Part shown: positions 1-64,000 of the stretch, in pieces
Layout: every line of letters begins with the position of its first letter
How positions within the stretch are numbered: position 1 is the first letter of the stretch
DNA from: Natronococcus sp. CG52
GTDB taxonomy: Archaea; Halobacteriota; Halobacteria; Halobacteriales; Natrialbaceae
Assembly (NCBI RefSeq): GCF_023913515.1
Contig: NZ_CP099391.1
Span: 2,542,001-2,606,000 of the forward strand
Direction: 5' to 3'
Length of the DNA: 64,000 bases
The notes under the pieces: generated by a model
Told to the model about the DNA's origin: nothing
Seen by the model: the letters and a program-made list of their open reading frames with translations, nothing else
Databases searched by the model: none
Translations under genes and position numbers: made by a program

Positions 1-405
1 TCACGGCTCTGAACCTTCCGTTGGCGGGCTGAATGCCCGTGTTGTGAGTTCGCTCAGACAGAGCTGTTGGCTGCGTGGCGTGGGGAACGCGATCGTCCCG
101 AGCCGACCACCGACAAGAACCTCCGTCGTGCCGAGGGTCGGCGAGCGAATCCGATTGGGCACACAGCCACGACAGAACAACCGCGGGACGTCCCACCGTG
201 TTGAATCGGCACAGCGATACGCGTACGCGAACACGATGTCGGTCTCGTGCAGCGCCGTCCCACAGCCGATGCAGAGGACGGTATCGGGTTCGGGCCCGAC
301 GGGATAGCCTTGCAAGATCTGTGCTGGCGTCGCGACGACAGCCGGGCCGTTCTCGAGTGTTTCGCTCAGTTCAGTGAGATGCCGATAGACATCGTTAGTG
401 GGCAT
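1..405 (-). CDS. Haloarchaeal zinc-ribbon protein of unknown function
   Basis: I do not recognise the family. The product is about 134 residues with two CxxC knuckles (Cys48/51 and Cys81/84, counted from an upstream ATG at 414) and a further Cys68 between them, which suggests one structural zinc site. There is no signal peptide or membrane segment, so it is probably cytoplasmic. The ATG at 405 is preferred because an AAGGAGG ribosome-binding site lies 9 nt before it, whereas the ATG at 414 directly abuts that site. The stop codon occupies the first three bases of the window, so the gene is complete. Confidence 0.6.
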   Translation of the reverse strand: MPTNDVYRHLTELSETLENGPAVVATPAQILQGYPVGPEPDTVLCIGCGTALHETDIVFAYAYRCADSTRWDVPRLFCRGCVPNRIRSPTLGTTEVLVGGRLGTIAFPTPRSQQLCLSELTTRAFSPPTEGSEP

Positions 406-760
406 TGCCACCATCCTCCTTGCTGCGCGCTACTGTGAAACACGTGAAGCAGGGAAGCCCATCCGACCGCGGACCATCACACCAGTCATGATCGAATAGT
501 TGCTGGACAATACGTTTTTCACCGATAAGTGACGTAGCGTACATTGCTTCTCACACCTCGAGAAGCGCAGGCGGTGTCTCCAGCACCGTCTGATTCTGCT
601 CAGAAATCCTGCGCTCCTACGGTTACTACTCTAGCGTCCAGGCCCATATAGTTTGCTTCTCAAACTTGAGTTAGGAGTTTATATTGAGAGCTCCCGTGGG
701 ATGCCAGAATGACAATCAAATAGTAACAAGTATGTAATGCAAGTATGGAAAGCAAGCAGT
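406..760. other. Intergenic region with one TATA-like element
   Basis: No convincing gene is seen in these 355 bases. A TATA-like element (TTTATATT, 678-685) is suitably placed to drive the winged-helix gene that follows. The stretch is AT-richer than the flanking genes. Confidence 0.4.
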
Positions 761-1003
761 ATGGCTCTATCCGATAGCGACTTACGCGATGTCGATCGAG
801 ATTTACTGGAATATCTACTCGAGGGTCGTATAACACCAGTCTACGCGCGCGAACGAATGGCCGATGAAGGCCAGAGAGATGTAACAAGTACATATCTTGG
901 CCAACGGCTTCAACGGCTCGAGGAACATGGTCACGTGCGTAATCTCTATGATACGGGATTATACGAACTCATCAACGATCCACGCGAGACCGAAAGTAAG
1001 TGA
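761..1003 (+). CDS. Small winged-helix DNA-binding protein (virus/plasmid repressor type)
   Basis: An 80-residue protein whose helices around LLEYLLEGRITPVYARERM and YLGQRLQRLEEHGHVRNL read as a winged helix: a recognition helix followed by a beta wing ending in GLYEL. Proteins of this kind are common next to integrated haloarchaeal viruses and plasmids, where they act as small transcriptional regulators. The ATG at 761 fits the conserved start of the domain. An ATG at 737 in the same frame would add eight residues. It stands alone, facing the terminase gene on the other strand. The DNA target is unknown. Confidence 0.6.
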   Translation: MALSDSDLRDVDRDLLEYLLEGRITPVYARERMADEGQRDVTSTYLGQRLQRLEEHGHVRNLYDTGLYELINDPRETESK

Positions 1004-1060
1004 CGTAGCAAAGGCACCCAACTGATAGCGACGACGGCCGACGTCGCCACCCGCGGAGCC

Positions 1061-2578
1061 CTACGTGCTGGAGGGGCCCATCACGGCGTAGCGCAGGGCG
1101 TCGAGACAGTGATCCCGCGCGCCCGGCGCGCCGACGTCGTCCTCGGTGTAGCTGAAGAACTCCCGGATCAGGGGCCGACAGCGCTCCGAGACCAACAGCC
1201 CGACCGCCGGCTCGTCGGTGTCGTCCGACTCGTCGGCGTCGTCAGGCTCATCGTCCCGCCTGAATCGCTTCGAGCGAGCCCGTGGGGGAGCGGGATGGCC
1301 CATGAACGGCCGCCGCACCGTTTGCTTTTTCGGCGTCGGCGCGACGGAGAGGTTGCCGTCGGGCTCGAGGCGCTTGCGCACCTCGGCGATCCCGGCGTCG
1401 ATATCCTTCGTTGCCTTCTCGACGCGGTAGCCCGCCCGCTCGAGTCGGTCGATATGGGCGGGGTCGTGATCGCAGTAGATCGTCCCCGTCGGCCGGCCCT
1501 CGAGCCAGTCGCGCACGTCCTCGGTGTGGCTCTCGGTCTCGTAGAACACGTCGAGGACGACGAGCTGATCGAGCGGCGTTTTGCCGAGTTCGAGGACCAC
1601 GCTCGGATTGTTCCAGCCGACGTCGTGGCCGTAGATCCGCCAGCTGTCGTCGATACGGGTGACGGCCTCGGCGTGGGGGATGACGTGGGTCTCGCGGCTG
1701 AACGTCGCGTACACCAGTCCCGTGGCGGCGGCAAAGCCGCCGTGGAGCGCCTGCTCCTCACGCTGGGTGTCGCTGTACTGCCGCTTGAACCGCTCAAGGA
1801 CGTCGTCTTCGAGATACGGGTTGTCGAGCGTCGAGGCCCGTACCAGTTCAATCTCGAGGTCGAGCGGCTTGCCGGTCGCGTCCTGGCGCTTTTCGAGGAT
1901 CTCATAGGCGTCGTTAAAGCCGTTGCCCGTCAGCGTCCAACACCGGACCTTCGACCCGGCGACGCCGCGGAGCCGCGAGCCCTCCATCTCGAGAAGCCGG
2001 TGGAGGTCAGCCTGGTACTGGCTGGGTTCGTCGAGCCAGATCCCGCCGAACTCCGCGCCGGCGTATCGATCCCATTTGTCGGCCGAGCCGAGGACGATCA
2101 CCGTCCCGTTCGTGAGCGTGAGTTCCCGGTCGGCCTTGATGTAGTCAGCGACCAGCGGGCTCCGCTCGGGGTCAGTGGCCGTGTTGTCGCCCGGGAGCTG
2201 GGCGAACAGCTTTGTGAACGTCGAGCCCGTAGCTTCCGTGAACGTCTTTCCCATCGCCAGGAAGCGGCTCCCGGGGGTGGTCAGCGCCTGGGCGAGCAGC
2301 CACCGCGCACCCAGCACGCTCTTGCCGGTGCCGTAGCCGCCGAGGAAGCCGACGATGTCGGCGTTGCCGCTGTTGAGCGCGGTGAGACACTCGCGCTGGG
2401 CGGGCCAGATGTCGTAGTAGAGCGTCTCCGTCTCCGGATCGTACTCGATCCCCGTCGGCCGCTCGTCGGGGGCAGCCTCGCGCCACTCGACGGTGAGGTT
2501 CGACGGCGCGTCAGCGGGTTGTTCGCGTTTGAGCGCTTCAAGGAGGCGTTTGATCTCGCGTTTGGTGGGGGTGGTCAT
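1061..2578 (-). CDS. Phage terminase large subunit (ATPase-nuclease)
   Basis: This 505-residue protein has the two-part layout of a large terminase, the motor that packages viral DNA into a prohead. The ATPase half has Walker A GGYGTGKS (80-87) and Walker B GGIWLDEP (178-185). The RNase H-like nuclease half has acidic residues at Asp319 (GHDVGWNNPS), Asp370 (YCDHDPA) and Asp489/493 (DHCLDALRY). An acidic, probably disordered insertion lies at roughly 435-460. The start overlaps the stop of the upstream 86-residue gene (ATGA), so the two are cotranscribed. It appears intact. No portal or capsid gene follows, so the element is a remnant or satellite-like block. Confidence 0.88.
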   Translation of the reverse strand: MTTPTKREIKRLLEALKREQPADAPSNLTVEWREAAPDERPTGIEYDPETETLYYDIWPAQRECLTALNSGNADIVGFLGGYGTGKSVLGARWLLAQALTTPGSRFLAMGKTFTEATGSTFTKLFAQLPGDNTATDPERSPLVADYIKADRELTLTNGTVIVLGSADKWDRYAGAEFGGIWLDEPSQYQADLHRLLEMEGSRLRGVAGSKVRCWTLTGNGFNDAYEILEKRQDATGKPLDLEIELVRASTLDNPYLEDDVLERFKRQYSDTQREEQALHGGFAAATGLVYATFSRETHVIPHAEAVTRIDDSWRIYGHDVGWNNPSVVLELGKTPLDQLVVLDVFYETESHTEDVRDWLEGRPTGTIYCDHDPAHIDRLERAGYRVEKATKDIDAGIAEVRKRLEPDGNLSVAPTPKKQTVRRPFMGHPAPPRARSKRFRRDDEPDDADESDDTDEPAVGLLVSERCRPLIREFFSYTEDDVGAPGARDHCLDALRYAVMGPSST

Positions 2579-2835
2579 TGGACATCACCGCCATCGTCGG
2601 CTTTCAGAAGGTCGATCTCCGCGGCCATCTCGTCGAGGTCCTCGTCTTTGAGCAGCTTGCGGTACTGGCCGGCGAGGTAGCCGAGCGCGCGGATCCACTT
2701 GATCTGGAGCTCCTGTGCGTCCGGGCTCTCGGCCTCGGTGGTCTCGATTCGGTCGTGAGTGAGCTCGATCGTGTCGGCGAGGCGGTCGAGTACGTCGTCG
2801 CGGTCGGTGCGGTCGGGGGAGGGGTCTTCGCTCAT
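2575..2835 (-). CDS. Small protein coupled to terminase, possible small terminase subunit
   Basis: An 86-residue acidic, mostly helical protein. Its central helices (LADTIELTHDRIETTEAE and WIRALGYLAGQYRKLLKDED) could form a helical hairpin. Its stop overlaps the start of the large terminase gene by four bases, which implies translational coupling and joint function. By position it may be the small terminase or another packaging partner, but I see no recognisable HTH and the sequence alone does not prove it. Confidence 0.6.
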   Translation of the reverse strand: MSEDPSPDRTDRDDVLDRLADTIELTHDRIETTEAESPDAQELQIKWIRALGYLAGQYRKLLKDEDLDEMAAEIDLLKADDGGDVQ

Positions 2836-3068
2836 GTGTCAGCGGGGCCGCCAACGGTGAGCCGTACGACAGGCCAACGATGAACGCCTGTTTCAGTCAG
2901 CGTGACTCGTCCGGACGGCATACCAAATTTTTATGGGCGAAAGTATATATACTTGTTCCGGGAGTTTTAAATCGGGGTGGTTATTATCGCGGCTACACCT
3001 GTAGAAGGTGCCTCAGTGGTCGATATTTTCCATTGCCTTGCGATCGAAATGATTGCATCGAGACCCCG
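2836..3068. promoter_or_regulatory. Promoter region of the terminase operon
   Basis: This AT-rich gap between the minus-strand replication initiator and the terminase pair holds an almost symmetrical AAGTATATATACTT element (2940-2953). The A/T run just beside it (CCATAAAAATTTGG on the minus strand) could also serve as a TATA box for the minus-strand terminase operon. No origin-recognition repeats were recognised here. Confidence 0.35.
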
Positions 3069-4256
3069 CTAGTGGTCGACCTGAACGTCGTCCATCCACG
3101 TCGGTTCGAACGTCGTCGCGATCTGTTTCTGCCGGCCCTCACGGCCCTTGGAGTCGATCCAAGTCTCGACCAGCCCCATCGTCTCGAGGTTGCGGACGAC
3201 CTCGCGGATCGCGCGCTGGCCGAGCCGGTAGCGGTCGCTGACCGCCTCACTCTGGAGCAGCTCGTAGATCCGGTCGGTCGTCACCGGCTGGTCGACCGTA
3301 CCGGTCCGTCGGTTCCGCCGGGCCGTGATCGCGACGAGCACGCCGATGTGAGAGGCCGGCAGCCGGTGCGCTTTCTCGAGGAACGCCGCCTTGTCGGTCG
3401 TCTCGAGGTTGGCGTCGATACAGTCCGCGGTAACCTGGTCGAGTCCGCGCTCGCTCGCGGCCTCCCCGGCCTGGCGAAACAGCGTCAGCGTCTTCCGGGC
3501 GTCACCCCACCGCCGCGCCGCCTCGCGGATGCCGTAGTCGAACACGTCCTCGGGAAGCACCCCGTCGCGGAACGCTCGCTCGAGGCGGGGCACGAGGATC
3601 GCGTCCAGTTCGGCCTCGCCGTAGGGCGGGAAGAACACCGCCTCGTCGCTCATCGCGCTCTCGACGCGGCTGTCGAGGCGGAGGTCGACCTCCAATAGTT
3701 CGTTGCTCACCAGCCAGACCGACAGTGAGATGTCGCGGGCGAGTTTGCCCTCGCCGCGGAGCAGCCGGTAGAAGAACTCGCTGGGCTCGTAGTTCGTATC
3801 CTGCTGGACGTGGTCGATCTCGTCGAGCAACAGCACGGTCCAGTCGGGGTAGGCCTCGAGCGCATTCCAGATTCCTTCGAAGACGCCATCCAGTCCCTCG
3901 TAAGCGCCTTTCTTTGCGCCGGTGAGCTCGAACAGGATTTCGTTGGCGGCGCTAAACAGCGTCCGACACTCCTTCAGGTTGACGTACTCGGCGGCGACCC
4001 GGTCGTGTCGCGTGGCGAACTCCCGGCAGACTCGTCTCGTGGTGAGGGTCTTGCCGGTGCCCGGCGGCCCGTAGATCGAGACCGTCGGCGAGAGGTAGCC
4101 GTCGTGGACGCCGTTGAGGATCGTGGCGAGCTCGCGTTCCTGGGCCTTGCGCGCGTGGATCTCCTTGGGGTCGGCGAGCGGGTCGAGTGCGCCCTTGTCC
4201 TTGAACAGGCTATCGTCGGGCGCGGTGGCGGCGAAGAGGTCGTCGTACTTGCTCAT
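3069..4256 (-). CDS. Orc1/Cdc6-family replication initiator
   Basis: A 395-residue AAA+ protein with Walker A GPPGTGKT (63-70) and Walker B LLLDEID (142-148), then a C-terminal winged-helix region (about 290-390) that would bind origin DNA. Proteins of this family recognise origins and load the MCM helicase. Haloarchaea carry many copies, often on plasmids and integrated elements. It sits next to a terminase pair on the same strand, suggesting that it replicates a mobile element rather than serving the main chromosomal origin. The gene looks full length. Confidence 0.88.
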   Translation of the reverse strand: MSKYDDLFAATAPDDSLFKDKGALDPLADPKEIHARKAQERELATILNGVHDGYLSPTVSIYGPPGTGKTLTTRRVCREFATRHDRVAAEYVNLKECRTLFSAANEILFELTGAKKGAYEGLDGVFEGIWNALEAYPDWTVLLLDEIDHVQQDTNYEPSEFFYRLLRGEGKLARDISLSVWLVSNELLEVDLRLDSRVESAMSDEAVFFPPYGEAELDAILVPRLERAFRDGVLPEDVFDYGIREAARRWGDARKTLTLFRQAGEAASERGLDQVTADCIDANLETTDKAAFLEKAHRLPASHIGVLVAITARRNRRTGTVDQPVTTDRIYELLQSEAVSDRYRLGQRAIREVVRNLETMGLVETWIDSKGREGRQKQIATTFEPTWMDDVQVDH

Positions 4257-5078
4257 ACGATCGCGATTGCCAGTGGTAGTCGCGTGCTAGTAATGAACGT
4301 TCCGCACATCGAGCGGTCACACACGACTTCGATAGGATCTCAGTCGTAGTCACTTCGACAGTACCTCATTCCGGCCGTGCTCATCGCTCCCAGCCGGTCG
4401 TGATGCCGACGTCGCGAAGCATGTAAGCCCAGCGTCGGGCTTCTGAACGGGCGGCTGGCGATGAGCAGCTCACGTAAATCCTGCTGTCGGTGATGAGGGT
4501 CGTCTGCGTCGCGTTTCTGCCTCCTGACTAGCTGGAGCGGTCCCGGGCCCTCCGCGAGTAGCATCCGAGGGCCGCGGCGGACATGCTCCAGCAGAACTAC
4601 GAGTGTGTATGTGTGCATCAGCTGCGTATGTGTATAGGTAATATACCTGGATTGAAGACGATCTCAGGTAGCCTACTGAAACAACCGAAAGAGGGTCCAC
4701 AGAGTCGGCGTCGGATCCCGTTCGGTTGGGGGCGTTTCACGTCCTCGGCGGGTCGCTGCTGGCCGTAGCGATTAACACTGTCGTAGGTGTCGTCGCCGTC
4801 AGCTTGCGCGCGCCTCGATCGCGAGGACTCTCTCCGTATCAGCCCTCTGGATTGCGAGGGCAGTATCAGCCCTCTGGAGAACGTTGCGAGGAATCGACAC
4901 TGTGCGACTCGGCAACTCGGTCTGACCGGCAGACCCACGGACTCGGTGTGTTGTTTCGCGGTGCTGGATCTCCAGCTGTCTCCACGCTTTCGCCGTCGAC
5001 CGACAGAATCGTTATGAGGACTCGTGTTGAACTGTCGACACTCTCGTCGGAGTCCGAAACCGGCGGGATATGGATACT
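4257..5078. other. Gene-free stretch beside the replication initiator, with a direct repeat
   Basis: No credible gene is found in about 820 bases. The reading frames present have non-haloarchaeal composition. The stretch includes a 16-bp direct repeat (4836-4851 and 4863-4878). Its place upstream of an orc1/cdc6 gene is where an origin could lie, but no inverted origin-recognition boxes were identified. Confidence 0.3.
4836..4878. repeat. Direct repeat, 16 bp, two copies
   Basis: GTATCAGCCCTCTGGA occurs at 4836-4851 and again at 4863-4878, a 27-nt period. GATTGCGAGGGCA lies between the two copies, and its GAGGGC can pair with GCCCTC in either repeat. Role unknown. Confidence 0.6.
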
Positions 5079-5429
5079 ATGACGACAACCGAAACCGTAC
5101 TGGACCACCACCTCGAGGCGTTCGAGACCCAGGACCTCGAGGCGGTCATGGAAGACTACACAGACGAATCGATTATCGTCACCAATATGGGTACGTTCCG
5201 GGGGCTCGAAGAGATTAAAGGATTGTTCCAGGGCCTTTTCGACGAGTTCGATGATCCAGACGCGTCGATCACCATGAACGAACAGCTTGTCGAGGACGAG
5301 TTCGGCTACATCGTCTGGCAGGCCGAGACGCCGGAAAGCGAGTACGAGTTCGCGACGGACACCTTCCACATTCCCGACAATGTGATCGCCTTCCAGAGCT
5401 TCGCGGGGATGATCACGCCGAAGGAGTGA
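5079..5429 (+). CDS. NTF2-like (SnoaL-type) small protein
   Basis: A 116-residue protein of the NTF2/SnoaL fold. It opens with a long helix (TVLDHHLEAFETQDLEAVMEDY), followed by the typical DESIIV strand and the FRGLEEIKGLFQGLF helix, then four strands. Members bind small hydrophobic molecules or act as isomerases or dehydratases, and no specific substrate can be assigned. The ATG at 5079 is chosen because family members usually begin at this residue. An ATG three codons upstream is also possible. It stands alone and appears intact. Confidence 0.7.
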   Translation: MTTTETVLDHHLEAFETQDLEAVMEDYTDESIIVTNMGTFRGLEEIKGLFQGLFDEFDDPDASITMNEQLVEDEFGYIVWQAETPESEYEFATDTFHIPDNVIAFQSFAGMITPKE

Positions 5430-5689
5430 CAGACGTCCGTCGACCGGGCCGAAGCACGTTGTGCCGCTCATTTTTCGGCGACTCAGCCGGTATCCACACC
5501 GACCTGCGCACTGCGGTTATGGCGCAATTATCCAGCTGTAGGTTAGTTGTCGGCCCAGCCACCACCGGCTGATGGCATCGAACCTGAGTATTTTCATGCC
5601 GTCTTCCTCCGATCGACAGCTGCCCAATCGCGCCCTCTCGCGGAGGCCGATCCGAAGACATCGACCTCACCTGACGACCTTGTCCAGGC

Positions 5690-5933
5690 GAAACTAGGTC
5701 GGCACGGCGTACGACGTCGACACCGGAACGAGCGACACATCACCGAGCTCGCAGAGACCATCGTTGAGGTCACCGATTCAGATTCAGAATTCACCTATAT
5801 CGAGGGACGGGACGGCGACATTCGACACAGCGAGGCCGACATCAGCGCAGTCCGGGCCGACCTCAGGTACGAGCCCACAGTGTCGCTCCACGGCGGATTC
5901 ACGCGAACCGTCGCGTGGCTTCGCGAACAGTAG
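5690..5933 (+). pseudogene. C-terminal remnant of an NAD-dependent sugar epimerase
   Basis: The last 65 codons read as the end of a nucleotide-sugar epimerase/dehydratase: ITELAETIVEV, then GDIRHSEADISAVRADL and GGFTRTVAWLREQ. The preceding NVGTG-like motif (YDVDTGTS) lies in a different frame at about 5705-5735, so there is a frameshift as well as loss of the N-terminal Rossmann half. This is a decayed gene fragment, and no product is expected. Confidence 0.7.
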
Positions 5934-6142
5934 CTGACTACGAGAAACCACACTGCTTCCAGCGTGGTGTGAGTTCTACTCTCCCTGCACCCCAGTTTCC
6001 CCGGAGAACGGTTTAGAGCAGACGAAATGTACTCTCTGCAGCTACCGGTGGCAGCGGCTGAGGCGGCACACAAAAGGCTGAACGAAGCAACCGACTACAC
6101 TGACAGCGTTCCACGTACGCCAGAAGCACTCGAGCTCTCACT

Positions 6143-6472
6143 GTACTGCCCTTGCCGCCCGCAAACAGACCGAGCGCAAGAACGGCCTCTCGGACACCGA
6201 ACGGCGCGTCCTGCTCCCGACCGACGCCGAGATTCCTGTCGAGTCATCTACTGGCTCACCGGAGACGGCTGGCGTCCACAGTTAAGGGTGACCCCGGGGA
6301 GAAACCATCCGCTCGAGAGTGCATGAACTCTTCCAAGGATCCACACCACACTCCAGTGCGACTGTCCGTACGGCTCGCGTACTCGTGGTTCTCTTCCTCG
6401 ATCGGTCGTCGTCGGTCCGGATGCGAGACGCCCCACGCTGGGTCGCCCGAGGACACCAGTTGTCACCGGAGG
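6143..6472 (+). repeat. Dispersed repeat, copy A (long form)
   Basis: This is one of two long copies of a roughly 330-bp repeat. Its first part keeps an open frame with the tail TERRVLLPTDAEIP...SSTGSPETAGVHS and a stop at 6280-6282. About 96 bp later comes a core (6378-6472) containing CGATCGGTCGTCGTCGGTCC and GGACACCAGTTGTCACCGG. The same order and spacing recur at 27,770-28,092. Shorter core-only copies lie near 12,994 and 25,700. The family is unidentified. It may be the 3-prime part of a decayed mobile element. Confidence 0.65.
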
Positions 6473-6757
6473 ACGCGTTCCGTCGGTCTCCTGTTGGCGA
6501 GGTAGCCGACGGAGGGACGCGTGGCACCCACGAGATCGCGGTGCCCAACGCTGTTCGCCCACGCGACGCCCGCGGACGAAGCGGACCCTCAACAGACGGT
6601 ACCGGTTCCTACCGCGACGTAGATCACTTCGGACGGGTGGCTGACGCGGCCGTCAGCGGCCGGACGACCCTGCGAGCACGGTCCGGTGGGCGCCCTCTGG
6701 GCCCACTCCGGCGACACTCCGAAAAAACGCTTTGGGCGTCTCGACCCGTGATCGCCA

Positions 6758-8266
6758 TCAGTCCGCTATCGGCGGTGCCGTGTCCGGCGGTTGCCGGTGG
6801 GCCGTTGCCTGTTCGAACGAGTACCCTAACTCGAGCAGCGTCGGCTCGTCGAACGGCCGTCCGAGGAGTTCTATGCCGACCGGCAATCCGTCGTCGGTGA
6901 ATCCAGCGGGAATGGAGACCGCACTACAGAGCGACTGCGAGGCGATGATCGTATTCGTTGCGAACGTCATCGTCTCATACTTCCCGTCCCGGATTTCGCT
7001 TTCCGTCGGGGGAACGACTTGCACGTTGGGATAGACGATCGCATCGAGATCGTGTTTCGCGAATACGTTCAGAATCTCTTGCTGGAACGTTTGCTGTGCG
7101 TTTCGCCGCTTCCAGTATTCCAGATCGTCCGAAAGATCGGTTGGACCCTCTTCAGCGAATCCGACAAATAAATCCAACAGGTCGTGATACTGACCGCTTT
7201 CGTAGAGGTCCTCGACGGAATCAACTGGCCCATCGCGGTCGCCGAGGAACTCGTTGAGATCACGCTTCGACTGCAAAATGTAGAGCATCGTCTCTTCGAG
7301 ATACTCCTCTAACCGCGGAATCTCGACCGGATCGATAAGTGTCGCTCCCGTGTTCTCCATCGTCGTCAGCGCTCGTTCGATGACATCGTTGACCGGCGCA
7401 GCGGCGGGGTTCTCATCATCACCGAACCCATCCCGAAGCACCCCGATTCGCGCGTCGTTCAACCCGTCTGTGAGGAGGGCGTTCGTATATGAGCCGTGAA
7501 CGGTGGCTAGCTCTGTCTGTCCGGTGAGTGCATCACGTTCGTCGTAGCCGACGAGGACATCGAGTAGTTTGGCCGCATCACGAACCGTTCGTGTCATTGG
7601 GCCAGCCGTATCTTGCTGTGAGACCAGCGGACTCATCCCGGTTCGGCTGATCAAGCCAGGCGTCACACGGACTCCAACGAGGTTATCGAACGACGCAGGA
7701 ACGCGAATCGAGCCGCCGCAGTCGGTCCCAATACCGACGGTGCCCAGGTTCGCCGCAACGGCCGCTCCGGTTCCACTGCTCGACCCACCTGGGTCCCGCG
7801 TCAAGTCGTACGGATTTTTCGTCCGACCACTGACCGAGGAAAATCCGAACCATGACGTGGCCCAGTCCGGCAGAGTAGTCTTCGCCAGAATAATCGCCCC
7901 TGCGTCGCGCAACCGCTGGGTTACTTCCGCATCTGTCTCGGGGAGATACTCGTCGAACGCTTCCGACCCGTACGTCGTTGGAATATCCGTCGTTTCGACG
8001 TGATCTTTGACGAGCACGGGGATTCCGTGGAGTGGTCCGACGAACGTACCTGATTCGGCGAACATTTGGTCAAGCTTGGCCGCTCGTTCCGACGCGGTCT
8101 CATTGACCGTCACGATTGAATTGAGCTCGGGACCGTCACGATCGTAGGCATCGATACGTTCGAGATACCGGTCAACGAGTTCCTCGCTGGTAAGCGTTCC
8201 AGCTTCGAACGCTCGATGGAGTTGGTTGATCGTCGCTTCTTCGATTGTACGGTTTTTGGTCCCCAT
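6758..8266 (-). CDS. Amidase-signature hydrolase
   Basis: This 502-residue protein is a full-length amidase-signature enzyme, which hydrolyses carboxamides through a Ser-cisSer-Lys triad. The lysine is Lys87 (GIPVLVKDHV), the glycine-serine loop is GGSSSG (160-165), and the nucleophile is Ser186 in TDCGGSIRVP. It is closer to stand-alone amidases than to GatA, because there are no gatB or gatC neighbours. It has no signal peptide, so it is probably cytoplasmic. The physiological amide is unknown. The start follows an AT-rich upstream region, and the gene lies between a dispersed repeat and a small membrane protein. Confidence 0.85.
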   Translation of the reverse strand: MGTKNRTIEEATINQLHRAFEAGTLTSEELVDRYLERIDAYDRDGPELNSIVTVNETASERAAKLDQMFAESGTFVGPLHGIPVLVKDHVETTDIPTTYGSEAFDEYLPETDAEVTQRLRDAGAIILAKTTLPDWATSWFGFSSVSGRTKNPYDLTRDPGGSSSGTGAAVAANLGTVGIGTDCGGSIRVPASFDNLVGVRVTPGLISRTGMSPLVSQQDTAGPMTRTVRDAAKLLDVLVGYDERDALTGQTELATVHGSYTNALLTDGLNDARIGVLRDGFGDDENPAAAPVNDVIERALTTMENTGATLIDPVEIPRLEEYLEETMLYILQSKRDLNEFLGDRDGPVDSVEDLYESGQYHDLLDLFVGFAEEGPTDLSDDLEYWKRRNAQQTFQQEILNVFAKHDLDAIVYPNVQVVPPTESEIRDGKYETMTFATNTIIASQSLCSAVSIPAGFTDDGLPVGIELLGRPFDEPTLLELGYSFEQATAHRQPPDTAPPIAD

Positions 8267-8355
8267 GTTCTATATCTTCCATGGAATAGAGCATAGCTCT
8301 GCGGGGGTCCCAAAGACGTTGGCGCGCCTCAACTACGGTCTTTCCTGAGTGTCTA

Positions 8356-8622
8356 TCAGTCGTCGACACACGCTGCACAGACGAGATACTCCTCTGACCC
8401 CAGTATCGTGTCTCCACACTCACGACAGATCGACGTCTCCGCGATGTCTCGCTCCGTGACAGAACCGTCATCGGTCTCCTCCCACGCCGCAAACGGGTTG
8501 ATCTTCTCGCCGGTCTGCTCTTCGAACAGATACGTCTGCTGGCGCTGCACAGCCACCGACGCAGAGTGCCCAAACGCCCACATCCAGCCTACAACGACAC
8601 AGCTCAGTCCGATCAACAGCAC
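8356..8622 (-). CDS. Small membrane-anchored zinc-ribbon protein
   Basis: An 88-residue protein with one hydrophobic N-terminal helix (about 2-19) and a C-terminal double CxxC site (Cys66/69 and Cys82/85) spaced like a zinc ribbon. It would be tethered to the membrane with the ribbon on one face. The family is not recognised. It lies between an amidase gene and IS debris. The frame and the conserved cysteine pattern support it as a real gene. Confidence 0.55.
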   Translation of the reverse strand: MLLIGLSCVVVGWMWAFGHSASVAVQRQQTYLFEEQTGEKINPFAAWEETDDGSVTERDIAETSICRECGDTILGSEEYLVCAACVDD

Positions 8623-8646
8623 GACATCGAACCCACTAGTGTTCTG

Positions 8647-8892
8647 TCAATCGTCAATTGATGGGTAGAGTCGGTACAGTTTGGCGCGAGCGTCTTCGGT
8701 CGTGAATTGCCACTCGATCTGAGAATTCTTCTCATTTCGAGCACTCACCCATGCAGCGACCTCCGCCCGGAGTGTCGCTGCATCCGAAATTCGGCAGTCA
8801 AGACACTGGCGAGTGAGCACGTTGATTTCGACTTCGGCCATATTGAGCCAGCTGCCGTGAACCGGAGTGAAAGGCTCTGGTGAATCGCCAGA
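8647..8892 (-). pseudogene. 3-prime remnant of an IS630-type transposase
   Basis: The minus strand reads TPVHGSWLNMAEVEINVLTR, then TLRAEVAAWVSARN and IEWQFTTEDARAKLYRLYPS, the end of a haloarchaeal IS630-family DDE transposase. Upstream of about 8892 the similarity stops and the frame runs into unrelated sequence, so the catalytic Asp residues are gone. A remnant of an insertion sequence. Confidence 0.75.
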
Positions 8893-9004
8893 CGGCGTCG
8901 AGTTGATCTGCCAGAGCTAGGGAGTTGAAGCGGGAAACGGCGGATGATTCATGTCCAAAATCTCCCGCTTCACCGGGAAAGTCGTGACGTTGGCTAACAG
9001 TAGA

Positions 9005-9028
9005 TAGTAGCACGGTTTCTTTATTCAG
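9005..9028. repeat. Left member of a 24-bp inverted repeat
   Basis: TAGTAGCACGGTTTCTTTATTCAG matches the reverse complement of 9640-9663 at 22 of 24 positions. Weaker similarity continues outward for about 10 bp. The pair brackets a lipoprotein gene. Confidence 0.7.
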
Positions 9029-9140
9029 AATCTCGTCTGAAACTCGCGTTGCGTACAGGCGAACGCGATACCACTATGAATTGCTCTTATGTCTTTCTCA
9101 GTATGGCGTACGGAATATAGAACTATTATTATCACAAAGA

Positions 9141-9149
9141 GTTTAAATT
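9141..9149 (+). promoter_or_regulatory. TATA box of the lipoprotein gene
   Basis: GTTTAAATT lies about 26 bp upstream of the ATG at 9171, the spacing expected for a leaderless haloarchaeal transcript. This decides the start codon among three nearby ATGs. Confidence 0.5.
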
Positions 9150-9170
9150 TGAAATGTGTTGATGGTAACT

Positions 9171-9590
9171 ATGTGGTCACGCCGACGTGTCCTCCAAGTA
9201 GGAAGCCTCTCTACCCTCATTGGCTTATCTGGCTGTACAGCACTACCATTTGTCGGGACAATAGGATTCAATCTTCGTAATTACATGGAAGAACCACACG
9301 ACGCACGTGTCAAAATTCAACTCTACGGACAAACGGTGTTTGAACAGGCATATCAATTGCCGACTGCAAGCGGAGATGACCCGTACGTACAGACGGAGAC
9401 TGCTGCTGTCACGAATGTCCCAACTGGTGTGACCTATACTGTCTCCCTGTTCCTTGATGGGACGGAAGTGCAAACCACCGAGGCGACTATGGATTGTACT
9501 GACCGTGAAGAACAGATAGATGAAGAAATCGACATCAACATCGGGTTTGGGTCTGGTGATGCAGTGATGATAGCTGATACGCAGTGTTAA
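9171..9590 (+). CDS. Tat-exported lipoprotein of unknown function
   Basis: A 139-residue protein that begins with a twin-arginine signal (SRRRVLQ) and a lipobox ending at Cys22 (GLSGC), so it should be exported folded and lipid-anchored outside the cell. The mature part is a beta-rich single domain of about 115 residues (repeated T/V strands, two further cysteines). The family is unknown. Codon use is AT-richer than in the surrounding genes. It is bracketed by inverted repeats and transposase debris, consistent with recent transfer. Confidence 0.65.
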   Translation: MWSRRRVLQVGSLSTLIGLSGCTALPFVGTIGFNLRNYMEEPHDARVKIQLYGQTVFEQAYQLPTASGDDPYVQTETAAVTNVPTGVTYTVSLFLDGTEVQTTEATMDCTDREEQIDEEIDINIGFGSGDAVMIADTQC

Positions 9591-9639
9591 GTACGCATCT
9601 CTACGTAACGAATCGACCGATTCAGGTTCACGGTCCAAA

Positions 9640-9957
9640 CTGAATAAAGAAACCGTACTACCAACTACTGCTAAAAATGCTGTTGGTGGCCGAGGCGAAT
9701 CCGCCGCCCCGCAGGGTGGCGGATTCGCCGACTACGCCGTCGTTTCGTTGCATTGTCTACGGATTTACTTGGAGAAATCTTACCGCGAAGCGCTCGATCT
9801 CTTGAGCGAGATGCCACAAATACTGGCGGAGATCGGCCTTGAGAAGGCCGGTCTCCCTGATCACTCGACGCTAGTGAAAGCGTTTGACAGGATCAAGATG
9901 GCAGTCTTGCGAGTGCTGCTGCGCCTGTCGGCGCAACTGCACGAGCCAAACAGATAG
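9640..9957 (+). pseudogene. 5-prime fragment of an ISH/IS5-group transposase, with inverted repeat
   Basis: The first 24 bases are the right member of the inverted repeat. The frame then reads VGGRGESAAPQGGGFADYAV, HCLRIYLEKSYREALDLL and DHSTLVKAFDRIKMAVLRVL, the N-terminal third of a haloarchaeal IS5-group transposase. It stops at 9955-9957, before any catalytic Asp. Only the 5-prime end of the element survives. Confidence 0.8.
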
Positions 9958-10141
9958 TTATTTAATTAATTTTCATTATATTCCATATCATCACGAGTGT
10001 GCGAGGAGACCTTCTTTTGGAATAGCACCGATGCGAAAACCAGCCTCCGACTGGTGTACGCTGTTCCTGACAGTATTTCGGTAGAAGGTTCAAACGTGAA
10101 TGTTCAACTATGGTGAATAGAAGGCGCGAATGTAGCTCCGC

Positions 10142-11494
10142 TCATATCTTCGGTTTGAGGACGCGCCACAGGATGCGAGGGGAGAATAGTGTCGTCGGGG
10201 GCCGTTCCATCATGAGCACTTTGACGAACGCTTCTCGGAGTACTCGGTCGTCGTGGGCCCCACGCAACAGGTGGGAGATGTACCTGTTGGTCAGATCGGT
10301 GCCACGAGGCTTCGGGCCCTCGGTTTGCGGGAATGCGAAGTCCCCGCCGACGGACAACGTCCAGGCGACGTCGATGATGTCTTTGGCCCGATCGAAAAAG
10401 CGGAGGGCAAGATCCTCGCGGCTCCCGTCCGCGAGCGCGTGATGCAGCACCAACGCCTCCAAGGCCGCCACCGACATCCCCTGTCCGTAGATTGGATTGA
10501 AACTGGCGAGTGCATCACCCACGACGAGCAGACCCTCCGGAAACCGCTCTAGATCCTCGTAGCGCCGGCGGATACTGGTCGGAAACGGGTAATGCGCGAT
10601 CTCCTCGGAGAGCCACGTCCGCGTGTCGAGAAGCCGTTCGAAATGCGGGACAGAAAGGTCCGCTGCGAACTCGATCAGTCCTTCCTCATCCGTCGGCGGA
10701 TGATTGCCGTGCAGGCCAAACAAGGTCACGAGCCGTCCACCGTCTTCAACCGGAAACGTCGAACCGCCACGGCTGAGTTCGGACGATGGGGCCGCCAGGA
10801 CCATCTGCCGGTCATTGACGGGTCGTTCGATGTGCGCCGTACTGTAGGCCATATCGACGCGGACTTCGTCGGTTTCCGGCGGGTCATAGTCGTGCGCCCG
10901 CAGCCACGTCGGTGTCCTAGACGTCCGACCGGTCGCATCGACGACTAGATCGGCACCCAGTTCCTCCGAGTGGCCATCCGCTGCATTGACAGCGACTCCT
11001 GTCACGGTCGTGGCGGATTCATCGACGAGGTAATCGGTCCACTGACATCGCGATCGGAGCATGACGGCGTCGAGGTCGGCAACGCGTCGTCGAACTACTT
11101 GTTCGAAGAGTGGTCGGGTGGCAAAATACAACGGGAACTGTCGAGTTCCGTTGGCGAGGAAATCGCCCTCTTGATGGTGCATCACGTCGCGCGAGCCGTC
11201 GAGTATCACCCCGCCGCTCCTGGCGAGCGCTTCACCGAATCCGGGAAAGAGATCCTCGAGGGTTGCACGCCCCGCTTCAAGCAGCAGATGAACGTGTCGG
11301 CCCTGGGGAACGCCCCGGCGAGCGAGCGGTTCGACCGGGGTTGGATCCCGCTCGATTACGGTTACCTCTCGATACCTGTCCGCGAGGATCCGGGCTGTGA
11401 GGAGACCGGCCATACTTCCCCCTATCACGACCGCCTCCCCCTCCGTGGGTGGGTTCCGAGTGGGATGATATCTCCGAACCGTCGCTAATGTCAT
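10142..11494 (-). CDS. FAD-dependent oxidoreductase (monooxygenase/epoxidase-like)
   Basis: This 450-residue flavoprotein has the dinucleotide-binding motif VVIGGSMAG (22-30) with Glu48 at the end of the second strand, a DATGR motif (186-190), and the GLLVVGDALASFNP motif with the Gly-Asp pair at 326-327 that contacts FAD. This layout is that of the aromatic-hydroxylase/LasC-type epoxidase and geranylgeranyl-reductase superfamily. The substrate cannot be read from sequence, and an isoprenoid or aromatic ring is plausible. It is a single gene with no cofactor-partner neighbour. A TATA-like AATACTTAA (minus strand, about 11,524-11,532) sits about 32 bp upstream of the start. Confidence 0.78.
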   Translation of the reverse strand: MTLATVRRYHPTRNPPTEGEAVVIGGSMAGLLTARILADRYREVTVIERDPTPVEPLARRGVPQGRHVHLLLEAGRATLEDLFPGFGEALARSGGVILDGSRDVMHHQEGDFLANGTRQFPLYFATRPLFEQVVRRRVADLDAVMLRSRCQWTDYLVDESATTVTGVAVNAADGHSEELGADLVVDATGRTSRTPTWLRAHDYDPPETDEVRVDMAYSTAHIERPVNDRQMVLAAPSSELSRGGSTFPVEDGGRLVTLFGLHGNHPPTDEEGLIEFAADLSVPHFERLLDTRTWLSEEIAHYPFPTSIRRRYEDLERFPEGLLVVGDALASFNPIYGQGMSVAALEALVLHHALADGSREDLALRFFDRAKDIIDVAWTLSVGGDFAFPQTEGPKPRGTDLTNRYISHLLRGAHDDRVLREAFVKVLMMERPPTTLFSPRILWRVLKPKI

Positions 11495-11820
11495 GTTAGC
11501 TTCCCTAGTAGCGACAGAGTGTGTTAAGTATTACCACACACCTTTTCAGCACGGTTCTATCACTGTTATCCATATTTGCCAGATTTCTCGACGGTACGTT
11601 CACAGATCATTTGATCCAATACATCGTTGAGCCGAGCGGTGGGCTAGCCCGAAGCAGTGGCGTTCCGCTCAGCGGAGCGAATCAGGGAAGGTCCGAACCG
11701 TGACGAGGCGACCGGCCGACGCTGGCGAGGTGCTGGTCCCGCTCTCAACCGTGTAATAATGGTTGTGGTGAGGCGTCGGTGCTGGGCCTGTGTGCGTGGG
11801 GCGACCGACGAGGTGATCAA
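11495..11820. other. Intergenic region between convergent and divergent genes
   Basis: No gene is seen in these 326 bases. The part next to 11,494 is AT-rich and holds the likely promoter of the FAD oxidoreductase. A short palindrome (TCCGCTCAGCGGA) lies at about 11,668-11,680. Confidence 0.4.
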
Positions 11821-12132
11821 CTACCGGTCGCGTTTCGGTTCGCGGCCGAGTACGCTCGCGACCGACTCGACGCGATCCTCGGCCCCCTGTTCGCGACTCC
11901 GGTACTCGTCGAGTTCGAGCGAGGTGATGATTCGGTCGCTCTCGACCGCACCGTGTGCCGCCTGCACGGCCTCGAACACCTCGTTGACGTCGTCGGCTTC
12001 AATCACGGTGTCCGTCGCGGTCAGTTCGTACGAGACGTCGAACTCGTCGAGGGCGTCGATGGCCTGTGCGATGTCGTCGGAGAGGCTCCCGTCGCGGACG
12101 GGAAGAACCTCGAATCTGGCGATGACTGTCAT
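11821..12132 (-). CDS. MTH1187-type thiamine-binding protein
   Basis: A 103-residue ferredoxin-fold protein of the MTH1187/YqgV (formerly DUF77) family. Marks are the N-terminal strand TVIARFEVLPV, the acidic SYELTATDTVIEA segment and the helix EVFEAVQAAHGAV. Family members bind thiamine or related compounds as tetramers in the cytoplasm. The C-terminal 15 residues are charged and probably flexible. A 26-bp palindrome lies 24 nt upstream of the start and may be a control site. It stands alone. Confidence 0.75.
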   Translation of the reverse strand: MTVIARFEVLPVRDGSLSDDIAQAIDALDEFDVSYELTATDTVIEADDVNEVFEAVQAAHGAVESDRIITSLELDEYRSREQGAEDRVESVASVLGREPKRDR

Positions 12133-12155
12133 AGTATGTCTCTCGAGTTACATTT

Positions 12156-12181
12156 CAGTGGGCAAGCGCGCTCACCCACTG
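12156..12181. promoter_or_regulatory. 26-bp palindrome upstream of the thiamine-binding gene
   Basis: CAGTGGG (12,156-12,162) pairs with CCCACTG (12,175-12,181), with an inner AGCGCGCT palindrome. It ends 24 nt before the minus-strand ATG, as expected for an operator or a 5-prime UTR hairpin. Confidence 0.5.
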
Positions 12182-12564
12182 CCAGAGGTGGGCTACGCTA
12201 ACACTCAGCATAGTCCTTCGGGATGCAGTTGAGAGTCCAATCAGTCCTGCGCGCTTCTTACGGGTCACACGAAAATCAGGAATGAAGCCCTGATCCGAAG
12301 CTGTTCTCCACGAGTGCAGCTTCGTATGGAATTCGGACTCGGAGCAGGGTGCAGTGCTTCTACGAACCCGGGTCGTGATACGGAGGAAACAGTATTAAAC
12401 GCACCCGCTGTTGGCAAAAATCTCATCGTCGACTGCGCTCGTACAGCCGGTCTCACAGTGCTGGCAGCGACGAATTCGAGCTCTTGCATCCGTAGCCAGT
12501 GAGTGCGGGTGATCGCCCGCCAGCACCCGTCTGGCGCCTCTCGCTGTTCGCCGAATCCTTCTGA
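12182..12564. other. Gene-poor region with a possible zinc-finger remnant
   Basis: Nothing is certain here. On the minus strand at about 12,394-12,490 a short frame without a start codon reads RCQHCETGCTSAVDDEIFAN, which resembles the acidic small zinc-finger proteins of haloarchaea. It may be a decayed gene. Confidence 0.25.
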
Positions 12565-12864
12565 TCAGGAAGGGGAGCGTTCGATCCAGTCCGTTCCCGT
12601 TGTGGTTGCCAACTGCTCCAGAAACCGTTTCATGAGGGAGGTCCCAGTCGCCGACTGTGGCGCGTCGAGAACCTCGATCGTCACCTGTTCGGCAGTTTCT
12701 AGGTCGCCTTCCTCGACCTCGATATTGAGAACCGCATGTTGGTGGATAACGAGCAGCCGCTCCGTATCGACGATGAGATGATCGTCCCCCAGTACCTCGA
12801 GTGCCGTACGGAAATCAACGGGTGGGGTTAGGTGATAAGCCGTCGCCGACTCCTCATTCCTCAT
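12565..12864 (-). CDS. Small haloarchaeal protein, paralogue of the 32,804-33,109 gene
   Basis: I do not recognise the family. The 99-residue acidic product shares most of its length with the product at 32,804-33,109: AYHLTPPVDFRTALEVL, DHLIVDTERLLVI, AVLNIEVEEGDLETAEQV and a C-terminal FLEQL..TTGT.W motif. It looks like a compact alpha/beta domain without signal or membrane segment. The ATG at 12,864 is chosen because the paralogue starts at the same residue and both genes have a TATA box about 26 bp upstream (leaderless). A longer frame to 12,981 is not supported. Confidence 0.65.
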   Translation of the reverse strand: MRNEESATAYHLTPPVDFRTALEVLGDDHLIVDTERLLVIHQHAVLNIEVEEGDLETAEQVTIEVLDAPQSATGTSLMKRFLEQLATTTGTDWIERSPS

Positions 12865-12885
12865 TACTGGGAACCACGGGGCGGC

Positions 12886-12893
12886 CGTATAAG
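12886..12893 (-). promoter_or_regulatory. TATA box of the 12,565-12,864 gene
   Basis: The minus strand reads CTTATACG, centred about 26 bp upstream of the ATG at 12,864. The paralogue at 33,109 has the same element at the same distance. Confidence 0.5.
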
Positions 12894-12993
12894 AATCTCT
12901 GGCCTCGAGTACTGTCGTTGCCAGTCTCATACTCGACCGGGCGAAGCGCTCGATACGAGGAGAGGAGTGGTGGCAGGCCATCCGAACGAGTCG

Positions 12994-13089
12994 CGTACTC
13001 GTTGGTCTTTTTTTCGATCGGTCGTCGTCGGTCCGGATGCGAGACGGCTCACCTTGGTTCGTCTGAGGACACTAGCTGTCACTGGAGGA
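12994..13089 (+). repeat. Dispersed repeat, copy B (core only)
   Basis: The core CGATCGGTCGTCGTCGGTCC followed by GGATGCGAGACG is identical to copy A. It then diverges slightly to GAGGACACTAGCTGTCACTG before ending in GGAGGA. The upstream coding-like tail of copies A and D is absent. It overlaps no intact gene. Confidence 0.65.
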
Positions 13090-13156
13090 TTATCGGTGTG
13101 GAGACGCCATCGGCGTCCTGTCTGGTCGGATCCGTTCCCCCCTGTGGTTTCTTGTA

Positions 13157-13340
13157 GGCCCCGACTGTACGCTTCCATGCAGTGTGTCACCGCTACTCAG
13201 ATCCGGCTGAAACAGAGGATACCGCCGACGAACCAGCTGAGGACACTGTCGATGAGGACCGTCCGGCGCGGATACCTGACAGCCGCTTCATCGACCGGCC
13301 GGTACGGGTGCTGAAGCAGGTGACGGCCCGCCTCGAGTGA
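13157..13340 (+). pseudogene. Acidic C-terminal gene remnant
   Basis: From a stop at about 13,155 to TGA at 13,338-13,340 this frame lacks an ATG but has clear haloarchaeal composition: ETEDTADEPAEDTVDED followed by a basic tail ending RFIDRPVRVLKQVTARLE. It is probably the end of a lost gene. A small gene with a GTG start at about 13,180 cannot be excluded. The family is unknown. Confidence 0.35.
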
Positions 13341-13395
13341 TGCGCCTGGCACGATTTGTGACCGCTGTGAGACGTCTCCGCGTACCCGCCCGATA

Positions 13396-14181
13396 ATGAG
13401 TCCGTTCATCCACCTCGTCGCCGACTATGGGAAATCCGATCCTGCCTTTTCGGAGGTCGTGCATCGGCTGCTGGCTGAAGACCCGGACGCCCACGTCCAA
13501 ACGACTGCGGTCCCACCGCTGTCGACGGTTGCGACGGGCTTCTGGATCGAACAACTGGGGCTCCATAACCCCGCGTTTGAGGACCTGTTCATCTACTCGA
13601 ATACCGCTCCCAGAACGGAAGCCGCTGCCCCACAGCGAGCGGATGAAGGCGGACAACTCTATTATCTCACGCTGGAGACCGGCGTGCCCGTCGTCGCGGT
13701 CGACGCCGGATACAACCTGTCGTTCGTTCGAGACAGCATCCACGAGTTCCGGGAGATCGAGACGCCAGCGACCGGCACACAGTTTCGGTCCCGGGATCAC
13801 TTCCCGAAACGGGTCGCCGAACTTGCCAACGGGAACATGGACGCGCTCGGGGCATCCCGATCTCTCGAAGAGATACCGCCAAAGCCGGAGTCGGCGGTTT
13901 GTCACGTTGATGGGTACGGCAACATCAAGACCTCGATCAGAGCGTCTGAATTCGATTTGGACACCGACGCCGTCACAGTCGAACTCACCGCCACCACTAC
14001 CGAGGTCTCTGTCAGAGACACCGTTGCTGAGGTTGAGGAAGGTACTGTCGGACTGGTTCCCGGCTCGGCAGGCGGCGACGATCCGTACATGGAACTCTTC
14101 CTGCGAGGGGGTTCCGCAGCGGCGGAGTTCGATCAGCCACAGCCAGGGGACGACATCACGGTGACATCCTCCTCGCCGTAA
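13396..14181 (+). CDS. SAM hydrolase (DUF62 family), C-terminus altered by an IS end
   Basis: A 261-residue member of the family that splits S-adenosylmethionine to adenosine and methionine with an activated water. Family marks are the N-terminal Asp10/Asp15 pair (VADYGKSD), the conserved interior PVVAVDAGYN, and HVDGYGNIKTSI in the C-terminal domain. It is expected to be a cytoplasmic trimer. The last codons (about SSSP) and the stop at 14,179-14,181 fall inside a hairpin that looks like the end of an IS200/IS605-type element, so the native C-terminus has probably been replaced by a few residues. The enzyme core is complete. Confidence 0.8.
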   Translation: MSPFIHLVADYGKSDPAFSEVVHRLLAEDPDAHVQTTAVPPLSTVATGFWIEQLGLHNPAFEDLFIYSNTAPRTEAAAPQRADEGGQLYYLTLETGVPVVAVDAGYNLSFVRDSIHEFREIETPATGTQFRSRDHFPKRVAELANGNMDALGASRSLEEIPPKPESAVCHVDGYGNIKTSIRASEFDLDTDAVTVELTATTTEVSVRDTVAEVEEGTVGLVPGSAGGDDPYMELFLRGGSAAAEFDQPQPGDDITVTSSSP

Positions 14182-14190
14182 ACGGCGAGG
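14171..14190. mobile_element. Hairpin end of a TnpB (IS200/IS605) remnant
   Basis: CCTCGCCG (14,171-14,178) pairs with CGGCGAGG (14,183-14,190) around a TAAA loop. Subterminal hairpins of this kind flank IS200/IS605 elements. This one lies about 25 nt beyond the 3-prime end of the tnpB remnant, where the element end and its guide-RNA scaffold would be. Confidence 0.6.
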
Positions 14191-14214
14191 CTTCCCACAC
14201 ATGGGGTATACCAG

Positions 14215-14532
14215 TTAGTCGTCGCTGGCAGAAGGTTTCGACTCTTGAAACTCCGTGAGCGTCATCTGCGCTGGTACGCTCTTCTCACGGTGAGTCGTGG
14301 CGGTGTCACAACCGCTCCCATCCCGAAGCGAGTCATCGCGTTCCGTCTTGTCAAGCGGGACGCTCTCTCCCCACGGGTCAATCCGCCGTGCGATGTTCGC
14401 GGAAGCGTTGATGTCGGCCTGAAACGTCGAAACGTGGCAGTCGTCGTGCGGACACCGGAACTCAGCTTCGTTGACAAGTCTGCAACCACTGACACCCTCC
14501 CGACGCCGATGAACAGGCTCTTTATCCCCCAC
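14215..14532 (-). pseudogene. tnpB: C-terminal remnant of TnpB (IS200/IS605 family)
   Basis: The minus strand keeps the end of a TnpB RNA-guided nuclease: part of the zinc finger (FRCPHDDCHVSTF) and the last RuvC motif with its Asp (ADINASANIARRIDPWGES), then a variable tail. The first two-thirds, with the other catalytic residues, are missing and the first dozen codons are unrelated. The fragment lies across the region just upstream of the FKBP gene. No active protein is expected. Confidence 0.8.
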
Positions 14533-14549
14533 GACACTACCGAGTACCC

Positions 14550-15026
14550 ATGCCGATCGAAACCGGCGACTCGGTCACGATTGAGTACACGGCCCGGTTC
14601 GACGACGGCCTCGTGTTCGATACGACATGCAAAGAAGTCGCCGAGGAGACGGGGCTGGCCGAACGTCTGCCCGACCGCGAGTACGAACCGCTCACCGTCG
14701 AGGTTGGCGACGACGAGCTCATCGAGGGGGTCAACAACGCGCTCGTCGGGATGGCAGCAGGTGACGAGACGACGATCACGGTCCCACCGGAGAACGCATA
14801 CGGCGAACGATCCGACGACCGAGTCGTCGAACACCATACCTTCGAGTTCGAGCAGATACTCGAGTCGGAAGGCCGGTCCCTCGAAATGGGGATGCAGATC
14901 GAGTCCAAGGAGGGAAACGTCGGCGAAGTTACACATATCGATCCGGAGATTCTCCGAATCGACTTCAATCACCAGCTGGCGGGCGAAACGCTCGAGTTCG
15001 AACTCCAGGTCCTCGAGGTCGACTGA
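14550..15026 (+). CDS. FKBP-type peptidyl-prolyl isomerase, SlyD-like
   Basis: A 158-residue protein with an FKBP core (GDSVTIEYTARFDDGLVFDT and GMAAGDETTITVPPENAYGE) interrupted by an insert-in-flap chaperone domain (about 75-130) and closed by the final strand FELQVLEVD. Such archaeal FKBPs speed proline isomerisation and help folding in the cytoplasm. The start is the ATG at 14,550. The tnpB remnant reaches to within 20 bp of it, so its promoter may be partly IS-derived. Confidence 0.85.
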   Translation: MPIETGDSVTIEYTARFDDGLVFDTTCKEVAEETGLAERLPDREYEPLTVEVGDDELIEGVNNALVGMAAGDETTITVPPENAYGERSDDRVVEHHTFEFEQILESEGRSLEMGMQIESKEGNVGEVTHIDPEILRIDFNHQLAGETLEFELQVLEVD

Positions 15027-15040
15027 GTCTCGGCTTCCAG

Positions 15041-15305
15041 GTGGAGAGGGTCCCGAAGCTGATCCTTCCGCTCGGCCCGCGCCGGCAGGATCACCCAGAG
15101 CGCGAACAGCGGGATGGGAACCCGAAGCCGTACTGCCAGGCGACCAGGACGAACCCCGCGGCAGGGCATCACCGCGTTGTCGACATCGCCTGCGGCCAGT
15201 GTCACGCCCGTTGTGGTCTCGAACTGGTCGGAGAAGACCCGAATCCAGAAACGTAAACCGAGAGACGCCGTACAGCGCGGTCGCCGCAAACAGGACGAGC
15301 GTCAC
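15041..15305 (-). pseudogene. Possible frameshifted small membrane protein
   Basis: On the minus strand one frame begins MTLVLFAATALYGVSRFTFL and, after a shift near 15,245, another continues with FSDQFETTTGVTLAAGDVDN and a hydrophobic stretch (RVPIPLFALWVILP). Joined, they would make a protein of about 85 residues with two membrane segments. The join is my inference, and the family is not recognised. Confidence 0.35.
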
Positions 15306-15344
15306 TCGAAACGGATCGAGACGACGACCGTCAGCGACAGCTCC

Positions 15345-16520
15345 TCAGTCGGCTCGGAGCACGCCATCGGGCGAGGGGGTGAGCCGGTCTGCACCGTCGT
15401 CGGTGACGACGAGCGTGTCGGAGTGGCGAAGCCCGAGCCCGTCGTCTTCGAAGTAGAGCCCCGGTTCGATGCTGATCACCATCCCCGGCTCGAGCGTCCC
15501 CTCGGTCCGGGCGTTCAACGCCGGTCCCTCGTGGATGGTGATCCCCTCGCCGTGACCGGTCCGGTGGACGAGTTGGTCGCCGTACCCCGCCGCCCGCAAC
15601 TCGGCGGCGGCGAACTCGTCGATCTCGTGGGTTCCGACGCCGGGGACGACGCGATCCATGGTCTCGTTGCGGACCTCGACGAGCGTCGCCATCGCCTCCT
15701 CGACGTGGGCTGGCACGTCACCGACGAGCACCGTGCGTTCTTCCTCGCAGACGTAGCCCTGAATCGAGGGCAGTGCGATCCCGACGACGCTGTCGCCGGA
15801 CTCGATACGCCGGGCCGTCGAGAGGCTGTGGGGCTCGAGTGCGTGCTCGCCGGTCAGAACGCTGGCGAAGCCATACTGCCCGAGTTCGTTCGCCGTCCCG
15901 ATATCGTACTCCGAGAACGCTTCGAGATACGTGTCGTAGTACGCTCGCTGGACGTCGGCGAGCACCTCGAGTTCAGTAACCCCCTGCTCGACGCCCTCGA
16001 GATAGGCCTCCATGCCGGCCGTCGCCAGCTTCCGGGACCGGCGGATCATCTCGAGTTCCCACGGCGTCTTCACCGCTCGGAGATCGAGAAACACGTCCGT
16101 CGTGTCCTCGAGCGTGACGTCACTGGCCGCCTCGAACCCGGCAACCCAGCCCGGCTTCGCCGCCGCCCTATCGTAGCCCAGCACCTCGACGTCGGTTTCG
16201 GCGACGGCGGTCGCGAGCACGTCGAACGGATCGTCGGTGTCCTCGTATACGAGCGCGCGATCGGTCCAGGCGGTCCGCGTCACCTTCGTGCGTTCGATCT
16301 CCGGCGTGAGCACGAGGCTCGTCTCGGCGGTCACGAGCGCGACGACCGGGCGCGAGTACATGCCCGCGTAGCCGCCGCTGAGATAGTACGAGTTCGCCGG
16401 CGAAAAGGCGAGCAGTCCGTCGACGTCGAGCGTCGCAAGCTCGTCGCGAATCCGGGGCAGGCGATCCGCATCAATGAATTTCGACTCCGGATCGGGGAAG
16501 ATCTCTCGCATCACGGTCAT
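15345..16520 (-). CDS. M24-family (creatinase/aminopeptidase P-like) protein without full metal site
   Basis: A 391-residue pita-bread-fold protein with an N-terminal creatinase-like domain (about 1-145) and a C-terminal M24 domain. The motifs HRTGHGEG and IEPGLYF keep the His and one Glu of the usual dinuclear site. However, the first Asp position reads Ala (GIALPSIQGY), the second reads Glu (VCEEERT) and the last Glu position reads Ser (LRHSDTL). It may be a creatinase-type hydrolase that works without two metals rather than an Xaa-Pro peptidase. It is probably cytoplasmic and stands alone. A second start at 16,511 is possible. Confidence 0.78.
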   Translation of the reverse strand: MTVMREIFPDPESKFIDADRLPRIRDELATLDVDGLLAFSPANSYYLSGGYAGMYSRPVVALVTAETSLVLTPEIERTKVTRTAWTDRALVYEDTDDPFDVLATAVAETDVEVLGYDRAAAKPGWVAGFEAASDVTLEDTTDVFLDLRAVKTPWELEMIRRSRKLATAGMEAYLEGVEQGVTELEVLADVQRAYYDTYLEAFSEYDIGTANELGQYGFASVLTGEHALEPHSLSTARRIESGDSVVGIALPSIQGYVCEEERTVLVGDVPAHVEEAMATLVEVRNETMDRVVPGVGTHEIDEFAAAELRAAGYGDQLVHRTGHGEGITIHEGPALNARTEGTLEPGMVISIEPGLYFEDDGLGLRHSDTLVVTDDGADRLTPSPDGVLRAD

Positions 16521-16644
16521 ACACGAATATCTTGTGAAAGAGAGTTCCCATACGCGCGGTAATTTACCGGTAGGCGCCTACTTTAACAGACCAGCTCTGT
16601 TGAAATCCTTAGTGAGTTACAGATTCAGTCGGTCGCTTGAGTAG

Positions 16645-17466
16645 ATGCAGACCCTCCCAAAATCTCGGTTACTTCGATTTGTCGAGGAAGCATTTCAGTT
16701 AGCGCAACGTGCTGTGGCTCGTTACTCCTCGAAGTTCTCGAAACAACGCTACACGCTCCATCAACACATCGTTCTCCTGTGTCTCAAAATTCGGAAGAAC
16801 ACGACGTATCGAACACTCCTCGACGAACTCATCGAGATGCCTCGCATTCGGAACGCTATTAACCTCACCGAACTCCCTGCTCCGTCAACGCTGTGCAAGG
16901 CGTTCGATAGGCTAGATATGGCTGTCTGGCGAGTGCTGCTCAATCTCTCTGTGTCATTGCTCCCGACTAACGGTATTGCAGGGATCGACGCCTCGGGCTT
17001 CGACCGATGTTACGCCTCGAAGCACTACACGAAACGGACAAAATTGACGATTCAGCAACTGAAAGTCACCTTCTTAGTCGATACGAGAGTAAACGCGATC
17101 CTCGATCTCCACGTTACAACGACCCGCAAGCACGATACACAGATCGCACCTTCACTCATCAACCGCAACACAGCTGAAGTCGAAGTTCTGCTCGGTGACA
17201 AGGGATACGACGATCACCAGATTCGAGCGATGGCCCGCGAAAACGGGATTCGTTCACTCATCAAACACCGTGAGTTCTCATCACTTCAGAAAGCGTGGAA
17301 CACTCGGCTGAATGCCGACCTCTACGCCCAACGGAACCAGAGCGAGACGGTGAACTCTCGGCTCAAGCGAAAATACGGTGCGTTCGTCCGTTCACGACGC
17401 TGGTGGAAGCAGTTTCGTGAACTCGCCCTTGCGTGTATCGTCCATAATCTTGACCGAGCTATCTGA
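16645..17466 (+). CDS. IS5-family (ISH type) DDE transposase
   Basis: A complete 273-residue transposase. The DDE residues are Asp115 (GIDASGFDR), Asp185 (LLGDKGYDD) and Glu234 (QSETVNS), with the N-terminal region DELIEMPRIRNAINL typical of haloarchaeal IS5 relatives. It cuts and pastes its own element through the flanking inverted repeats. The left repeat ends 36 bp before the ATG. The 9640-9957 fragment belongs to a related but distinct ISH type. There are no frameshifts, so it may be active. Confidence 0.88.
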   Translation: MQTLPKSRLLRFVEEAFQLAQRAVARYSSKFSKQRYTLHQHIVLLCLKIRKNTTYRTLLDELIEMPRIRNAINLTELPAPSTLCKAFDRLDMAVWRVLLNLSVSLLPTNGIAGIDASGFDRCYASKHYTKRTKLTIQQLKVTFLVDTRVNAILDLHVTTTRKHDTQIAPSLINRNTAEVEVLLGDKGYDDHQIRAMARENGIRSLIKHREFSSLQKAWNTRLNADLYAQRNQSETVNSRLKRKYGAFVRSRRWWKQFRELALACIVHNLDRAI

Positions 17467-17614
17467 CGATCAGTACAGGGGAGGCAGTTTCCGGGGCTAC
17501 ACTCTATCTGTCTGTGTACTGTTGAAGCGGCCTCCTCAAGTGAGTGGTCACTCCGATTACCAGAAAACACTTACCAGTTATGTATATTCAGTACCATATG
17601 TTCCCACCCCGGCT

Positions 17615-18184
17615 ATGGATCGGTGCAAGGAGAACGCAGTTCCCCTGACCCTGTTCTTCATTACGGCGATCGCTATCTTCATCGTTCCCCCGATCGCTCT
17701 GAGGGATTTGGGGGCAATTAACGGGGTCCCCATCGTGATCGTGATTGTTTTAACGACCGTGTTTCCGTACGCGTGCGTCGTCGCGGTGGGGACACTTCCA
17801 CTTCTGTGCGCCAATATTGCGAGTTTCGCGGCACCTGATGCGGACGCCGACGCCCTCCATTCGTTCTCGTGGGACGCAACCCTACGACACCTGGTGGCTG
17901 GATTCTCATACGTGGTAGGAGCGGCCACAGTTAGCGCCATCGGAATTGGCGTTCAGATAACGCTAGAGGACCGGATGATACTAGAGGCCTTCCAGCCGTC
18001 GTTCCTGATCGGAAGCGTGATCGTCGGGGTGGCGTTCATCGGCGCCCAGTTGTGGCGATACGACAGGCCTCTGCGCACGGTCCCGCTCCGCACGATCCTC
18101 GGGACGCTGGTACTCGGAGGTCTGCTGGCTCTGTCCATAGTCGCCGCCTTCTGGGCGTTCAACGATCCGCCATTCTACGTCTAA
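17615..18184 (+). CDS. Five-helix membrane protein of unknown function, IS passenger
   Basis: A 189-residue integral membrane protein with hydrophobic helices at about 9-27, 39-61, 93-113, 130-147 and 161-181. A polar loop (PDADADALHSFSW) separates helices 2 and 3. The family is not recognised. The ATG at 17,615 is favoured because it begins just before the first helix. The same frame stays open upstream into the transposase end, but that part is not membrane-like. It lies between the transposase and the right inverted repeat and so could be carried as cargo. Confidence 0.6.
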   Translation: MDRCKENAVPLTLFFITAIAIFIVPPIALRDLGAINGVPIVIVIVLTTVFPYACVVAVGTLPLLCANIASFAAPDADADALHSFSWDATLRHLVAGFSYVVGAATVSAIGIGVQITLEDRMILEAFQPSFLIGSVIVGVAFIGAQLWRYDRPLRTVPLRTILGTLVLGGLLALSIVAAFWAFNDPPFYV

Positions 18185-18395
18185 GCGTACCTGATAGACA
18201 CGCTATCGTTCAGTTCGCACGTGTAGTGAGCAGTAGTTTCATGGGATTAATTGTCTATAGAAGAGGATTTCAACAGAGCCGTTCGGACAGTTCCGAGAAC
18301 TCGTTCTGAAAGCGGCTGTGAGGAATGTCGAGCCTGCTCTCTAACTCCGGTCAGTACAGGTGCGAATTGAGCGATTTCACAGCGTTGGGTGGCAA

Positions 18396-19064
18396 TTACG
18401 TCGTTGCCGCAACGGCGAGTTGTGAAAAGTTTTCGAAGACTCGGTCGGCAGTAACATCCTCAAACGAGAACCGTGCTGCTTGCCATCCGAAGTCGGTAAC
18501 GAGGTCATCTCGGTGTGAGGCTGTAATCTCTGGGTGGAACTGAACAGTCCAGAGTGGTGCCGTCCGGTGGCGAGTCCCGAACACGCGAGCGTGATCAGCT
18601 GAGGCGATGACCTCCATGTTCTTCCCCGGTTCTGTCACGACATCGCTGTGGAGGGAGACGACGACCGGATCGACGCCGTCGAACAGCGGATCGTCGGCCA
18701 GAGATGCTTCAACGAGTGCCGCAGTCGTTCCTTTCTTCTCGACGGTGCCACCGAGTGCCGAATTGGCCACTTGATGGCCGAAACAGACGCCGAGGGTCGG
18801 AATTTCTTGATCGACGAGGTCGCGGACGAGAGCCTTCTGATCGCCGATCCACGGACGGCTATCGGCCTCATAGACGGCAGCCGTGCTCCCGGTCAAAACG
18901 ACGGCGTCTGCCTCGTCGAGAGAGACGCGTTCGCCCGCGACGAAATCGATCTTCTCGGCGGTAGGAAACCGCGCCGCCACCGCGTCACAGTGATACGCAC
19001 ATTCTGGATCTACCTCGTTGTGGACCACATACAAGTCCAACGAATCCGTATTAACAATGGTCAC
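18396..19064 (-). CDS. Class I glutamine amidotransferase-like protein
   Basis: A 222-residue GATase1 protein (GMP-synthase-like amidotransferase fold). The catalytic triad is visible: Cys94 in GVCFGHQ, and His177 and Glu179 in QFHPE. Stand-alone members of this family hydrolyse glutamine or cleave gamma-glutamyl compounds in the cytoplasm. No synthetase partner is adjacent, so its acceptor is unknown. It starts at a GTG at 19,064. The start choice is moderately certain because the domain begins about ten residues in. Confidence 0.8.
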   Translation of the reverse strand: MTIVNTDSLDLYVVHNEVDPECAYHCDAVAARFPTAEKIDFVAGERVSLDEADAVVLTGSTAAVYEADSRPWIGDQKALVRDLVDQEIPTLGVCFGHQVANSALGGTVEKKGTTAALVEASLADDPLFDGVDPVVVSLHSDVVTEPGKNMEVIASADHARVFGTRHRTAPLWTVQFHPEITASHRDDLVTDFGWQAARFSFEDVTADRVFENFSQLAVAATT

Positions 19065-19554
19065 GTGTTCCAGTCTTCCTGTTCGAGAGACCTTAGATTT
19101 TCTACTTGATACTTACCGGTCACTCGTTACGACTATCCAGCCTGTTACCTCGCTCTTCTGCTTTGCCCAATCAGTAATACATGACGAACGCATAGCAATA
19201 GTTAATAAATTATCAATATTACAGACGGATAGTGATGAACACCCAGCCCTCCAATAATGGCCTGCTCGGCATGGTAGTGTACCTCCTATTCCTGCTCGAT
19301 ACGGTAGTCGTTGGACCACTTGAAGCAATTCTCGGTCTAGGCCTCTATTGTTCAGAGGTGTCAGCCGTACGGGTGCTAGAGTGCTCGTGGAAAAGTGGTA
19401 GATTCAGGCGGTACAGTTATTGAGGCGGCGTCTTATCCCTATGAGTGTTGTCAGGAGAAGAATTCGGAATACAGGGGGTATCTTTCGCATGTAGTGGGGA
19501 CAGCACCGACGATAACTGTCCTACAGAGAGAACGAGCGCCGTAGAATCTTGCTG
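19065..19554. other. Intergenic region
   Basis: No supported gene is seen in 490 bases. A 63-codon plus-strand frame (19,232-19,423) has a hydrophobic stretch (LLGMVVYLLFLLD) but no other support. The region is AT-rich near 19,190-19,230. Confidence 0.3.
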
Positions 19555-20637
19555 CTACTCTCTGCTGTTTCGTTGGGCAACGTATTCGCGCGTTTCTCCT
19601 TGCAATACGTACTCCGTTTGCTGAAGGTCTGTAATCGACCCCGAACCGGTGACGAACATTGCTGTCTGCAGCTCGGCGATCAGATCTTCAACCCGTTCAA
19701 TGACAGCGTCGGGCCCGTCAGTGGCCGGTTTCAGGAACGGTTTTGCCAACCCGCCGGCGAGTGCACCTATCGCGATCGCTTTTGCCACGTCCAATCCCGT
19801 CCGCACACCGCCACTCGCAACCACGCAATTGTGTTCGGCGGCACACTCGATCGTGCTTGCAGCGGTTGGAATTCCCCACTCTCGGAACAGGGTGCCGATG
19901 CGTTTCTGTCGCGGGGCGTTCGCCGCAGCTGCACGGTAGGCTTCGATTCCGGACCACGTCGTGCCGCCTTTTCCAGCGACATCGATCGCGTCAACCCCTG
20001 CCTCGGATAGCTTTCGGGCAGTCTCTCCAGAAATTCCGTTGCCTGTTTCCTTGACGATGATGGGCACCGAGAGATCCTCAGCTACTCGTTCGATAGCAGC
20101 CAGACAGTTCCGTCCATCAACGTCGCCCTCAGGTTGAACGGCTTCTTGGAGGAAGTTCAAGTGGACTGCAAGCGCGTCTGCCTCGATCATCTCAACTGCG
20201 TGCTCGACCATTTCGATGTCGTACTCCCGAAGCTGTGCAGCGCCGAGATTTCCGTAAATGAACGCATCGGGCGCGGCATCACGGACGACAGTATACGATT
20301 CGAGGACGCTGTCATCGTCAAGTTCGAGGCCGGCCCGCTGACTCCCCACCCCCATAGCAATGTCCGTCTCACCGGCAGCGCGGGCCAGTGCCCGATTAAT
20401 TTCCGTGGTATTGTCATGCCCACCAGTCATGCTCTCGATGAAGATTGGGGCGGATAACTCGTGTCCCAGAAATTCGATGGACGGATCAATAGCGTCGTAA
20501 TTGAGTTCCGGAAGCGCGTTATGGACGAGTTGTACGTCTTCGAAGCCCGTTCCTGTGGTTTCAACGTCTCGGTCCTGAACGATCCGAATGTGATCGTCTT
20601 TTCGATCTTCAGTCTCCGACGAGCGCTGCTCCGTCAT
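19555..20637 (-). CDS. fni: Type 2 isopentenyl-diphosphate delta-isomerase
   Basis: A 360-residue FMN-dependent TIM barrel that interconverts isopentenyl and dimethylallyl diphosphate, feeding archaeal ether-lipid, carotenoid and quinone synthesis in the cytoplasm. Family motifs include [42 protein letters not shown] and [15 protein letters not shown]. The ATG at 20,637 (MTEQRSS) is chosen over one five codons earlier because family members begin close to the KDDHIRI motif. It is a single-gene unit and full length. Confidence 0.9.
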
Positions 20638-20883
20638 TATTCTACCTTGCAAAAGAAGTGGGAAAACAGTACTGTTGTATTGATTCGACTCTGTCCAAGG
20701 TATCCCTGAAATGAAGATGTGTTCGTGCCTGCTACGCAGGCCAACTGACCACCTGATTCACAGCGTCATTAGCGAAAGAAAACCGTTCTCGTCCTGCGTC
20801 TAAACAAGGCCGAGAGGGTGTATTTAGCAGAGCGGCATCTACAGATGATACCTTTATCGCCTGTTTTCACGTTAATCGGATGA

Positions 20884-21540
20884 ATGAGCGAGAATCATAC
20901 GGACGAAACGACCGGTACGCTTGTTGTTGGAACGTTTCTCACGCTCGATGGCGTGATGCAGGCACCGGGTGGTCCTGACGAGGACCGTGACGGCGGTTTC
21001 GAACATGGCGGTTGGTCGGTCAACTACTGGGATGAGCAGATGGGCGAAATCATAGATGGCCAGTTCGCCGAGGTCGATGCGCTGCTGCTCGGCAGGAAGA
21101 CGTACGAGATCTTCGCCGCGCACTGGCCTCACGTTGATGCGGAGGACGATCCCATGGCGACGAGGATGAACAGTATGCCCAAGTACGTCGCTTCCAGAAC
21201 TCTCGACGCGGTGGAGTGGAATAACTCGACGCTCCTCTCGGACGACGTCGCGGAGGCCGTCGAGGACCTCAAGAAGGAGCGCAGGGACGTGATTATGACG
21301 CAGGGGAGCCACGACCTGATCCAGACGCTGCTCGCACACGACCTCGTCGACGAGTTCTGGGTCTGGATCTTTCCCCTGGTCGTGGGGGACGGGAAGCGGT
21401 TGTTCGGGGGCGGCACGATTCCCGCGGCCCTCGAACTGACGAATGCCGAGACGTCGAGCACGGGAGTTCAAATGCTCCGATATGAACGAGCGGGGGAGAT
21501 TGAGTACGGCTCGTTCGCATTGGACGATATGACGGAGTGA
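20884..21540 (+). CDS. RibD C-terminal / dihydrofolate-reductase-like protein
   Basis: A 218-residue protein of the RibD C-terminal (DHFR-like) superfamily: GTFLTLDGVMQAPGG near the start, the NADPH-site segment LLLGRKTYEIFAAHWP, and VVGDGKRLFGGG near the end. Such stand-alone proteins are probably NADPH-dependent reductases of unknown substrate rather than riboflavin-pathway enzymes, because no rib genes lie nearby. It is cytoplasmic. The start ATG directly follows an in-frame ATG at 20,881 in another frame, and leaderless translation is likely. Confidence 0.78.
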   Translation: MSENHTDETTGTLVVGTFLTLDGVMQAPGGPDEDRDGGFEHGGWSVNYWDEQMGEIIDGQFAEVDALLLGRKTYEIFAAHWPHVDAEDDPMATRMNSMPKYVASRTLDAVEWNNSTLLSDDVAEAVEDLKKERRDVIMTQGSHDLIQTLLAHDLVDEFWVWIFPLVVGDGKRLFGGGTIPAALELTNAETSSTGVQMLRYERAGEIEYGSFALDDMTE

Positions 21541-21672
21541 GAGTGGTACGGTCGCAGATATAATCATCAGCGAATTTTTGCCCGTAGGCCGTGCAAGATA
21601 CGCGCCTTATATCTCGCAAACCTTACTCAATCTATCCAACAGCTGCCAGAAAACGCGTGCGAGATATAGAGA

Positions 21673-21771
21673 ATGGATGACAAAAAGCAACTAAAAAAGA
21701 AGAGACACGCCTACGAGCGCGCAAAACGCGAGTACGAGAAGTATAAGCAGAAGTGTAAGAACGCGTCCTGA
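21673..21771 (+). CDS. Possible 32-residue lysine-rich small protein
   Basis: ATG at 21,673 opens a short frame with the highly charged helical product beginning MDDKKQLKKKRHAYERAKRE and ending before TGA at 21,769-21,771. A CTTATATC element (21,605-21,612) could promote it. Lysine-rich composition is unusual for this genome. There is no homologue to point to, so coding is uncertain. Confidence 0.3.
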   Translation: MDDKKQLKKKRHAYERAKREYEKYKQKCKNAS

Positions 21772-21991
21772 TTCGGTCGAACAACCGACCCTGGGTCGCA
21801 TTCGACCGCGCTGACCGTGGCGTCGTCTCGAAAAGTTCTTTATTTCTAATTATATCGATTTCATGAACCAAATATAATTTTTGGATTAAAACTCTATTGG
21901 TGATGATGCTGAGGATAGACCACCGCCCGAGAAACAAGCAATTTTCCCACAATAAGCGATTTGGCGTAGTAACACTCGTCCCCGAGAAAGG

Positions 21992-21999
21992 CTTAATAT
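21992..21999 (+). promoter_or_regulatory. TATA box of the decayed HTH gene
   Basis: CTTAATAT is centred about 28 bp before codon ATA at 22,024, where a leaderless start would be expected. Confidence 0.45.
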
Positions 22000-22023
22000 A
22001 CTATCCATAGAACATGTATTGTA

Positions 22024-22716
22024 ATATCTACTGAAAATCACGTCTCAACCCCACCAGATCCAGAGGAGACGTTCAACGATTTACTCACGTATGCCGAACT
22101 CCTCACGACCCCACAGCTTGCTCGCCTCTATATCTATATTCTGCAGCATGGGCCGGTCACAATCGACGAAATCAAGGACGGGCTCGAGATGGCCCACTCG
22201 ACGACCTACAAGTACATCGGGCAACTCGAGGAAATGAACATCGTTACTCGAAACGAAGACGAAACTCCAACAACGGTCGCCGCAACGCCACTCCAGCTCG
22301 AAATCGACGGTGCCGATGGTGAGTTCCTCGCGACGCCAGCCGTAATCGATGCTATTGGGCGACAGCTCGAGAACGACGATATCCGCGTCTTCGTTGACCG
22401 ACAGGGAGTCGCCAAATTAGCCGCAGCCGTTCACTATACTCGCCGCATTATGGCCGGTGAACTCTCCCAACGGACCGCCGCAAACAAACTCGACGTTCAC
22501 CCAGTAGAGGGGATGACTGTCTTCGCTGCGCTACAGGACGTCATTGAGGACGCAGCGGCGTACGATCCGTATCTCGACCTCGCTAAGTGTTGGCTGAAGA
22601 ATCGATTCCGAACGACAGCGTCGTCATCATTGACAGCAGTGTGCTGTTCGCGATGGGTGGTCCCTCAAACGAGAAGTACCAAGCATTCGAACGCTATGTC
22701 CAGCGCCAGAATCTGA
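22024..22716 (+). pseudogene. HTH antitoxin-like regulator, start codon lost
   Basis: The frame encodes an HTH protein (LTTPQLARLYIYIL, VTIDEIKDGLEMAHSTTYKYI) with a C-terminal domain ending about AAAYDPYLDLAK. It overlaps a PIN-domain frame, so the two resemble a haloarchaeal toxin-antitoxin-like pair. No ATG, GTG or TTG is found in frame before 22,189. At the predicted leaderless start, 22,024, the codon is ATA, one change from ATG. Beyond about 22,585 the frame runs into the downstream gene in a wrong phase, so the end is probably frameshifted too. Use of ATG 22,189 would remove the first half of the HTH. Confidence 0.6.
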
Positions 22717-22970
22717 CGGTATACGTGCCCCAGCAGGTAGCTGAGGAATTAGGCGAAAGTCCAGACGCATACGTCTATCAGCGTGATCGATTGAAGGCTG
22801 CACAGGATGCTGGGTGGCTGCAACCCGGCGAGATAGACTTCACTCTGGCTACGGTCTCCGATGTTGTCGACAAAACCAGACGTCGAATGCTTACACTCTC
22901 TGCAGTTGGGATTGGAGATCGAGCAACAGTGGTCGAGGGACGGGCGCTACTACAGGCTCTCGTAGAATAA
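22587..22970 (+). CDS. PIN-domain protein, apparently shortened
   Basis: A 127-residue product starting at GTG 22,587. The PIN-domain start is clear: VVIIDSSVLFAMGG with Asp16, then VAEELGE with Glu53/54 as the second acidic site. PIN toxins are Mg-dependent RNases. Related proteins continue after RRRMLTLSA with about 50-60 residues that hold the remaining acidic residues. Here the sequence jumps straight to VGIGDRATVVEGRALL, so an internal in-frame deletion is likely and activity doubtful. The comparison is from memory of the family. It overlaps the decayed HTH gene. Confidence 0.55.
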   Translation: MLAEESIPNDSVVIIDSSVLFAMGGPSNEKYQAFERYVQRQNLTVYVPQQVAEELGESPDAYVYQRDRLKAAQDAGWLQPGEIDFTLATVSDVVDKTRRRMLTLSAVGIGDRATVVEGRALLQALVE

Positions 22971-23086
22971 CTGGTCTTCCTGCCTCAGTAGTCACCGCAG
23001 CCGTTCTCACATGCCGGGGTGCAATCTACTGGATGCTAGTCGCGACTGGTGGGGTTTCGGTGTTTGGTGTCCGGGCGATTCAATAG
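22967..23086 (+). pseudogene. C-terminal fragment of a UPF0104-type flippase gene
   Basis: Thirty-nine codons reading TGLPASVVTAAVL, RGAIYWM and GGVSVFGVRAIQ, then a stop, match the end of the intact flippase gene at 62,091-63,104 (TGIEASAVTAAVL, RGAIYWM, GGVSVSAFGVRTLR). Nothing of the rest remains. It abuts the PIN gene end. Confidence 0.75.
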
Positions 23087-23174
23087 CCGTTTGTGACTAA
23101 ACGATCCCGAGACAAGACCGCTATTTGACTTGTCTGCCCTACTCATTTGTATCTTCCATTATTATGGAATACTG

Positions 23175-24245
23175 ATGGGACCACTCGAAATCAGCGGCCG
23201 AATATTGGCTGGACTCCTTCTCATCGGATTGAACGCATTTTTCGTTGCCACCGAATTCGGCCTCACCCGCGCTCGGCAGTATCCCAAGTCGGAATTCGAT
23301 ACTCCCTCACTCGAACTCGCCTGGGAGATGACCGAGGATCTTGAGTTCTATCTCACATCGTGTCAGATCTGGATCTCTGGAACGAGTATCGCACTGGGAA
23401 TCGTCGCCGAACCAGGCTTAGCAGCGTTATTCGAGCCGCTGTTCGAAAATACAGCACTTGCATCAGTCGGTGCTGGCTCAATACTTGGGTTCCTCCTCAT
23501 TAATCTGATCCATCTTACCCATGGCGAGCAGACACCGACATACCTCGGTGTCGAGCGGTCGAAGCAGGTCTGCAAGTACGGCGCACGACCGCTGTACTGG
23601 TTTGCCAAGGTGCTCACCCCGGCGATTTGGTTCGGCGACTGGGTTGCAAAAAAGACCCTTGGCCTGTTCGGCATTGAGATGACAGGCGCCTGGCTCGAGA
23701 CCGAACAGGACGTTATCGAGTCTCGAGCCGACCTCCGAAATCAACTCGGCTCGGTCCTTAACGAAGGAAACCTTTCAGACGAACGTCGCAAAGAAGTGAT
23801 GAATGCCTTCCAGATCGGCGAGCAGTCGATTAGTGAGTTGATGGTTCCGCCCGAGGAGTTTGTCGTACTGTCAACCGAAGACGATCCTGAAGAGAACTTT
23901 CGAAAGATGGAGGATCGCCCGCTGACCCGCTATCCACTGGTCGGCGAGGAACTGACCGATTTCCAGGGAATCATATATACACCGGTTCTTGTCAGACATC
24001 GTGAGAAGGTGGCCGATGGGAACATCGACTTCGCCGAACTGGCAGCGCCACCAATGACGCTCTCTCCGGATGTAGATGTTAGTGACGCAATTGATCGGTT
24101 CCAGATGGAAGACCAGGAACTCGCGCTCGTGATCGAAGACGGCGACGTCGTCGGACTCGTGACCGTGACAGACCTGCTCGAAGCGGTCATGGGAGATGTT
24201 GAAGATCCGCTTGATCAGGAGAAACCCAGCTCACTCAACGAATAA
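23175..24245 (+). CDS. CNNM/CorC-type membrane protein with CBS pair
   Basis: A 356-residue protein with an N-terminal DUF21 membrane domain (about 1-180: three to four helices, including LLLIGLNAFFVATEFGLTRA and SVGAGSILGFLLINLI) and a cytoplasmic CBS pair (about 215-345: ISELMVPPEEFVVL and ALVIEDGDVVGLVTVTDLLE). Proteins with this layout export or sense magnesium or sodium and respond to adenosine ligands. The ATG at 23,175 is chosen because it sits just before the first helix. It stands alone and is followed by a hairpin. Confidence 0.85.
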   Translation: MGPLEISGRILAGLLLIGLNAFFVATEFGLTRARQYPKSEFDTPSLELAWEMTEDLEFYLTSCQIWISGTSIALGIVAEPGLAALFEPLFENTALASVGAGSILGFLLINLIHLTHGEQTPTYLGVERSKQVCKYGARPLYWFAKVLTPAIWFGDWVAKKTLGLFGIEMTGAWLETEQDVIESRADLRNQLGSVLNEGNLSDERRKEVMNAFQIGEQSISELMVPPEEFVVLSTEDDPEENFRKMEDRPLTRYPLVGEELTDFQGIIYTPVLVRHREKVADGNIDFAELAAPPMTLSPDVDVSDAIDRFQMEDQELALVIEDGDVVGLVTVTDLLEAVMGDVEDPLDQEKPSSLNE

Positions 24246-24290
24246 TCTGTTGTGTTGAATAGGGGGTACGGCGTCAGGGTAGGTGTGCTA

Positions 24291-24310
24291 CACCCTCGGA
24301 TTAGAGGGTG
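24291..24310. terminator. Hairpin after the CNNM gene
   Basis: CACCCTC (24,291-24,297) pairs with GAGGGTG (24,304-24,310) around a 6-nt loop, 46 nt after the stop. It may be a terminator or processing site, or the end hairpin of a lost IS200/IS605-type element. Confidence 0.4.
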
Positions 24311-24504
24311 AAGGACAATATCTCAGAAATTAATCTTCATTTTCCATCAGGTCAGATAAGTACACTATCTACAGCTACTAAACGAACCTGCCTACACTAC
24401 ACGAATTCCGGACTTTCGACCGTAACGGTCTAGCCGTTTTAATAAGAATAATAACTAATTTTATCCTGATGACAATCACAGAAACGGTTTTGTCGGATTA
24501 ATCA

Positions 24505-25515
24505 ATGTCTTTGAGTGGTATGAATCGGCGAACCATCCTCAAGACAGTTGGTGGGATCGCGGGAGCAGGTACGTTCGGCCCGAGTATCGTGAGCGCAGCC
24601 GAGCCGTGGCCACGGGAGGAGACGCAGCTGTGGTACACCCACACGGAACTGCTGACCGAACTCGACCATCTCAACCGGCATGCGACCGTCGACCTCGAAC
24701 CGATCGGCGAGAGCATCGAAGGGCGCGAACTCGTCGTCGCGACGGTCGGCAACGGCGACACGGATGTTTTCATCGTGACGGAACAGCACGGCAGCGAGCC
24801 CCACCCGACGAACGCGATGCTCGAGGAACTGCGACACCTGTCGACGGCCGGCGGATACGCCTCGAAGGTCCGCGAGGAACTGACGGTGCACCTGCTGCCG
24901 ATGCTCAACCCCGACGGCGCGATGCGCAACCAGCGCGAGAACGTCGACGGGTACGATCCCAACCGTCACCACGACTACGAGCCCGGCTCGGACGATAACC
25001 CTTCGCCGGAAGCACAGGCGATGATCGACTACGTGACGGATATCGAGCCGCTGTGGGTGGCCGACCTCCATATCCAGGGTGGGCCCTGGCCCGACGAGAA
25101 GGACAACCCGGGTGATTACATCACGTCGTCGAACTTCTGGTCGAGCAACCCGAACGTGGAGCCAGCCGTCGTCGACCGCGCCAAGCAGCTCAACGTCGCG
25201 ATGTGGGACCGCGTCGAGGAGTTCGCGAACGCCAAGCTCTCGGTCTTCCCCGGTGGGACGGGGGCTAATATCGCCCGCAACGCCTACGGGCTTCGGGGGT
25301 ACAGCACCGTGCTGAACGAGCTGGGCGCCAGTCACGCCTACGAGGGACTGAACGGACAGTTCATCCGACAGTGCCGCAAGGAGAATCAGGTTCTTCTCGA
25401 GGAGACCGCCGACGGGACGGCGTTCGATCGCGACCCCGACCGAGTCGAGGAAATCCCGGTGCGTCCGGACTGGGACGAGATGGGCGATTGGCCCTGGGAG
25501 CAACGCACAGCGTAA
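24505..25515 (+). CDS. Secreted M14-family zinc carboxypeptidase
   Basis: A 336-residue exported peptidase. A twin-arginine signal (NRRTILKTVGG, cleavage near VSAAE) sends it out folded. The M14 zinc site is His95 and Glu98 (TEQHGSEPH) plus His189 (VADLHIQGG), with NPDG (135-138) in the substrate pocket and Glu272 (LNELG) as the likely catalytic base. It should trim C-terminal residues from peptides outside the cell or act on a related amide. The ATG at 24,520 would shorten the signal by five residues. It is unlinked to other peptidases. Confidence 0.85.
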   Translation: MSLSGMNRRTILKTVGGIAGAGTFGPSIVSAAEPWPREETQLWYTHTELLTELDHLNRHATVDLEPIGESIEGRELVVATVGNGDTDVFIVTEQHGSEPHPTNAMLEELRHLSTAGGYASKVREELTVHLLPMLNPDGAMRNQRENVDGYDPNRHHDYEPGSDDNPSPEAQAMIDYVTDIEPLWVADLHIQGGPWPDEKDNPGDYITSSNFWSSNPNVEPAVVDRAKQLNVAMWDRVEEFANAKLSVFPGGTGANIARNAYGLRGYSTVLNELGASHAYEGLNGQFIRQCRKENQVLLEETADGTAFDRDPDRVEEIPVRPDWDEMGDWPWEQRTA

Positions 25516-25699
25516 TCCGGAGCCGGTCAAGATCAGTGGTCTCACGGGCCTCGAGACGCTCACCTGGTTGCGTTGCCCGATACTGCCCGGAAGCGTGACT
25601 CGAGCGCGCAATGTGGAGTCGGGAAAGAAAGCGTGATGGCAGTCCAGACAGTTCCTCCATAAGATACTTCCAGTACAGTTGTCGGAACGGATCGGTTAG

Positions 25700-25787
25700 T
25701 CGTGGGTCTCGTCCGTGAGCAGTCGTCGGCCGGAGCTCGTAGACGACTCTTAGTGGGTCGTCCGGAGACACCAACTGTCTCTGGAGG
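25700..25787 (+). repeat. Dispersed repeat, copy C (degenerate core)
   Basis: The segment contains CGTCCGGAGACACCAACTGT and TCTGGAGG, lined up with the GACACCAGTTGTCACCGGAGG end of copies A, B and D. The 5-prime half is more diverged. As in copy D, a DUF457-like gene (here decayed) starts about 100 bp further on. Confidence 0.5.
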
Positions 25788-25887
25788 GAATTCGCAGTGA
25801 CCGATTTTCTTCCACCGGCTTGCCTGCCGACTATCGGCGAACCGTGGGCCCGAGAATCCGGGCGGGCGGCGAGACGACTCACGGCCG

Positions 25888-26302
25888 GCCGACAGCGATC
25901 GACTGGCGGATCGCATATCTGAGTTCGCGGACATCCGGCCGGCCATCGGAGAGCCAGACGAGCCCCGCCAACACGACGATGCCGAGACTGACGAAGTCCG
26001 CCCCGACCGGCTCGAGCGCAACGATGGAGGGATAGGCGTCCAGCAGGATGTCGGCAGTCTGGCCGAGGACACCCCCGGCTCGCCGGCCCCGTCGGCGCCA
26101 CCACCCTCGCCCGTTGTCTCCCTCGAAGACTCGTATGTGACGAGCGGTCAGAGGATACTTGCCGGGCTCACCGAGCCGCTCACGGAGATGGCATCGGTCG
26201 CCAGATGCGAGACACCCCGCCGGTGCTGTCCCGGTGCGCCACCGCGCGTAGCCGGCGTACAGCAGGTACGCAACCGCGGCGTGCTCCCACGGGCCGGCCG
26301 GG
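25888..26302 (-). pseudogene. Decayed copy of the DUF457-like membrane gene at 28,193
   Basis: Long stretches match the intact gene at 28,193-28,792, for example GAGTTCGCGGACATCCGG, GGCATCGGTCGCCAGATGCG and GTAGCCGGCGTACAGCAGGT. Compared with that gene, about 200 bp is missing where GATGCGAGAC joins ACCCCGCCGG at about 26,214, and several frameshifts are present. It is a duplicate that has lost function. Confidence 0.75.
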
Positions 26303-26616
26303 TCTTCATCGTGGCGCAGTACTCGCCACGCTTCGTCGAGGAACTCGTCAGTCAGTTCTCCCCCTCAATACCGACCGATGCATCGAGGATGTCGAGGAGC
26401 AGTCGTTGAATCCGACTGTAGCGCTCGGCCGTCGTGATCATCTCGACGACCTCGTCGTTCAGAAACCGGTTCCCGGAGCGATTTAATCGCGATTCGGTCC
26501 CGTTGCTCTCTCCCCTATACTTTCTATATCTCCCAATAGTTAAAATTAGATATCAATTTCAATATCTATGAATATTATAAATGTTCAAATAAATTTCTTA
26601 CGTCTCGAATATTGGA
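26303..26616. other. Debris and promoter region before the GDPD gene
   Basis: On the minus strand the part up to about 26,500 reads as haloarchaeal protein debris (for example RFLNDEVVEMITTAERYSRI and LLLDILDASVGIEGEN, then a stop near 26,360). The origin is unknown. From 26,515 to 26,610 the DNA is very AT-rich and probably holds the promoter of the next gene. Confidence 0.35.
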
Positions 26617-27600
26617 ATGGCGAATAATATCAGCGAGGTCGCTCGACGACGATTCCTGCAGGGAACTGGCGCGGCCGTGACCACGACGGCGATCGGATCG
26701 ACCGCAGCCGCGAGCGACACGAAGGAAGACGAGCTGACGAACGAAGCAAAACCAAGGAAGACCAACCGAACCGAAGGGCCAGAGCTCATCGCCCACCGGG
26801 GGTTCGCCGGGAAGTATCCCGAGAACACGACAGTGGCGGCGAAGGGGTCGGCGCGAGACGGCGCGGATATGATCGAGATCGACGTCGTCCCGTGTGCCGA
26901 CGGCAAGGTTGTCGTCTTCCACGACGACGGCCTGAGCGAGCGCGACGGTGGTGACAAAGGCCTCACCGACGTCGGCGGGCTCGTCTGGGAAACCGACTGC
27001 GAGTCGGTCCTGAACGCCGAGGTGCTGAACTCGGGTACGACGGTTCCTACGCTGCGCGAGGTCCTGGAGGCCATTCCGGCCTCGGTCGGCGTGAACATCG
27101 AACTGAAGAATCCGGGCTCGAGCGACCTGCGGTTCGCCGAGAACCTCCACGGCAACGAACTGGCGACCCAGGAGGAGATCTGGCGGCCGTTCGTCCAGAA
27201 CACGCTCGCCATCGCGGACGACTATCAGAACGAGATCCTCGTCTCGTCGTTCTACAAGGCTGCCCTCTCGACAACCCGCGAGACGGACCCCTCGATACCG
27301 ATCGCGTTCCTGTTCTGGGACGACATCGAAGCCGGACTCGAGATCACCCGCGAGTACGACGCCGAGGCGCTTCACCCGCCGTACAATCTCGTCCAAGGGT
27401 CGCCGTTCTTCGAGGACGATTATGCGGGTGGGGAGGGGCCGTACGCCGACATCGATCTCGTTGAGGTCGCCCACGAGGAGGGCCGTGAGGTGAACGTCTG
27501 GACGATCCAGACGTGGTATCAGGCGACGCAACTGGCCGATGCGGGCGTCGATGGCCTCATCGCCGACTACCCGGATCTACTCTTCAGGCAGCCCCAGTAG
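26617..27600 (+). CDS. Exported glycerophosphodiester phosphodiesterase
   Basis: A 327-residue GDPD-family TIM barrel preceded by a twin-arginine signal (ARRRFLQGTG, cleavage near TAAAS). Catalytic and metal residues are visible: His60-Arg61 (IAHRGF), Glu69 (YPENT), Glu87 and Asp89 (MIEIDV), and His102 (VVFHDD). It would release glycerol phosphate from glycerophosphodiesters outside the cell, perhaps for phosphate or carbon scavenging. It has the usual length for the family. It stands alone between repeat-rich debris. Confidence 0.88.
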   Translation: MANNISEVARRRFLQGTGAAVTTTAIGSTAAASDTKEDELTNEAKPRKTNRTEGPELIAHRGFAGKYPENTTVAAKGSARDGADMIEIDVVPCADGKVVVFHDDGLSERDGGDKGLTDVGGLVWETDCESVLNAEVLNSGTTVPTLREVLEAIPASVGVNIELKNPGSSDLRFAENLHGNELATQEEIWRPFVQNTLAIADDYQNEILVSSFYKAALSTTRETDPSIPIAFLFWDDIEAGLEITREYDAEALHPPYNLVQGSPFFEDDYAGGEGPYADIDLVEVAHEEGREVNVWTIQTWYQATQLADAGVDGLIADYPDLLFRQPQ

Positions 27601-27769
27601 CTCCGCGTATTCACTGTGGTTCGGGGGGAGATTGTACTCCCGTATATTTACCAGCGGATGTTGAGCGCGGGGAATACGCAGGTAATCCGTGCCTCTGGCC
27701 GCTTGTTCCCCCTAATCGGCCTTCCGTCTTATTTCGCTGCAGATTCCCCGCTGCTCGACCTCTCGAGGC

Positions 27770-28092
27770 ACCGCCTCGCCGTTCACAAAAAGAGCGAACG
27801 GAAGAACGGCCACTTATACACCGAACGGCGGGTTCTGCTCCCGACCGACGCCGAACTCCCCGGCGAGTCATCTACCGGCACCCCGGAGACGGCTGACGTC
27901 CACGGCTGAGGCTGACCACGGCACAAGACATTGCTCGAGAAAGCCCACACTCTCACGGACGATCCACGAGACACTGGAAGCATGGTTGTACAAACGGGTC
28001 ACGTAGCCGTGGTCCTTGCCTCGATCGGTCGTCGGTCCAGACTCGAGACCACTCACAGCGGTTCATCCGAAGACACCAGTTGTTACTGATGG
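27770..28092 (+). repeat. Dispersed repeat, copy D (long form)
   Basis: It shares with copy A both the coding-like tail (TERRVLLPTDAELPGESSTG, stop at 27,907-27,909) and, about 93 bp later, the core with TCGATCGGTCGTCGGTCC and GAAGACACCAGTTGTTACTG. An open frame from 27,616 to 27,909 ends in this tail, but its first half looks random. The intact DUF457-like gene follows 100 bp later on the minus strand. Confidence 0.65.
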
Positions 28093-28192
28093 GTGTACTC
28101 CTCGACCGAATCGTCCGGTCACGACTCACGGAATGTAGGTGGAGAGTTCTCTCAGTAGAACCGCAAATCTATCGCGAGTCTGTAGTGGAGCC

Positions 28193-28792
28193 TCAACGGG
28201 CCATCACAGCGATTGCCCAGCGAAGCACACACGTAAGTTCGCGGACGCCTGGGCGCCCATCATGGACCCAGACGAGGCCCGCCATCCCAACGATCCCGAG
28301 CCGGACGAGAACCTCGCCGGTTGGCTCGAGCGCGACCAGCGACGGATAGGCGCCGAGCAGTATGTCGCCGGTTTGGGCGGCCGCCGTGCTGTCGCTCGCA
28401 GCGGCATCCGTCGCCGACTCGTAGCTGACGAGCGGCCAGAGCACGGTCGCAGGACTCGTCGACCCACCCGGATACAGGGAAACGGCATCGGTCGCCAGAT
28501 GCGAGAGCGAGCCGATTGTGAACGCGACTCCGAGCGGAGTCGCCTCGTGACGGCGGGCAACGGCAAGCACCACGAGCGCGAGCGGGACGGCGACGAATAC
28601 CGAATGGGCGAGCGAGCGCCCGCTCGGGATGAGGGCAAACTGCCAGGCCAGCGGTTTGTCGAGTAGGTCGGGCAGCTGGGAGGCAAAGAGCACGACGAGC
28701 ACCGCCCATCCCGCCGGTGCTGTCCCGGTGCGCCACCGTGTGTAGCCGGCGTACAGCAGGTACGCGACCGCGGCGTGCTCCCACGGGTACAC
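28193..28792 (-). CDS. DUF457/YdjM-like membrane-bound protein
   Basis: A 199-residue membrane protein of the family often annotated as membrane-bound metal-dependent hydrolase. Marks are YPWEHAAVAYLLYAGY at the start, QLPDLLDKPLAW (Asp42/Asp45), RSLAHS (His63) and SHLATDA, with hydrophobic helices between. The function of the family is unproven. The GTG at 28,792 is chosen because family members begin at this Tyr-Pro-Trp-Glu-His motif. The longer frame up to 29,029 has unusual composition. A broken copy lies 2.3 kb upstream. Confidence 0.68.
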   Translation of the reverse strand: MYPWEHAAVAYLLYAGYTRWRTGTAPAGWAVLVVLFASQLPDLLDKPLAWQFALIPSGRSLAHSVFVAVPLALVVLAVARRHEATPLGVAFTIGSLSHLATDAVSLYPGGSTSPATVLWPLVSYESATDAAASDSTAAAQTGDILLGAYPSLVALEPTGEVLVRLGIVGMAGLVWVHDGRPGVRELTCVLRWAIAVMAR

Positions 28793-28955
28793 GGCATGTC
28801 GTTGCCCGTCGTTGTATATGGGCGCTTCGTGTCGTGGCTCGGGCGAGACGTGCCGCGTGACCACCGTCGACCGGCGGAACTGGCTGAGACCAGAACTCTC
28901 TGTTACCGCCCGTATATTTTCAGGCCGAGCACCGTCGGAGCAGCCGCCGAGCCGC

Positions 28956-29960
28956 TCAGTCGAGTGTGCCGTTGACAGATCGACCGCTGTCACCCGAGCG
29001 TGATGCCGGTGATCGATCTGCAACGACACCTAGCGATCCGTAGAGTCCGATATCGTCTCCGAGCGGTGTGAGCCGGATCGCAGGCCGATCGACGAAGAGG
29101 AACTCGTCGAGCGAGCTGTCGATCCCCTCGAGGAGCCACTCGGAGTTGTTGAGGGCCACCCCACCGCCGAGGGTAATGAGCCCCGGGTTGAACGCGTTAC
29201 AGATCGCCGCGATCCCGACGGCGTTGTACCGGCCGACCTGTTCCAAGCACGCCTGGGCGAACCGGTCGCCCCTGTCGGCCGCGTCGAAGACGGCCGGCGC
29301 TGCGAGGTTGTCGCCGGCCGCAAGCGTCTGTCGGAACTCACTGTCGCGGGTCGAGTCGGCCCAGTCCTCGTCGGTACTGAAGCGATGGCACACGTAGTCC
29401 GGGATGCCACGCCCGGAGCAAAACGCTTCCCACGCACCGGTGACGCCGGTACTCTCGAGGTCGCTGTCGGGGGCGACGGGAATGAGGCCGAACTCGCCGG
29501 CCTGAGCGCTGTCACCACGGAGAAGATGTCCCCGGTCGACGACGCCGCCGCCGATCCCCGTGCCGATGGTGAGGTGAATCACACAGTCGTGGTCCTCCCG
29601 CGCGCCGAAGTGCCACTCCCCGAGCGCTGACGCGGTACAGTCGTTCTCGAGGTAGATCGGCAGATCATACTGTCGTTGGAGCGGCGCTCTGATATCGACG
29701 TGATCAATGACGTCACCGTCAGGCGTATCGAGCTTCCGGATTTTCCCGGTTTCGGCGTCGATCAGCCCCGGGGCCGAGATCGAGACCGCATCGAGTGCAG
29801 CCGTGGCCTGTAAGTCATCGATCGCCGCCCCGAGTTGCGCCGCGAGCTGTCGTGGCTGTGTCGATTCGACGACGATGTCAGTCAGAAAATCGCCGGCAGG
29901 AGTAGCGGCAGTGTAGCGAAAGTTCGTGCTGCCGATACTGACAAGTCCGATAAAATCCAT
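28956..29960 (-). CDS. ROK-family sugar kinase-like protein
   Basis: A 334-residue ROK-family protein (ATP-dependent sugar kinases and related regulators). It has the phosphate loop near the start (GLVSIGSTNFRYT), the catalytic Asp107 in YLENDCTA, the GTGIGGGV loop (133-140) and an ATP-site LGGGVAL near residue 280. The usual Cys-rich zinc motif is replaced by GAWEAFCSGRGIP, as in several archaeal members. No HTH is present, so it is likely a kinase for glucose or N-acetylated sugars. The substrate is not shown by context. The last 20 residues are a charged tail. Confidence 0.8.
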   Translation of the reverse strand: MDFIGLVSIGSTNFRYTAATPAGDFLTDIVVESTQPRQLAAQLGAAIDDLQATAALDAVSISAPGLIDAETGKIRKLDTPDGDVIDHVDIRAPLQRQYDLPIYLENDCTASALGEWHFGAREDHDCVIHLTIGTGIGGGVVDRGHLLRGDSAQAGEFGLIPVAPDSDLESTGVTGAWEAFCSGRGIPDYVCHRFSTDEDWADSTRDSEFRQTLAAGDNLAAPAVFDAADRGDRFAQACLEQVGRYNAVGIAAICNAFNPGLITLGGGVALNNSEWLLEGIDSSLDEFLFVDRPAIRLTPLGDDIGLYGSLGVVADRSPASRSGDSGRSVNGTLD

Positions 29961-30503
29961 ACTGGAAACACTGCTGTCCCGTATTTAGGAATTGCTCTCG
30001 ATCGCTGTCCGGTGTACCGTCTCGACCGAAGAGGAACCCTATTGCCGGTGCACTGGCAAACCTCCGTCGGCAGTCCAAGCCCTGCAACGTGCTGCCGAGA
30101 GGACCGTCACTTCTGAAGGTGCATCTCCTTGAGAGGGATCATCTTTGTCGATTTTGCAGTCAGTGCGTGAGGTCACACACTGAGTGATGGACGCCGGGTT
30201 TCAAAATTTGTAGAGCGTTGAACTCGGCAGCTATGTACTCGTCATGAGCATCGCACCGGCTGCGCCGGTTATTTTGGTTCCTACGAAACCGCACCCGTAA
30301 GCGTCCAGCACTCGATCACCGCCGCTCTGGTACGCTACGCTATCACTGGCGACGTGCCTTCGAATCCCGCACAGTGGCCCGCGGCTAAGCCGCGTACGTG
30401 CCCACTGTGTGTGACACCCGTTCAGTTCAAACCGCTACAGGCTGCACGACCACCGGCTCACCGAATCACGACAACTGTCGTCTTGCCGCTCGCAGCCACG
30501 ATT
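29961..30503. other. Gene-poor region
   Basis: No gene can be supported in these 540 bases. A frame without a start codon at about 30,224-30,512 reads SVQHSITAALVRYAITGDVP and then CPLC, which might be a decayed gene. Two short GC hairpins occur (ACCGGCTGCGCCGGT at about 30,259-30,273, and GCGGCTAAGCCGC at about 30,379-30,391). Confidence 0.3.
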
Positions 30504-30689
30504 TCAGGATAACACCGACGAAATCACGACGTAGCCGACGTACAGGAGGAGGGCCAGCACGGCGATCGACACTACCGTACTCACGACCCACGTCACGAGC
30601 CCGAAGACGATCGCGACGAACTCGAGGAGGAGCCACAGTGCGACGAGGCCGATCACGCCGAGCCCGACGATGCGCAGCATACCTGTCAT
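30504..30689 (-). CDS. Small hydrophobic membrane protein
   Basis: A 61-residue protein that is almost entirely two membrane helices (VGLGVIGLVALWLLLEFVAI and STVVSIAVLALLLYVGYVVI). Proteins like this are common and uncharacterised in haloarchaea. The ATG at 30,689 is chosen because the hydrophobic part begins three residues later. ATGs at 30,713 and 30,680 are alternatives. There is no operon partner. Confidence 0.55.
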   Translation of the reverse strand: MTGMLRIVGLGVIGLVALWLLLEFVAIVFGLVTWVVSTVVSIAVLALLLYVGYVVISSVLS

Positions 30690-31289
30690 ACGTACAATGT
30701 TTGAGCGAACCATTATGAGTGTTTGTGCCGGCCCCTGTCGAACCGGCCCTACCCCTACTGAGTCCGGTGTACGATCCCTCTCGCCGAATCGGTCTCTGAG
30801 CAGCGGTCGCTGGCCGGCGCTCTGTAGTGCCATCCTTGCAGCCGGCATCTGGGACGCGCGGTACCGACGATACCGACGATATCCGCCGCTCGAAGCGATC
30901 ACACTACCCGAAACCAAAAGCAGACCCTGTCTGCTACTGGATCCTATTCGACGGTCACGCTCTCCGCCATATTTCGTGGTTTGTCGATCGACCGGCCCAG
31001 CCGGTTTGTGACCGGTCCGAGCCCAGCTGCAACTGGACGGTCGCCAGCACCGGCGTCAGCTGCGGATGGGTCGTGGGCACCTCGAGGACGTGGTCGGCGT
31101 ACCGGCCGCCTCGGGTGCGTCGGTCACTGCGACGACCGATATATCCCGGAGCGATCCGAGAGACGGACTGATCGCCGGTGTTCACCCAGTTACCGCTTGG
31201 GCTGGGAGTCGGTCGCCGGCCGCTCGCGGATCGCTACGCCGATCGGTCCCGTCCGTATGCTTATTGCCATACGTTACCAAGGAGAACAC
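30690..31289. other. Gene-poor region
   Basis: I see no supported gene in these 600 bases. Frames present are short and basic, unlike the proteins of this organism. An AGGAGA ribosome-binding site at about 31,280-31,285 belongs to the next gene. Confidence 0.3.
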
Positions 31290-31457
31290 ATGAAACGGCG
31301 ACGCTTCCTCGCGACATCCGCAACCGTCACCGCGATCGGGCTCGCTGGCTGTGGGGGGCCAGACGACGAGGACGGCGGCGATGACGATGGTGGCGGGTAC
31401 GCGCTCACTGAACCGGCGTCCGGGGAAGCACCGGCACACGCCGCAACGACGCGGTGA
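31290..31457 (+). CDS. Truncated Tat lipoprotein
   Basis: A 55-residue product with a complete twin-arginine lipoprotein signal (KRRRFLATSATV, lipobox GLAGC) followed by a short Asp/Gly-rich spacer, then about 20 residues and a stop. A folded domain is missing, so this is probably the front of a broken lipoprotein gene. It has a good ribosome-binding site (AAGGAGA) just upstream. If translated it would yield only a lipid-anchored acidic tail. Confidence 0.5.
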   Translation: MKRRRFLATSATVTAIGLAGCGGPDDEDGGDDDGGGYALTEPASGEAPAHAATTR

Positions 31458-31953
31458 CAGCACCGTCCCGAGTCCGCTCGAGTGCGCCGGACGTCGACCG
31501 GTCTGGAGACTCAGCCGGCCGACGAGGTCAGTGAATTCGGTTCCGACTCCTGCCGATTGATCGGTGCAGTTCAGGAGCTACCCGCCGTCACAATCAGCGT
31601 TGAACGACCGTGGCGCGCGTTCGATCATCCTCGCTTCAGCCCGGCCGTCGCTCACCGTACGGAACCGGCTCGGAGTCCACTTCGACGAGGTCGGCATCGT
31701 CAGCGCGATCGGTCCACGGGAGGTCGGAACCGCGACTCTCGTTTCCGTCCTTCTCGATCACCGACCGCTTCAGGATCTCAGTTTCGACGACCCGGTCGGC
31801 CGGCGCGACTGCCCCGCCGTCAAGGGGCCGGACTCGTCCGATCGGGATTTCGGTTCGGGTGTAGAGGTGACGGCTGCCGTCGACCGACCGCGGCGGCCGA
31901 ACGGATGCGCGGCCGACCCGCAGAGGTTTATTCGGTGACGGAAAAGGAAGCGT
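31458..31953. other. Possible decayed gene on the minus strand
   Basis: The minus strand between about 31,890 and 31,636 reads as acidic haloarchaeal protein (LYTRTEIPIGRVRPLDGGAV, ADDADLVEVDSEPVPYG) and ends in a stop at 31,636, but no start is present before the next gene. It may be the end of a lost gene. Confidence 0.3.
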
Positions 31954-32727
31954 ATGTCCGACCCCGACGGTGGGTGGATCGCGCTCTTTTCCGGCGGCAA
32001 GGACTCCTCGTGGGCGCTCCACCGGGCGCTGGAGACCGGCCGTGACGTCCGCAGACTCGTAACCGTCCATCCGCCGGCGGACTCCCATCGGTACTACGCG
32101 CCCGCGACGCCGGTAAGTCGGCTGGCCGCACAAAGCATCGGGCTCCCTGTCGTCGACGTCGGACTCCCCGCCGTCGACATCGAGCCTCCCGACATCGGCG
32201 GGGACATCGCGGCTGCCTCGAGTGCGAAGGGCGACGCGGCACTCGAACCCCTCGAGTCCGCGCTCCGGACGCTGGACGCCGAACTCGAGGGCGGCGTGGG
32301 CGGTGTCGTCGCCGGCACCGTCGGGAGCGAGTCCCAAGCCGCTCGACTCCGGTCGATGTGCGACCGCCTCGAGTGTGACTTCTTCGCGCCGCTGTGGCGG
32401 GCGGACCCGCGTGGGCTCGCGGCGACGATGATCGAGGCCGGCCTCGAGATCGTCGTCGTCGAGGTGGCGGCGCCCGGATTCGACGAGTCATGGCTCGGCC
32501 GCCGTCTGGATCGCGACGCCCTGGCTGATCTGGAGGAACTCCACCGCGAGTACGGCGTCCACCGCCTGGGCGAGGGCGGGGAGTTCGAAACGATCGTCAC
32601 CGACGGTCCGCACATGTCGCGTCCCGTCGCCCTCGAGTTCGAGCGGGAGTGGTACGGCACCTGGGGACGGGTGCGGGTCACCGACGCCCGGCTCGACACA
32701 CCCGGGGCAGCGGAAGCGCGCCGCTGA
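31954..32727 (+). CDS. Dph6-like ATP pyrophosphatase (diphthine-ammonia ligase family)
   Basis: A 257-residue PP-loop ATPase. SGGKDS (13-18) binds ATP, and the C-terminal GEGGEFETIV motif is characteristic of the MJ0570/Dph6 family that amidates diphthine on elongation factor 2 in the last step of diphthamide synthesis. It is cytoplasmic, of family length, and shows no disruption. No other dph gene is nearby. The start is the ATG at 31,954. Confidence 0.82.
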   Translation: MSDPDGGWIALFSGGKDSSWALHRALETGRDVRRLVTVHPPADSHRYYAPATPVSRLAAQSIGLPVVDVGLPAVDIEPPDIGGDIAAASSAKGDAALEPLESALRTLDAELEGGVGGVVAGTVGSESQAARLRSMCDRLECDFFAPLWRADPRGLAATMIEAGLEIVVVEVAAPGFDESWLGRRLDRDALADLEELHREYGVHRLGEGGEFETIVTDGPHMSRPVALEFEREWYGTWGRVRVTDARLDTPGAAEARR

Positions 32728-32803
32728 TTGCGTCGGTCGTCGACACCTGTAGCGCGAACTGTGCGGCCGGCGGGCTGTCGACGGCGCTGGGGCGACCACG
32801 TGC

Positions 32804-33109
32804 TCAGGGATCTGGGAGTTCAACCCACTCTGTTCCCGTCGCGGTCTCCAGGCGCTCTAGAAACCGTTCCGTGAGGGTGGTCCCAGCTTCCGCCGATTGT
32901 GGTAGCGCGTCGAGGACTTCGATCGAAACCCGTTCGGCAGTCTTCAAGTCACCCTCGTCCACCTCGATATTGAGAACCGCGCTTCTGAAGATGACGAGCA
33001 TCCGCTCCGTATCAACGATGAGATGATCGAATTCCAGCAGGTCGAGTGCCGCACGGAAATCAACCGGGGACGTCAGGTGATAGGCCGCCGCTGGCTCCTC
33101 ATCCCGCAT
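32804..33109 (-). CDS. Small haloarchaeal protein, paralogue of the 12,565-12,864 gene
   Basis: A 101-residue acidic protein with the same motifs as its paralogue 20 kb away: AYHLTSPVDFRAALDLL, DHLIVDTERMLVI, AVLNIEVDEGDLKTAERV and FLERLETATGTEWVEL. The family is not recognised. It probably forms a small alpha/beta domain. Its ATG lies about 26 bp below a TATA box, as in the paralogue, so both are leaderless and similarly expressed. It is the better-preserved copy in context, with intact flanks. Confidence 0.68.
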   Translation of the reverse strand: MRDEEPAAAYHLTSPVDFRAALDLLEFDHLIVDTERMLVIFRSAVLNIEVDEGDLKTAERVSIEVLDALPQSAEAGTTLTERFLERLETATGTEWVELPDP

Positions 33110-33130
33110 TACTGATGAACTCGCGGTGGT

Positions 33131-33138
33131 GGTATAAG
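33131..33138 (-). promoter_or_regulatory. TATA box of the 32,804-33,109 gene
   Basis: The minus strand reads CTTATACC, centred about 26 bp upstream of the ATG. It decides the start and matches the promoter of the paralogue. Confidence 0.5.
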
Positions 33139-33458
33139 AGTGTCCGGGTGCCCCTCGATCACCGTCGCCGCCAGTATCACGTCCCGACAGGGGACGGAGT
33201 CGATATGCCGGCCTTTCGTTCGAGAGTAGCGGGAGAAAGTATCAACATTCCCACACACCACGTCGAGGTGGTCGTTGTCGATTTGCACGCCCGCTGCGCC
33301 GATCGCTTCGAGAGCTGTCGAGCGAGGTTACGCGGCACGAACTCATCGCTCGGATTGCGCGAATGCCCGTCGATCGCCGCTGACTGGTCCGGCGTCCATA
33401 GCTCCGCCGGATGAAAGGGGGTCGACTGGGCGTGATTTCCCGGACCACATCGCTGCGG
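33139..33458. other. Intergenic region
   Basis: I see no supported gene in these 320 bases. Short frames on both strands lack haloarchaeal composition. Confidence 0.35.
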
Positions 33459-34751
33459 TTACAGATAGCCGAACAGCGGCATTGCGAGGCCAACGATCCA
33501 TCCCAGCAGGCCGATGCCGAAGAGCACGGCGCCTTCGCCGTCGCTGCGGGCGGCACCCGCCGCGAGCAATCCGAGCGCGATCATCAATCCGAGTCGGTGG
33601 AGCAGCAACTGGATCGGGAGCGTCGTGATCCCGATCCCGACGAAATCCAGGACGAACCCGAGACCGAGCCCGACGACGGTGAACGCGAACGCAGACTGGG
33701 GCGCCAGCGGTTCTCCGAGCCAGTTCACGACGCGTTGCAGCCGAAGCAACCGGCTCGCCCGTTCGAGCGGCTGGGTGAGCACGGTCGCCGTCACCGGTAA
33801 GCCGACCGCCAGTATCGGGTAGAGCACGACGATGAACGCCTGCGGCGAGATCCACGGTACCGCTGCCTCCGCGGCGAGGCCGGCGCTCCGAACGCCGAGA
33901 ACCAGTCCCGCGAGCGCCCCGACGAGGATGAACCCGCGGCTGTTCAGATACATCCACTTGAGCAGGTGCCGGGTCCCGCGCACGAGCCCCCGCGCGGTTT
34001 CGCCACCGAACAATCCGAGCAGGCCGAGTGTACTCCAGGCCACGATGGGGGTAACGGTCGCCAACTCGACGGCTGAGAGCCAGCCGTCGTTCCAGCCTCC
34101 GTGCGTGCCGTGATACTCGCGTCGGACTTCCTCGACGTAGGGCTCGTCGAGAAACTCCGCCTCGAGCGTGTTTTGCGACTTCTGGATGTCAGTTACCGAA
34201 TGTCGAAGCCGGAACCAGTCGAAGTACTCCTGGTGCACCTGGAGCGCCGTCCAGTCATCGTGTTCCGTCGTGTACGCGCGGATGTGGTACCGGCTCCCGA
34301 GGTACGTTCCCGTGTGGAGTTGGTAGCTCTCCTCGATCCAGACGCCCTCGCCGCCGTGCGGTTCGGTGTCAACGTAGGTGTACCGCGTCGAGCCGTGGGC
34401 GTCGTCCCACCGGATCGGATCCTCCGCGTCCTCGTAGGCTTCCGGTTCGTCCTCCGCTTCGGGATCGATTTCCTCCCACTCGAGGTCTTCGTGGGCGGCG
34501 AGCGTCCGCTGGACGCGCTCGTCGGAACCGTGGATGAGGAGGTTGATCGCGAGCGTCCGTTCGTCGGTCGATCGGTCGCGGCTGGTGTACGGCCAGACGT
34601 AGCTGCCGTTTTCCTCGGGTTGTATCAGCCGGTCGCGATCGGGCGTCTCGGGCTCGGTCGGCTCGGTCGTCGGATCGATCACTCCGCCGGCCACCAGATA
34701 GCTGGCGGCGAGGACGAGCAGCCCGAAGAGCAAGAGACGGCGGCGATTCAT
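33459..34751 (-). CDS. Membrane protein with LssY-like extracellular domain
   Basis: A 430-residue protein with an N-terminal signal anchor (RRRLLLFGLLVLAASYLVAG), an extracellular region of about 200 residues, then about six membrane helices from residue 225 on. The outer region resembles the LssY C-terminal domain: DERTLAINLLIHGSDERVQR, a conserved SRYHIRAYT strand, and HQEYFDWFRLRHSVTDIQKS. The function is unknown. It could belong to envelope or lipid handling. A long acidic linker (EIDPEAEDEPEAYEDAED) fits a secreted haloarchaeal protein. It faces the DUF2339 gene across a 358-bp gap. Confidence 0.65.
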   Translation of the reverse strand: MNRRRLLLFGLLVLAASYLVAGGVIDPTTEPTEPETPDRDRLIQPEENGSYVWPYTSRDRSTDERTLAINLLIHGSDERVQRTLAAHEDLEWEEIDPEAEDEPEAYEDAEDPIRWDDAHGSTRYTYVDTEPHGGEGVWIEESYQLHTGTYLGSRYHIRAYTTEHDDWTALQVHQEYFDWFRLRHSVTDIQKSQNTLEAEFLDEPYVEEVRREYHGTHGGWNDGWLSAVELATVTPIVAWSTLGLLGLFGGETARGLVRGTRHLLKWMYLNSRGFILVGALAGLVLGVRSAGLAAEAAVPWISPQAFIVVLYPILAVGLPVTATVLTQPLERASRLLRLQRVVNWLGEPLAPQSAFAFTVVGLGLGFVLDFVGIGITTLPIQLLLHRLGLMIALGLLAAGAARSDGEGAVLFGIGLLGWIVGLAMPLFGYL

Positions 34752-35109
34752 CGGCGTGCCCGGCTCATTCCTGTCGCTCCGTCCCCGGCTTCATGGACGG
34801 TGCCGTTCTCGGGACGCGCTCACTGTTGTGTCCCCGCCGGGCGAATACGAGGCTGCCGGTCCAGCCGATCACTGCTGCGTATCATTCGTCGTGGTATGCT
34901 TGACTGTAACTCGGATCGAATAATCAAGCACGTGCTTGCAATGCACGGCGAACCGAGCTATTGTGAAAATGCTCCAGTACTCCTCGGGAGGTTGCAGATG
35001 AGACGTACTGAATCGTCGCCGTTTGGATGGTCTTGGAGGGAATCGCGCCGATCCACCCGATTATTTTGTTGGACGGATGATTTTTCACACACCGAGACAA
35101 GAACGACCC
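34752..35109. other. Intergenic region between divergent membrane-protein genes
   Basis: No gene is seen in these 358 bases. It should carry both divergent promoters. GATTATTTTGTTGG-like A/T-rich sequence lies about 50 bp before the DUF2339 start. Confidence 0.35.
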
Positions 35110-36879
35110 ATGAGCGACGATGACGACCTCGCGGCGGAGGTACGACAGCTCCGATCGGAGGTCGAAGCCCTCCAGGATCGCGTTGCTACGTTGGAGGAGG
35201 CGACCGAAACCGGGCCGGCGGCTGAGACCCCTCGTTCTGATAACGAGAGGTCGCGTGTCGACTCCGACACCGCTCCGTCGTCGGAGGAGGCGGTCGCTCC
35301 GAGTGCGGATCGTGAGAGCGTTCGAACTCGGGATTGGGAACGCGATCTCGGAGTGAAGTGGTTGGGGCTGATTGGCGGCCTAGCGCTGGTCGTCGGCGTC
35401 GTCTTCTTCGTCCGTTTGACTATCGAAGCCGGACTGCTCGGCCCCCGCGGGCGCGTGATGGTCGGCACCGTCGGCGGGTTAGCGCTTGCCGGCGGCGGCC
35501 GATTCGCTGCAGAGAGACAGGGCTACGTCCGATGGGGGCGCATTGCGGCTGGTATCGGCCTCGCAATCGCGTACTTCAGCCTCTACGCGGCGTACGGCTT
35601 CGAGGCGTACCGGACCGCTATCGGGACGCCGTTATGGATCGTCCTGTTGGCGTTGACTGTACTCGTCGCCGGTACTGCCATCCTGTCGGTCCGGGACCGT
35701 GCCCCGGTCGTCGCCGGCGAAGCGTTCCTGCTGGGCTACGTAACCGCCTATCTCGGCCTCGACACTGGAACGTTTGTCGTGACGCCCGCCTACGCATTAC
35801 TCCTTGCAGCCGGACTCGTTGTCATTGCCAGAGTTCGGCCGTGGAGCCGGCTCGTCGCTACCAGCGTGCTACCCACTTACGGCGTCATCTGGGCGTGGAT
35901 CGTCGATCTCGATCCAACAGCTCCCCTCGTCGCTGGCGTCGTCGTCGCTGCCTTCGGGATTTACCTCGTTGGCGGGTACGAACTCCGAGCGAGCGAGTTG
36001 GATGACCGGTGGCATCGACTTCAGGTCCGATCGTGTACCGTACTCAATGCTGGGACTGCCGCACTCTTGTTCGAGCTGACGGCTCGAGAATGGTTCCCGG
36101 ATATCTCTATCGAGGGGGTCGCAGTCGGTACCGTCGGGCTTGCCCTCATCGGCGTCTACGCGTTCACCGCCCGGCGACCAGTTCAACGAGACGAGACGGC
36201 TGGAACGCTCGCAGCTGTCCTGGTAGCGAGTAGCGTCGTCATAGCAGCCGGAACGTTTACGGCAACAGTTGGTCTTCTTGCGGTGGTCTGCAGCGCGGTT
36301 GCTATCGCTTCGCTCGTCGATGCCGAAGCGTTCCGAACCGGTGCCCACATCGTCGCCGTCGGGACCGTCCTCAAGATCCTTATCGTGGATGCCAGGGTAC
36401 TTCCCGCGGTCGACCCCGCAGATCCGCTGACGGTCGCAACTGGCAGAGCAACCGCGTTCGCGTTGGGAATCGTCGTTTTCTACGGACTCGCGTGGTGGTT
36501 CCGGAAGGAACGTATCACGCCGTCGGGCACCGAAAAGGAACTCACGCTGGCTACTCCGTACGCGTGGGCCGGCACAGGGCTCACGATCGTCGTTCTGGGA
36601 TTGGAGCTCTCTGATGCCGGTGTATCGGTTGCTTGGGCGGTCTTCGGGCTCGTCCTCGTTGGAGTCGGCCTCGTCACTGACGGTCGTGACCTTCGACTTC
36701 AGGGTGTCGCTGCCTTCGGTCTCGTGACCGCGAAGGTATTTCTGTACGACACCCGGGATTTAGATATGCTTGCTCGAACGCTCTCGTTCCTCGTCCTCGG
36801 GGGGATTCTTTTGGTCGCCTCGTACGCGTATGCTCGCTGGCAAGGCGAGGATCCGCTACATCGCCTCACCAGGGATTAA
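35110..36879 (+). CDS. DUF2339 multi-pass membrane protein
   Basis: A 589-residue protein with a short N-terminal coiled coil (about 8-30: VRQLRSEVEALQDRVATLEE), an acidic linker, and then some 14 hydrophobic helices to the C-terminus, the layout of the DUF2339 family. The function of that family is not established. Its size and spacing of helices suggest a transporter-like or scaffold role in the cytoplasmic membrane. The ATG at 35,110 (MSDDDDL) is chosen because the coiled coil begins there. Upstream codons in the same frame are not haloarchaeal in composition. Confidence 0.75.
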   Translation: MSDDDDLAAEVRQLRSEVEALQDRVATLEEATETGPAAETPRSDNERSRVDSDTAPSSEEAVAPSADRESVRTRDWERDLGVKWLGLIGGLALVVGVVFFVRLTIEAGLLGPRGRVMVGTVGGLALAGGGRFAAERQGYVRWGRIAAGIGLAIAYFSLYAAYGFEAYRTAIGTPLWIVLLALTVLVAGTAILSVRDRAPVVAGEAFLLGYVTAYLGLDTGTFVVTPAYALLLAAGLVVIARVRPWSRLVATSVLPTYGVIWAWIVDLDPTAPLVAGVVVAAFGIYLVGGYELRASELDDRWHRLQVRSCTVLNAGTAALLFELTAREWFPDISIEGVAVGTVGLALIGVYAFTARRPVQRDETAGTLAAVLVASSVVIAAGTFTATVGLLAVVCSAVAIASLVDAEAFRTGAHIVAVGTVLKILIVDARVLPAVDPADPLTVATGRATAFALGIVVFYGLAWWFRKERITPSGTEKELTLATPYAWAGTGLTIVVLGLELSDAGVSVAWAVFGLVLVGVGLVTDGRDLRLQGVAAFGLVTAKVFLYDTRDLDMLARTLSFLVLGGILLVASYAYARWQGEDPLHRLTRD

Positions 36880-36957
36880 AATCCGATCAGAACAGCTGTA
36901 CGTCCAGGAATCGGCCTATAGTGGGTTTCAGAAAGACGTCTCGGTAGAGTAGCGTGC

Positions 36958-37392
36958 TTAGGTATGCTCGTACGGCGGGATTTCGGCTTCGATGACGTCA
37001 CCGAGCAACTTGAGTTCGCGGCCGAGAAGGATGACGAAGTCGTCGAACGTGACGATTCCGGCGAGGTTCCCATCCGCATCGGTAGCTGGTATTCGTCGCA
37101 CGTTCGATTCTTCCATGGTCCGGAGCACGTCGAAGATCCCGCTGTCCGTCTCGACCGTCACGAGGTCCTCGCTCATCACGTCTGCAGCGGTCACCGACGT
37201 CGGATCCTCCCCTCGAACGACCACGTTGATCGTGATATCGCGATCCGTCACGATCCCCTGTGGGCGGTCGCCGTCGACGATCACGACACTGCCGACGTTC
37301 TCCTCATCCATCAGCTGTGCGACGTCGGCAAGAGGGGAATCTGAGGACGCACTCACTACCTGTTCACGGACGATTGACTTGACTTCAGGCAT
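36958..37392 (-). CDS. Two-CBS-domain protein
   Basis: A 144-residue protein made only of a CBS pair: first domain about 8-62 (VVSASSDSPLADVAQLM, GIVTDRDITINVV), second about 70-128 (MSEDLVTVETDSGIFDVLRT, GIVTFDDFVILL). Such stand-alone Bateman modules bind adenine nucleotides and act as sensors or regulators in the cytoplasm. Its partner is not evident. It has the common length for archaeal two-CBS proteins. Confidence 0.85.
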   Translation of the reverse strand: MPEVKSIVREQVVSASSDSPLADVAQLMDEENVGSVVIVDGDRPQGIVTDRDITINVVVRGEDPTSVTAADVMSEDLVTVETDSGIFDVLRTMEESNVRRIPATDADGNLAGIVTFDDFVILLGRELKLLGDVIEAEIPPYEHT

Positions 37393-37530
37393 ACACGGTC
37401 ACCATTTCGTCGCCGCACTTGGTGATCTTCGGCGACAAGAACGACTTCGCGCAACAAAGGGATAAAACCCTCTCGCCGTTAGGTTACAGAAATTCAAGGA
37501 GAAAGCCCACGACTACAGTCGCGGGAGTAG

Positions 37531-37992
37531 TCACCACGGAAGCAACGCCCGCAGCCCGCTCCCCATGGCACCGCCAACGAGACCGTCGATGGCGGTAAGC
37601 GACGAGAACGCGAGCACGATTAGTACGACACTGGGCAATCCGAGACCCGATAATAGTGGGCTGACGGGTCCGAGCGAGCTTAGCACCAGCAACGGTGGTT
37701 CGTTGTACAAGCCGAGTGTCACACCCATCAACGCCGTGATCGTTCCTGCGATGCCGCCCACAACCGCGCTCGCGATCACCGCGTGAACGATACCGGACGC
37801 GATCCGGCCGACGGCGTACGCTGCGACGAATCCGGCGACGGTTCCGCCGCCGATCCGACCGAGCAGCGGCACCATCAACGCGTTGAGGTTGACGAGAGCC
37901 CCGACGACGACGGCCGCGAGGATGATCCACTTGTCGATCGCTTCGAGCGAGAACTCTGCCTCCGTAAAATCATACGACTCGTATTCGTGCAT
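37531..37992 (-). CDS. DUF5518-like four-helix membrane protein
   Basis: A 153-residue membrane protein with helices at about 22-46, 50-75, 78-98 and 115-140, rich in Gly and Ala (GRIGGGTVAGFVAAYAVGR). The shape and glycine-rich helices resemble the DUF5518 family of haloarchaeal proteins, whose function is unknown. The N-terminal 20 residues are acidic and cytoplasmic. It lies just downstream of the acidic-repeat gene on the same strand, with 51 bp between them, and could be cotranscribed. Confidence 0.6.
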   Translation of the reverse strand: MHEYESYDFTEAEFSLEAIDKWIILAAVVVGALVNLNALMVPLLGRIGGGTVAGFVAAYAVGRIASGIVHAVIASAVVGGIAGTITALMGVTLGLYNEPPLLVLSSLGPVSPLLSGLGLPSVVLIVLAFSSLTAIDGLVGGAMGSGLRALLPW

Positions 37993-38043
37993 GTCTGTAG
38001 TCTCCGTCTGAAAGAAATCCCGCGTCGATCGTGCGGATCTGTA

Positions 38044-39411
38044 TCACGATCCCAGATCGCCGGTCTCGCCGACCGTTTCGTCGGTGGTTTCTTCGGTCTC
38101 GTTGAGTGTGTCGTCGACCGATTCTTCGGCATCATCGACCGCTTCGGCAGCCGTCTCCTCCGTATCAGTGTTCGTTTCGTCTACCGACTCTTCGGCGTCA
38201 TCGTCCGTTTCTTCGGTGTCGTTGACTACCTCTTCGGTGATTCTTCCGGTATCATCGACCGTTTCTTCGACCGTCTCTTCAGCGTCGTCGACAGACTCCT
38301 CGGCGTCGTCGGCCGTTTCGCTGACTGCCTCTTCGGTATCATCGACCGCTTCATCGGCAGTTTCTTCGGTTTCGTCAAGGGTATCGTCGATCGCTTCCTC
38401 GCTGTCATCGACCGACTCTTCGGTGTCGTTAACTACTCCTTCGGCGGTTCTCTCGGTATTATCGACCGTTTCTTCGACCGTATCTTCAGTGTCGTCGACG
38501 GTGTCACCGGCCGACTCTTCTGTCTCATCGACTACGTCGTCGGCTGACTCTTCGATGTCATCGATCCCTTCATCGGCGGTTTCTTCGGTCTCATTGATCG
38601 TTTCGTCGACGGTTTCTTCGGTTTCGCTGACGGTGTCGTCGACCGTTTCGTTAGCGATCTCTTCGGTCTCGTTGAGGGTATCGCCAACCGTCTCTTCGGT
38701 GTCATCGACCGTTTCTTCGGTCGCCTTTTCAGTGTCGTCGACGGTGTCACCGGTCGACACTTCTGTCTCATCGACTACGTCGTCGGTGGCTCCTTCGGTT
38801 TCGTTACGGGCGTCGTCGACTAACTCTTCGGCGTCATCGCCCGTTTCTTCGACCGATTCTTCGGTTTCGTCGACCGTTCCATCGGTAGTCTCATTAATAC
38901 TATCCGATACGCCGCTCGAGTTCTCGTCACCGTCGTCACCCTCGTCGATATCGTAGCCGCCGGCGCTGGGGATCTCGCTATCCGGACCGACTTCGACGTG
39001 ATATCCGTTCGCCGAGAGCCCGTACGTCGTGATAGCGTCGGCGTTGACGACGACGTTCGTCTGATCGCTGTCGAAGCACTCGCCGCGGTCCGCGAGCTGG
39101 TTGAGTCCTTCGTTCTGGCGGTCGATGTGTAGCACTATCGTCGCTTCCGGCTGCGTCTGCTCGAGTTCGACTCGCCTGTCCTCGTCGAGGTAGACGGTGA
39201 TATCGTCGTAGCTGGCGTTCTGGACGATCACCTGGTTGGTGTCCGCCGTGAGCTGCTGGGCGCAGACGGTGCCGCCCTCGATCGTACCGAACTCGGCCGT
39301 GACGAGGTCACGGTCGGATTCCTGCGCGAGTGCTGGCATTGTGCCGATCCCCGCGACGCTGCTGGCGAGGACGACCAGCGCCGCGATGACGACTGTGCGC
39401 GTTCGACTCAT
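38044..39411 (-). CDS. Secreted highly acidic protein with 11-residue repeats
   Basis: A 455-residue exported protein. A Sec signal (VVIAALVVLASSVAGIGTMP, cleavage near ALAQ) precedes a folded domain of about 130 residues with two cysteines. From about residue 185 to the end it consists of some 24 copies of an 11-residue unit such as ETVDDTEETAD. Val/Ile, Thr and Ala/Val recur at steps of 3-4-4, the pattern of a hendecad coiled coil, while the rest is almost all Asp, Glu and Thr. It may be a stiff, charged rod on the cell surface. It is the third gene of the DUF6230-DUF6114 operon. Confidence 0.75.
   Translation of the reverse strand: MSRTRTVVIAALVVLASSVAGIGTMPALAQESDRDLVTAEFGTIEGGTVCAQQLTADTNQVIVQNASYDDITVYLDEDRRVELEQTQPEATIVLHIDRQNEGLNQLADRGECFDSDQTNVVVNADAITTYGLSANGYHVEVGPDSEIPSAGGYDIDEGDDGDENSSGVSDSINETTDGTVDETEESVEETGDDAEELVDDARNETEGATDDVVDETEVSTGDTVDDTEKATEETVDDTEETVGDTLNETEEIANETVDDTVSETEETVDETINETEETADEGIDDIEESADDVVDETEESAGDTVDDTEDTVEETVDNTERTAEGVVNDTEESVDDSEEAIDDTLDETEETADEAVDDTEEAVSETADDAEESVDDAEETVEETVDDTGRITEEVVNDTEETDDDAEESVDETNTDTEETAAEAVDDAEESVDDTLNETEETTDETVGETGDLGS
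38090..38880 (-). repeat. Tandem 33-bp coding repeats
   Basis: Degenerate 33-bp units, about 24 of them, encode the 11-residue acidic repeats. Units vary in third positions and in the Ile/Val/Ala sites, so the array is old rather than freshly amplified. Confidence 0.75.
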
Positions 39412-39451
39412 GTGCCGGTCCAGTCCGTCGCTCGACCCCGGTCTACTCGTT

Positions 39452-39967
39452 TCACTCGTCGACACCTCCCTGTTTACGGATCTCGGCACCGCCGCGCAAC
39501 CGCACGGCCGTTTTACTGACGATTCGGCGGGTGCTTTCGCGCAGTCGCGCGACCGCTCTGTCGACTTTGCTGGGTTCCGACGCAGCTTCCTCGTCGCCGG
39601 GCTGCCACGCGATACAGAGGTTTCCACCGAGGATCCCGAGCAACATCCCGACGAGCAACCCGCCGAGCGACCCGAACAGCGAGAAGATCGACAGGACGAC
39701 GCCGACGACGCCGATCATCTCGGCATACTTCGGCTGGTACAGCGCGAACACGCCCGTCACGAAGACGAACACGCCGAACATCGCGCCGATGGCGAGAAAG
39801 CCCGCCATATCTCCGCCGATGAAGATGATGTCGGGCAAGATCTGCATCGGTACCCAGGTGATGATAATTCCGGCCAGGCACAGCAGGATACCGCCCAGGA
39901 ACGGACGCTGGAAGCGCCAGTCGTTGAATCGTTCCCGTCGGCTCCCGGAGCTGTTTTCGGTGGCCAT
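39452..39967 (-). CDS. DUF6114 membrane protein
   Basis: A 171-residue protein with four membrane helices (FLGGILLCLAGIIITWVPMQ, DMAGFLAIGAMFGVFVFVTG, a third at about 80-95, and a glycine-rich LGGLLVGMLLGILGG) and a basic cytoplasmic tail. It matches the DUF6114 family, found next to DUF6230 genes in actinobacteria and haloarchaea. Its function is unknown. A GAGGAG ribosome-binding site formed by the last codons of the DUF6230 gene, 7 bp upstream, points to coupled translation. Confidence 0.78.
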   Translation of the reverse strand: MATENSSGSRRERFNDWRFQRPFLGGILLCLAGIIITWVPMQILPDIIFIGGDMAGFLAIGAMFGVFVFVTGVFALYQPKYAEMIGVVGVVLSIFSLFGSLGGLLVGMLLGILGGNLCIAWQPGDEEAASEPSKVDRAVARLRESTRRIVSKTAVRLRGGAEIRKQGGVDE

Positions 39968-39973
39968 CAGTGA

Positions 39974-40582
39974 TCACTCCTCGTAGGACACGTTGACGTC
40001 GAGACCGGGGAGAGTGATCTCGTTAGAGGCCAGATACACCATCTCGATCTCTGCGTCCTCTTGTACCATGCCGGGACCTTCACCTTCGATGTCGGTCAGT
40101 TGTCCCTTTTCGGGCTCGGCGTTCTCACCGGCCGTCTGTTGGAACTGCTCGTTCGGATCGTCGCTCTGCTGGGCGTTGATGACCTGTCCGTTGAACGTCG
40201 CCTCCTCTGCGCTCTGTCCGGTCATCTTGAGGTACTGTTCATCGGCCTCGACCGTCTCGTCGGCGGTGAACTCGATCACCATGGAGCCGCTGAGCCCGGG
40301 TAGTGCGTCGACGGGCTGTTCTCTCGTCAGCACCATTTCGTCGATTTCGACGCCTCGCTGTTCGACGACGACGACCGGCGTCGTGCCCTCGTTACTCTCC
40401 CCCGCCCCCGGGTAGAGGAGGAACTCCTCGGATCTGATCTCCTCGGCTTCGACGGTGAAGCCGCCAGCGCCGGCAAGCGGTGCGGCGTACGCGGTCCCTG
40501 ACGACACGACGATGAGGCCGACTAACGCGACCATCAGAAACGATGCGCCCGTTCCCGTCAGTAATCGCTTCGTATTGTACAT
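39974..40582 (-). CDS. DUF6230 exported protein
   Basis: A 202-residue protein with a hydrophobic signal or anchor at about 12-30 (ASFLMVALVGLIVVSSGTAY) and a beta-rich outer domain (GAGGFTVEAEEIRSEEFLLY, DLNVSYEE-like end), matching DUF6230. Function unknown. An AGGAG ribosome-binding site 8 nt upstream fixes the start at 40,582 rather than ten codons earlier. It is the first gene of a three-gene unit with DUF6114 and the acidic-repeat protein, all of which are membrane or surface proteins, so they probably form one envelope system. Confidence 0.78.
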   Translation of the reverse strand: MYNTKRLLTGTGASFLMVALVGLIVVSSGTAYAAPLAGAGGFTVEAEEIRSEEFLLYPGAGESNEGTTPVVVVEQRGVEIDEMVLTREQPVDALPGLSGSMVIEFTADETVEADEQYLKMTGQSAEEATFNGQVINAQQSDDPNEQFQQTAGENAEPEKGQLTDIEGEGPGMVQEDAEIEMVYLASNEITLPGLDVNVSYEE

Positions 40583-40917
40583 CGTATCACTCCTACCGAG
40601 GGTTATTCTCACAGACTCGACCTCTTCCGGCCGTGGCGGTACAACTCCGTTTCCGACTCGGTTGGTGAACTGAGTTATCTCTCATGTCACAGGTACACAC
40701 CTACCACGGTTTTGCATGATCTTTCCTCCTTGAATACGGGGTTGTTTTTATACAAACCAGTTATATTAAATATATTTGATTAGTGTACTTCGAGTTACTT
40801 TCTCTATTTTTGTCAGTAGTGTGGAGATCTGTACCGGCACGACTCACCGTCCGCGACATAAACCGTCGTGGATACGCGGAAGAACAACTATCGTGATTGA
40901 ACCGTGCGTATGGGAGC
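40583..40917. promoter_or_regulatory. Divergent promoter region with shared GGATACGCGGAA motif
   Basis: This 335-bp gap separates the DUF6230 operon and the methyltransferase gene. The middle (40,735-40,800) is very AT-rich. GGATACGCGGAA at 40,870-40,881, preceded by ATAAACC, ends 36 nt before the methyltransferase ATG. The same 12 bases recur before the membrane-protein gene at 47,490. Confidence 0.5.
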
Positions 40918-41769
40918 ATGCAATCGAAATCGTTCGCCGAGGACGAAATTGTCGACTTCTACAACGACACCGCGTGGGAGTACCGCTTCTTCTGGAGCGA
41001 TCTCAACCTTCATTACGGGTTCTACGACGACGAGCATTCGACCCATCAGGAAGCCATGGAGAACTCGAATAAGGTCTATGCCGACAAGCTCGACGTCGAC
41101 GAGACGGACACGGTCCTAGACATCGGGACCGGACGCGGCGGGCTCCCGACTCACATCGCGGCCGAATACGGCGCCGACGTCCACGGAATCGACATCGACC
41201 ACCGTCACGTAGCGGAAGCGAGAGACAACGCGCGCAAACGCGGCGTTTCGAAGCACACCGAGTTCGACGTCGGCGACTACCACGATATCCCGTATCCCGA
41301 CGAGACGTTCGACGCGGTCTCGGGGATCGAAACGGTCTGTCACTCCGAACGGAAAGGCCGCGTCCTCGAGGAGATCCACCGCGTTCTCAAACCCGGCGGT
41401 CGCCTCATGATCGCCGACGGATATATGAGTCGGACAGAACTGACGGATCCCGAAGCGGAGAAGATGCGAACGGTCCTCGACGGCTGGGCCGTCCCGGAGC
41501 TCGCCCACATCAGTGAGTTTCGAGAGATGCTCGAGACCCTCGGATTCACGGACGTGACGTTCGACGACCACTACGATCGGATCGTTCCGTCCTCCCGCCG
41601 CCAGTGGTGGCTTTCGTTCGGCGTCACGCCCCTTCTCAAGATCGCGTCTACGCTCGGGATCAAGAACGAGTCGTCGGTCGACCAGGGGATAACGCTCTAC
41701 CACCAGCGCGACATCATCGAGCGCGGAATTGCCGTCCACGGCGACTTCACCGCCGAACTCCCGGAATGA
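40918..41769 (+). CDS. SAM-dependent methyltransferase (UbiE/tocopherol-type)
   Basis: A 283-residue class I methyltransferase. Motif I is VLDIGTGRG (66-74), the acidic end of strand 2 is VHGIDID, and motif post-I includes GDYHDIPYPDETFDAVSGIE and KPGGRLMIADGY. The N-terminal LHYGFYDDEHST resembles the gamma-tocopherol and sterol methyltransferase group, which acts on prenyl or lipid substrates. It is cytoplasmic or loosely membrane-bound. The ATG at 40,918 is chosen over 40,897 because it follows the promoter motif at a suitable distance. It starts a run of lipid-catabolism-type genes. Confidence 0.8.
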   Translation: MQSKSFAEDEIVDFYNDTAWEYRFFWSDLNLHYGFYDDEHSTHQEAMENSNKVYADKLDVDETDTVLDIGTGRGGLPTHIAAEYGADVHGIDIDHRHVAEARDNARKRGVSKHTEFDVGDYHDIPYPDETFDAVSGIETVCHSERKGRVLEEIHRVLKPGGRLMIADGYMSRTELTDPEAEKMRTVLDGWAVPELAHISEFREMLETLGFTDVTFDDHYDRIVPSSRRQWWLSFGVTPLLKIASTLGIKNESSVDQGITLYHQRDIIERGIAVHGDFTAELPE

Positions 41770-41923
41770 GGGCGGCAATACGAGAGACGGTGCCGAGTAT
41801 CAGCGCCGACCGAAGCGTTGTCGTTTCCGTTCCAGGTAGGGGGATCTATTTTTCGTTTCCTTCCGTAGTGGATGTGACAAACGTTACCGAGAAGTACGTT
41901 CACAACGATGAGACCGTCGTAAG

Positions 41924-42574
41924 ATGAGATACGCAAAATGTATTATCATTCCTGACGGCGAGGGATTGCATCCGGTCGATCGGCAGATTGCGGAGAATCC
42001 CGACGTCACGCGGGAACTCCTGCACAATGTCAACCTGCTCGCGAACGAATCGATCGTTACACTCTATCAACTCTCGGGCGACAGAGACGCGCTCGAGTCG
42101 ATCCTGGACGAATCGGCGATGGTCTACAAGTACCAGCTCTCGGGTGCCGGCGACGAGATTCACGCGTACATCCACATCAAGGCCGACGAACGGCTCGTTC
42201 AGCTGTTGAGCGTGATCCGGAAGTTCGAGTTCATCTTCGATACGCCGCTCGAGTACACACGACGGGGCGGACTCCGCGTGACGGTGATCGGCGATGTCGG
42301 GAGCTTCCAGAAGGCCCTCCCCGACGTTCCTGACGGGATCCGACTCAAACTCCTCAAGACGGGTACTTACGAGCCGAACACGGACCGCCTGTTCTCCCAG
42401 CTCACGGAGCGACAACAGGAAATCCTCCGGACTGCCGTCGATCTGGGATACTACGACGTACCCCGAAATGTGACTCACGAAGAGATCGGCGCGGACCTCG
42501 GCTGTACCGGCGGAACGGTCGGCGGCCATCTGCGAAAGATCGAGGCGAAGATTCTCACGCAGATCGTTCCGTGA
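41924..42574 (+). CDS. Bacterioopsin-activator-type HTH regulator
   Basis: A 216-residue haloarchaeal regulator. The N-terminal part (about 1-150) is a sensory region without obvious cofactor residues. The C-terminal HTH_10 domain is clear: LTERQQEILRTAVDLGYYDV, then THEEIGADLGCTGGTVGGHL. Regulators of this class bind DNA and usually control nearby genes. It stands between the methyltransferase and the SDR and acyl-CoA genes, so control of this cluster is a reasonable inference. It has the usual length. Confidence 0.82.
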   Translation: MRYAKCIIIPDGEGLHPVDRQIAENPDVTRELLHNVNLLANESIVTLYQLSGDRDALESILDESAMVYKYQLSGAGDEIHAYIHIKADERLVQLLSVIRKFEFIFDTPLEYTRRGGLRVTVIGDVGSFQKALPDVPDGIRLKLLKTGTYEPNTDRLFSQLTERQQEILRTAVDLGYYDVPRNVTHEEIGADLGCTGGTVGGHLRKIEAKILTQIVP

Positions 42575-42725
42575 CGATCGATCGCGTCTACGCGTACGAA
42601 CGGAGGCTGCGATAGACCAGCGGCGATCGGAAGATTACGTGTCTCGCAGGTATACCTCGAGTTCTGGGACGGCTACCGGGAGGTACCGATTCTGTCCGAC
42701 GACCCGAATCGTCGACCGCGATCGG

Positions 42726-43502
42726 TTAGAAGCTGAAGAGGTCGACGCCGCCGGTGACGCCGACGACTTGGCCCGTGATGTAGGTAGCCTGTTCGGAACA
42801 GAGGTACGCGATCAGGTTCGCGACGTCTTCTTCCCGTCCGAGCCGTCGCATCGGTGTCGCCTTGGCGATCCGGGCGAAGTGTTCGTCGACCTGCTCTAGC
42901 TGTTCGATCGGCAGATCCGCGAGCGCCCCGACGACGATACTCGGTGTGACGACGTTACTCGTGATGCCGTGTTGGGCGCCCTCGAGGGCGATCGTCTTGC
43001 CGAACCCGATCAGGGCTGCCTTCGTCGCGCTGTACGACAGCTGTCCGAAGCCGCCTTGCCAGCCGGCCATCGACGACATATTGATGATCCGACCCCACTC
43101 GCGTTCTTTCATGCCGGGGTAGACCGCGCGAGTGACGTTGTAGGTGCCCGTCAGGTTGACCTGCAGGTCGCGATCCCAGACCTCGTCCTCGAAGTCTTCG
43201 ATCTTGTCGCGAGCGTCGACCAGCCCGGCGTTATTGATCAAGATGTCGATACCATCGACGTCCTCCTCGACGGCCGATACCGTCTCCGCGACCGCGTCGC
43301 GATCGGTCAGATCGCACTCGATTGCGTAGCCCGTCCCGCCCGCGTCCTCGATGTCGCCGACGACCGTCTCCGCGGCGTCGACGTCGACGTCGAGTGCGAC
43401 GATCTCGGCACCTTCCTCGGCGAGTACCTCGCAGTCGACGCTTCCGATACGACCGCCCGCCCCCGTGACGAGCGCGGTCTTGTCGTCAAGTCCGAAGTTC
43501 AT
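42726..43502 (-). CDS. Short-chain dehydrogenase/reductase
   Basis: A 258-residue classical SDR. The cofactor motif TGAGGRIG is at 13-20, NNAG at 90-93, and the catalytic set is Ser144, Tyr157 and Lys161 (YSATK). Asp40 after strand 2 suggests a preference for NAD. Its closest style is 3-hydroxyacyl or sugar-alcohol dehydrogenases. It diverges from the acyl-CoA synthetase gene, so they may share a control region, and it could supply the 3-hydroxyacyl-CoA step. Full length and intact. Confidence 0.83.
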   Translation of the reverse strand: MNFGLDDKTALVTGAGGRIGSVDCEVLAEEGAEIVALDVDVDAAETVVGDIEDAGGTGYAIECDLTDRDAVAETVSAVEEDVDGIDILINNAGLVDARDKIEDFEDEVWDRDLQVNLTGTYNVTRAVYPGMKEREWGRIINMSSMAGWQGGFGQLSYSATKAALIGFGKTIALEGAQHGITSNVVTPSIVVGALADLPIEQLEQVDEHFARIAKATPMRRLGREEDVANLIAYLCSEQATYITGQVVGVTGGVDLFSF

Positions 43503-43718
43503 ACCTCGAGCAATAGCGGCGACGAGGAAGGCGATTGCTCGCCGAATCGCAGGCTGTTTATCACGTTTCTCGTCACGATCCGACGGCCCCGTCGACCGCC
43601 GCTCGTCCGGGACCGACTCGTCGGCGCTCCGTCGGGCCCAGGCCGTCGAAATCGTCCTTCAACCCCCTCGGATACCAGTGAGTACGCTTTAGCGAACCAG
43701 TGGTAGTAACGTGAACGA

Positions 43719-45407
43719 ATGTCAAACGAGACGCTCTGGTCGACGGAGTACGAACGGTTCGGAATCCCCGAAACGCTCGAGCCGTATCCGGATGAACCGG
43801 TCCATCACCTCCTGTACGACGCCGCGGACGAACACCCGGACCGGGGGATCGTCCAGTTAGGGGAGCGATTCACCTATCCCGGCCTCCGCGAGGACGTCGA
43901 GCGGCTGGCGACCGCACTGTGCGAGCGCGGCGTGGAGAAGGGAAGCCGGGTCGCGACGATCCTCCCGACGTCCGCGCAGTTCGTCGTCGCCACGAACGCC
44001 ATCTCGCGGGCCGGCGGCGTCCACATCCCGAACGACTTTCTCGACGCCGAAAACGATCTGGTCTACCGCCTCGAGCAGGGCGATCCCGAGGTGCTGATCG
44101 GACACGACGAACACCGGGAGCTCATCCTCTCGTTACGGGACGAACTGGCCCTCGAGAACGTGATCCTCACGTCGCTTTCCGACTACTCGGACGATCCGCC
44201 GGCCGACCGCGAGGAGATACCCGGCGTCGAGTGGATAACGGACGTCATCGCGACGACGAAGCCCGATCCGCCGGTCCTCGAGTTCGACGTCGAGTCGGAC
44301 GTCCACACGCTGTTGTTCACCGGGGGCACGACCGGGCTGCCGAAAGGCTGTCGACTCACGCACCGGAACCTCGTCGCGAACGCGCTCCAGGGCGTCGCCG
44401 CGCAGTCGCGGATGGCCCAGATGATGCGCGGGAGCGAGGCCGCGGTGATGGCGCTGCCGATGTACCACGCGTACGGCTACTCGATTACGAATACCCTGCT
44501 CGAACTCGCTCTCGACGTGCTGATCGTCCCCGACGCGCGCGACACCTCGCACGTGAGCGATCTGGTCGAGCGCCACGAACCGCTCATCATGCTCGGGGTG
44601 CCGACCCAGTTCATGGAACTCGTCGACGAGACGTTCGAGTCGGAAGTCATCGGGATCTCCGGCTCCGCACCGCTCGCCAACGAGACGAAGTCCGAGTTCG
44701 CGCGCGAGGCCGGCGGCGTCTCCCAGGGGTACGGGCTCTCGGAGATGTCGCCGATCACTCACTTCGACATCCACGGTCTCCACGACCTCCTCGCCGGTGG
44801 AGGGACCGACGACGGGCTGGACCATCCGACCGTCGGGATCCCGGTTCCCGACACGGACGTGAGACTCCGCGACGTCGATACCGGCGAGGAGATTCCGCTC
44901 GAGCGCGCCGCCGAGGAGGGACTCGAGGGCGAGATGTTGGTCGACGGCCCCCAGCGGATGAAAGGCTACCTCGACGAGGAAAAAGATCCCTTCGACGACG
45001 AGGGATACGTCGCGACCGGCGACGTCGCGAAAATCGATTCCAAGGGGCGGTTTTACGTCGTCGATCGCGTCAAGAACATGATCAACGTGTCGGGGCTGAA
45101 GGTGTACTCCGAAGAGGTTGACGAGGTCTTGCACGCCCTCGAGGGCGTCAAGCGGCCCGCAACGATCGGCGTCCCCGATCCCGAGCGACCGGGCAGCGAG
45201 CGGGTCCGGATCTACATCGAAGCGGATCCGAACGCGGACGTCGAGCTGACCGAACGGGAGGTGACCGACCACCTCGAGGGGAAGGTGCCGAAACAGGCGA
45301 TCCCCTCGGAAGTGGTGTTCGTCGAGCGGATCCCGCTGACCGACATCGGAAAGACAGACAAGAAGTCGCTGCGGGACCGGGCGACGGCCGGTACGGACGC
45401 CGGGTGA
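43719..45407 (+). CDS. Acyl-CoA synthetase (AMP-forming)
   Basis: A 562-residue ANL-family ligase that activates a carboxylic acid to its acyl-CoA with ATP. The phosphate loop LFTGGTTGLPKG is at 199-210, QGYGLSEMSP at 336-345, ATGDVA at 432-437, and the catalytic lysine is Lys545 in TDIGKTDKK. Size and motifs fit medium/long-chain or aromatic acyl-CoA ligases. It heads a co-directional run with an SCP2 protein and an acyl-CoA dehydrogenase, which points to degradation of a hydrophobic acid. It is cytoplasmic. The ATG at 43,719 is well placed. Confidence 0.87.
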   Translation: MSNETLWSTEYERFGIPETLEPYPDEPVHHLLYDAADEHPDRGIVQLGERFTYPGLREDVERLATALCERGVEKGSRVATILPTSAQFVVATNAISRAGGVHIPNDFLDAENDLVYRLEQGDPEVLIGHDEHRELILSLRDELALENVILTSLSDYSDDPPADREEIPGVEWITDVIATTKPDPPVLEFDVESDVHTLLFTGGTTGLPKGCRLTHRNLVANALQGVAAQSRMAQMMRGSEAAVMALPMYHAYGYSITNTLLELALDVLIVPDARDTSHVSDLVERHEPLIMLGVPTQFMELVDETFESEVIGISGSAPLANETKSEFAREAGGVSQGYGLSEMSPITHFDIHGLHDLLAGGGTDDGLDHPTVGIPVPDTDVRLRDVDTGEEIPLERAAEEGLEGEMLVDGPQRMKGYLDEEKDPFDDEGYVATGDVAKIDSKGRFYVVDRVKNMINVSGLKVYSEEVDEVLHALEGVKRPATIGVPDPERPGSERVRIYIEADPNADVELTEREVTDHLEGKVPKQAIPSEVVFVERIPLTDIGKTDKKSLRDRATAGTDAG

Positions 45408-45530
45408 CGCGCCCGAGATCGCCGGCCGGAATATAAAGCTCCGCTTATTCCACGGATCAAACTGTTCGACGTGTATCCGGTATCCACTGACGGCGGGATT
45501 CACCCACCGGGTGAGCCCGAACCGACAGTC

Positions 45531-46103
45531 ATGACGGACGACGAACTCATTCAGGACATCGACGAATCGCTCGACAAATCCGACGACGAACTCGAGGACG
45601 AACTGCCGGCGCTGCTCGAGCAGATGGAGGGACGCACCGAGGAACTCGTTCGCGAGTATCCCGAGACGTTCGGTCGCGTCGTCCAGCGCATGGAGACGAT
45701 GGACATCGCGTCGTTCGTCTCCGACAACCCCGAGACCGCCGACCAGTTCCAGGAACTGCTCTGGGCCGGTATGAACGTCCTCGTCGAGGAGTCGCCGGAC
45801 GTGCAGGAGAACATCGACGACGACATCACCGTCAACTTCGAGGCCGAGGACTGCCCGATGGAGGGCCATCTCGAAGTCGATAGCGAGGAGCAGACGATGC
45901 ACGGCGGGTCGGGCCGGCTCGACGACGCAATGCTCGAGATCACCGGCCCGGCGGACACGCTGGTCGGTCTCATCGTCGGCAGCGTCGACCCGATCCAGGG
46001 GTTCATGCAGCAGAAATACCAGATGGACGGACCGGTCCACAAGGGAACTCGCCTCGCACCGATCATGAACTCGCTGTCCGAGAAAGTTCCCGCGGAGTCA
46101 TAG
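45531..46103 (+). CDS. SCP2-domain lipid-carrier-like protein
   Basis: A 190-residue acidic protein. An N-terminal helical region (DELEDELPALLEQMEGRTEE) precedes a sterol-carrier (SCP2) domain, seen in AMLEITGPADTLVGLIVGSV and KYQMDGPVHKGTRLAPIMNS. SCP2 domains bind lipids or acyl chains in a hydrophobic tunnel. The stop is one base before the ATG of the acyl-CoA dehydrogenase, so the two are translated together and probably hand over the same substrate. The ATG at 45,531 is preferred to an upstream start at 45,471. Confidence 0.75.
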   Translation: MTDDELIQDIDESLDKSDDELEDELPALLEQMEGRTEELVREYPETFGRVVQRMETMDIASFVSDNPETADQFQELLWAGMNVLVEESPDVQENIDDDITVNFEAEDCPMEGHLEVDSEEQTMHGGSGRLDDAMLEITGPADTLVGLIVGSVDPIQGFMQQKYQMDGPVHKGTRLAPIMNSLSEKVPAES

Positions 46104-46104
46104 G

Positions 46105-47310
46105 ATGCGTCTGACCGACGACCAGACGGCGTTTCGCGACGATCTCCGGGACTACCTCGACGCCGAGATCGAACCGATCGTCGACGAGAAGGACCGCAAC
46201 GGGCCGATGACGCGCGACGACCTGGTCGGCTACCTCGACGACCTGCAGGAACTCGGAATCGGCTTCACTCCGGATACGGTCCACCGGTACTTCGGCGACG
46301 TCTGGCGGTTCGTTATCGCCTCCGAGGAGATCAGCCGCGTGTGGCCGAGCCTGAACGTCGCCCTGCAGATGTCGTTCCCGGCGCTGTTCGTCCGGTTCGC
46401 CGCCGACGAGACGCAGCAGGCGATGCTGCCGAAACTCGAGGAGAACCGGTGTATCGGCTGCCTCGCGGTGACCGAACCCGAGGGGGGCTCCGACACGGCC
46501 CACCCGAACACCGTCGCGCGTAAGGACGGCGAGGAGTTCGTGCTGAACGGCGAGAAGGTCTGGGTCGGCAACGCACAGATCGCCGACGTCGCGCTCGTCA
46601 TCGCCCGCGACGCGTCCGAGGGGGCGCAAGATATGTTCCTCGTCGATCGCGCGAACGCCTCCTTCGAGACCGAGGAGATGAACAAGTTGGGCTGGAAGGG
46701 CGTCCCGAACGGGCGGATGATCTTCGACGACGTCCGGATCCCGGTCGAGAACCGGTTTTCGACCATCTTCGGCGACGCCATCGCCGACGGCCACGGCATC
46801 TCGGAGATCGTGCCGTTTCCCGAGAGCGTCAGCCAGCTCTTCTTCGAGCACAAACCGCTCAACGTCATGTTCTCGTTCATGCGAACGGGGATGGCGTTCA
46901 TGGCCGTCGGGATCATGCAGGCCGCGTTCGACGACGCGCTGGCCTACGCCCAGGAGCGCGAAACGTTCGGCGAGCCGATCGGTCAGCACCAGCTGGTCCA
47001 GGAGAAACTCTACGACGTCCGGGCGGCGATCGAGGCCTCGCGGGGGCTCTCGCGCAGTGCCGCGGAAGCCCTCGTCGACGGTGATCCCGACGCGCGGCTG
47101 CTCTCGTCGCTCGCGAAGGGATACGCCTGCGAGCGCTCGATCGAGGCGACGAGCGACGCACTGCAGGTGCTCGGCGCCGCCGGGCTCGACCTCGAGAATC
47201 GCATGGAACGGTACTACCGCGACGCGCGGGTGATGACGATCCCGGACGGGACGACCGAGATCCAGAAGCTCATCGTCGGGAAGGAACTGACCGACATGAG
47301 CGCCTACTGA
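46105..47310 (+). CDS. Acyl-CoA dehydrogenase
   Basis: A 401-residue flavoprotein that puts an alpha-beta double bond into an acyl-CoA. Family features include the FAD-binding loop CLAVTEPEGGSD, the helix AYAQERETFGEPIGQHQ and the C-terminal TTEIQKLIVGKEL. The position of the catalytic Glu in most family members (YEGT) reads Asp381 (IPDGTTEIQ) here. This may alter chain-length preference or indicate a related oxidation. It is cytoplasmic and coupled to an SCP2 protein upstream by a 1-bp gap, with an acyl-CoA synthetase further up. Confidence 0.85.
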   Translation: MRLTDDQTAFRDDLRDYLDAEIEPIVDEKDRNGPMTRDDLVGYLDDLQELGIGFTPDTVHRYFGDVWRFVIASEEISRVWPSLNVALQMSFPALFVRFAADETQQAMLPKLEENRCIGCLAVTEPEGGSDTAHPNTVARKDGEEFVLNGEKVWVGNAQIADVALVIARDASEGAQDMFLVDRANASFETEEMNKLGWKGVPNGRMIFDDVRIPVENRFSTIFGDAIADGHGISEIVPFPESVSQLFFEHKPLNVMFSFMRTGMAFMAVGIMQAAFDDALAYAQERETFGEPIGQHQLVQEKLYDVRAAIEASRGLSRSAAEALVDGDPDARLLSSLAKGYACERSIEATSDALQVLGAAGLDLENRMERYYRDARVMTIPDGTTEIQKLIVGKELTDMSAY

Positions 47311-47420
47311 CTCATCGGCTCGCTCGAAGCTCGTTTTCCCTCGCGGACGACGTGCCGGCGTGCTGGTGCACGAAACCCGACGGTATCGCGGTGTATCCGC
47401 TCGAATTACGACGCAGCTCC

Positions 47421-47451
47421 AATAAATAACCGCGGATACGCGGAACAACAC
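47421..47451 (+). promoter_or_regulatory. Promoter with shared GGATACGCGGAA motif
   Basis: AATAAATAACC is followed by GGATACGCGGAA (47,434-47,445) and CAACAC. The 12-base block is identical to the one at 40,870-40,881, 44 nt before the ATG of the following gene. Confidence 0.5.
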
Positions 47452-47489
47452 TGAGGCACGTTACCGGTAAACGATACAGATGATCGATC

Positions 47490-48113
47490 ATGGCAGACGC
47501 CGATACCACCACCGGCGCCGACGGCAGTTCCAGCACAGAGGCCGACAAGTCACCGTTTCGCGCCGCGGTGACACCCCTCTCCGGAAAAGTCAACGCTCTC
47601 GAGGTCGACGTTCGGGAGATCGAAGCCGCCCTCGCGGGTGGACTCGCCGGCGGGTTTCAGGCGGCGTTGGTACTCCAGTTACACGATACCGACGCCATCA
47701 GGCAAATCGGTGCGGTCTTCGGCGCTCCGACGCTCGACGGCGGCTGGATCACGATGCTCGTTCTGGGTGCGCTGTTCGCGCTGCCGTTTAGCGCGTTCAT
47801 CTCGAGTTCGATCGACTCGTTCGTCCAGAAGGTGATGATGCTCTCGAGTCGTAACGACTATCTCCGGAAACTCCTCGTGCCGCTACTCCAGCGGTCCGCG
47901 CTCACGACGACTACCCTCGGCCTCGGCAACGGGTACGGGGTCGCCGTGGGCGTACTCTTTTCCCTGTTCCTGATGCCCGCGTGGCTGACGTTCGTGATGG
48001 GTGTGCCGATGCCCGTCCCTAACCTTACGGGCGATGGCCTCTTCGGCGTCCTCGCGTGGACGCTGTACGGCGGGACGCTCGGACTGGTGTACGGACTGAT
48101 CCTCGAGTACTAG
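47490..48113 (+). CDS. Four-helix membrane protein of unknown function
   Basis: A 207-residue protein with an acidic, disordered N-terminus (about 1-45) and four membrane helices at about 46-65, 82-105, 128-158 and 180-203 (LGALFALPFSAFISSSIDSF, GVLFSLFLMPAWLTFVMGVP). The family is not recognised. It has its own promoter, sharing a 12-base motif with the methyltransferase promoter, so it is likely part of the same regulon. A role in substrate uptake or in membrane tethering is possible but unproven. Confidence 0.55.
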   Translation: MADADTTTGADGSSSTEADKSPFRAAVTPLSGKVNALEVDVREIEAALAGGLAGGFQAALVLQLHDTDAIRQIGAVFGAPTLDGGWITMLVLGALFALPFSAFISSSIDSFVQKVMMLSSRNDYLRKLLVPLLQRSALTTTTLGLGNGYGVAVGVLFSLFLMPAWLTFVMGVPMPVPNLTGDGLFGVLAWTLYGGTLGLVYGLILEY

Positions 48114-48313
48114 CGGCCTCCCGTTCGCGCGAAGCACTGTAGTGAACGACTCGTCTCGTCGGCAGCACGACAGACCGCGGCGCGTCCAGTGACTGTGCTT
48201 GCTCGAGACGACGACGACAGCCAGCGGAGCAGGCAGTAACCCCGAGCGAACACCGCCGAAATCGGCGACGAGTCGTCGCCCGCCGGTTGACAGCCCGCCC
48301 TCCGGAACCGAAT

Positions 48314-49042
48314 TCAGAAGATGAACCGGGACTCGACGTCGGCGGAGATTTCCGCCAGATCGACCGCCGCGTCGGAGTACTGCAGGATCTTCTGCATGTC
48401 GCCGTCGAGTTCTAACTCGCCGGACATGAGCATGTTGATGACGTCGCCCTCGCCGCGGACGAGCTTCGTCCACTTCTCGTACTCGCCGGCGAGACGGAAC
48501 CCGTACTCCCGCTCGTCGAGATCGGTGATCGTGGCAATCGTTCGACAGTCGCCGTCGTAGAGATCCAGATACGCGTAGATGGTGCCGTCGTCGGCCATGT
48601 TCTCCTCGAGCTGTGCGATCAGCTCGTCGAGGAGGTCAGGTAGTTCCGCTCGGAGTTCCGGCCAGATTCGATCGGGGAGCTCCGCCATCGTCGTCTCCAG
48701 CAGCTCCGCGGCGAGTCGGTCCTGGTGCGATCCCTCGCGGTCCTCGACGCGCTCCCGGACCGCCGGCGGGGCGTCCTCGAGGAGCGCTTCGATCCGGTCG
48801 TCGGAAAGCGCCGAGAGTTCGTCGTCGGTTGCGTCGGCGATCTCCGGCGGGAGGTCGGTGAGCGTACTGGTCTCGATCGGGACGTCTTCGATCTGGAAGA
48901 TGAACGAGCCGTCGAAGTCGACACCCCAGCCGGCCGAGCTCTCGGCGTACTCGTCGCTCTCGTTGATCGCCGCTCGATACTCCTCGAGCCACGGTTCGGT
49001 CGGGAAATACTGTTCGATCGGTCGGAGTTGGTGCGTACTCAT
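48314..49042 (-). CDS. SCP2-like carrier protein, long type
   Basis: A 242-residue acidic protein. The N-terminus has a conserved WLEEYR...WGVDFDGSFIFQI motif, followed by a helical middle (about 60-145) and a C-terminal SCP2-like domain (FRLAGEYEKWTKLVRGE, NMLMSGELELDGDMQKILQY). Two relatives follow on the plus strand, one of them broken. They probably bind a lipid-like substrate or intermediate in the cytoplasm. A TATA-like GTTATATC (minus strand) lies about 25 bp upstream, supporting a leaderless start. Confidence 0.68.
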   Translation of the reverse strand: MSTHQLRPIEQYFPTEPWLEEYRAAINESDEYAESSAGWGVDFDGSFIFQIEDVPIETSTLTDLPPEIADATDDELSALSDDRIEALLEDAPPAVRERVEDREGSHQDRLAAELLETTMAELPDRIWPELRAELPDLLDELIAQLEENMADDGTIYAYLDLYDGDCRTIATITDLDEREYGFRLAGEYEKWTKLVRGEGDVINMLMSGELELDGDMQKILQYSDAAVDLAEISADVESRFIF

Positions 49043-49216
49043 GGGTGGTGATCGGATCGCTGTCGACCCGATATAACTCTGTGCTCATTGTGAACACCCG
49101 TTGCGATTTCTCCGGTCATCCGAGGGTGTTTATGGCGGTCTACCGCGTTAAAGAACCTCGAATCCCTGCGAGAACGCCCATGCTCCAGTCGCTGATTATC
49201 CCGGTGTACGGTCGAC

Positions 49217-49755
49217 GTGAACGACGATCCGGATCCGCCGATCTTTCCGAGTCAGGCGTGGCTCGCGGAGACGAAGACGAGATCAACGACGACGAAGCGT
49301 ATCGGATCGCGAGCGACGGCTAGGGCGTCGGATTCGACGGCGACTTCGTCTTCGAGATGACTCGGATTCCCACCGACGAGATGGGTTTTCGCACGATGCC
49401 GAGGTACCTGCAGGACGAATTCGACACGTACGTCATCGAGGACGACGAGACGGGGTCCACCGGTTACGCGTATCTCGGACTCGAAGGCGGCAAGTGGACG
49501 GGCGCACGGCGCCTCGAAGGCCCCGAAGAGGCCGAGTACGGCTTCCTACTCTTCGCGACCGCGGAGACGGGGAAGTCGCTGCCGGAAGGTGAACTCGAAA
49601 TCATCGACGGCCCGACGGACGGCGACTTCGAACTCGACGGCGATATGCAGACGATTCTGCGGTGCTCCGACTCCGCCGTTCGACTGACGGCACCGTCCTC
49701 GTCGATCGACGCGGAGTTCGCGGGCGAGTGGCCCGAGATCATCGAAGCCGAGTGA
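49217..49755 (+). pseudogene. SCP2-like gene inactivated by frameshift and nonsense change
   Basis: The relatives start WLEEYR... and contain SDGWGVDF. Here WLAE is followed by a one-base loss at about 49,270 (TAC to AC), after which DEINDDEAYRIASDG continues in the new frame to a TAG at 49,321-49,323 exactly where the relatives have Trp. The rest of the frame (49,324-49,755) is open and reads GVGFDGDFVFEMTRIP and FELDGDMQTILRCSDSAV. Two small changes separate it from a complete gene of about 180 codons, so it decayed recently. Confidence 0.8.
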
Positions 49756-49913
49756 TTCGATATCCGCTGTCCCACCCGGTATTTTCCGTGGATTGCGGCG
49801 AGCGACCGCCCGCGTGATCGCTTCGACCGATCGCCCGCCGCGTAATTCGATCACAAATACCGCCTCGTATCCGGGGACGAACGCTAAAGCCGCCGAACCC
49901 GGTCGTTCGACGT

Positions 49914-50615
49914 ATGACAGACTGGTTTCCGTCCGGAGAGTGGCTCGAGGAGTACCGCGCCAACCTCAACGAGGACGACGCCTACGCCGCCGAGAGCGAC
50001 GGCTGGGGCGTGGATTTCAACGGGGACTTCCTCTTCGTCCTGACGCGACTGCCCCTCGAGGAGACGACCTTCGAGGACCTCCCCGACGAGTTGACCGCCG
50101 ACCTGTACGACCGGCTCGACGCGCTTCCCGACGACGAGTTCGATCGCCTGCGGGAGACGGCGACGCCGGCCTTCGACGAGCGACTCGAGTCCGTCGAGGG
50201 CGACGACGGGCCGGAACGGTTCCGGCGGGCGCTCGCGGACGTGGCCCTCGCCGACGTACCGAACGTCGTCTGGCCGGAGCTCGAGGAGCTGATCCGGGGT
50301 GATCTCGACTCGCTGCTCGAACAGCTGGAGACGTACGTCGACGGTGCGACGGTCCACGCCTACCTCGAACTGGAAGACGGCACCTGTCGGCGGGCGGACC
50401 TCGTCGAAGATCCGGCGGCGTGCGATCCGGGGTTCGAACTCGAGGCACCCTACGAGACGTGGACGGACCTCGTCGAGGGCGCCGACGTCATCGAATCGGT
50501 GATGTCCAACGAGATGGGACTCGAGGGGAGCGTGACGCGCGTTCTCCACTACGGGGACGCCGCGGCGGCGATGGGCGACGTCGCCGGCGAAACTGACGCG
50601 AGGTACCTGTTCTGA
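49914..50615 (+). CDS. SCP2-like carrier protein, long type
   Basis: A 233-residue relative of the 48,314-49,042 product: WLEEYRANLNEDDAYAAESD, then WGVDFNGDFLFVL, a helical middle and a C-terminal SCP2-like domain (YETWTDLVEGADVIESVMSN, MGLEGSVTRVLHYGDAAAAM). It is strongly acidic and cytoplasmic. It ends 92 bp before the R2-like oxidase gene, which has its own operator-like site, so the two may be separate units with linked purpose: substrate carrier and oxidase. Confidence 0.68.
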   Translation: MTDWFPSGEWLEEYRANLNEDDAYAAESDGWGVDFNGDFLFVLTRLPLEETTFEDLPDELTADLYDRLDALPDDEFDRLRETATPAFDERLESVEGDDGPERFRRALADVALADVPNVVWPELEELIRGDLDSLLEQLETYVDGATVHAYLELEDGTCRRADLVEDPAACDPGFELEAPYETWTDLVEGADVIESVMSNEMGLEGSVTRVLHYGDAAAAMGDVAGETDARYLF

Positions 50616-50654
50616 GACCGCGTCGCGACGAGACGGCGGCCGCCTTAACTTCAA

Positions 50655-50698
50655 TAACCGGTTATCCGAGCGGATAGTCTCATTGCTAGAACCGGTTA
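50655..50698. promoter_or_regulatory. Two AACCGGTT palindromes before the oxidase operon
   Basis: TAACCGGTTA (50,655-50,664) and GAACCGGTTAA (50,689-50,699) have centres about 34 bp apart. The second ends about 10 bp before the GTG start, over the expected transcription start, so binding there should repress. Confidence 0.55.
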
Positions 50699-50707
50699 AT
50701 TATTCCT

Positions 50708-51760
50708 GTGCCACAAGTTACCACAACACCCGGATTTCGGGCGGAACGGATCGATACCTCGAGCAAGTGGTACGACCTCTTTCAGAAGGGGGTCGAACTC
50801 GGGACGTGGAACGTCGAGAAATTGTTCGAGGAAGTCGGCTTCGAGGAGGACCGCGAGATCTGGGAGTCGCTCGACCCCGTCGAGCAAAAACAGATTCGGT
50901 ACCTCGTGTCGGGCTTTCTCGACGGCGAGTTCGCGGTCGGAGAGGACGCGAGCCATCACCTCCAGCGCATCGTGGGTGCGCCGTGTTTCGACGACAACGA
51001 GGAGATGGAGATGTACATGACGATGTTCACGCTGACCGAGCACAAACACACGCAGTTCCTCGACGTCTACACGCACGAGGTGATGGGTGAACAGGACGTG
51101 TTCGCGGATCTGAATCCGAAGCGGGGCGGCGCACGGATCCCGATCGTGCAGGCGACCGGTCTCGGCGAAATCTTCGACCGGCAGGGCCAGTTGACCGCGC
51201 GAGCCGCCCACTCGCAGGATCCCGTCGACATCGCCGAGGCGCTGACGGTGTACCACATGATCGTCGAGGGACTGCTCGCCCGCGGCGGCTTCTACTCGAT
51301 CAACAAGCTCTCGCGGAACGCCCCGCTGCCGCTGTTGAATCACGGGTTCAAGTTCATCAGCACCGACGAGGGACGGCACATGACCCACGGCGTCGAGGCG
51401 CTGGGCGAGCTCATCGAGAAGGAACGCGCCGGCGAACCCGAGTTCCAGGGCGTCAGCCGGGCCATCGAGAACGTGCTCTACGAGAACGTGCCATCGGTCG
51501 CGGACTTCGGCTACATGTTCACGGACGCCGTCGACGACCCCCTCGAGATCAGCTTCGACGACCTCCTGATGCGGGTGGGCCACCTCATCGACGGCCAGTT
51601 CAACGAAGCGCTCGACCTCGACATCGACCACCGCAAGGTCGTCGGCCTCGTCGCCGACCGTCATCAGGAGTGCCTCGAGAAGGATATCGACGAGGAGGTC
51701 CGAGAGTACCGGGAGGTCTATCAGCGCAAACGCGACGTCGCGGCCGACGGAGGCCGATAA
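50708..51760 (+). CDS. R2-like ferritin-fold di-metal oxidase
   Basis: A 350-residue protein of the ribonucleotide-reductase R2/R2lox superfamily. Probable metal ligands are Glu79 (or Asp80), Glu111 and His114 (LTEHKHTQF), Glu187 (IVEGLL), and Glu221 and His224 (DEGRHMTHG). Tyr182, five residues before Glu187, occupies the place of the cross-link tyrosine of R2lox proteins. There is no large reductase subunit nearby. Instead the next two genes, 1 bp and 0 bp away, encode a small acidic protein and a 2Fe-2S ferredoxin. I infer an oxygen-activating oxidase for a lipid-like substrate with ferredoxin as electron donor. It starts with GTG. Confidence 0.75.
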   Translation: MPQVTTTPGFRAERIDTSSKWYDLFQKGVELGTWNVEKLFEEVGFEEDREIWESLDPVEQKQIRYLVSGFLDGEFAVGEDASHHLQRIVGAPCFDDNEEMEMYMTMFTLTEHKHTQFLDVYTHEVMGEQDVFADLNPKRGGARIPIVQATGLGEIFDRQGQLTARAAHSQDPVDIAEALTVYHMIVEGLLARGGFYSINKLSRNAPLPLLNHGFKFISTDEGRHMTHGVEALGELIEKERAGEPEFQGVSRAIENVLYENVPSVADFGYMFTDAVDDPLEISFDDLLMRVGHLIDGQFNEALDLDIDHRKVVGLVADRHQECLEKDIDEEVREYREVYQRKRDVAADGGR

Positions 51761-51761
51761 C

Positions 51762-52049
51762 ATGACGGATGTCACTGAACTCGAGGAGCTATCGCGCGGT
51801 GCCGAGTTCACCGCGTCGGAGGAAGACGTGATCGAGGCGATCGAGGAGGCCGCCGACGAACTCGACCAGAGCTTCGAGGAGGTTCGGGAGAACGTCGCCT
51901 ACATCATGGATTCGACGTTCGAAGACGAGGGCGTCAGCACGTCGTTCAACGAGAGTATCAGCGGAACCAGCCTAGAGCACGACGAGGTCGGCACCGGTGA
52001 CCCGCGACTGGAGGCGCTGGATCTGTACAAACTCCGTCAGCGAATATAG
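51762..52049 (+). CDS. Small acidic protein between oxidase and ferredoxin
   Basis: A 95-residue very acidic protein, helical in its first 50 residues (SEEDVIEAIEEAADELDQSF), then a flexible stretch and a short C-terminal helix ending LDLYKLRQRI. The family is not recognised. One base separates it from the oxidase stop, and it directly abuts the ferredoxin start, so all three are one translational unit. By position it could be an effector or coupling protein, as diiron oxygenases often have. This is inference only. Confidence 0.65.
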   Translation: MTDVTELEELSRGAEFTASEEDVIEAIEEAADELDQSFEEVRENVAYIMDSTFEDEGVSTSFNESISGTSLEHDEVGTGDPRLEALDLYKLRQRI

Positions 52050-52358
52050 ATGTACGACGTCACGCTCCACTTCGAGGAGAGGACGGAGACCGTCGCGGTC
52101 GCGCCGGACGAGTACGTTCTGAACGCGGCCGAGCGCGCCGGTCTCGAGATTCCTCACTCCTGTCGTAACGGGATGTGTACGTCGTGTGCCGGCGAGTTGC
52201 TCGAGGGCGAACTCGACGGGAGCGAGGGGACGGCGCTCTCACCGCAGCAGGAGGACGACGGCTACGTGTTGTTGTGCTGTTCGTACCCGCGAACGGACTG
52301 CGAGATTCGGGTCGGCGAACGCGTCCAGGACGACCTGCTCGGGCTCGGCGCGCTCTGA
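52050..52358 (+). CDS. Plant-type 2Fe-2S ferredoxin
   Basis: A 102-residue ferredoxin whose cluster ligands are Cys38, Cys43, Cys46 and Cys76 (SCRNGMCTSCAGE, then VLLCCS), the spacing of plant- and halobacterial-type ferredoxins. It lacks the long acidic insert of the main haloarchaeal ferredoxin, so it is a dedicated one. It directly follows the small acidic protein and R2-like oxidase genes and most likely supplies electrons to that oxidase. The reductase feeding it is not in the cluster. Confidence 0.88.
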   Translation: MYDVTLHFEERTETVAVAPDEYVLNAAERAGLEIPHSCRNGMCTSCAGELLEGELDGSEGTALSPQQEDDGYVLLCCSYPRTDCEIRVGERVQDDLLGLGAL

Positions 52359-52430
52359 GCCGGGGTCGCCGACGGGTTCGGTCAGGTCCGTTCGTTTTCG
52401 CTCGAGCGGGTAGTATCGACGAGTTCGTTC

Positions 52431-53276
52431 CTACCGTGGCTCGACGCGGAGCGGATCCTCTCGGGAGTTCCGATCAGCGGTAAATAGCTCGTGGTCCCGG
52501 AACGGGCGTGCCTCTTTCCGACGCTGTTCGTAGACGGTTTCCGCCCATTCGCGAGCCTCCGGGGAAGCCGTGTCGATCACGGCTTCGAGCTGGGCTGTTT
52601 CGGGATCGTGACCACAGATGCCGATACAGTCGTCCATGACGTTGAGTCCGCACCGGTTGTCGTCCGGAAGGGAATCGTGAAGCAGGACGGTGCAGTTGTC
52701 ACACTCGAACGCTCGAGCGGTGAGATCGGGGTTCCAGTCCACGATCGCCCGGAGGACCGGACGGGAGTAGATGTACTCCATCTCCATTCCGTCGATCACG
52801 CGCCGACAGAACACCTCGAGGTTGCCCGACTTGTAGATCGTCGTTCCGAGCCCTCGAATGGAATCCGTCGACTCGAGCAGGTGCGTAACCCGTTCGACGG
52901 GCTCGTAAGGGTAGTTCGGTCCGGGATACGAGACGACGGCGTCCTCGAAGTACTCGACCGCGAACCCCTCCATCGCTCGGGGAAGCCACTGCCAGACCTC
53001 GCGGAGCGTTTCACCCGTTCGCATTCCCTCGCGCAGGTCCAGGAACCGAGCGGTAACGTACTCGCCCAGCGGCGTGAGTTCGTAGGCTGGACCGCTGCGG
53101 ACGATCCAGGAGCGGTCCTCGAGGTCGCGGACGACGCGTCCGATCGTGGGGTCGGACGCCCCGGTCGCCGCGCGTAGATCGCGCCGATCGTGCCGTCCGT
53201 CGAACAGCGCTTCCAGCGCCCCGACGCGGTGTTCCGACCGCGCCAGAAACTGGATGTCCCGAATCGCGGAATCCAT
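52431..53276 (-). CDS. HTH regulator with FilR1-like sensor domain
   Basis: A 281-residue regulator. An N-terminal winged helix (about 5-75: LEALFDGRHDRRDLRAATGA, TIGRVVRDLEDRSWI) is joined to a sensor region of about 190 residues like the FilR1 middle domain, with a CDNC pair and a second cysteine cluster (CIGICGHD) near the end that could bind metal or a redox signal. It is convergent with the oxidase-ferredoxin operon and next to the cupin and dehydrogenases, so control of these genes is likely. The ATG at 53,276 lies about 25 bp below a TATA box. Confidence 0.78.
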   Translation of the reverse strand: MDSAIRDIQFLARSEHRVGALEALFDGRHDRRDLRAATGASDPTIGRVVRDLEDRSWIVRSGPAYELTPLGEYVTARFLDLREGMRTGETLREVWQWLPRAMEGFAVEYFEDAVVSYPGPNYPYEPVERVTHLLESTDSIRGLGTTIYKSGNLEVFCRRVIDGMEMEYIYSRPVLRAIVDWNPDLTARAFECDNCTVLLHDSLPDDNRCGLNVMDDCIGICGHDPETAQLEAVIDTASPEAREWAETVYEQRRKEARPFRDHELFTADRNSREDPLRVEPR

Positions 53277-53295
53277 GTGAGTTGTTCGCATAGGC

Positions 53296-53303
53296 GGTAT
53301 AAT
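53296..53303 (-). promoter_or_regulatory. TATA box of the FilR1-like regulator
   Basis: The minus strand reads ATTATACC, centred about 24 bp upstream of the ATG at 53,276. This supports that start over one five codons earlier. Confidence 0.5.
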
Positions 53304-53357
53304 ACTCTTCGTGCGAGGTGCGAATATCGGAGCGAGACGGCGAAACGACGTCCGCCC

Positions 53358-53555
53358 TCAGCAGTAGTTCACCCAGAATTTGTGCCCGGCAGGACAGTGG
53401 ACGACGCTGTGGTCTCCGAACGCTGCGACGGACGGGCTCGCCGTCGGTTCGACCTCGTTATCCGGCACCGATACCGCCACGCGTTCGTCGCACTGTGGAC
53501 ACGCGACCGCCGTACCCTGCTCCGGATCCGTCGGCACCGACGTGGATCGTCCCAT
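53358..53555 (-). CDS. Small zinc-ribbon protein coupled to the cupin gene
   Basis: A 65-residue protein with CPQCDERV near the start and HCPAGHKFWVNYC at the end, likely a treble-clef or ribbon zinc site. Function unknown. Its ATG overlaps the stop of the cupin gene (TAATG), so the two are translated together. Upstream codons in the same frame belong to the shadow of the cupin gene and are not coding. Confidence 0.6.
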   Translation of the reverse strand: MGRSTSVPTDPEQGTAVACPQCDERVAVSVPDNEVEPTASPSVAAFGDHSVVHCPAGHKFWVNYC

Positions 53556-53947
53556 TAGGCACTCTCGTCCAGTTTCTCTGCCATGTGTTCGAGGACCGCA
53601 GCGTGTTCGTCCTGCGGGCTGAACATGACGATCTCGGAGTCGTCGTTCGCTCGAACCGTGTGGCCCGGCGGCCAGTAGAACAGCTCGCCGGCCTCGGTTA
53701 CGTCCTCGCTTCCGTTCGTGTAGCTGGCGGTGAGCGTTCCCTCCAGGACGTATCCCCAGTGAGGGCACTGACAGCGATCGTCCTCGAGTCCCTCCAGGAG
53801 CGGCGTGATATCCGTCCCCGAAGCTAGCGTGAAGTATTCGCCGCTGAGCTCTCCGTACTGGCTCGCGTCCCCGAACCCCATCTGCTGGCGCGCGATAGCG
53901 TCCGGCGTGTCGATCCTGACTGTCACATCCCGTTTGGCTTGTCTCAT
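53555..53947 (-). CDS. Cupin-domain protein
   Basis: A 130-residue single-domain cupin. The first cupin motif is DRCQCPHWGYVLEGTL (His63) and the second ELFYWPPGHTVRA (His96). One conserved His of the usual set is replaced (CPHWG in place of HxH), so the metal site may be altered. Small cupins act as isomerases, dioxygenases or ligand sensors. It is cotranscribed with the zinc-ribbon gene. The ATG at 53,947 is chosen over 54,013 because the earlier codons are basic and unlike the family. Confidence 0.7.
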   Translation of the reverse strand: MRQAKRDVTVRIDTPDAIARQQMGFGDASQYGELSGEYFTLASGTDITPLLEGLEDDRCQCPHWGYVLEGTLTASYTNGSEDVTEAGELFYWPPGHTVRANDDSEIVMFSPQDEHAAVLEHMAEKLDESA

Positions 53948-54444
53948 TTCGTTCACCTGCGCTGGGAGACGAACCCGCCTGCTGCGCGTGAACGCCGCAT
54001 CCGAGTCCGGCACGACAGGGGGCGGCCGGTAGCGGTTCGCCCGTCGAACCGGCCGTCTGCGGCGATTGCCTCCCGTACTACGACGGTCGGTCCCGAAGAA
54101 AGTGTACTTATCTAGTGAATATTTTCACTGGGTGACGTTCGTGACAGTTTTCGTGATGGATTCGGTTGAACGATAGCGAATCTCTTCCGATCACACCGGC
54201 GAGGTGCGGTCGGGCAGCGTTTAAAGATAACCGCGTTTCCGAGGGGTCACGCTAACGATTGCCGGGGATGATGGCACCGCTACAGGCTATGCGTGCCAAT
54301 TCCACACGGGTGAAAGGGAGCTCGGATCGAATTGCGGGCTCGCGCGAGTCGACGGCCGGCGCCCGCGGCGAGACGGTCGTTCGGCCGCCGGGGTCGGATC
54401 CGCTCACCGACCGCAACCGGGATCGGACGGGGGGACGCTGATCC
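53948..54444. other. Intergenic region before the aldehyde dehydrogenase
   Basis: There is no certain gene in 497 bases. A/T-rich sequence at 54,105-54,130 and TTTAAAGATAACC at 54,220-54,232 could be promoters. A 57-60-codon plus-strand frame ends 3 bp before the dehydrogenase start but is Arg/Ser/Gly-rich and not haloarchaeal in composition. Confidence 0.35.
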
Positions 54445-56001
54445 ATGCAGGAGGCGTTCTACGAGGGAGACCGCTACGACGTCGGCGACGACATCCTCGA
54501 GCGCCATCGGTCGACGGCCGACGCGGTCCTCTCGCGGGATCGGTACGGACATCTGATCGACGGCGACTGGGTCGACGGCGTCGACGGCGAGGAAGGCGTC
54601 GCGATCGACGCGACGACGGGCGAGCCGCTCGCGACGGTCCGGATCGGCACCCCGGAGGACGTCGACCGGGCCGTCGAGGCCGCGAGGAAGGCGTTCGACG
54701 GAAGCTGGGGGCAACTCTCTCCCAAGCAACGCGCCGAACGCCTCGAGGAGATCGCCGATCGGATCGAAGAACGAAAGACGGAGATCGCGAAGATCGACGG
54801 CCTCGAGGCGGGGAAGCCGAACGTCCACGCCCTGTTCGTCGACTGCGAAGTGCTGATCGAGCAGTTCCGACACTTCGCCGCACTCGCGCGGTCGGTCGAC
54901 GAGGGTCGCGTCGTACCGACGAGCGACGAGAAACGCGTCTTTACGAGCCACGAGCCCTACGGCGTCGTCGGTACTATCTCCGCGTGGAACTTCCCCGCGA
55001 TGTTCGTCGCGTGGAAACTCGGCCCGGCGCTGGCTGCCGGGAACACCGTCGTCTTCAAACCGTCCGAACGAGCCGCGCTGTCGACGCTCGAGATCGCGCG
55101 TCTCTGTGACCGGGTCCTCCCGCCGGGGACGATCAACGTCGTCACGGGCTTCGGTGAGGAGGTCGGTGCGGCGATGACCGCCCACGAAGGAATCGACAAG
55201 TTGACCCTGACCGGGTCGTACGCGTCGGGCGTCGCTACCCTCGAGAACGCCGCCCGGACGATTACGCCGACGTCGCTCGAACTCGGCGGGAAAAGCCCGA
55301 ACATCGTCTTCCCGGACGCCGACCTCGAGAAGGCGATCGAGGGGACGCTCGTAAGCATCTTCTTCAACTCCGGTCAGCAGTGTACCGCCGGCTCGCGACT
55401 GTACCTCCACGAAGCGGTTCGAGACGAGTTCCTCGATCGACTCCGGGACGCGGTCGCGGACCTCGAGGTCGGCGATCCGCTCGGTCCGACGACCGACGTC
55501 GGGCCGATGATCGACCACACGCACGCGGCGACCGTTCGTGACTACGTCGATACTGCTGTCGCCGACGGCGCCACGCTGTTCGCCGGCGGCGAGAGCGAGG
55601 CGATCGACGACGACCTCGAAGGTGCGCCGTTCGTCCAGCCGACGGTGCTGACCGACGTGGACGACGATGCGACCGTTGGCCGTGAGGAAGTGTTCGGGCC
55701 CGTACTGTCCGTCTTCGAGTGGAGCGATCGCGAGGAAGTCCTCCGCCGCGCGAACGACACGACCTACGGGCTCGCCGCGGGCGTCTGGACCGAAGACCTC
55801 GGAACGGCCCACGAGTTCGCCGCAGACCTCGAGGCCGGAACGGTCTGGATCAACACCTACAACGACCTGTTCGATCCGGCGCCCCACGGCGGGTACAAGG
55901 AGAGCGGCATGGGTCGCGAACTCGCCGAGGAGGCGCTCGAGGACTACTCGCAGGTGAAGACGGTCAAGGTGAACCTCGGCGGGGTGCCGAAGTTCGGCTG
56001 A
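54445..56001 (+). CDS. NAD(P)-dependent aldehyde dehydrogenase
   Basis: A 518-residue ALDH-superfamily enzyme that oxidises an aldehyde to the acid. WNFP is at 181-184, the cofactor lysine at Lys205 (VVFKPSE), the general base at Glu279 (SLELGGKSPN) and the nucleophile at Cys313 (NSGQQCTAG). It resembles betaine-, coniferyl- or phenylacetaldehyde dehydrogenases more than semialdehyde ones. A leader of about 20 acidic residues precedes the fold. With the alcohol dehydrogenase downstream and the acyl-CoA ligase upstream in the cluster, it fits an alcohol-aldehyde-acid-CoA route. Confidence 0.87.
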   Translation: MQEAFYEGDRYDVGDDILERHRSTADAVLSRDRYGHLIDGDWVDGVDGEEGVAIDATTGEPLATVRIGTPEDVDRAVEAARKAFDGSWGQLSPKQRAERLEEIADRIEERKTEIAKIDGLEAGKPNVHALFVDCEVLIEQFRHFAALARSVDEGRVVPTSDEKRVFTSHEPYGVVGTISAWNFPAMFVAWKLGPALAAGNTVVFKPSERAALSTLEIARLCDRVLPPGTINVVTGFGEEVGAAMTAHEGIDKLTLTGSYASGVATLENAARTITPTSLELGGKSPNIVFPDADLEKAIEGTLVSIFFNSGQQCTAGSRLYLHEAVRDEFLDRLRDAVADLEVGDPLGPTTDVGPMIDHTHAATVRDYVDTAVADGATLFAGGESEAIDDDLEGAPFVQPTVLTDVDDDATVGREEVFGPVLSVFEWSDREEVLRRANDTTYGLAAGVWTEDLGTAHEFAADLEAGTVWINTYNDLFDPAPHGGYKESGMGRELAEEALEDYSQVKTVKVNLGGVPKFG

Positions 56002-56059
56002 GCGGCCGCGCGGACGAAGCCGGTCCGTTTCGACCGACCGACAGCGACAACACCCCAAT

Positions 56060-56080
56060 TATTTATAATTATTAATAATT
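56060..56080 (+). promoter_or_regulatory. TATA box and AT palindrome before the alcohol dehydrogenase
   Basis: A TATA-like TTTATAA (56,062-56,068) is followed by the 14-bp perfect palindrome AATTATTAATAATT (56,067-56,080). The ATG at 56,087 is about 24 bp below the TATA centre, so the transcript is probably leaderless and the palindrome would be an operator. Confidence 0.5.
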
Positions 56081-56086
56081 AACTTT

Positions 56087-57181
56087 ATGGTCGAAGACGT
56101 CGTGCGAAACGGTGTGAAAGCAGTAGTCTTCCAGGGCGTGAACGAACCGCTCGAGGTACGGGAGGTCGACCGACCGGAGTGCGAGGACCACGGCGTCGTC
56201 GTCGAAACGGAGGCCTGCGGGGTCTGTCGAAGCGACTGGCACGCCTGGCAAGGTGACTGGGACTGGATCGGGTTGATCCCGACGCAGGGGCTGATCTTCG
56301 GGCACGAACCCGTCGGCCGCGTCGTCGACGTCGGCGACGACGTCGAGCGCTTCGACGAAGGCGACCTCGTAACGAACCCGTTCAACTTGAGCGACGGGAC
56401 GTGTCCGTACTGTCGGGCGGGACGGGCGAACATCTGCGAGAAATCGGTGCCGATGGGATTCGTCTCGTTCCAGCAGGGCGCGTTCGCCGAGGAGTATCCC
56501 GTCCGGAACGCCGACCAGAACCTCGTGTCCGTTCCCGAGTCGGTCGATCCGGCCGAGGTCGCGGGTCTCGGCTGTCGGTTCGCGACCGCGTTTCACGGAG
56601 TCGTCCACCGTGTGGACGTCACCCCCGGCGACTGGGTCGCAGTCCACGGCTGTGGCGGCGTCGGTCTCTCCGCAGTCCACATCGCTAGCGTGCTCGGTGC
56701 CAACGTCATCGCCGTCGACGTCGTCCCCGACAAACTCGAACTGGCCCGGGAACTGGGTGCCGTCGAGACGGTCCACGTCGCCGACGTCGACGACGTATCG
56801 CAAGCCGTCAAATCGCACACTGACATGAGCCGCGGCGTCGACGTCTCGATCGATGCGCTCGGAATTGCAGAGACGGTCCGCAATTCGGTCGATTCGCTCA
56901 GCAAGGGCGGCCAACACCTTCAGATCGGGATGACTACCTCCGAGGAGGGCGGCGAAGTGTCCATCCCGGTCGACACGATGGTCACCGACGAACGCGAGTT
57001 CTACGGCTCCTACGGCATGCCACCGAACGAGTACGACGAAATCTTCCGGATGATGGACGGCGGAACGCTCGAACCGGGAAAGATCGTTACAGAGACCTGC
57101 TCACTCGAGGAAGTTCCCGACGTGCTGGATCGTCTCGGCGAGTACGACACGATGGGAATCCCGGTCTGTACCGAGTTCTGA
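56087..57181 (+). CDS. Zinc-dependent alcohol dehydrogenase
   Basis: A 364-residue medium-chain dehydrogenase. The catalytic zinc site uses Cys47 (CGVCRSDWH) and His73-Glu74 (FGHEPVG). The structural zinc loop has Cys106, Cys109 and Cys117 (GTCPYCRAGRANIC), but its first Cys position is Asp103. The NAD loop is CGGVGLSAVHIA near 190. It is expected to oxidise a primary or secondary alcohol in the cytoplasm. It lies 86 bp after the aldehyde dehydrogenase but has its own strong AT-rich promoter, so the two can be expressed separately. Confidence 0.85.
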   Translation: MVEDVVRNGVKAVVFQGVNEPLEVREVDRPECEDHGVVVETEACGVCRSDWHAWQGDWDWIGLIPTQGLIFGHEPVGRVVDVGDDVERFDEGDLVTNPFNLSDGTCPYCRAGRANICEKSVPMGFVSFQQGAFAEEYPVRNADQNLVSVPESVDPAEVAGLGCRFATAFHGVVHRVDVTPGDWVAVHGCGGVGLSAVHIASVLGANVIAVDVVPDKLELARELGAVETVHVADVDDVSQAVKSHTDMSRGVDVSIDALGIAETVRNSVDSLSKGGQHLQIGMTTSEEGGEVSIPVDTMVTDEREFYGSYGMPPNEYDEIFRMMDGGTLEPGKIVTETCSLEEVPDVLDRLGEYDTMGIPVCTEF

Positions 57182-57200
57182 ACTTCCACGACACGCGCAG

Positions 57201-58295
57201 TCAACGGGGAACGTCCAGCCGATTCAGAGGACTTGTTACCGGAGTCTCGTCCGACGATGTCTGAATGCTCCGGTACAGGTGCTCGAGGTGATCCAGTGTG
57301 CGACGAACATCGTACCGTTCGACGGCCGCTCTGGCGTCGCGATCCGTTCGGAGGCACGTCTCGATGGCGTCGGCCATTCTTTCGATATCGCCGTACTCGA
57401 AGCGTTCGCCGTTGGCGGAAGCGATCGTTCGGTCGAAGGGCGCGACGTCGGCCGCGGCAACGGGTGTGCCACAGGCGTTAGCCTCGAGCGTGGACAGTCC
57501 GAGCGTATCGGCGGTCGAGGCGGTTACGAACGTATCGATCGAGGAGTAAAAGATCGGTAACTCTTTTCGAGGGAGGAACTCCCGGAGTTCAACGTTGTTC
57601 GGCGCGTTCCGTTCGAGACAGTCGCGGTATGGACCCTCGCCGACGATGACAAACTCGTACTCCGGTAACTCCTCGGCAACCTCGAGGATATCGCTGACGT
57701 TTTTCTCCATACTGAGGCGACCGCTGTAACCGATTACGGGCTGATCGACGGCGGAATACCAGTCCTCATCAGTCGCCTGGAAGAATTCCATGTCGATTCC
57801 CACCGGGAGCGGGACGTGGTTGACATCACGTTCGATCCGCTCCGTCGAGGCAGTCACGATGTCGAAACGTTCGAGGAACGCGTTCTCCAGGGGGACGTAC
57901 AGTTTCGCGATTGCGTTGGCAACCGACTCGAGTCTGACACTCTGGTGGAAGTACTCCTCGAGAGGCGTGTGGTGGGTGTAAATCGTCGGCAGACCGTGTT
58001 TCCGAGCGTAGTAGCGCCCGAGGATACTGACCGGTGCGGGACCGTGACAGTGGACGATGTCGAGTTCGGGGAGCGTCGACGGCCGCCTGAAGAGTGGAAT
58101 TCGGTAGCCGGCGTAGAAGGGGTTGGGAAGCGATCTGACCGGGATCTCGCGACCACCGGGTTCGTAGTCGCCATCCGGGTAGACGACGTACACTTCGTAC
58201 CCCTTCCGTTCTAACTTCTCTCGCCAGAGCTTGATCGTGTACGTTACACCGTCGATCTCGGGGAAGTAACTGTCTGTAAAGAATCCAATTTTCAT
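57201..58295 (-). CDS. GT4-family glycosyltransferase
   Basis: A 364-residue GT-B fold enzyme of family 4. The N-terminal domain begins MKIGFFTDSYFPEIDGVTYT. The C-terminal donor domain includes IGYSGRLSMEKNV and GLSTLEANACGTPVAA, in which a Glu pair seven residues apart would bind the nucleotide sugar. It retains anomeric configuration and works at the inner membrane face. Its start directly abuts the stop of the next upstream glycosyltransferase, so they form an operon, probably for a surface glycan or glycolipid. Confidence 0.85.
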   Translation of the reverse strand: MKIGFFTDSYFPEIDGVTYTIKLWREKLERKGYEVYVVYPDGDYEPGGREIPVRSLPNPFYAGYRIPLFRRPSTLPELDIVHCHGPAPVSILGRYYARKHGLPTIYTHHTPLEEYFHQSVRLESVANAIAKLYVPLENAFLERFDIVTASTERIERDVNHVPLPVGIDMEFFQATDEDWYSAVDQPVIGYSGRLSMEKNVSDILEVAEELPEYEFVIVGEGPYRDCLERNAPNNVELREFLPRKELPIFYSSIDTFVTASTADTLGLSTLEANACGTPVAAADVAPFDRTIASANGERFEYGDIERMADAIETCLRTDRDARAAVERYDVRRTLDHLEHLYRSIQTSSDETPVTSPLNRLDVPR

Positions 58296-59324
58296 TCAGA
58301 CCACCTCCTCGTACAGGGACTGGTACTGGTTCGCAACCGCCTCGAGCGAGAACCGTTCGCTCCGGTCGGCCGCGTTCGATCCGAGTCGACGCCGGAGTTT
58401 TGGGTTCTCGAGCCGTTCGAGGGCATCTTCGAACGCGTCGACTCTCGACTCCAATCTCGGCCCCGACCCCGATTCTGACTCCGGTCCCGACACCTTCAGG
58501 CAGTCCTCGCCGTCCTCGAGCCACGAGAACGTCTCGATGTCGCGGACGAGAACCGGTTTGCCCGCGGTCATCGCTTCCAGCAGTGCGATCCCTTCGTTCT
58601 CCTCGTACGTCGGGAAGCAAAAGATATCGCCCGCCGCGTACGCACCGCGAATGTCGTCGATGTAGCCAGTGAACGTGCAGTTCTCTGGTGACTCTTCGAT
58701 CAACCGTGTGGTCGCTCGGCCCTTCAACGAGAGGTTCAGCGGACCGAACCACGCGAAGTCCAGGTCGGGCAGCCGGCGAGCCAGCTCGACGAACGTCTCG
58801 AGTCCCTTGCGTTTGATGGCGTGGCCGACGAGAAAGACGACGGGAGGTTCAAGATTGTATCGCTCGCGGTACTCCGACTCGAGGGACTCGAACCCTTCGA
58901 GTTTCTCGCAATCGACACCGTTCGAGATGACGGTCGTCGGCGTGTCCGTGTAGGTTTCGATCAGCCGTCGGTTGTGCTCCGAGGGGCAGACCAGGGCGTC
59001 GGCCAGCCCGTATGCCCACTCGAGGTACGGTTTCAGCGGTTTGGCGAGAGCGTTAGTAAAGCGGAAGCTATCCCCGAAGTCTTCGGCTGTAACGTGCGTG
59101 TGGGCGACGATTGGTATGTCACGCGATTGCGCCTGATTCGCACACCAGATCGACCGAGGTCCCATAAGGTTGCAGTGGAATACGTCGGCATCGAGGGTTG
59201 GATCAGTTGTGTACTGCAGGTCCAGTCGATCCAGTATCTTCCGCTGATGGGCGACCGACTCGTGGATGCCGCCGGTGACGTACTCCTTGAACTCGAAGTA
59301 GTGGTTGATCTTCATTCCGGACAT
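58296..59324 (-). CDS. GT4-family glycosyltransferase
   Basis: A 342-residue GT-B glycosyltransferase. VFLVGHAIKRKGLETFVELA and YEENEGIALLEAMTAGKPV mark the donor-sugar domain with the Glu pair, and the N-terminal half begins MKINHYFEFKEYVTGG (start at 59,324 or three codons later). It belongs to the same unit as the next downstream glycosyltransferase, with no gap between them. Substrates are unknown. Two AlkP-superfamily genes follow upstream on the same strand, suggesting phosphate- or sulfate-bearing glycans. Confidence 0.85.
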   Translation of the reverse strand: MSGMKINHYFEFKEYVTGGIHESVAHQRKILDRLDLQYTTDPTLDADVFHCNLMGPRSIWCANQAQSRDIPIVAHTHVTAEDFGDSFRFTNALAKPLKPYLEWAYGLADALVCPSEHNRRLIETYTDTPTTVISNGVDCEKLEGFESLESEYRERYNLEPPVVFLVGHAIKRKGLETFVELARRLPDLDFAWFGPLNLSLKGRATTRLIEESPENCTFTGYIDDIRGAYAAGDIFCFPTYEENEGIALLEAMTAGKPVLVRDIETFSWLEDGEDCLKVSGPESESGSGPRLESRVDAFEDALERLENPKLRRRLGSNAADRSERFSLEAVANQYQSLYEEVV

Positions 59325-59400
59325 TCTGAGTCACCCTTGATCGGTCGAAACCGCCAGTGTGGACCGACGACTGTTGCGCTCGGTCGGTCACGGCGGTCGG

Positions 59401-60261
59401 TTACTCGACTTCGAGCCACGGTACCTCCATGAGCGGCGGGATGTGCGTCTCGATGTGGTGTTCCCAGACGCCTTCCTCGCCGAAGGCTTCCCCGTGGTCG
59501 GCGGTCACGACGACCCGCCCGTTCAGTTTCGGGATCAGGTCGGCGATGCTCTCGAGTACGATTCGAAGGTTCTCCTCGTACAGTTCGAGGGCCGCCTTCC
59601 GGGTGCCGTTCCTGACGAGATCAGCGGGATCGAGTTCGAGCCAGAGACCTGCTTTTTGCGCGAGTTCGCTGCTCTCGAGTTTGCGCTCCACTTTCGGACG
59701 GACGGTGTCTCCGAGGGACGAGAGCGCGCCGTCCCCGCAGTCGGCCGCCTCTTCGTCTTCTACCTGTCTCCGAATGCCTCTCTGTATTTGCTTGAGTTTC
59801 TGTCCCTTCCCGCGAGAGAGATAGGGCGCGTGCGGCTGCATGTAGTGGAGCACCGTCCGATCAGCTCGTTCGACAGCCTCAGAATGCGACCGGAACGCTT
59901 CCTCGAGACTCTCCGGCGGTACCGTTCCGAGCTCGTCATCCCAACCGGTCTTCCAGACGTCGAAAACGTCGCTGAGGTGGTCAGCGGCCGACCACTCGTA
60001 GTCACAGCTGGCCCCCCACTTGAGTTCGTTTAGTGGGATACCCAAATCGTTGATAAAAGGGTTTCCCGAGAAGTACGCGATGTCGTGGTCACCATCGAAC
60101 GTCCGATAGGCCCACTCCGGCGTCGACGAACCGGCACTCCGGCATTTTTCTAGCGTCCCGTCTAGATACTCGCCGTAAACCTCACTGAACACGTCGTACC
60201 GACACGCGTCCAGCACGAAGCAATAGTCCCATTCTGCCTCGAGGAAGCGCTGATCCTCCAT
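59401..60261 (-). CDS. Alkaline-phosphatase-superfamily protein (sulfatase-like)
   Basis: A 286-residue protein with the N-terminal metal motif FVLDACRYDVF and the C-terminal VVTADHGEAFGEE, both typical of archaeal sulfatase- or phosphoglycerate-mutase-like hydrolases of the alkaline phosphatase superfamily. It is shorter than sulfatases (usual length above 400), so the cap region is minimal. Cys in VLDACRYD is a family feature here and need not be a formylglycine site. There is no signal peptide. It lies between two glycosyltransferases and a longer relative on the same strand, so it probably acts on glycan or lipid headgroups. Confidence 0.72.
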   Translation of the reverse strand: MEDQRFLEAEWDYCFVLDACRYDVFSEVYGEYLDGTLEKCRSAGSSTPEWAYRTFDGDHDIAYFSGNPFINDLGIPLNELKWGASCDYEWSAADHLSDVFDVWKTGWDDELGTVPPESLEEAFRSHSEAVERADRTVLHYMQPHAPYLSRGKGQKLKQIQRGIRRQVEDEEAADCGDGALSSLGDTVRPKVERKLESSELAQKAGLWLELDPADLVRNGTRKAALELYEENLRIVLESIADLIPKLNGRVVVTADHGEAFGEEGVWEHHIETHIPPLMEVPWLEVE

Positions 60262-60390
60262 CGCTTACTAGCTTCTTTCATGTTGATCTACATATTCTTG
60301 TTGGTATTTGGACAGTTACTGTAACAGTCATATAGTGTGAAATGTCTCTTCTGCGATAGCAAATCGAAATCGATCGATCCAGGCGACATA

Positions 60391-61968
60391 TCACTCGAGA
60401 TAGCCGAGTTCGCGCAGTCGGTCGCGAGTCTCCTGGTCGGCCTTGGACAGCGCGTCGACATCGTCGGGATCCGTCTCGTTCGGGTCGTCCCACGCGCTAC
60501 CGACGGCGTTCTCGAAGCGAGCGAGCGCCCGTTCGGTCGCGTCGACGATCCCGTCGTCCGTTGCGTCGACCGGCGTTTCCTCATCTGGATCCTCGTCGAG
60601 GCGGTAGGCCTCGTCAGGGATACGGTCCGCACGGACGTACTTCGCGTCGGTGCTGCGAGCGGCGCGCAGCCGCGAGTAGGCCCGGTGGTCGTCGGGGAGG
60701 TCGATACCGGCCTCGGTCGCCTTCTCTTCTAAGTGGTGGAGTTCGATGACTGGCTGGGCGTACTCGACGAACGCGTAGTCACCGTTGTCGTCACCCTTGA
60801 GAACGGCGCGCTGGCCGGGATCCATCTTGGAGGCGCTCCCGAACGCCCGGTATTCACTCGAGAGCAGCGAGCGCGTCGAATCACGAGCGGTCGCGTCGCC
60901 GGCGACGTCCGTCTCGACGGCACCAGGGTCGACGTCTAACGCGTCGAGGACCGTGTGATAACAATCGAGCAACTCGACGAGATCGTCACGTCGGTCGGCC
61001 TCGAGATCGGGGTGTTTCACCAGGAGCGGGACGTTGATGAGTTCGTCGTAGAGGGCGAACTCGTGACCGTAAAGGTCGTGTTCGCCGTGGAGTTCGCCGT
61101 GGTCGGCCGCAACGACGACGGTCGTCTCCTCCCACTGGCCGGTTTCGCGCAGCCACGCGAACAGTCGGCCGAGTTCAGCGTCCATGTGGGCAATTTCGGC
61201 GTCGTAGAGTCCCCGGATGGCCTCCCACTCCTCGTCGCTGATGTCTCGAGCACCCGAATTATACTCCTTAGAGTTCTGGCAGATGTCGTCGGGATCGACG
61301 CCCGAGGCAAACTTCTCGCGGTACTTTTCGGGTGGGTAGTAGGGCAAGTGGGCGTCCATCAGGTTGACGAACGCGAACCACCCTTGGTCGCTCTCGCTGT
61401 CGTCGATGAAGGACTGCGTTCGATCGATAACCGACGGCGTCTTCGAATCAGCACCCTCGCTGCTGGCGAGTTTTTCGTGGGCCATCGCGCCGATTCTGAC
61501 GAGCTTCGACGCCAGTTCGCGGAGATAACCGTTGTCGTTGACGGCCTGCCAGGCAGTTGCTAGCGGCCCTGAGAGGACGTCACCGGGGAGGACCTCGAAG
61601 AACGAATCCTGCTCGTCGAACCCGTCGGTGAGACCGGTGTAGGGAGTGATCCAGGCGTTCGAGGAGTAACACGCCGTGTCGTAGCCCGCCACCGACAGAA
61701 TCGACGCGAGCGTCGTGTCGTCGTCGTCGAGGTAGGGACTCTCCTGGTCAGCTCCGTGCTGGCTCGGATAACGTCCCGTAAACAGCGAGGCGTGAACCGG
61801 CAAGGTCCACGGGGCGGGTGCGACAGCCGACTCGAAGACTGTCGCTTCCTCGGCGAACGCGGAGAGTTCCGGCGTCGTCTCCCGCTCGTAGCCGTACGGA
61901 CCGAGCCGGTCCTTCCGAACCGTATCCAGCACGACGAAGAGAACGTTCGACTGACGGGTTCGATCCAT
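60391..61968 (-). CDS. Sulfatase-family hydrolase
   Basis: A 525-residue member of the sulfatase family. It has the first metal motif NVLFVVLDTVRKDRLG (Asp15), WTLPVHASLFTG in place of the Cys/Ser-x-Pro-x-Arg active-site signature, and the second metal motif VVAADHGELHGEHDLYGHE. Thr55 or a neighbouring residue may serve as nucleophile, as in other haloarchaeal members that lack the formylglycine Cys. There is no signal peptide, so it may transfer or hydrolyse sulfate or phosphate inside the cell. The ATG at 61,968 (MDRTRQS) is chosen. An extra 17 codons upstream are not conserved-looking. Confidence 0.78.
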   Translation of the reverse strand: MDRTRQSNVLFVVLDTVRKDRLGPYGYERETTPELSAFAEEATVFESAVAPAPWTLPVHASLFTGRYPSQHGADQESPYLDDDDTTLASILSVAGYDTACYSSNAWITPYTGLTDGFDEQDSFFEVLPGDVLSGPLATAWQAVNDNGYLRELASKLVRIGAMAHEKLASSEGADSKTPSVIDRTQSFIDDSESDQGWFAFVNLMDAHLPYYPPEKYREKFASGVDPDDICQNSKEYNSGARDISDEEWEAIRGLYDAEIAHMDAELGRLFAWLRETGQWEETTVVVAADHGELHGEHDLYGHEFALYDELINVPLLVKHPDLEADRRDDLVELLDCYHTVLDALDVDPGAVETDVAGDATARDSTRSLLSSEYRAFGSASKMDPGQRAVLKGDDNGDYAFVEYAQPVIELHHLEEKATEAGIDLPDDHRAYSRLRAARSTDAKYVRADRIPDEAYRLDEDPDEETPVDATDDGIVDATERALARFENAVGSAWDDPNETDPDDVDALSKADQETRDRLRELGYLE

Positions 61969-62090
61969 TACCGGTAACGACGAGCCCCGTCTCGATAAAA
62001 CGATTGAAGGGTGAATCACCGACGAAATTCGTCAGTTCTCCTGCCGGCAGCAATCAGTCGTTTCAAGTTCGCTAGCGAGCCATATCAGCC

Positions 62091-63104
62091 ATGGACGAGC
62101 GAAATCGGCGCGCATTTCTTCTCGGAGGGTTCGGGGCCATCACCGTCTTTGCCGTTCTGTTCTTCGTCGTCGGGGCGGATCGCGTCATCGACTCGCTCCT
62201 GTCCGCGGAGCCGTCCCTGGTCGTCGTGACGTTCGCGCTCGCGCTGTGCTGGCTGGCCGCCTGGAGTCTGATGCTCCGGACCGTCCTTACCGCGCTCGGC
62301 GTCGACGTTCCGATCTCCACGGCGTTTTTCGTCTACGCCGGCGCCGTCTTCGCCAACAACGTCACCCCCTTTGGCCAGGCCGGCGGAGAGCCGGTTGCTG
62401 CGGCACTCATCTCGAAGGTCTCCGATTCTCGCTACGAGACCGGCCTCGCCGGCATCGCGAGCGTCGACGTCCTCAACGTCATCCCCTCCGTCTCGCTCGT
62501 CCTCGTTGGCGTCGGCTACTACGCGACCACTACCGCCGTCAGTGAACGCCTCGAGACCGCCGTCGGCTCGGCGCTCGCACTGATCGGCGGGATCGTCCTC
62601 GGTCTCGCGCTCGTTTGGCGGCACCGGCAGACGGTAATCGACCGCCTCCCGGCCATCGTTGCACCCCGCGTCGGCCGATTCGCCGGGTCCGACCCCGCTA
62701 CGCTCGAGGGGGATCTCGCGGACCGGATCCGACGATTCTTCGGGAACATCGAGCGCGTCGCGACTGACCGGTGGCGTCTCGCCGCCGCCGTCGGGCTCTC
62801 GCTGGCCGGCTGGCTCTTCCAGACGGCCGCACTCGCGGCGGCGTTCGCCGCCCTCGGGTACAGCGTCCCACCGTACGTCCTGTTATTCGTGATTCCACTG
62901 GCCAACCTCGCCGGTGCAGCCCCGCTCCCGGGCGGGCTCGGCGGGGTCGAAGCCGCGTTCGTCACGCTGCTCGTGCCGACGACCGGCATCGAGGCGTCGG
63001 CCGTCACGGCGGCCGTCCTCATCTTTCGGGGCGCGATCTACTGGATGCCCGTCCTGATCGGCGGCGTGTCGGTGTCGGCGTTCGGCGTCCGGACGCTTCG
63101 GTGA
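62091..63104 (+). CDS. UPF0104-type membrane flippase-like protein
   Basis: A 337-residue protein of the lysylphosphatidylglycerol-synthetase membrane-region (UPF0104/AglD-tail) family, with about eight helices. Family marks are AVFANNVTPFGQAGGEPVAA in the first third and PLPGGLGGVEAAFVTLLVP near the end. Members move or shield lipid-linked sugars, so a role in the neighbouring glycosylation cluster is likely. A short broken copy of its 3-prime end lies at 22,967-23,086. Start ATG at 62,091. Confidence 0.8.
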   Translation: MDERNRRAFLLGGFGAITVFAVLFFVVGADRVIDSLLSAEPSLVVVTFALALCWLAAWSLMLRTVLTALGVDVPISTAFFVYAGAVFANNVTPFGQAGGEPVAAALISKVSDSRYETGLAGIASVDVLNVIPSVSLVLVGVGYYATTTAVSERLETAVGSALALIGGIVLGLALVWRHRQTVIDRLPAIVAPRVGRFAGSDPATLEGDLADRIRRFFGNIERVATDRWRLAAAVGLSLAGWLFQTAALAAAFAALGYSVPPYVLLFVIPLANLAGAAPLPGGLGGVEAAFVTLLVPTTGIEASAVTAAVLIFRGAIYWMPVLIGGVSVSAFGVRTLR

Positions 63105-63173
63105 CCGCTCGATCGCCGAGTCGACCGATCGGTTAATCCCCGTCCGGCACGGATAGTCGACCGTCTACTCGAC

Positions 63174-63671
63174 ATGTATCGGGGAGGTCACGCCGGATTC
63201 AACGCGTTGCTGTACGCCCCGTTCGTCCCGCTGGTGAGCCGCTACTGGTCGCTCGAGATAGCGCTGGTGGGTGCAGTGATCGCCGTCGGTATCGCAAACC
63301 TGCCGGATATCGATCAGTTTCTGCCGCGGCTCCCTCACCGCGGACCGACGCACACGGTCTGGTTCGCCGCCCTCGTCGGACTGCTCGCCGGCGGCGGAAC
63401 CGCGCTTGCCGCCCGCTCGACCCCGCAGGCGTTCCAGTTCGGCTTCGTCGTCGGAACCTGTAGCGTCCTCGCCCACCTCGCGGGCGACGTGGTGACACCG
63501 ATGGGGATCAGCCCCTTCGCCCCCCTCTCGCGATTCCACGTCACGCTCGACTGGTTCAAATCCAGGAACAGCCGGATCAATCGAGTCGTTCTACTCGTCG
63601 GCCTGTCGGCGCTGATCGCGTCGCTGCTCGTTACGATCGGACCGCCGACGGCGTTCGTCCACCCGAGCTAA
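63174..63671 (+). CDS. DUF457-like membrane-bound protein
   Basis: A 165-residue membrane protein of the DUF457 group. Marks are MYRGGHAGFNALLY at the N-terminus, NLPDIDQFLPRLPHRGPTHT with the conserved Asp-x-Asp and His-Arg-Gly-x-Thr-His, and AHLAGDVVTPMGISPF. The family is often called metal-dependent hydrolase, but its substrate is unproven. It is 70 bp after the flippase gene on the same strand. A relative is decayed at 25,888-26,302 and intact at 28,193-28,792. Confidence 0.75.
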   Translation: MYRGGHAGFNALLYAPFVPLVSRYWSLEIALVGAVIAVGIANLPDIDQFLPRLPHRGPTHTVWFAALVGLLAGGGTALAARSTPQAFQFGFVVGTCSVLAHLAGDVVTPMGISPFAPLSRFHVTLDWFKSRNSRINRVVLLVGLSALIASLLVTIGPPTAFVHPS

Positions 63672-63772
63672 TCGACATTCGGAAGAGTCCACGTCACGCC
63701 CCTCGTGGCTGCTTCCCGGATCGAAATCGTGACGAGACGACCGCCTCGATCGATAGCGCCTCGAGGGGTCCG

Positions 63773-64000
63773 TCACCGAATCGAGGGCAGGGCGTCCGTC
63801 CGCCACGCGAGGAGTCCGATCGACGCCGCCCAGAGCAGGACCGTCGCGGTCGCTCCGTGAACCGCGATCCCACCGCTCCACGTCGTCTCGAGCGGGAAGA
63901 GCCAGTCGATCCCGGCGGGCGAGAGCGAGTCGATTACGAGATGCGAGCCGATCGCCAGTCCGGCGGCCAGCGCGTCCGTCCGGTTGCGGGAGAGCGCGTA
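63773..64000 (-). CDS. DUF457-like membrane protein, C-terminal part (cut by window)
   Basis: The last 75 codons of a minus-strand gene that continues past the window edge. The end reads GLAIGSHLVIDSLSPAG with the family His-x-x-x-Asp, then a hydrophobic helix (ATVLLWAASIGLLAWR), and stops at 63,773-63,775. It is a relative of its convergent neighbour at 63,174-63,671 and of the gene at 28,193. Start not visible. Confidence 0.65.
   Translation of the reverse strand, partial: YALSRNRTDALAAGLAIGSHLVIDSLSPAGIDWLFPLETTWSGGIAVHGATATVLLWAASIGLLAWRTDALPSIR

Follow-up and report, generated by a model that had tools for sequence, protein, structure and literature searches.

Proteins of the DUF6230 and DUF6114 families are present in many Streptomyces and in some haloarchaea, and the function of both has so far gone without description. 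A search of the literature on DUF6230, DUF6114 and HVO_0513 returned nothing functional, DUF6230 being named once and DUF6114 never. Since that search found none of the proteins of the present module to have been studied, we infer the function of the module from its anatomy alone.

The closest arrangements are found in actinobacteria. The initial annotation of the locus had described the DUF6230-DUF6114 pair as known from that group, and it is indeed found in Streptomyces, Actinokineospora and Flexivirga, where, as here, a DUF6230 gene is followed by a DUF6114 gene and a third extracellular domain is added. At one of these loci (L056), PF19741 and PF19609 are matched with E-values of 1e-44 and 1e-32, respectively. 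In Streptomyces the third domain is appended to the C-terminus of DUF6114; in the other two genera it is a separate protein. It differs from the haloarchaeal one, to which profile comparison finds no kinship, and it is without an acidic repeat; inspection of the actinobacterial loci found an acidic repeat gene downstream in 0 of 22. The divergent upstream regulator is TetR-like in looks in actinobacteria, whereas the haloarchaeal one is of the HTH_10 type, and the DUF5518-like gene of the haloarchaeal unit was seen in none of the actinobacterial operons.

Two other systems resemble the third protein of the present locus. The S-layer glycoprotein of haloarchaea and further surface proteins modified by AglB are likewise exported and acidic, with N-x-S/T sequons and AglB present. 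In the third protein, however, the sequons are arrayed in a repeat and not scattered, no C-terminal anchor or archaeosortase motif is seen, and glycosylation is only predicted. The 11-mer helices of apolipoproteins and perilipins share with its tail the 11-residue periodicity and a hydrophobic face that is weak and made up of Thr, Val and Ala, but the tail has almost no basic residues, is far more acidic, is exported, carries sequons on its polar face and falls below the Pfam cut-off.

The four-gene unit and its surroundings

The window, that is, the whole stretch of 64,000 nucleotides analysed, contains the following features at this locus.

39974..40582, minus strand: DUF6230 gene (202 aa; PF19741)
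39452..39967, minus strand: DUF6114 gene (171 aa; PF19609)
38044..39411, minus strand: third gene, exported protein of 455 aa (signal peptide cut ..PALA/QE)
37531..37992, minus strand: DUF5518-like membrane-protein gene, fourth of the unit (153 aa; sub-threshold PF17647)
37506..37525, minus strand: terminator-like stem-loop with a T-rich tail, 3' of the fourth gene (from a scan of the region that gave about as many such structures as expected by chance)
40918..41769, plus strand: class I SAM-dependent methyltransferase, divergent (283 aa; PF13847, PF08241)
41924..42574, plus strand: regulator with HVO_0513_N and HTH_10, divergent (216 aa; PF24278, E 5e-44; PF04967, E 1e-15)

Three minus-strand genes for DUF6230, DUF6114 and an exported acidic repeat protein had been described at 40582-38044, and Pfam matches and the signal peptide bear this out. 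The proposed three-gene operon stands for those genes and not for the end of the unit: the intergenic gaps, in gene order, are 6, 40 and 51 bases, the last leading to the DUF5518-like fourth gene. The ATG start of the third gene agrees with its homologues in the alignment. Between the present genome and Natronococcus sp. AD-5, dN/dS was found to be ca 0.16-0.32 for the four genes and ca 0.33 for the tail of the third protein, the alignment of the tail array being approximate. These values indicate that the four reading frames are real, and by this codon measure all four genes, tail included, are under purifying selection (dN/dS ca 0.16-0.33).

The fourth gene scores 14.4 bits against DUF5518 (PF17647; E 0.043, with E 0.004 for the Natronococcus copy), which is under the gathering threshold of 27, and we therefore call it DUF5518-like only. 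It occupies the equivalent position at the Natronococcus, Natrialba, Natrinema, G175 and G255 loci, and a homologue of the HTH_10 regulator adjoins the module at most Natrialbaceae loci. Both the fourth gene and the divergent regulator belong to the cassette. The methyltransferase at 40918-41769 stands beside the module in Natronococcus, Natrialba and G175, and other genes are found there in most Natrinema. A phage origin of the region was considered and rejected, PHROGs giving weak tape-measure matches to the repeat and nothing else. A sigma-70 scan was also set aside, as it is meaningless in archaea.

The DUF6230 protein is a member of PF19741, with 31.1 bits over aa 42-199 against a gathering threshold of 27.5 (E 3.4e-7), and has a signal peptide cut at ..AYA/AP. 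The haloarchaeal and actinobacterial DUF6230 profiles match each other with a probability of 91 and an E-value of 9e-7, and the AF2 model is an all-beta ectodomain at pLDDT 64. Membership of the DUF6114 protein in PF19609 is clear (91.8 bits against 27.9, E 5e-26, aa 14-122). About four transmembrane helices are predicted in it, and the alignment of haloarchaea with actinobacteria contains the motifs RPFxGG and LGGxxxGxxxGxxGG..AWxP. Foldseek searches of the PDB with the models of the DUF6230 and third proteins, which are of moderate confidence, gave nothing at E 0.001 or better, and the top matches are meaningless; sequence searches of the PDB with the three family profiles gave no matches.

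The two-cysteine domain and its exchangeable tails

The third protein falls into two parts, within the second of which AF2 predicts a helix.

38938..39324, minus strand: conserved N-terminal domain (aa 30-158; from alignments)
38047..38937, minus strand: acidic tail (aa 159-455; periodicity and 9 sequons)
38083..38532, minus strand: continuous alpha-helix predicted in the tail (aa 294-443; AF2)

The N-terminal domain, of ca 130 aa, has two cysteines, C50 and C112, that are invariant in the alignments, and no family in Pfam or NCBIfam matches it; it defines an unannotated family. When its profile was compared with those of DUF6230, the F11 third proteins and the actinobacterial third domains, no significant match was obtained. 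The idea that the domain is a divergent DUF6230 or a form of the actinobacterial third domain was rejected, the hhalign probability being 1.4 or lower. A profile search found the domain in 15 of 292 haloarchaeal genomes, while DUF6114 is present in 32 of the 292. All 15 copies lie within ca 1 kb of a DUF6114 gene, which makes the domain a faithful partner of DUF6114. Since neither an archaeosortase motif nor a membrane anchor at the C-terminus is seen in the third protein, its attachment is an assumption on our part.

The tails are more variable. Hendecad tails occur in the present genome, Natronococcus AD-5, G175, Natrialba and G125, and on the F11-type third proteins of G156 and G255. The tails of the Natrinema orthologues, also at a second Natrinema locus, are unpatterned, of low complexity and NETD-rich, and those of the g70 genomes are Ser/Thr-rich and without hendecads. 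At four haloarchaeal DUF6230-DUF6114 loci (G143, G005, Natrinema ejinorense and G255) the third gene is absent, which indicates that the module can work without the stalk. It had been suggested that the repeat protein is the archaeal partner of a shared envelope module, a suggestion to be abandoned if haloarchaeal neighbours of the pair lacked a repeat. Such neighbours do exist in part, at the loci just named, so that the suggestion holds for the N-terminal domain and not for the repeat itself. The conserved partner of DUF6114 is the two-cysteine domain, and the hendecad repeat is a lineage-specific, exchangeable ornament.

Fusions are also found. In the g43 genomes, a single protein comprises DUF6114 and a DUF6230-like ectodomain (hhalign E 9e-9, probability 95.7), after which comes a sequon-dense Ser/Thr tail, and in the g46 genomes a DUF6230 paralogue ends in 4-5 PKD domains. 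Because fusions set the partners on one chain, they argue for a membrane complex, as far as can be judged from sequence. The g46 genus group (L030, L119, L123, L124) has 5-8 DUF6114 genes per genome and tandem DUF6230 paralogues. At L117 2589-4595 and L125 3579-5663, DUF6114 forms the C-terminus of proteins of ca 670-690 aa that have a low acidic content and are apparently polytopic membrane proteins.

Periodicity and sequons of the acidic tail

The tail (aa 159-455) consists of 45% Asp/Glu and 18% Thr, with 1.3% Lys+Arg and no Pro, and its net charge is -130. The spectrum of its apolar residues peaks at 3.66 residues per cycle, close to the 11/3 (3.67) of a hendecad coiled coil and with the 3-4-4 spacing of one; the height of the peak is 25.2, compared to shuffle maxima of 9.5 (1000 shuffles) and 13.5 (300 shuffles). 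An apolar period of 3.625-3.675 was found in eight tails of differing sequence from several genera, and the hydrophobic moment of the hendecad tails is ca 0.34-0.44. Self-identity at lag 11 amounts to 39%. About 24 repeats of 11 residues had been counted at the outset, and while the periodicity, the spacing and the acidic, Thr-containing background are confirmed, a strict 24 x 11 array is not: of the 26 intervals that separate TEE-like motifs, 16 measure 11 residues and the remainder 4, 7 or 15, lengths that for the most part retain the helical phase. Codons at lag 11 have a dS of ca 1.5 and a dN of ca 0.46, compared to a dN of 1.33 for shuffled codons; judged by these codons, the tandem copies are old and their synonymous sites saturated.

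In the AF2 model, for which only a few alignment rows cover the tail, aa 294-443 form one helix, with pLDDT 80-88 over aa 311-400. The concern that the repeat might model as fully disordered is thereby removed, although aa 156-293 have pLDDT below 50. In some lineages the stalk may be helical, as the hendecad pattern suggests.

Of the 11 Asn residues of the tail, 9 lie within N-x-S/T sequons, compared to 47 of 336 (14%) elsewhere in the window. Four hendecad tails gave 9/11, 20/23, 27/29 and 13/13, and an excess of N-x-S/T was seen in all 14 tails tested. The share of Asn in sequons exceeds that of Asp in the same arrays, with Fisher p from 1.9e-7 to 0.1 per protein, values that are not independent of each other because the rows are related. 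In 8 of 8 hendecad tails examined, the sequon Asn is located 107-180 degrees off the Val/Ile/Leu stripe, on the polar face of the helix that is predicted. The archaeal oligosaccharyltransferase uses N-X-S/T (PMC8241124), and one of the AglB type is encoded in the genome (STT3, E 2e-23). At the gene level, the third protein thus has what an AglB N-glycoprotein needs, namely a signal peptide, 9 tail sequons and a genome that encodes an oligosaccharyltransferase, and its tail is probably N-glycosylated.

Matches to the tail at E 1e-6 are found in 4 of 61 family genomes. The present genome also encodes a protein of 597 aa (L131 1512-3305, minus strand; G000:C1:2271011-2272804) that is unrelated to the third protein and consists, in order, of a signal peptide, an acidic, NxT-rich, hendecad-like stalk, a membrane segment and two winged-HTH domains (HTH_24, HTH_5). 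This ArsR/MarR-like protein seems to be a regulator anchored in the membrane and bearing a stalk on the cell surface, and since a similar extracellular repeat stands on an unrelated HTH protein, repeats of this type are not confined to the module. In G101, a 258-aa protein with two transmembrane segments and ETVGETVEETVEKT hendecads (L136 1711-2487, minus strand) lies beside phosphate-permease-like genes; it is probably a cytoplasmic coiled coil. Weak matches to the Ag473 lipoprotein, phasin, ZorA and others are below the cut-off and were dismissed as coiled-coil or composition effects.

A proposed membrane display module and its alternatives

We now turn to what the module may do. The explanation that we prefer, at a probability of roughly 0.55, is a membrane display module, in which an envelope complex of DUF6114 and DUF6230 shows glycosylated polyanionic stalks. 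It builds on the gene neighbourhood, its conservation, the periodicity, the sequon excess and the fusions. DUF6114, with its four transmembrane helices, would be the membrane scaffold on which the exported ectodomains, DUF6230 and the two-cysteine domain, dock, and AglB would add N-glycans to the long polyanionic C-terminal tail of the third protein. The tail would then project from the cell, within or above the S-layer, as a charged, hydrated and sugar-coated bristle. In the present lineage it would have gained the 3.66-residue amphipathic periodicity and would probably be a long helix, over its second half at least, with the glycans on the polar side. Because other lineages hold unpatterned acidic or Ser/Thr-rich tails in its place, the helix would be one spacer design and not the conserved function.

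It could instead be that the hendecad tail forms a right-handed coiled coil, through which the protein would assemble into an oligomeric, rigid stalk or adhesin; the function would then be oligomerisation and not glycan display. The period with its 3-4-4 spacing, recurring in eight differing tails, would fit, and so would the continuous helix of 150 residues in the single-chain model; a weak PDB match to a three-helix bundle (E 8.5e-4) is probably compositional. The steps of 4, 7, 11 and 15 also agree with a coiled coil in mostly keeping the helical phase, but slippage in a unit that is self-similar at offsets 4 and 7 can have the same result. The core, moreover, would consist largely of Thr, Val and Ala, Leu and Ile being nearly absent, the chain carries 130 net negative charges, half of the tail is not helical in the model, and the Natrinema and g70 orthologues have no such periodicity. 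We consider this explanation unlikely. Rather less probable is that the tail is a low-complexity by-product of slippage and halophile acidic composition, tolerated on an exported protein and having only a spacing role. Tail length and type do vary between genera, and at four loci the tail is missing along with the gene; the low dN relative to dS at lag 11, the dN/dS against Natronococcus AD-5 (on an approximate array alignment) and the concentration of Asn in sequons, where Asp could fill the same positions, speak against it.

We also considered the possibility of an amphipathic 3-11 helix, with the tail lying on lipid in the manner of apolipoproteins or perilipins. The tail matches Apolipoprotein A1/A4/E (PF01442) with E 1e-9, its 38.9 bits being well under the cut-off of 90, so that it is not a member of that family; ApoLp-III matches it under the cut-off as well, and the tails of L039, L031, L029 and L035 also match Apolipoprotein/ApoLp-III. 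The hydrophobic moment would be compatible with such a helix, but the mean hydrophobicity is about zero, basic residues are scarce and the net charge is ca -14 per 33 residues. Haloarchaeal membranes are themselves anionic. In perilipin 4, a charge shift from +1 to -1 in each 33-mer abolished lipid-droplet binding (PMC5889406). With the charge that the tail has, lipid binding is very improbable.

More tentatively, and at somewhat less than even odds, the display module may be one case of a platform that archaea and bacteria share, in which DUF6114/DUF6230 carry exchangeable C-terminal stalks (glycosylated hendecad helices, acidic or mucin-like tails, PKD arrays) and the hendecad form is an N-glycosylated polyanionic helix. 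We found no described example of such a helix as a stalk design in this analysis. The further extracellular domains paired with DUF6230-DUF6114 in both groups, together with the haloarchaeal fusions, make the membrane complex a concrete proposal. If the tail is indeed glycosylated, it would serve as a simple model of the way in which polyanionic stalks with a coat of sugars are made in extremely saline surroundings, where the surfaces of protein and glycan face molar salt.
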